From DATDCY01 sp031406795 [NCBI: Candidatus Rokuibacteriota bacterium] (GTDB lineage Bacteria; JAUVQV01): a stretch of 15,199 nt of DNA. The notes beneath the pieces are model-generated. The model did no database searches. It saw only the letters and a program-made list of their open reading frames with translations, and was not told where the DNA came from. Where the stretch lies: assembly GCA_031406795.1 (NCBI GenBank), contig JANOHV010000257.1, forward strand, positions 1-15,199. Direction: 5' to 3'. Shown one piece after another: positions 1-15,199 of the stretch. Numbering within the stretch: position 1 is the stretch's first letter; each line of letters begins with the position of its first letter. A program made the position numbers and the translations under genes.

Positions 1-1
1 A

Positions 2-1822
2 ATCGCCCAGGAGTCGCCGGCCGTAACAACGCAGGACCTGCTCGCCGTCTGCATTGCCTGCGCCACCCTCTTCTTTTCCATCCCGTCGGACGAAATTCTG
101 CTCGGCGGGCAGGACCCCGGGGTCTATGTCCACGTCGCCGCCTCGGTGGCCCGCACCGGCTCGCTGATCCAGGAGGCACCGGACCTGGCCGCGCTCACGC
201 CCGAGGAGCGGCAACTGGTCGCGCGCAACCACCCGGCGGGCACCGAGCCCTTCCCCGGTATGTACCTGCGGCCCGACGGCCGGCTCTCCCCGCAGTTCTA
301 CCACCTCTTTCCGAGCCTGATGGCCGTCGCGTGGGCCATCGGCGGCATCCGGGCGGCGCTGCTGGTCAACCCGCTGCTCAACGTGGCGGCGATCATCGCC
401 CTGTACGCGGTCGCCTCGCTGTTCATCGGGCGCCGCTGGGGGCTGGCGGCCGCGCTGCTGCACGCCCTCGCCGCGGCGCAGCTCAGACAGGCCAAGTTTC
501 CCACGGCCGAGATGATGACGCAGTTCTTCCTGCTCGCCGGCGTTGCGCTGCTGGCGCTCGCGACGCTCGAGGACGCGCCGCCGCGGACGCTGGCGCCGCT
601 CGCCGGAGTCACGCTCGGGATGGCGAGTCTGACGCGTTACGACACGATCCTGTTCCTCGTCCCGCTGGCCGCGGCGCTCCTCTGGGGAATGGGCCCCGCG
701 CGCCGGACCCGGCCGGTCCTCGTCGCGCTCGGGACGATGGCCCTCTTCTGGGTCCAGTCCTGGCTGCATCAGCAGTACGTCGCGCCCTTCTACCAGCCGC
801 TCGGTGGGCTGGTCGGCAAGGCGCTCGCGGCTGCGACGCTGGTCCTCGTTGCGGTGCTCGTGGTGCGCCGCACCGGCGCCTGGGGGCGGCTCGATGCGGT
901 TCTCCGCCGGCGCGAGACGCTGCTCAGGGCCGCGGCGGCGGCGCTGTTCCTCGGTTGGGTGCTGTTCGGCTGGTTCGTCCGCCCCGGCCTGGAGGGCCCC
1001 GGCCGCGTCGGGCAGCTGTTCCGCCGCCTGGTCGGCGAGCCGCCGCACGCGGGGTTCGCGCAGCTGCTCTCCGGCGTGGAGTCCGCCAACACACTCTACC
1101 TGGTCGACCTTCTCGGGAAGCTCGGCCTGCTCGCCGCCCTGGCGGGGATCGCCGCGCTCATCGTCTGGCGGCGCAGGCTCTGGGAGACGGCCTGGCTGAC
1201 GGCTTCCCTCGCCGTGCTGGCGGTCTTCACGCTCAATGTCTTCCACGACCATTTCCTGATGTGGGTCAGCCGGCGGTTCGTCCCGGTGGTCGTGCCGCTG
1301 ACCAGCATCGGGATCGCCGCCGCCGCCGCGTTCGTCGCGAACGCCCGGCAGGGGCGCTCGCCGCTGCTCGGCTGGGCGGGCGCCGCGCTCGTCGCGCTGG
1401 TCCTCTGGCTCAACGTCGGCGCCACGGTCGCGATGGCGGGCGGGCGCGAGTGGCCTGGCCTGATCGCCTGGTACGAGGGTTTCGAGAAGCAGGTGCCCAA
1501 AGACACGCTGCTCTACTGCGACCAGCCCGGGTTCGCCGCGCCGCTGCGGTTTATCTCGGGGCATCGGACGTACGAGCTTCCGGGGCGGACGCCCGAGCGC
1601 CTCGGCCTGCTCAACGCGCTGATGCGGCGCAAGGCCGCCGAGGGGCGCGAGGTGCTCTACCTCTCGCAGCAGACGTTCGAGGATCTGCCGGCGAGCGGCC
1701 TCGTCCCGCTCGGCTCGTATCCGCTGCGCTCCTCCATGCTCGCCACCGGACGGCGGGGGGTCCCGACGGGCACCCGGGTCCGCGGCGCCAATTTCGTCCT
1801 CTACCGGGTCCAACCCTCCTGA
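2..1822 (+). CDS. Membrane GT-C type glycosyltransferase (family 39-like), 5' end cut by window
   Basis: The reading frame is open from the first bases, so the true start lies upstream; 606 residues are visible. About a dozen hydrophobic segments follow one another up to roughly residue 480, then comes a soluble tail of about 120 residues. A GGQDPGVYV motif around residue 38, just after the first visible hydrophobic segment, fits the acidic motif that GT-C enzymes of the ArnT/PMT (family 39) type carry in their first extracytoplasmic loop; such enzymes move a sugar from a polyprenyl-phosphate donor onto an acceptor on the outer face of the inner membrane. The multi-helix architecture is seen directly, but the substrate cannot be read. 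The next gene, a GT2 glycosyltransferase, starts within a few bases of this stop and could make the lipid-linked donor, so the two look like an operon pair. A generic membrane protein of unknown function is the alternative. Confidence 0.75.
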   Translation: MAQESPAVTTQDLLAVCIACATLFFSIPSDEILLGGQDPGVYVHVAASVARTGSLIQEAPDLAALTPEERQLVARNHPAGTEPFPGMYLRPDGRLSPQFYHLFPSLMAVAWAIGGIRAALLVNPLLNVAAIIALYAVASLFIGRRWGLAAALLHALAAAQLRQAKFPTAEMMTQFFLLAGVALLALATLEDAPPRTLAPLAGVTLGMASLTRYDTILFLVPLAAALLWGMGPARRTRPVLVALGTMALFWVQSWLHQQYVAPFYQPLGGLVGKALAAATLVLVAVLVVRRTGAWGRLDAVLRRRETLLRAAAAALFLGWVLFGWFVRPGLEGPGRVGQLFRRLVGEPPHAGFAQLLSGVESANTLYLVDLLGKLGLLAALAGIAALIVWRRRLWETAWLTASLAVLAVFTLNVFHDHFLMWVSRRFVPVVVPLTSIGIAAAAAFVANARQGRSPLLGWAGAALVALVLWLNVGATVAMAGGREWPGLIAWYEGFEKQVPKDTLLYCDQPGFAAPLRFISGHRTYELPGRTPERLGLLNALMRRKAAEGREVLYLSQQTFEDLPASGLVPLGSYPLRSSMLATGRRGVPTGTRVRGANFVLYRVQPS

Positions 1823-1838
1823 AAGGGTGTCGAAAGAT

Positions 1839-3017
1839 ATGATGGGCGTCAGCGTCGTCATTCCCTGTCTTGACGAGGAGGCCTCGATCGGGCAGGTGAT
1901 CGACGCCGCCCGCGCCGGCATCGCCGCGGTCGTCGACGAGGGCGAAGTCATCGTCGTCGACAACGGGTCGACCGACCGTTCGGTCGAGATCGCGAAGAAG
2001 CACGGGGCCCGGGTGCTGAGCGAGACGCACCGGGGCTACGGCTCCGCGCTGCGCAAGGGATTCGACAACGCCCGGCACGAGATCGTGGTCATGGGCGACG
2101 GCGACCTGACGTACGATTTCACCAAACTCGGCGATCTGGTGCGGCCGATCCTCGCCGGCGAGGCGCAGTTCGTCATCGGCAACCGGATGGGCAACATCCT
2201 CCCTGGCGCCATGCCGCCGCTGCACCGCTACATCGGCAACCCGATCCTCTCCGGGCTGCTCAGGGTGATGTTCCGCGACCGGCGGGTGCGCGACGTGCAC
2301 TGCGGCCTGCGGGCGATCAGCCGCGACGCCTACCGGGGGCTGCGCTGCGTCACGACGGGGATGGAATTCGCCAGCGAGATGGTGGTCAAGGCGATCAGCA
2401 ACAAGCTGGTCATCGCCCAGCGGGACATCGTGTACCACCCGCGCATCGGCGACTCGAAGCTCCAGTCATTCCGCGACGGCTGGCGCCACCTGCGCTTTCT
2501 GGTGCTGCACAGCCCGACGATGCTGCTGCTGCTCCCGGGCGCCGTGTGCTGGGTGCTCGGGCTGCTGCTGGCCCTGCCGATGGCCTTCGGCCCCGTGGTC
2601 ATCGGCGGCCGCAACATCGACATCCACTTCATGATCATGGCCGGCCTGCTGAACATCGTCGGCGTCCAGATCGTCACGGCGGGCCTGCTGGCGAAGTCCT
2701 ACGGGCACCTCTCGGGTCTGCGGCACGACGAGTTCGTCGCGCGCCTCTACCGCTGGTTCACCTTCGAGAAGACCTTCCTCGGCTCGATGATCCTCGCCCT
2801 CCTCGGCTGCGGCATCGCCGGCGCGGTGGTCGTCGAGTGGGTGCTCTCGGACTTCGGGGACCTGAATCGCGCGCGGATGCTTTTCTTCGCGCTGCTCCTG
2901 CTCGTCGACGGCGTCCAGCTCGGGTTGTCCTCGTACCTCTTCTCGATCATGGCCCTCCCCCGGCACATCGATGTGCTCACGGGCGAAGACGAAAACACCG
3001 GCATCGTCGATCTCTGA
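1839..3017 (+). CDS. Polyprenyl-phosphate-type GT2 glycosyltransferase with C-terminal membrane domain
   Basis: The 392-residue protein starts with a GT-A fold typical of the dolichol-phosphate-mannose synthase/GtrB branch of family 2: VSVVIPCLDEE at 4-14, the nucleotide-binding DNGSTD at 41-46 and the metal-binding GDGD at 86-89. A conserved VHCGLRAISRDAY stretch lies at 153-165. Four likely membrane helices follow (about 225-245, 262-286, 313-337 and 347-371). The expected reaction is transfer of a hexose from a nucleotide sugar to polyprenyl phosphate at the inner membrane. A GTG at 1827 also opens this frame, but AAAGG abuts it directly; the ATG at 1839 leaves about 11 bases after AAAGGG and puts the conserved beta strand at the usual distance from the N-terminus, so it was preferred. 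The gene follows the GT-C stop closely, suggesting translational coupling. The family is clear; the sugar is not. Confidence 0.88.
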   Translation: MMGVSVVIPCLDEEASIGQVIDAARAGIAAVVDEGEVIVVDNGSTDRSVEIAKKHGARVLSETHRGYGSALRKGFDNARHEIVVMGDGDLTYDFTKLGDLVRPILAGEAQFVIGNRMGNILPGAMPPLHRYIGNPILSGLLRVMFRDRRVRDVHCGLRAISRDAYRGLRCVTTGMEFASEMVVKAISNKLVIAQRDIVYHPRIGDSKLQSFRDGWRHLRFLVLHSPTMLLLLPGAVCWVLGLLLALPMAFGPVVIGGRNIDIHFMIMAGLLNIVGVQIVTAGLLAKSYGHLSGLRHDEFVARLYRWFTFEKTFLGSMILALLGCGIAGAVVVEWVLSDFGDLNRARMLFFALLLLVDGVQLGLSSYLFSIMALPRHIDVLTGEDENTGIVDL

Positions 3018-3023
3018 TTCGGC

Positions 3024-5172
<2,149 letters not shown>

Positions 5173-5177
<5 letters not shown>

Positions 5178-5198
5178 GGGCGGGGTTGACCCCCGCCC
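5173..5198. repeat. Half copy of a palindromic repeat, overlapping the glgX stop codon
   Basis: CGTAGGGG opens the unit, followed by an 8-bp perfect stem, GGGCGGGG (5178-5185) and CCCCGCCC (5191-5198), around a 5-base loop. The same start, stem length and loop length recur at 10029-10054, so the two look like members of one family. The TAG at 5175-5177 is both part of the repeat start and the glgX stop. The second hairpin of the full copy is not intact here; only a diverged G-rich stretch near 5225-5250 remains. It may act as a transcription attenuator or mRNA-stabilising hairpin inside the operon. Confidence 0.6.
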
Positions 5199-5241
5199 GA
5201 TTGAGGACAATTCACGGTGAACCGGCGGGGGGGAGGGGATA

Positions 5242-5263
5242 AACCCACGGCTGGGTTGGGAGG
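5242..5263 (+). promoter_or_regulatory. Ribosome binding site of rfbD with an adjoining small hairpin
   Basis: GGGAGG at 5258-5263 stands 4 bases before the ATG at 5268 and decides that start over an in-frame GTG at 5217, which would add a low-complexity leader. A perfect 6-bp hairpin (AACCCA 5242-5247, TGGGTT 5252-5257, loop CGGC) ends directly against the binding site and could affect its accessibility; that role is inference. Confidence 0.55.
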
Positions 5264-5267
5264 CATC

Positions 5268-6119
5268 ATGAACGCGCGAGATATCGTCATCACCGGCTGC
5301 CGCGGTCAGCTTGGCCGCGCCTTGCGCGCGCGCCATCCGGGCGCGGTCGCCGTCGACATCGACGAACTCGACATCGCCGATGCGGGCGCGGTCGAAGCCT
5401 TCCCCTGGTCGGGGGTCAATCTGATTCTCAACGCCGCCGGGTACACCAACGTCAACGGCGCCGAAACCGCGGAGGGCCGGGCGATCGCCTGGAGCGTCAA
5501 CGCCCGGGCGGTCGCCAACCTCGCCCGGGTGGCGATCGCGCGCGACCTCACGTTCGTCCACGTCAGCACCGACTACGTCTTCGACGGAACCCGGGCGCCC
5601 TACGCGGAGGACGCCGGCTTCTCGCCGCTGAGCGTCTACGGGGCGAGCAAGGCGGCCGGCGACACCGCGGCGGGGCTGGTTCCCCGGTTGTATCTGCTGC
5701 GCACGAGCTGGGTCATCGGCGACGGGAAGAACTTCGTGCGCACCATGCTCGATCTCGCGCGGCGCGGCGTCAACCCCGCCGTGGTCTCGGACCAGATCGG
5801 CCGCCCGACGTTCACCGCGGAGCTGGTGCGCGCCATCGACCATCTGCTCGCTGCGCGCGCCGCCTATGGCACCTACAACGTCAGCAACGGCGGCCCGTCC
5901 GTCTCCTGGGCGGATTTCACGCGTGAGATCTACCGCCAGGCCGGGTTGCCGAACACGGTCGCCGACATCACGACCGCCGCCTACAACGCCGGGGCCAGTG
6001 GTGTCGCCCCGCGTCCGCTCGGGAGCACGCTCGCGCTCGACAAGCTCGAGGCCATCGGCTTCGCGCCCCGGGACTGGCGCCAGGCCCTCGGCGATTACCT
6101 GCGCGGGCGGCAGCCGTGA
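5268..6119 (+). CDS. rfbD: dTDP-4-dehydrorhamnose reductase
   Basis: A 283-residue protein of the RmlD branch of extended short-chain dehydrogenases. It reduces dTDP-4-dehydro-L-rhamnose to dTDP-L-rhamnose with NAD(P)H, the last step of the rhamnose donor pathway. Visible features are the nucleotide-binding GCRGQLG at 10-16, the STDYVFDGT block at 100-108 with the catalytic Thr/Ser region, the catalytic pair Y124/K128 in SVYGASKAAG, RTSWVIG at 145-151 and SDQIGRPT at 174-181. The family motif usually reads YTxVDxAE; here it is YTNVNGAE at 59-66, with Asn63 in place of Asp. The other rhamnose genes (rfbA, rfbB, rfbC) are not in the window. The stop overlaps the GTG start of the next gene by three bases, so the two are translationally coupled. 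Family assignment is strong; exact substrate slightly less so. Confidence 0.92.
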   Translation: MNARDIVITGCRGQLGRALRARHPGAVAVDIDELDIADAGAVEAFPWSGVNLILNAAGYTNVNGAETAEGRAIAWSVNARAVANLARVAIARDLTFVHVSTDYVFDGTRAPYAEDAGFSPLSVYGASKAAGDTAAGLVPRLYLLRTSWVIGDGKNFVRTMLDLARRGVNPAVVSDQIGRPTFTAELVRAIDHLLAARAAYGTYNVSNGGPSVSWADFTREIYRQAGLPNTVADITTAAYNAGASGVAPRPLGSTLALDKLEAIGFAPRDWRQALGDYLRGRQP

Positions 6120-7585
6120 GCGCGGCCGTGTCGATCGCCGGGTTGATGGAAACCAGCGGCGTCGGTTTTGGCACCAGCGGCGCCCGAGGGCTGGCGCAGG
6201 CGATGACCGACCGGGTCTGCTACGCCTACACCGCGGGTTTTCTCGCCTATCTGTCCGGGCGCGGCGAGATCGCCGCCGGGGACCGGGTGGCGCTCGCCGG
6301 GGACTTGCGGCCGTCGACGCCGCGGATCATGCGCGCCTGCTCGCGGGCGATCCGCGACAGCGGCTTCATGCCCGTGAACTGCGGCTTCATCCCGACCCCG
6401 GCCGTGACAAGCTGGGCGATGGGGGAGGGTCTGGCCAGCATCATGGTCACCGGCAGCCACATTCCGGACGACCGCAACGGCATCAAGTTCAACCGCCCGG
6501 CGGGGGAGATCCTCAAGGGGGACGAGCCGGGGATCATGGCGCAGGCGCCCGACGTGCCCGATGGGTTCGACGCCGCGGGCGCGCTGCTCGCCCCGGGGGA
6601 ACTGCCGCCGGTTTCGTCGCGGGCGCGCGCCGCCTACGTCGCGCGCTACCTGGACTTTCTTCCCGCGGGATCGCTGAGCGGTCGGCGGATCGCCATCTAC
6701 GAGCATTCCAGCGTCGCCCGGGAGATCCTGTCCGAGATTCTCTCGGGGCTCGGCGCCGAGGTGCTGCGGCTGGGACGCACGGAACGCTTCATCCCGGTCG
6801 ACACCGAGGCGGTGCGGCCGGAGGACGAGGCCCTCGCGCGCGACTGGGCGCGGGAGCACGGTTTCTTCGCAATCTGCTCGGCCGACGGCGACGGGGACCG
6901 GCCCCTCGTGGGCGACGAGGGGGGCGCATTCCTGCGCGGCGACGTGGCGGGCATCCTCACCGCCGGCTGGCTGAAGGCAGACACGGTCGTGACGCCGGTC
7001 TCCAGCAACACGGCGGTGGAGCGCTGCGGCTGGTTCGAGCGCGTCGAGCGCACTCGCATCGGTTCTCCCTACGTGATCGCCGGGATGCTGGCCGCGCCCG
7101 GCGCCCGGGTGGTCGGCTACGAGGCCAACGGCGGGTTTCTCACCCGGCACGAGATTCTGCGGGACGGTCGCCGTCTCGCCGCGTTGCCCACGCGGGATGC
7201 CGTCATCGTCGCGCTGGCCCTGCTGCTGTTCGCGGGAGAGCGGGGGGTGCCGCTGTCGGGGCTCACCGGCCTGCTGCCGCGGCGCTTCACGGCGAGCGAC
7301 CGCCTCAAGGATTTTCCCACGGCGCTCTCCAGCGCGCGCATCGGGGCGCTGCGCGAAGGGGGCGTGGCCGCGGTGACGGCCGCCTTCGGCGCGGAATTCG
7401 GCGAGGCGCGATCGTTGGACGACACCGACGGACTGCGGATCACCTTCGCCAGCGGGGAGGTCGTCCACCTGCGCCCCTCCGGTAACGCTCCGGAGTTGCG
7501 CTGCTACACCGAGGCCGACGGCCCGCAGCGCGCGGCGGAGATGAACCGCCGCTGCCTGGAAATCCTCGCCGCCTGGCGCGACTAG
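6116..7585 (+). CDS. Phosphomannomutase/phosphoglucomutase family enzyme
   Basis: The 489-residue alpha-D-phosphohexomutase has all four hallmark sites: the phosphoserine loop [12 protein letters not shown] with S114, the metal site ADGDGDRP with D257, D259 and D261, the sugar-recognition loop YEANGGF with E336, and the phosphate-binding [10 protein letters not shown] starting at R453. It interconverts hexose-6-phosphate and hexose-1-phosphate, feeding GDP-mannose or UDP-/dTDP-glucose synthesis. The glycine-rich YEANGG loop is of the mannose/glucose mutase type rather than the GlmM phosphoglucosamine type, but mannose versus glucose preference cannot be settled by eye. The GTG start overlaps the rfbD stop (GTGA), so it is coupled to that gene. 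Its TAG stop interlocks with the stop of the facing decarboxylase gene. Next to rfbD, its product could also supply glucose-1-phosphate for dTDP-sugar synthesis. Confidence 0.9.
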
Positions 7586-8523
7586 ATCGCCTGGCGGAAG
7601 TACTCGATCGTCTTCTTCAGGCCCTCGGCGAGTTGCGTCTTCGGCTCCCAGTCGAGCTCGCGCTTGGCCAGCGAGATGTCGGGCCGGCGCTGCCGCGGGT
7701 CGTCCCCGGGCAGGGGCTTGAAGCAGATGGTGCTGCCGCTGGCGGGGATCATCTGCAGGACGCGCTCGGCCAGCTGGCGGATCGTGAACTCGACCGGGTT
7801 GCCGAGATTGACCGGGCCGACGAACCCCTGCCCGTTGTTCATCATGCGGACCATGCCCTCGACCAGGTCGTCGATGTACTGGAAGCTGCGCGTCTGGGAG
7901 CCGTCGCCGTAGATCGTCAGATCCTCGTTGCGCAGCGCCTGGACGATGAAGTTCGAAACCACCCGGCCGTCGTTGGGGTGCATGTTCGGCCCGTAGGTGT
8001 TGAAGATGCGCACGACGCGGATGTCGACCCTGTTCTGCCGGTGGTAGTCGAAGCACAACGTCTCGGCGCAGCGCTTCCCCTCGTCGTAGCAGGAGCGGAT
8101 GCCGATCGGGTTGACGCGGCCCCAGTACGACTCGGGCTGGGGGTGCACCTCGGGGTCGCCGTAGACCTCGGAGGTGGACGCCTGGAGGATGCGGGCCTTG
8201 ATGCGCTTGGCCAGTCCGAGCATGTTGATCGCGCCGTGCACCGAGGTCTTGGTCGTCGCCACCGGGTCGTGCTGGTAGTGGATCGGCGAGGCCGGGCAGG
8301 CCAGGTTGTAGATCTGGTCGACCTCCACGTAGAGGGGGAACGTCACGTCGTGCCGGATCAGCTCGAAGCGCTTGTTGTCGAGCAGCGGCAGGATGTTGTT
8401 CTTGTTCCCGGTGAAGAAGTTGTCGAGGCAGAGCACCTCGTGCCCCTCCTCGAGCAGCCGCCGCGACAGGTGCGAGCCGATGAACCCGGCCCCCCCCGTG
8501 ATGAGCACCCTTTTCAAACCCAT
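7582..8523 (-). CDS. uxs: UDP-glucuronate decarboxylase (UDP-xylose synthase)
   Basis: The 313-residue extended short-chain dehydrogenase converts UDP-glucuronate to UDP-xylose with tightly bound NAD, in the cytoplasm. It carries the NAD motif [10 protein letters not shown] at 9-18, the family hallmark [13 protein letters not shown] at 72-84, the STSEVYGDP block at 116-124, the catalytic Y146/K150 pair in SCYDEGKR, and FNTYGPNM and RRPDIS further on. [10 protein letters not shown] separates it from UDP-glucose epimerases and dTDP-glucose dehydratases. The ATG at 8523 is chosen because GGGAGGGG lies 5 bases before it; an in-frame TTG at 8541 lies upstream of that binding site. It faces the glycosyltransferase operon and shares a CTAG with the mutase stop. 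It has its own strong promoter candidate. Length and motifs are full, with no sign of damage. Confidence 0.95.
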
Positions 8524-8528
8524 GACCA

Positions 8529-8536
8529 CCCCTCCC
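8529..8536 (-). promoter_or_regulatory. Ribosome binding site deciding the uxs start
   Basis: GGGAGGGG on the minus strand is followed by TGGTC and then the ATG at 8523. It lies inside the longer reading frame that would begin at TTG 8541, which argues for the shorter protein. Confidence 0.7.
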
Positions 8537-8570
8537 GGCAACCGCGGCGTTGGCGCACGAAACTCGGTGC

Positions 8571-8599
8571 ATTTAAGGGCTTTCGCGGTGGTTTGTCAA
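8571..8599 (-). promoter_or_regulatory. Sigma-70-type promoter candidate for the UDP-glucuronate decarboxylase gene
   Basis: On the minus strand, a perfect -35 hexamer TTGACA (8599-8594) is followed by exactly 17 bases and TTAAAT (8576-8571), 4 of 6 matches to the -10 consensus. Transcription would start near 8564, giving a leader of about 40 bases to the ATG. The -35 hexamer overlaps the outer end of the inverted-repeat element at 8597-8839. Confidence 0.7.
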
Positions 8600-8839
8600 A
8601 GCGGCGCGGCGCACCCAGATCCGCGCGTACGCGCGGATCCAGCAGCAGAGGAGGCATTTCAACCGTCGAAAAAGCAGGATTTCTAGCAGAAAGTACGGTG
8701 TGGCAGAGGTCAAGCATCGCTCGAAGCATCCATTGCGATCAGATATGAGCAACGACCTGGCTAAACCGGACCAGGTGACAAGCCTGGCTCTCCTGATCCG
8801 CGCGTTACGCGCGGATTTGGGGCGCACCGCGCCGCTTGC
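8597..8839. repeat. MITE-like inverted-repeat element with palindromic arms
   Basis: Two imperfect inverted arms, 8597-8642 and 8793-8839, enclose a 150-base core. Each outer end reads CCGCGCCGC outward, and each arm contains a palindrome: a perfect 22-base one at 8618-8639 centred on GCGCGTACGCGC, and a 21-base one at 8796-8816 with a single unpaired centre base. The core has about 53% GC by hand count (79 of 150), clearly below its neighbours, and holds a perfect 6-bp hairpin, ACCTGG (8755-8760) with CCAGGT (8771-8776). No transposase or convincing ORF is inside and no clear target-site duplication was seen. It could be a miniature transposable element or a structured RNA; mobility is inferred from its form only. 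It makes up most of the 412-base gap between the two divergent genes. Confidence 0.6.
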
Positions 8840-8863
8840 GGCGGCCCCGGCGCGTGCTACACT
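8836..8863 (+). promoter_or_regulatory. Extended -10 promoter candidate for ychJ
   Basis: TTGCGG (8836-8841), 16 bases, then TACACT (8858-8863), which is preceded by TG one base upstream in the extended -10 arrangement. The -10 matches consensus at 4 of 6 positions and the -35 at 3 of 6. The TTG of the -35 begins in the outer end of the inverted-repeat element. The leader to the ychJ ATG would be about 65 bases. Confidence 0.4.
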
Positions 8864-8935
8864 TACGCAAAGTAGCCGGCAGCCCCGCCATGGCGCGGCG
8901 GGCGCCGGCGCGGCAATCATGGCGAGGAGTCAGGC

Positions 8936-9424
8936 ATGAAATCGTGTCCGTGCGGTTCGGAACTGTCCTACGAGGAGTGCTGCCGTCCCCTGATCAAAGG
9001 CCGGCGCAAGGCCGCGACGGCCGAGCAGTTGATGCGCTCGCGCTACAGCGCCTACGTCGAGAAGGAGATCCCGTATCTCCGCGCGTCGCTGCACCCGGAT
9101 CACCGGAACGACTACGACGAGAAGGCCAGCCGGGATTGGGCCGAGAGCGCCGAGTGGCACTCCCTGCAGATCCTGAACTCCGTCGGCGGCGGTCCCGACG
9201 ACAGCGAGGGGCAGGTCGAGTTCGTCGTCACGTTCACCCAGAAGGACGTCCGGCAGGAACACCACGAACTGTCCACGTTCGCCCGCGAAGGCGGCAAGTG
9301 GTATTTCGTCAACGGCAAAGAAGTGAAGGCCAAGCCGGTGGTCCGCGCGGAACCCAAGGTCGGGCGCAACGATCCCTGCCCCTGCGGCAGCGGCAAGAAG
9401 CACAAGAAGTGCTGCGGGGTCTGA
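8936..9424 (+). CDS. ychJ: YchJ family protein with SEC-C zinc motifs at both ends
   Basis: The 162-residue protein has a SEC-C motif at each end: C4, C6, C15, C16 and C148, C150, C159, C160 ([14 protein letters not shown]). Between them is the NTF2-like YchJ domain, with RSRYSAY at 34-40, EWHSL near 73 and the KWYFVNG strand at 121-127. SEC-C motifs bind zinc and, in SecA, the SecB chaperone or ribosome; the job of stand-alone YchJ proteins is not established, and a role near translation or protein handling is inference. The start is clear: GAGGAG ends 6 bases before the ATG. The nitroreductase gene begins 3 bases after the stop, so the two are probably cotranscribed from the promoter near 8836-8863. 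Length is normal for the family. Confidence 0.9.
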
Positions 9425-9427
9425 GGC

Positions 9428-9991
9428 ATGGAACTGCACGAGGCAATTCGCAGCCGTCGTTCCTGCCGGCGCTTCACCCCTGAGGCGGTGTCGCGCGAGG
9501 CGCTCGAGCGCATCGTCGCGGCGGCAACCATGGCTCCCTCCGGCAAGAATCGCCAGAATTGGCGGATCTTCGTGACCCGGGGGGAGGCGCGCGATCGTAT
9601 CGCGGAGATCTCGGGGAGGTCGTTCGCTCACCACGAGGCGCTGCTGCGCGAGTACTACCAGGAGAAGGTCGTCGAGTTCACGCGCGGGTTCTTCCGCGAT
9701 TTCGGCGGCGCCCCGGTGGTGCTGGTCGTTTACACGGAGAAGACGGCGGACGGGCCGTTCGTCGACCTGCAATCCGGCGCCGCGGCCGTCGAGAACGCGC
9801 TGCTGGCCTGCGTGGCCGAGGGCTTGCAGGGCTGCTGGATGACCGCGCCGGTCTGCTTCGAGTCCGAGATCACTGCGGTGCTCGGGGCGCAGGGACTCGA
9901 TCTTGTCGCGCTCGTCCCGGTCGGGCATCCGGCGAAAGCGGCGCCCACGCCTCCGCGGCGCGAGGGCCGCGTCACCTGGGTCGGGTTTTAG
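9428..9991 (+). CDS. Nitroreductase family FMN oxidoreductase
   Basis: The 187-residue protein belongs to the small single-domain nitroreductases, which act as FMN-containing homodimers using NAD(P)H. The N-terminal IRSRRSCRRF (7-16) supplies the FMN-phosphate arginines, APSGKNRQNWRIF (36-48) is the flavin-contacting segment, DLQSGAAAVENALLACVAEGLQ (113-134) is the central helix, and LVPVGHPAK (162-170) closes the site. The physiological substrate cannot be read; members reduce nitroaromatics or quinones, or act in cofactor or thioether chemistry. It sits 3 bases after ychJ with only a GAGG almost touching its ATG, so translation is probably coupled to ychJ. No domain is missing. No iron-sulfur domain is fused, unlike many anaerobe homologues. 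Confidence 0.9.
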   Translation: MELHEAIRSRRSCRRFTPEAVSREALERIVAAATMAPSGKNRQNWRIFVTRGEARDRIAEISGRSFAHHEALLREYYQEKVVEFTRGFFRDFGGAPVVLVVYTEKTADGPFVDLQSGAAAVENALLACVAEGLQGCWMTAPVCFESEITAVLGAQGLDLVALVPVGHPAKAAPTPPRREGRVTWVGF

Positions 9992-10028
9992 CCGGCCGCT
10001 GAAAAAGGCCCTGTTTGTCGGTAGTGGT

Positions 10029-10091
10029 CGTAGGGGAGGGGTTCAGCCCCTCCCGTTCCAGCCTCGGGCGGGAGTAAATCCCGCCCCTACG
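10029..10091. repeat. Composite palindromic repeat with two hairpins, between convergent genes
   Basis: The 63-base unit has perfect 8-base inverted ends (CGTAGGGG 10029-10036, CCCCTACG 10084-10091). Inside are two hairpins of identical design, each an 8-bp perfect stem around a 5-base loop: GGGAGGGG/CCCCTCCC (10034-10041, 10047-10054) and GGGCGGGA/TCCCGCCC (10066-10073, 10079-10086). The left half matches the unit at 5173-5198. This is REP/BIME-like architecture. It lies between the nitroreductase and YkgJ-type genes, which converge, so it may also work as a bidirectional transcription barrier. Confidence 0.7.
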
Positions 10092-10142
10092 AACCGCCGC
10101 CCGTTCCGGAGGCCGCCTTCGGGAAAATGTGCCGATGTCGCG

Positions 10143-10784
10143 CTACGGCGCCGAGGCCATCAAGCGCGTTAGAGTGCGCCAATCGCGCGTCGGCAGGTTG
10201 ACCGCCAGCGTGTTGACCAGTCCCCGCTCGAGCCAGGTCTCCTGGTCTTTCGAATCTGTCACCCCGTGGAAGGGCAGCATCACACGGTAGGCGCGGGGCA
10301 GCAGTCCCGGCGGCGCCGCGAGCAGGTCGGCGCGGCGGACGTGGAAGGGGTCCTCGCCCTCGGCGCACGGGCGGCCGAAGACCGTGAAGAGGCGGCACGC
10401 CATCGGCCGCACGGGGTGGATGGCGCAGCCGTGCTCCACGAGAAAAGGACACTCGCGCGCGCCGGGCGCGTGGCGTTCCAGCGCTTCGCGCACCGCGGTG
10501 CGCGCCGCTCCCTCCAGTTTTTCCACGCAGTACCAGGAGATGCCGGTCAGTTCGATCTGAAAGACGGGTATGTCTCCCTGGGTCCGGCAGCAGACGTCGC
10601 AACCCCTGCTGCAGGCCCGGCGCAGTGCGCGCCGGCGCTCCTCGACCCGCACCGCGGCGGCGATCCCGTCGTCCAGCAGCGCGTGCATCCGCAGCAGCAC
10701 CGGCAGCCAGGGGTGCTTCGCCTCGTCCGCCGGAAACCGCGGGCCGGCCAGTGGGATTCCCGAACTTCTTGGTTTTCTCTTCAT
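10143..10784 (-). CDS. YkgJ family cysteine-cluster protein
   Basis: The 213-residue protein carries the cysteine pattern of the YkgJ/UPF0153 family, annotated as binding zinc or an iron-sulfur cluster: C58, C62, C65, C66 (CSRGCDVCC), then C112, C120 and C130 in CPFLVEHGC...HPVRPMAC. Further cysteines stand at 86 and 140. The biochemical role of the family is not established. The ATG at 10784 is chosen because AGGA lies a few bases upstream; an ATG at 10808 (adding MTGEEQEH) and a longer frame to 11009 are open but have no binding site, and the longest version adds a low-complexity leader. The gene converges on the nitroreductase gene with the palindromic repeat between them. No obvious operon partner. 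Confidence 0.82.
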   Translation of the reverse strand: MKRKPRSSGIPLAGPRFPADEAKHPWLPVLLRMHALLDDGIAAAVRVEERRRALRRACSRGCDVCCRTQGDIPVFQIELTGISWYCVEKLEGAARTAVREALERHAPGARECPFLVEHGCAIHPVRPMACRLFTVFGRPCAEGEDPFHVRRADLLAAPPGLLPRAYRVMLPFHGVTDSKDQETWLERGLVNTLAVNLPTRDWRTLTRLMASAP

Positions 10785-11055
10785 GTGTTCCTGTTCCTCG
10801 CCAGTCATACGGAAATCGTCAGCGCCCAGAAGATTCGAGGCGCCGACTCCGTCACGCAAGGCAGCCTTGCCCCTCCCCGAAACGTGTGGAGCAGGAACGC
10901 TCCCCGGGACCCCGCGCCTTGGGACGTGCTGGACGGTGGGGTGGCGCGAAGGGGAGGTCCGCAGCGACCACCCCAGCGGCGGGGTGGCAGGCAGGACCCC
11001 GGAGTCCACACGATCTTAGCGAGCTTCGGCGGTCAGAACCTTGTCGTCGCCCCGT
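10785..11055. other. Intergenic gap between ykgJ-type gene and alaA, small hairpins only
   Basis: This 271-base gap holds no credible gene. A 7-bp hairpin, CCACCCC (10968-10974) with GGGGTGG (10981-10987), lies about 70 bases past the alaA stop, and a 5-bp one, GGAGC (10888-10892) with GCTCC (10899-10903), lies nearer ykgJ. Neither has a T-run, so neither is a convincing terminator. A promoter for the ykgJ-type gene should be here, but no good -35/-10 pair was found. Confidence 0.3.
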
Positions 11056-12282
11056 CTACTTCCCATGACGTTTGCGATAACCGTGGAGAAAGCGGGCGAT
11101 TCGCCCGATCGCCTCGGTGAGATCGTCCACGTTCGGCAGGAAGACCACCCGCGCATGATTGGTGTCCGACCAGTTGAAACCCGTCCCCTGCACCAGCAGA
11201 ACGCGCTCCTCGTTGAGCAGCTCGAGGATGAACTGCCGGTCGTCGACGATCGGGTAGAGGTGCGGGTCGAAACGCGGGAACAGATACAGCGCCGCGTGCG
11301 GCTTGAAGCAGCTCACCCCCGGGATGTCCGTGAGCAGCCGGTGCGCCAGATCGCGCTGCCGGCAGAGCCGGCCGGTGGGCGCCACGAGATCGTCGATACT
11401 CTGGTAGCCCCCGAGCGCGGTCTGGATGCCGTGCTGCGCCGGGACGTTGGCGCACAGGCGCATCGAGGCCAGCATTTCCAGCCCCTCGATGTAGTCGCGG
11501 GCGTGCCGCTTCTCGCCGGAGACGATCAGCCAGCCGGCGCGGTAGCCGCAGGCGCGGTAGTTCTTGGAGAGGCCGTTGAGCGTGATGAACAGGACATCGT
11601 CGGCGAGCGACGCGGTCGAGACGTGCTTGTTGCCGTCGTAGAGGACCTTGTCGTAGATCTCGTCGGAAAAGACGATCAGCTCGTGCTGGCGCGCCAGTTC
11701 GACGACCTGGGCCAGCAGTTCCTCGGAGTAGAGCGCGCCGGTGGGGTTGTTCGGGTTGATCAGCACGATCGCGCGGGTGTTCTCGGTGACCTTGCTGCGC
11801 ATGTCGTCGAGCGCGGGCTGCCACCCCGCCTGCTCGTCGCAGTGGTAGTGGCGCGGGAGGCCGCCGGCGAGGCTCACCGCGGCCGTCCAGAGCGGGTAGT
11901 CCGGCGAGGGGATCAGCACCTCGTCGCCGTTGTTGAGCAGCGCCTGCATCGCCATCACGATCAGCTCGGAGACGCCGTTGCCGATGTAGATGTCCTCGAG
12001 CTGCACGTCCCGGATGCGCTTCTGCTGGGTGTAGTGCATCACGGCCTTGCGCGCCGCGAACAACCCCTTGGAGTCGCAGTACCCCGAGGCGGCCGGCAGA
12101 TTGAGGATAACGTCCTGGAGGATCTCCTCGGGCGCCTCGAAGCCGAAGGCCGCGGGGTTGCCGATGTTCAGCTTGATGATGCGGTGGCCCTCTTCCTCGA
12201 GCTGGCGGGCGTGGGCCAGGACCGGACCGCGGATGTCGTAGCAGACATCCGAGAGTTTGGCCGACTTCAGGATCGATTTCAT
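11056..12282 (-). CDS. alaA: Alanine aminotransferase AlaA (PLP-dependent, class I)
   Basis: The 408-residue fold-type I aminotransferase closely resembles enterobacterial AlaA across its length as I recall that sequence: VCYDIRGPVL at 13-22, KLNIGNPAAFGF at 37-48, GYCDSKGL at 67-74, LEMLASMRLCANVPAQH at 268-284. PLP sites are present: N179 in NPNNPTG, D207 and Y210 in SDEIYDK, and the Schiff-base lysine K240 in NGLSKNYRACGYR. R378 in HARVV would hold the substrate carboxylate. It makes alanine from pyruvate using glutamate, in the cytoplasm. The ATG at 12282 is 6 bases after AAGGAG (12289-12294); a GTG at 12297 lies upstream of that site. It stands alone and is divergent from a small exported protein. 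Aspartate aminotransferase is a less likely reading. Confidence 0.93.
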   Translation of the reverse strand: MKSILKSAKLSDVCYDIRGPVLAHARQLEEEGHRIIKLNIGNPAAFGFEAPEEILQDVILNLPAASGYCDSKGLFAARKAVMHYTQQKRIRDVQLEDIYIGNGVSELIVMAMQALLNNGDEVLIPSPDYPLWTAAVSLAGGLPRHYHCDEQAGWQPALDDMRSKVTENTRAIVLINPNNPTGALYSEELLAQVVELARQHELIVFSDEIYDKVLYDGNKHVSTASLADDVLFITLNGLSKNYRACGYRAGWLIVSGEKRHARDYIEGLEMLASMRLCANVPAQHGIQTALGGYQSIDDLVAPTGRLCRQRDLAHRLLTDIPGVSCFKPHAALYLFPRFDPHLYPIVDDRQFILELLNEERVLLVQGTGFNWSDTNHARVVFLPNVDDLTEAIGRIARFLHGYRKRHGK

Positions 12283-12345
12283 CGCTGACTCCTTCACGCT
12301 GCGGCGTCACCGGCCCTCCGGCGCTTCTGCCCGCTCGTACGTCTG

Positions 12346-12374
12346 ATTGTGCGGACTCGCGGCCCGGCAGTCAA
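12346..12374 (-). promoter_or_regulatory. Sigma-70-type promoter candidate for alaA, within an inverted repeat
   Basis: On the minus strand, TTGACT (12374-12369), a 17-base spacer and CACAAT (12351-12346) give 5 of 6 and 4 of 6 consensus matches with ideal spacing; the leader would be about 55-60 bases. The -35 hexamer is one arm of a perfect inverted repeat, AGTCAA (12369-12374) and TTGACT (12384-12389), 9 bases apart. The second arm is a -35-like hexamer facing the other gene, but its -10 (GACACT) is poor. Confidence 0.45.
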
Positions 12375-12533
12375 CGGGCAACATTGACTTTCGCCTGCGG
12401 CGGCCGGACACTGGTCTCGGCGAAGGGCCCGGCGTGCTCGCCGGAAATCAGCACGACGGATCCGCCGTCGCCGTGGCGGCCACGGAATTTCTCGTGAGCC
12501 ATGCTCGCCGTCATCGGCCCACGGCGCTTCGTT

Positions 12534-12552
12534 GCCGGTCGTTTCGACCGGC
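12534..12552. promoter_or_regulatory. Perfect 19-base palindrome before the exported-protein gene
   Basis: GCCGGTCG (12534-12541) and CGACCGGC (12545-12552) pair perfectly around a TTT loop, ending 10 bases before the AGAGGAGG ribosome binding site at 12563-12570. It may be a 5' leader hairpin or a regulator's operator; the sequence alone does not separate these. Confidence 0.4.
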
Positions 12553-12574
12553 CCCTTCATGCAGAGGAGGACGT

Positions 12575-13108
12575 ATGAACAAGAGCGGATTCGTATTTCT
12601 CATGGCGGTACTGGCCGCCTTCGGCGCGGTAGTCGCGCCGGGAGTGTCATCGGCGCAGGTTGACGTGAACATCGAGGTCAGGCTGCCCCTGCCCCCGCTA
12701 CCCCCGCTGCCTCGCTTCGTGTTCGCTGCGCCGCCGACCGTGGTCGTGGTGCCTGAGACCTACGTGTACGTCGTTCCGGATGCCGAAGTCGACATCGTCT
12801 TCTACCAGGGTTACTGGTATCGGCCGCATGGTGAGCGCTGGTACCGTTCGGCCGGCTACAACGGTCCCTGGAAGCTGCTGAGGGCGGCGCAGGTGCCGAG
12901 CACCTTCGGGATACTTCCCCCCGGGTTCCGCAGCGTGGAACCGGAGCGGGAGCGCATCCCGTATCAGAAGGTGAAGAAAAGCTGGAAACAGTGGGAGAAG
13001 GAACGCTACTGGGACTCGCGCCGGAATGGGCGCGACGAAAATGGGCGGCACGAAGGTGAGCGACACGATCGGCCCGGGCGCGCCAAAGGGAAGGGCCACG
13101 ACAAGTAA
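12575..13108 (+). CDS. Exported protein of unknown function with YQGYWYRP...RWYR motif
   Basis: The 177-residue protein opens with a signal peptide (hydrophobic core 6-20, likely cleavage after SSA at 27), so it is exported. Next comes a proline-rich stretch (LPLPPLPPLP, 37-46), a valine/tyrosine-rich region (55-75), and a compact aromatic motif FYQGYWYRPHGERWYR at 76-91 followed by YNGPW. From about 119 it is highly charged, with IPYQKVKKSWKQWEKERYW and then an Arg/Lys/His/Glu-rich, likely disordered tail. I recall similar hypothetical exported proteins in Geobacter-like deltaproteobacteria, with no known function. The ATG is 4 bases after AGAGGAGG. A palindrome precedes it and a hairpin follows it. 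The basic tail could bind anionic surfaces such as polysaccharide or nucleic acid, but this is speculation. Confidence 0.82.
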   Translation: MNKSGFVFLMAVLAAFGAVVAPGVSSAQVDVNIEVRLPLPPLPPLPRFVFAAPPTVVVVPETYVYVVPDAEVDIVFYQGYWYRPHGERWYRSAGYNGPWKLLRAAQVPSTFGILPPGFRSVEPERERIPYQKVKKSWKQWEKERYWDSRRNGRDENGRHEGERHDRPGRAKGKGHDK

Positions 13109-13123
13109 GGGATCAGGAAAGGC

Positions 13124-13148
13124 GGGCCGGCGGCCGCTGCGCCGGTCC
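13124..13148. terminator. Hairpin between convergent genes, possible bidirectional terminator
   Basis: GGGCCGGCG (13124-13132) and CGCCGGTCC (13140-13148) form a 9-bp stem with one G-T pair and a 7-base loop, 16 bases past each flanking stop codon. T-runs are weak on both sides, so intrinsic termination is plausible but not certain. Confidence 0.45.
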
Positions 13149-13164
13149 GACTCTCCCGGAACTG

Positions 13165-14700
13165 CTACATCGGGCCGTCCATCTCCATGATGTCCCAGAC
13201 GCCCATCATGCCGATGTCCTCGTGCTCGATGATGTGGCAGTGGAACATCGCCATGCCCGGCCAGTGCATGACCGGCATGAGCATCCGCACGCTCCCCCAC
13301 TTCGGGATGATGACCGTGTCCTTCCACGCCGGCGCCCTGGTCAGGAACGAGGCGTAGGCCGCGTCCCCGCCGGTGATCGAGAGCACCTGGCAGGGATTGA
13401 CGTGCTGGTGGAAGGGGTGGTCCATGCCGCTGTTGTTCACGATCTCCCAGACCTCGTGGGTCCCGAGCTGCGAGTGCAGCGTGTAGTGATTCTCCATGGT
13501 GAAGGAAATGCCGTTGACGTACCCGCGGCCCCGGCCCATCGAGAGCGTGATCCGCTCGGTCTTCACGGGCGCGGCCGTGCTGCGCCGGGCCGCCGGATCG
13601 ATCGTCTTCGGAATGGCCTCGCCGGCGCTGCCCCCCTGATACGACAGCGTCAGCAGCGTGACCTGCTGGCCCATGCTGCCGCCTCCCCGACTGTAGGGCA
13701 GTGATAGCAGCCGGTAGTTCTTCGCGGTCTGCGTGGCCTTCACGAGGAGATCGACCCGCTCACCGGGCGATAGCAGGAAGGAGGAGACGGGGTACGGCTT
13801 GTCGAGGAGGCCGCCCTCGGTTCCGACGACCTGCAGGGTGTGACCCCCCTCGAGGCTCAGCTTCAGGAACCGGGCGTTGCAGGCGTTCAGGACGCGCCAG
13901 CGCTGCACCTGCCCCGGCCGGATGGGGAGCACGGGGTTGACCTGGCCGTTGACCATCACCGTGGTGCCTTCCTTGCCGTGCATGTAGTCCATCGCGGAGG
14001 TGTAGGGCTGGGGTTCGGACCCGCTCAGGGTGATGTCCTTTACGACCATCAGATGCGTCTCGAAGGCGGAGAGCGCGCCGATTTCGTCCTCGATGACCAG
14101 TGCGCCGGCCATTCCCCCCCAATACTGCTCGGCAACCGTGCCGTGGTGGTGGGGGTGGTAGAAATTGAGGGTCCCCGGCGTCTGCAGCGTGAGGTCGTAC
14201 TCGTAGTCGAACTGCTCGCCGGCCATGAACATCAGCATGGCATTGTCGGCGTTTCCGGAAGGCGAAACATGCAGCCCGTGGGTGTGGAGGTTGGTCATCT
14301 CCCGCTCGTGGCCGAGGATGTTCGTGCCCCCCATCGGCAGCGAGTTCGTGAAATGGACCTTCAGCAGGTCCCCCCGCCGGGCGCGGATCGTCGGCGCCGG
14401 GTAGGCGCCGTTGTAGGTCAGTAGTTGTGCGTTGATTCCGTTGACGTACACCCAGGCCGGCGCTGCCTCGAGATCGACCTCGACGACTCCGGCGACGGTG
14501 CTCAGGTTCGTCATCTCGACCGGATCCGCGAACGCGGCGCCCGGCGGCGGGTTGATGACGCTCGTGCCTCCGCCCCCCATTCCCCCGCCGCCGCCCCCCA
14601 TCATCTGGGCGAACGCAGGTCCGCTCGCGAAACCGGCAGAGACACCGGCGGCGCCGATGGTGAGTCCTCTCAAGAACTGGCGTCTGGTGACTCTCTTCAT
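13165..14700 (-). CDS. Tat-exported multicopper oxidase
   Basis: The 511-residue protein begins with a twin-arginine signal (RRQFLRG at 6-12, hydrophobic stretch 13-30, cleavage near AFA31), so it is folded before export to the periplasm. A Gly/Met-rich linker (33-45) follows. All copper-binding clusters are present: HTH at 139-141, HPHHHG at 182-187, HPFHQH at 428-433 and HCHIIEHEDIGMM at 487-499. These give a type 1 site (H428, C488, H493, M498) and a trinuclear type 2/3 site, so the enzyme should be able to reduce O2 to water while oxidising metal ions or phenolics. Substrate is unknown; copper or manganese oxidation and copper detoxification are possible. The ATG at 14700 follows GGAG by 6 bases. 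A second multicopper oxidase lies just upstream on the same strand. Confidence 0.93.
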   Translation of the reverse strand: MKRVTRRQFLRGLTIGAAGVSAGFASGPAFAQMMGGGGGGMGGGGTSVINPPPGAAFADPVEMTNLSTVAGVVEVDLEAAPAWVYVNGINAQLLTYNGAYPAPTIRARRGDLLKVHFTNSLPMGGTNILGHEREMTNLHTHGLHVSPSGNADNAMLMFMAGEQFDYEYDLTLQTPGTLNFYHPHHHGTVAEQYWGGMAGALVIEDEIGALSAFETHLMVVKDITLSGSEPQPYTSAMDYMHGKEGTTVMVNGQVNPVLPIRPGQVQRWRVLNACNARFLKLSLEGGHTLQVVGTEGGLLDKPYPVSSFLLSPGERVDLLVKATQTAKNYRLLSLPYSRGGGSMGQQVTLLTLSYQGGSAGEAIPKTIDPAARRSTAAPVKTERITLSMGRGRGYVNGISFTMENHYTLHSQLGTHEVWEIVNNSGMDHPFHQHVNPCQVLSITGGDAAYASFLTRAPAWKDTVIIPKWGSVRMLMPVMHWPGMAMFHCHIIEHEDIGMMGVWDIMEMDGPM

Positions 14701-14714
14701 ATCCCGCTCCTTTT

Positions 14715-14738
14715 CGGCGACGCATGGCGCAGTCGCCG
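14715..14738 (-). promoter_or_regulatory. Leader hairpin directly upstream of the multicopper oxidase ribosome binding site
   Basis: CGGCGAC and GTCGCCG (14715-14721 and 14732-14738) form a perfect 7-bp stem with a 10-base loop. Read on the minus strand it ends directly before AAAAGGAG and the ATG at 14700. It could control translation or mRNA stability; no known riboswitch is recognised. Confidence 0.3.
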
Positions 14739-14810
14739 GATCGAGATGTGCTTACGCTCGTCCGTACACACCCGACAGGAGGCCGCGTGTCGGCAAGCAG
14801 AGGAAGATGA

Positions 14811-14839
14811 GGCCGGGGCCGCACCGTGCGACCCCGGCC
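14811..14839 (-). terminator. Strong hairpin terminator of the second multicopper oxidase gene
   Basis: Starting 8 bases after the stop codon, GGCCGGGG (14811-14818) pairs with CCCCGGCC (14832-14839), and inside it CGCAC (14820-14824) pairs with GTGCG (14826-14830), giving a nearly continuous 13-bp stem. Downstream on the minus strand is a loose pyrimidine tract (TCATCTTCCTCT) rather than a clean T-run. It separates the two oxidase genes into likely independent transcripts or lowers expression of the second. Confidence 0.65.
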
Positions 14840-14847
14840 CGGTTCGG

Positions 14848-15199
14848 TCAGGGAATGCAGTTGCCCGCCAGGTCCACCGTGCCGACGCAGTACGGCCGCA
14901 TCATCTCGTTGTCCTCATGCGAGAGGATGTGGCAGTGCCACAGATACAGGCCCGCGAGGTCGTACACCGCCTTGACCCTGGTCACCCCGCCGGGGTAGAC
15001 GATGACCGTGTCCTTGAAGCCGGTCTCCCCGGGTTCTGGGGGAGTGACCGTGCCGGTCAGCATGTCCGTGCGGTCGATGACCTGGAACATCACGAGGTGG
15101 AGGTGGATCGGGTGGGCGTCGACCGTGAAGTTGTTGATCTCCCAGATCTCCGTGCTGCCGAAGGCCGGGGTTTCCGTGATCGGGTCCATGAAGTTCATC
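14848..15199 (-). CDS. Multicopper oxidase, C-terminal part only (CotA/bilirubin oxidase-like)
   Basis: Only the last 116 or so residues lie in the window; the rest is beyond its end. They form the third cupredoxin domain: TEIWEINNFTVDAHPIHLHL with the HPIHLH copper cluster, FKDTVIVYPG, and the final HCHILSHEDNEMMRPY block with the type 1 Cys, His and Met ligands. MDPITETP...TEIWEI and HPIHLHLVMFQV are typical of the CotA/bilirubin oxidase branch, so this is a different subtype from the downstream neighbour, whose cluster reads HPFHQH. Two cysteines after the last copper motif (in RPYCVGTVDLAGNC) could form a disulfide at the exported C-terminus. It ends with TGA at 14848-14850 and a hairpin terminator. 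Export signal and N-terminal copper sites cannot be checked. Confidence 0.88.
   Translation of the reverse strand, partial: MNFMDPITETPAFGSTEIWEINNFTVDAHPIHLHLVMFQVIDRTDMLTGTVTPPEPGETGFKDTVIVYPGGVTRVKAVYDLAGLYLWHCHILSHEDNEMMRPYCVGTVDLAGNCIP

What the first reader, a model, noticed from the sequence alone, without database searches (positions are those of the whole stretch)
8597..8839. MITE-like element with palindromic inverted arms and a low-GC core
Imperfect inverted arms of 46-47 bases each contain their own 21-22 base palindrome, so every arm can fold alone or the arms can pair with each other. The core is about 53% GC by hand count, far below its surroundings, has further hairpins, and no credible gene. 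This double-level symmetry fits a non-autonomous mobile element or a structured RNA.
Basis: partly seen in the sequence, partly recalled or inferred. Interest (0 to 1): 0.6.

Follow-up and report, generated by a model that had tools for sequence, protein, structure and literature searches.

The report
Lone inverted-repeat element between two genes
A 239-base stretch between two bacterial genes has mirror-image ends, each holding a palindrome, around a GC-poor middle; it looks like a small non-autonomous jumping element, but no second copy could be found and its own genome was not available to check.

Summary
At 8599-8837 two inverted arms (about 46 bases well matched, 61-62 with a weak inner part) flank a GC-poor core (52.3% against 68.2%). 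Each arm holds the same 21-22 base palindrome. The arm pair beats all 200 shuffles (score 32, shuffle maximum 27). It lies between two divergent genes, an NAD-epimerase and a YchJ/SEC-C gene, with no credible gene, Rfam match or terminator inside.

What it is stays open. Size, inverted ends, core and intergenic site fit a MITE-like non-autonomous element. Against that, no flanking direct repeat of 5-9 bases was found and no second copy turned up in any collection searched. The missing copies are weak evidence: the window's own genome is not held, the relatives found are distant, and the DNA searches had no positive control. A good sigma-70-like promoter match (10 of 12) begins at the left arm's first base and points outward. 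REP/REPIN tags and attC sites were looked for and not found. A pair of operator palindromes and a local inverted duplication are the main rivals. Ordinary unless copies or an empty site are found.

The parts
8599..8660 (+). left arm; well matched to about 8643, weak inner part to 8660
8618..8639 (.). perfect 22-nt palindrome in the left arm
8661..8776 (.). GC-poor core with no credible gene
   Evidence: the GC minimum of the window overlaps it; two ORFs that cross it (8700-8939 plus, 8573-8920 minus) have no Pfam match at E up to 1; the minus one lacks the third-position GC of the real genes
8777..8837 (-). right arm, inverted relative to the left
8796..8816 (.). 21-nt palindrome in the right arm, one-base centre
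8571..8599 (-). outward sigma-70-like promoter match TTGACA-17-TTAAAT ahead of the epimerase gene; its first base is the first base of the left arm
   Evidence: 10 of 12 consensus bases; 13 of 1000 shuffles of the intergenic region hold one as good; not listed by the stricter scan
8836..8863 (+). weak outward promoter-like site TTGCGG-16-TACACT with TG before the second hexamer, ahead of YchJ
   Evidence: read by eye, 7 of 12; below the threshold of 8, so not significant
7582..8523 (-). NAD-dependent epimerase/dehydratase, left neighbour (UDP-glucuronate decarboxylase-like; that finer name is recalled)
   Evidence: Pfam Epimerase and GDP_Man_Dehyd
8936..9424 (+). YchJ-type protein with SEC-C motif, right neighbour
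   Evidence: Pfam YchJ_M-like and SEC-C

Best explanation
A MITE-like, non-autonomous element of about 239 bp, inserted between two divergent genes. Its inverted ends would be bound and cut by a transposase encoded elsewhere in the (unheld) genome; the palindrome in each end would be that enzyme's recognition or hairpin site. Its left end now supplies the first base(s) of the -35 box of the epimerase promoter. Shown: arms, palindromes, GC-poor core, no credible gene, intergenic site, promoter match abutting the left end. Inferred: mobility, the partner transposase, any effect on transcription.
For: Inverted ends beyond chance. Length and layout like described prokaryotic MITEs (under 500 bp, intergenic, stable stem-loop; section 2.1 of PMC10969869 read; a figure legend of the same paper gives Coxiella QMITE2 a 113-145 bp core). 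The GC minimum of the window lies on the core. A good outward promoter match begins at the left end, as outward promoters are reported for MITEAba12 (abstract and passages of PMC6382973). Other inverted-arm stretches of 179-278 bp occur in held loci L062, L117 and L160, the last two from genomes of the G001 family; whether these are mobile was not tested.
Against: No second copy in any search made. No direct repeat of 5-9 bases at the ends; only GCGG (4 bases), in two placements with the left end shifted by 6; repeats under 4 bases were not sought. Arms are longer and GC-rich (72-76%), where prokaryotic MITEs are described as typically AT-rich with TIRs of about 4-30 bp. No autonomous partner seen. 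Scored as one self-complementary stretch it is not significant (9 of 200 shuffles).
Confidence: 0.45

Rival explanations
1. A divergent control region: the two palindromes are operator sites for one dimeric regulator, each centred about 64 bases upstream of the inferred start of one of the two divergent genes, where class I activators often sit (recalled).
For: Palindrome centres 8628.5 and 8806 lie about 64 bases from inferred starts (about 8564 and 8870) placed 7 bases past the promoter-like sites (for the left one, by eye for the right one); the palindrome is the best-kept zone of the arms, 20 of 22 columns.
Against: The matching outer zone (17 of 20) and the GC-poor core are not explained by two operators; the right promoter match is only 7 of 12; the starts are inferred, not mapped; the palindrome was in 0 of 399 genomes of the order of G001.
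Confidence: 0.25
2. A local inverted duplication, for example by template switching at a palindrome, without mobility or function.
For: Single copy in all data searched; no direct repeat of 5-9 bases; the palindrome itself could seed such an event (inference); similarity is weakest in the inner zone (14 of 22).
Against: Does not explain why the left arm ends at the promoter match or why the core is the GC minimum of the window.
Confidence: 0.2
3. A structured RNA of about 240 nt with a long terminal stem.
For: Very stable predicted fold on both strands, z about -9.
Against: Stability follows from inverted arms of any origin and is about equal on both strands; no Rfam match at gathering score and three matches far below their cut-offs with E 0.62-2.1; no terminator-like site in the element; the good promoter match points outward; no relative was found, so covariation could not be tested.
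Confidence: 0.07

Closest known systems
Prokaryotic MITEs (e.g. Coxiella QMITE2, Acinetobacter MITEAba12, Neisseria Correia elements)
   Same: Length, inverted ends, no gene, intergenic, stable stem-loop, promoter match at an end (features of the known ones)
   Different: No direct repeat of 5-9 bases, no second copy found, arms longer and GC-rich, each arm carrying its own palindrome
REP dimers / REPINs
   Same: Two palindromes in inverted arrangement with a spacer, able to fold alone or together
   Different: No GTAG or CGTC tag next to either palindrome; 156 nt between the palindromes, where most REP dimer spacers are 20-100 bp
Integron attC sites
   Same: Imperfectly self-complementary whole
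   Different: No GTTRRRY core site in 8561-8880 on either strand (motif recalled)

Membership tests
MITE | terminal inverted repeats | tested here: met
   longer than the 4-30 bp quoted
MITE | length under 500 bp and no transposase gene | tested here: met
   239 bp; two ORFs crossing the core have no Pfam match; the other short overlapping ORFs were not scanned
MITE | flanking direct repeats (in younger copies; said to wane with age) | tested here: not met
   ends shifted by up to 6 bases each way, repeats of 4-9 bases sought; only GCGG, 4 bases, in two placements
MITE | several copies in the genome | tested here: inconclusive
   own genome not held; no copy seen in other species
MITE | ends shared with an autonomous insertion sequence | tested here: inconclusive
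   exact arm pattern in 0 stretches of the 84,980-species genome set and 0 of the viral contigs; a diverged partner would be missed
REP / REPIN | GTAG or CGTC tetranucleotide at one end of the palindrome | tested here: not met
   within 8561-8880 GTAG/CTAC only at 8872 and 8857, CGTC only at 8664, none adjacent to a palindrome; GGAG at 8650 and CTCC at 8790 lie at unequal distances from the palindromes
REP / REPIN | high copy number and a RAYT gene | not testable with these tools
   own genome not held
Rfam RNA family | score above a family's gathering cut-off | tested here: not met
   0 matches in the window
attC site | GTTRRRY / RYYYAAC core sites (recalled) | tested here: not met
   none in 8561-8880

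The most novel reading that the evidence does not exclude
A lineage-restricted family of palindrome-tipped mobile elements whose two ends each complete an outward -35 box, so that one insertion rewires both divergent neighbours, with the palindromes extruding as cruciforms to couple the two promoters to supercoiling.
Probability: 0.07. Interest if true: 0.45.

Novelty: new member of a known kind. Interest (0 to 1): 0.18.

Why it matters
If mobile, it would be one more small element that sets promoters of neighbouring genes, in what looks like an uncultured proteobacterium. On present evidence it changes no general picture.

Tried and rejected
Copies by sequence: blastn hits in 17 of 399 genomes of the order were at most 58 bases long, and only 2 candidates per genome were scored there. 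Aligned one by one, they cover pieces of an arm or 31-36 nt spanning the core's end. I read frames for 7 of the 17 and the surroundings of an eighth, L131: each of these 8 lies within an open frame of 164 codons or more in some frame, so I took them as chance; in GC-rich DNA long open frames are common, so this is an argument, not proof. The other 9, the 4 weak matches in 3 of 22 family genomes and the single 39-nt plasmid match were not followed up. An 18-base outer-arm pattern had 10 stretches in viral contigs; by eye the bases next to each show no such palindrome, so rejected. No DNA search had a genome known to match as a positive control (the tool says so).

Synteny: the window's genes were sought in loci L001-L119, L137-L158, L171-L183 and L198-L205; none shows the epimerase (70% or more identical) next to YchJ, so no empty site could be read. 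L172 has a 27%-identical epimerase-family gene upstream of YchJ on the same strand, too distant to use. Loci L120-L136, L159-L170 and L184-L197 were not tested for this. A small ORF in the core (start at 8748) was considered after partial hits to that part and dropped: no Pfam match at E up to 1.

Placing the organism: the aminotransferase points towards the family of G001 (77-82% in the 19 of 22 genomes with a full-length match). In the order, 9 of 300 genomes pass E 1e-225, best 81%; in the class of G006, 2 of 140 pass E 1e-215, at 75 and 76%. YchJ disagrees: 40-49% in 12 of 22 genomes of the G001 family but 56% in G759, which has no aminotransferase match at E 1e-150. The lineage stays unsettled.

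Flawed tests: could not see the window's own element because BLAST reported it as one self-complementary hit; one search showed that measure is not selective (9 of 200 shuffles reach it); one search replaced it. The zero-in-200-shuffles controls are circular, since the patterns were taken from the element.

Full report
What is there. Between an epimerase gene on the minus strand (7582-8523) and a YchJ/SEC-C gene on the plus strand (8936-9424; families from Pfam) lies a 412-base gap. In it, 8599-8660 and 8777-8837 are inverted copies of each other. Column by column the outer zone is 17 of 20 identical, the palindrome zone 20 of 22 and the inner zone 14 of 22. The left arm holds a perfect 22-base palindrome and the right a 21-base one with a one-base centre. 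The core 8644-8794 is 52.3% GC; the window is 68.2% and the arms 72-76%. Eleven of about 15,048 stretches of 151 bases are as low as the core, and the lowest (51.7%) starts at 8647.

Is it more than chance? Yes for the arm pair: score 32 against a shuffle mean of 21.0 and maximum of 27 (0 of 200 at 30 or more). Both strands fold far better than their shuffles (z -9.17 and -9.00, 0 of 200). A single palindrome of this size is less remarkable (arms of 10 or more in 25 of 200 shuffled windows), and scored as one self-complementary stretch the element is not significant (9 of 200 shuffles).

No credible gene and no known RNA. Eleven ORFs of 20 aa or more overlap 8530-8940, the two neighbours included. 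Two that cross the core were given to Pfam (8700-8939 plus, also from an inner start at 8748, and 8573-8920 minus) and had no match at E up to 1; the others were not scanned. The 115-aa minus ORF has GC of 0.57/0.63/0.70 at the three codon positions, unlike six real genes of the window with 0.87-0.98 at the third. Rfam gave nothing at gathering score and three matches far below cut-off otherwise. ARAGORN found no tRNA. The two terminator-like sites of the region lie outside the element.

Promoters. On the minus strand TTGACA-17-TTAAAT (10 of 12) starts at base 8599, the first base of the left arm, and reads outward to the epimerase; 13 of 1000 shuffled intergenic regions hold a site as good. 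The tool scan found no promoter-like site; it demands an A at the second position of the -10 box, which this one lacks. On the right, TTGCGG-16-TACACT with an extended -10 is visible by eye, but only 7 of 12. If both were used, the palindromes would be centred about 64 bases upstream of both starts; this is inference.

Search for copies. The exact arm pattern (26 fixed or two-fold positions) had 0 stretches in the 84,980-species genome set and 0 in viral contigs. The palindrome alone had 0 in viral contigs and was in 0 of 399 genomes of the order of G001. Blastn with the element gave weak pieces in 17 of 399 genomes (2 candidates scored per genome), in 3 of 22 family genomes, in 0 of 4, one 39-base plasmid match and no phage match. 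Eight of the 17 were looked at more closely and lie in open frames; the other 9 were only aligned. All this says little about the organism itself: its genome is not held, the nearest genomes found are distant (aminotransferase at most 82% full-length; YchJ 40-49% in the same family), and the searches lacked a positive control.

Similar things elsewhere. A self-comparison of the 171 records then held, the window included (1.56 Mb), showed other inverted-arm stretches of like size: L062 10023-10288, L160 2823-3100 and L117 88-266. They suggest, without a chance control or a test of mobility, that small inverted-arm elements are ordinary in such genomes. Blastn with the element gave no match in L062 or L117, nor in the genome of L160, G188.

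Reading. The anatomy best fits a MITE-like element (0.45). It is not filed as a MITE: the direct-repeat feature was tested and not met, though it is said to wane with age (PMC10969869, section 2.1), and copy number could not be tested. Two operators (0.25) or a local inverted duplication (0.2) remain open. REP/REPIN and attC membership fail on their defining tags (REP definition from passages of PMC3733652; attC motif recalled). The left palindrome's sequence was in none of the held papers (one search).

Noticed in passing
L160:2823-3100 (genome G188): MITE-like stretch: 37-bp inverted ends (86%) with the motif GGAACCTCTGATTAAGTCAAAC, 206 bp apart, the inside folding into further long hairpins.
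   Followed up: partly
L062:10023-10288: MITE-like stretch: 43-bp inverted ends (91%) beginning TCCACAGATGAACGCAGATAAACACAGATAA around a 181-bp spacer.
   Followed up: partly
L117:88-266 (genome G151): AT-rich inverted-arm stretch, 35-bp ends, with an inner hairpin carrying GGAACCGCTGA, resembling the motif in L160.
   Followed up: no
window 13165-14700 and 14848-15198: Two multicopper oxidase genes in tandem on the minus strand, the second reaching the window's end.
   Followed up: no
window, whole length: GTAG (either strand) occurs 96 times against 38 expected from shuffles, mostly on the strand opposite to genes; probably codon use (CTAC for tyrosine), not REP tags.
   Followed up: no
window 12347-13108: 253-aa open frame without a Pfam match, possibly spurious in this GC-rich DNA.
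   Followed up: no
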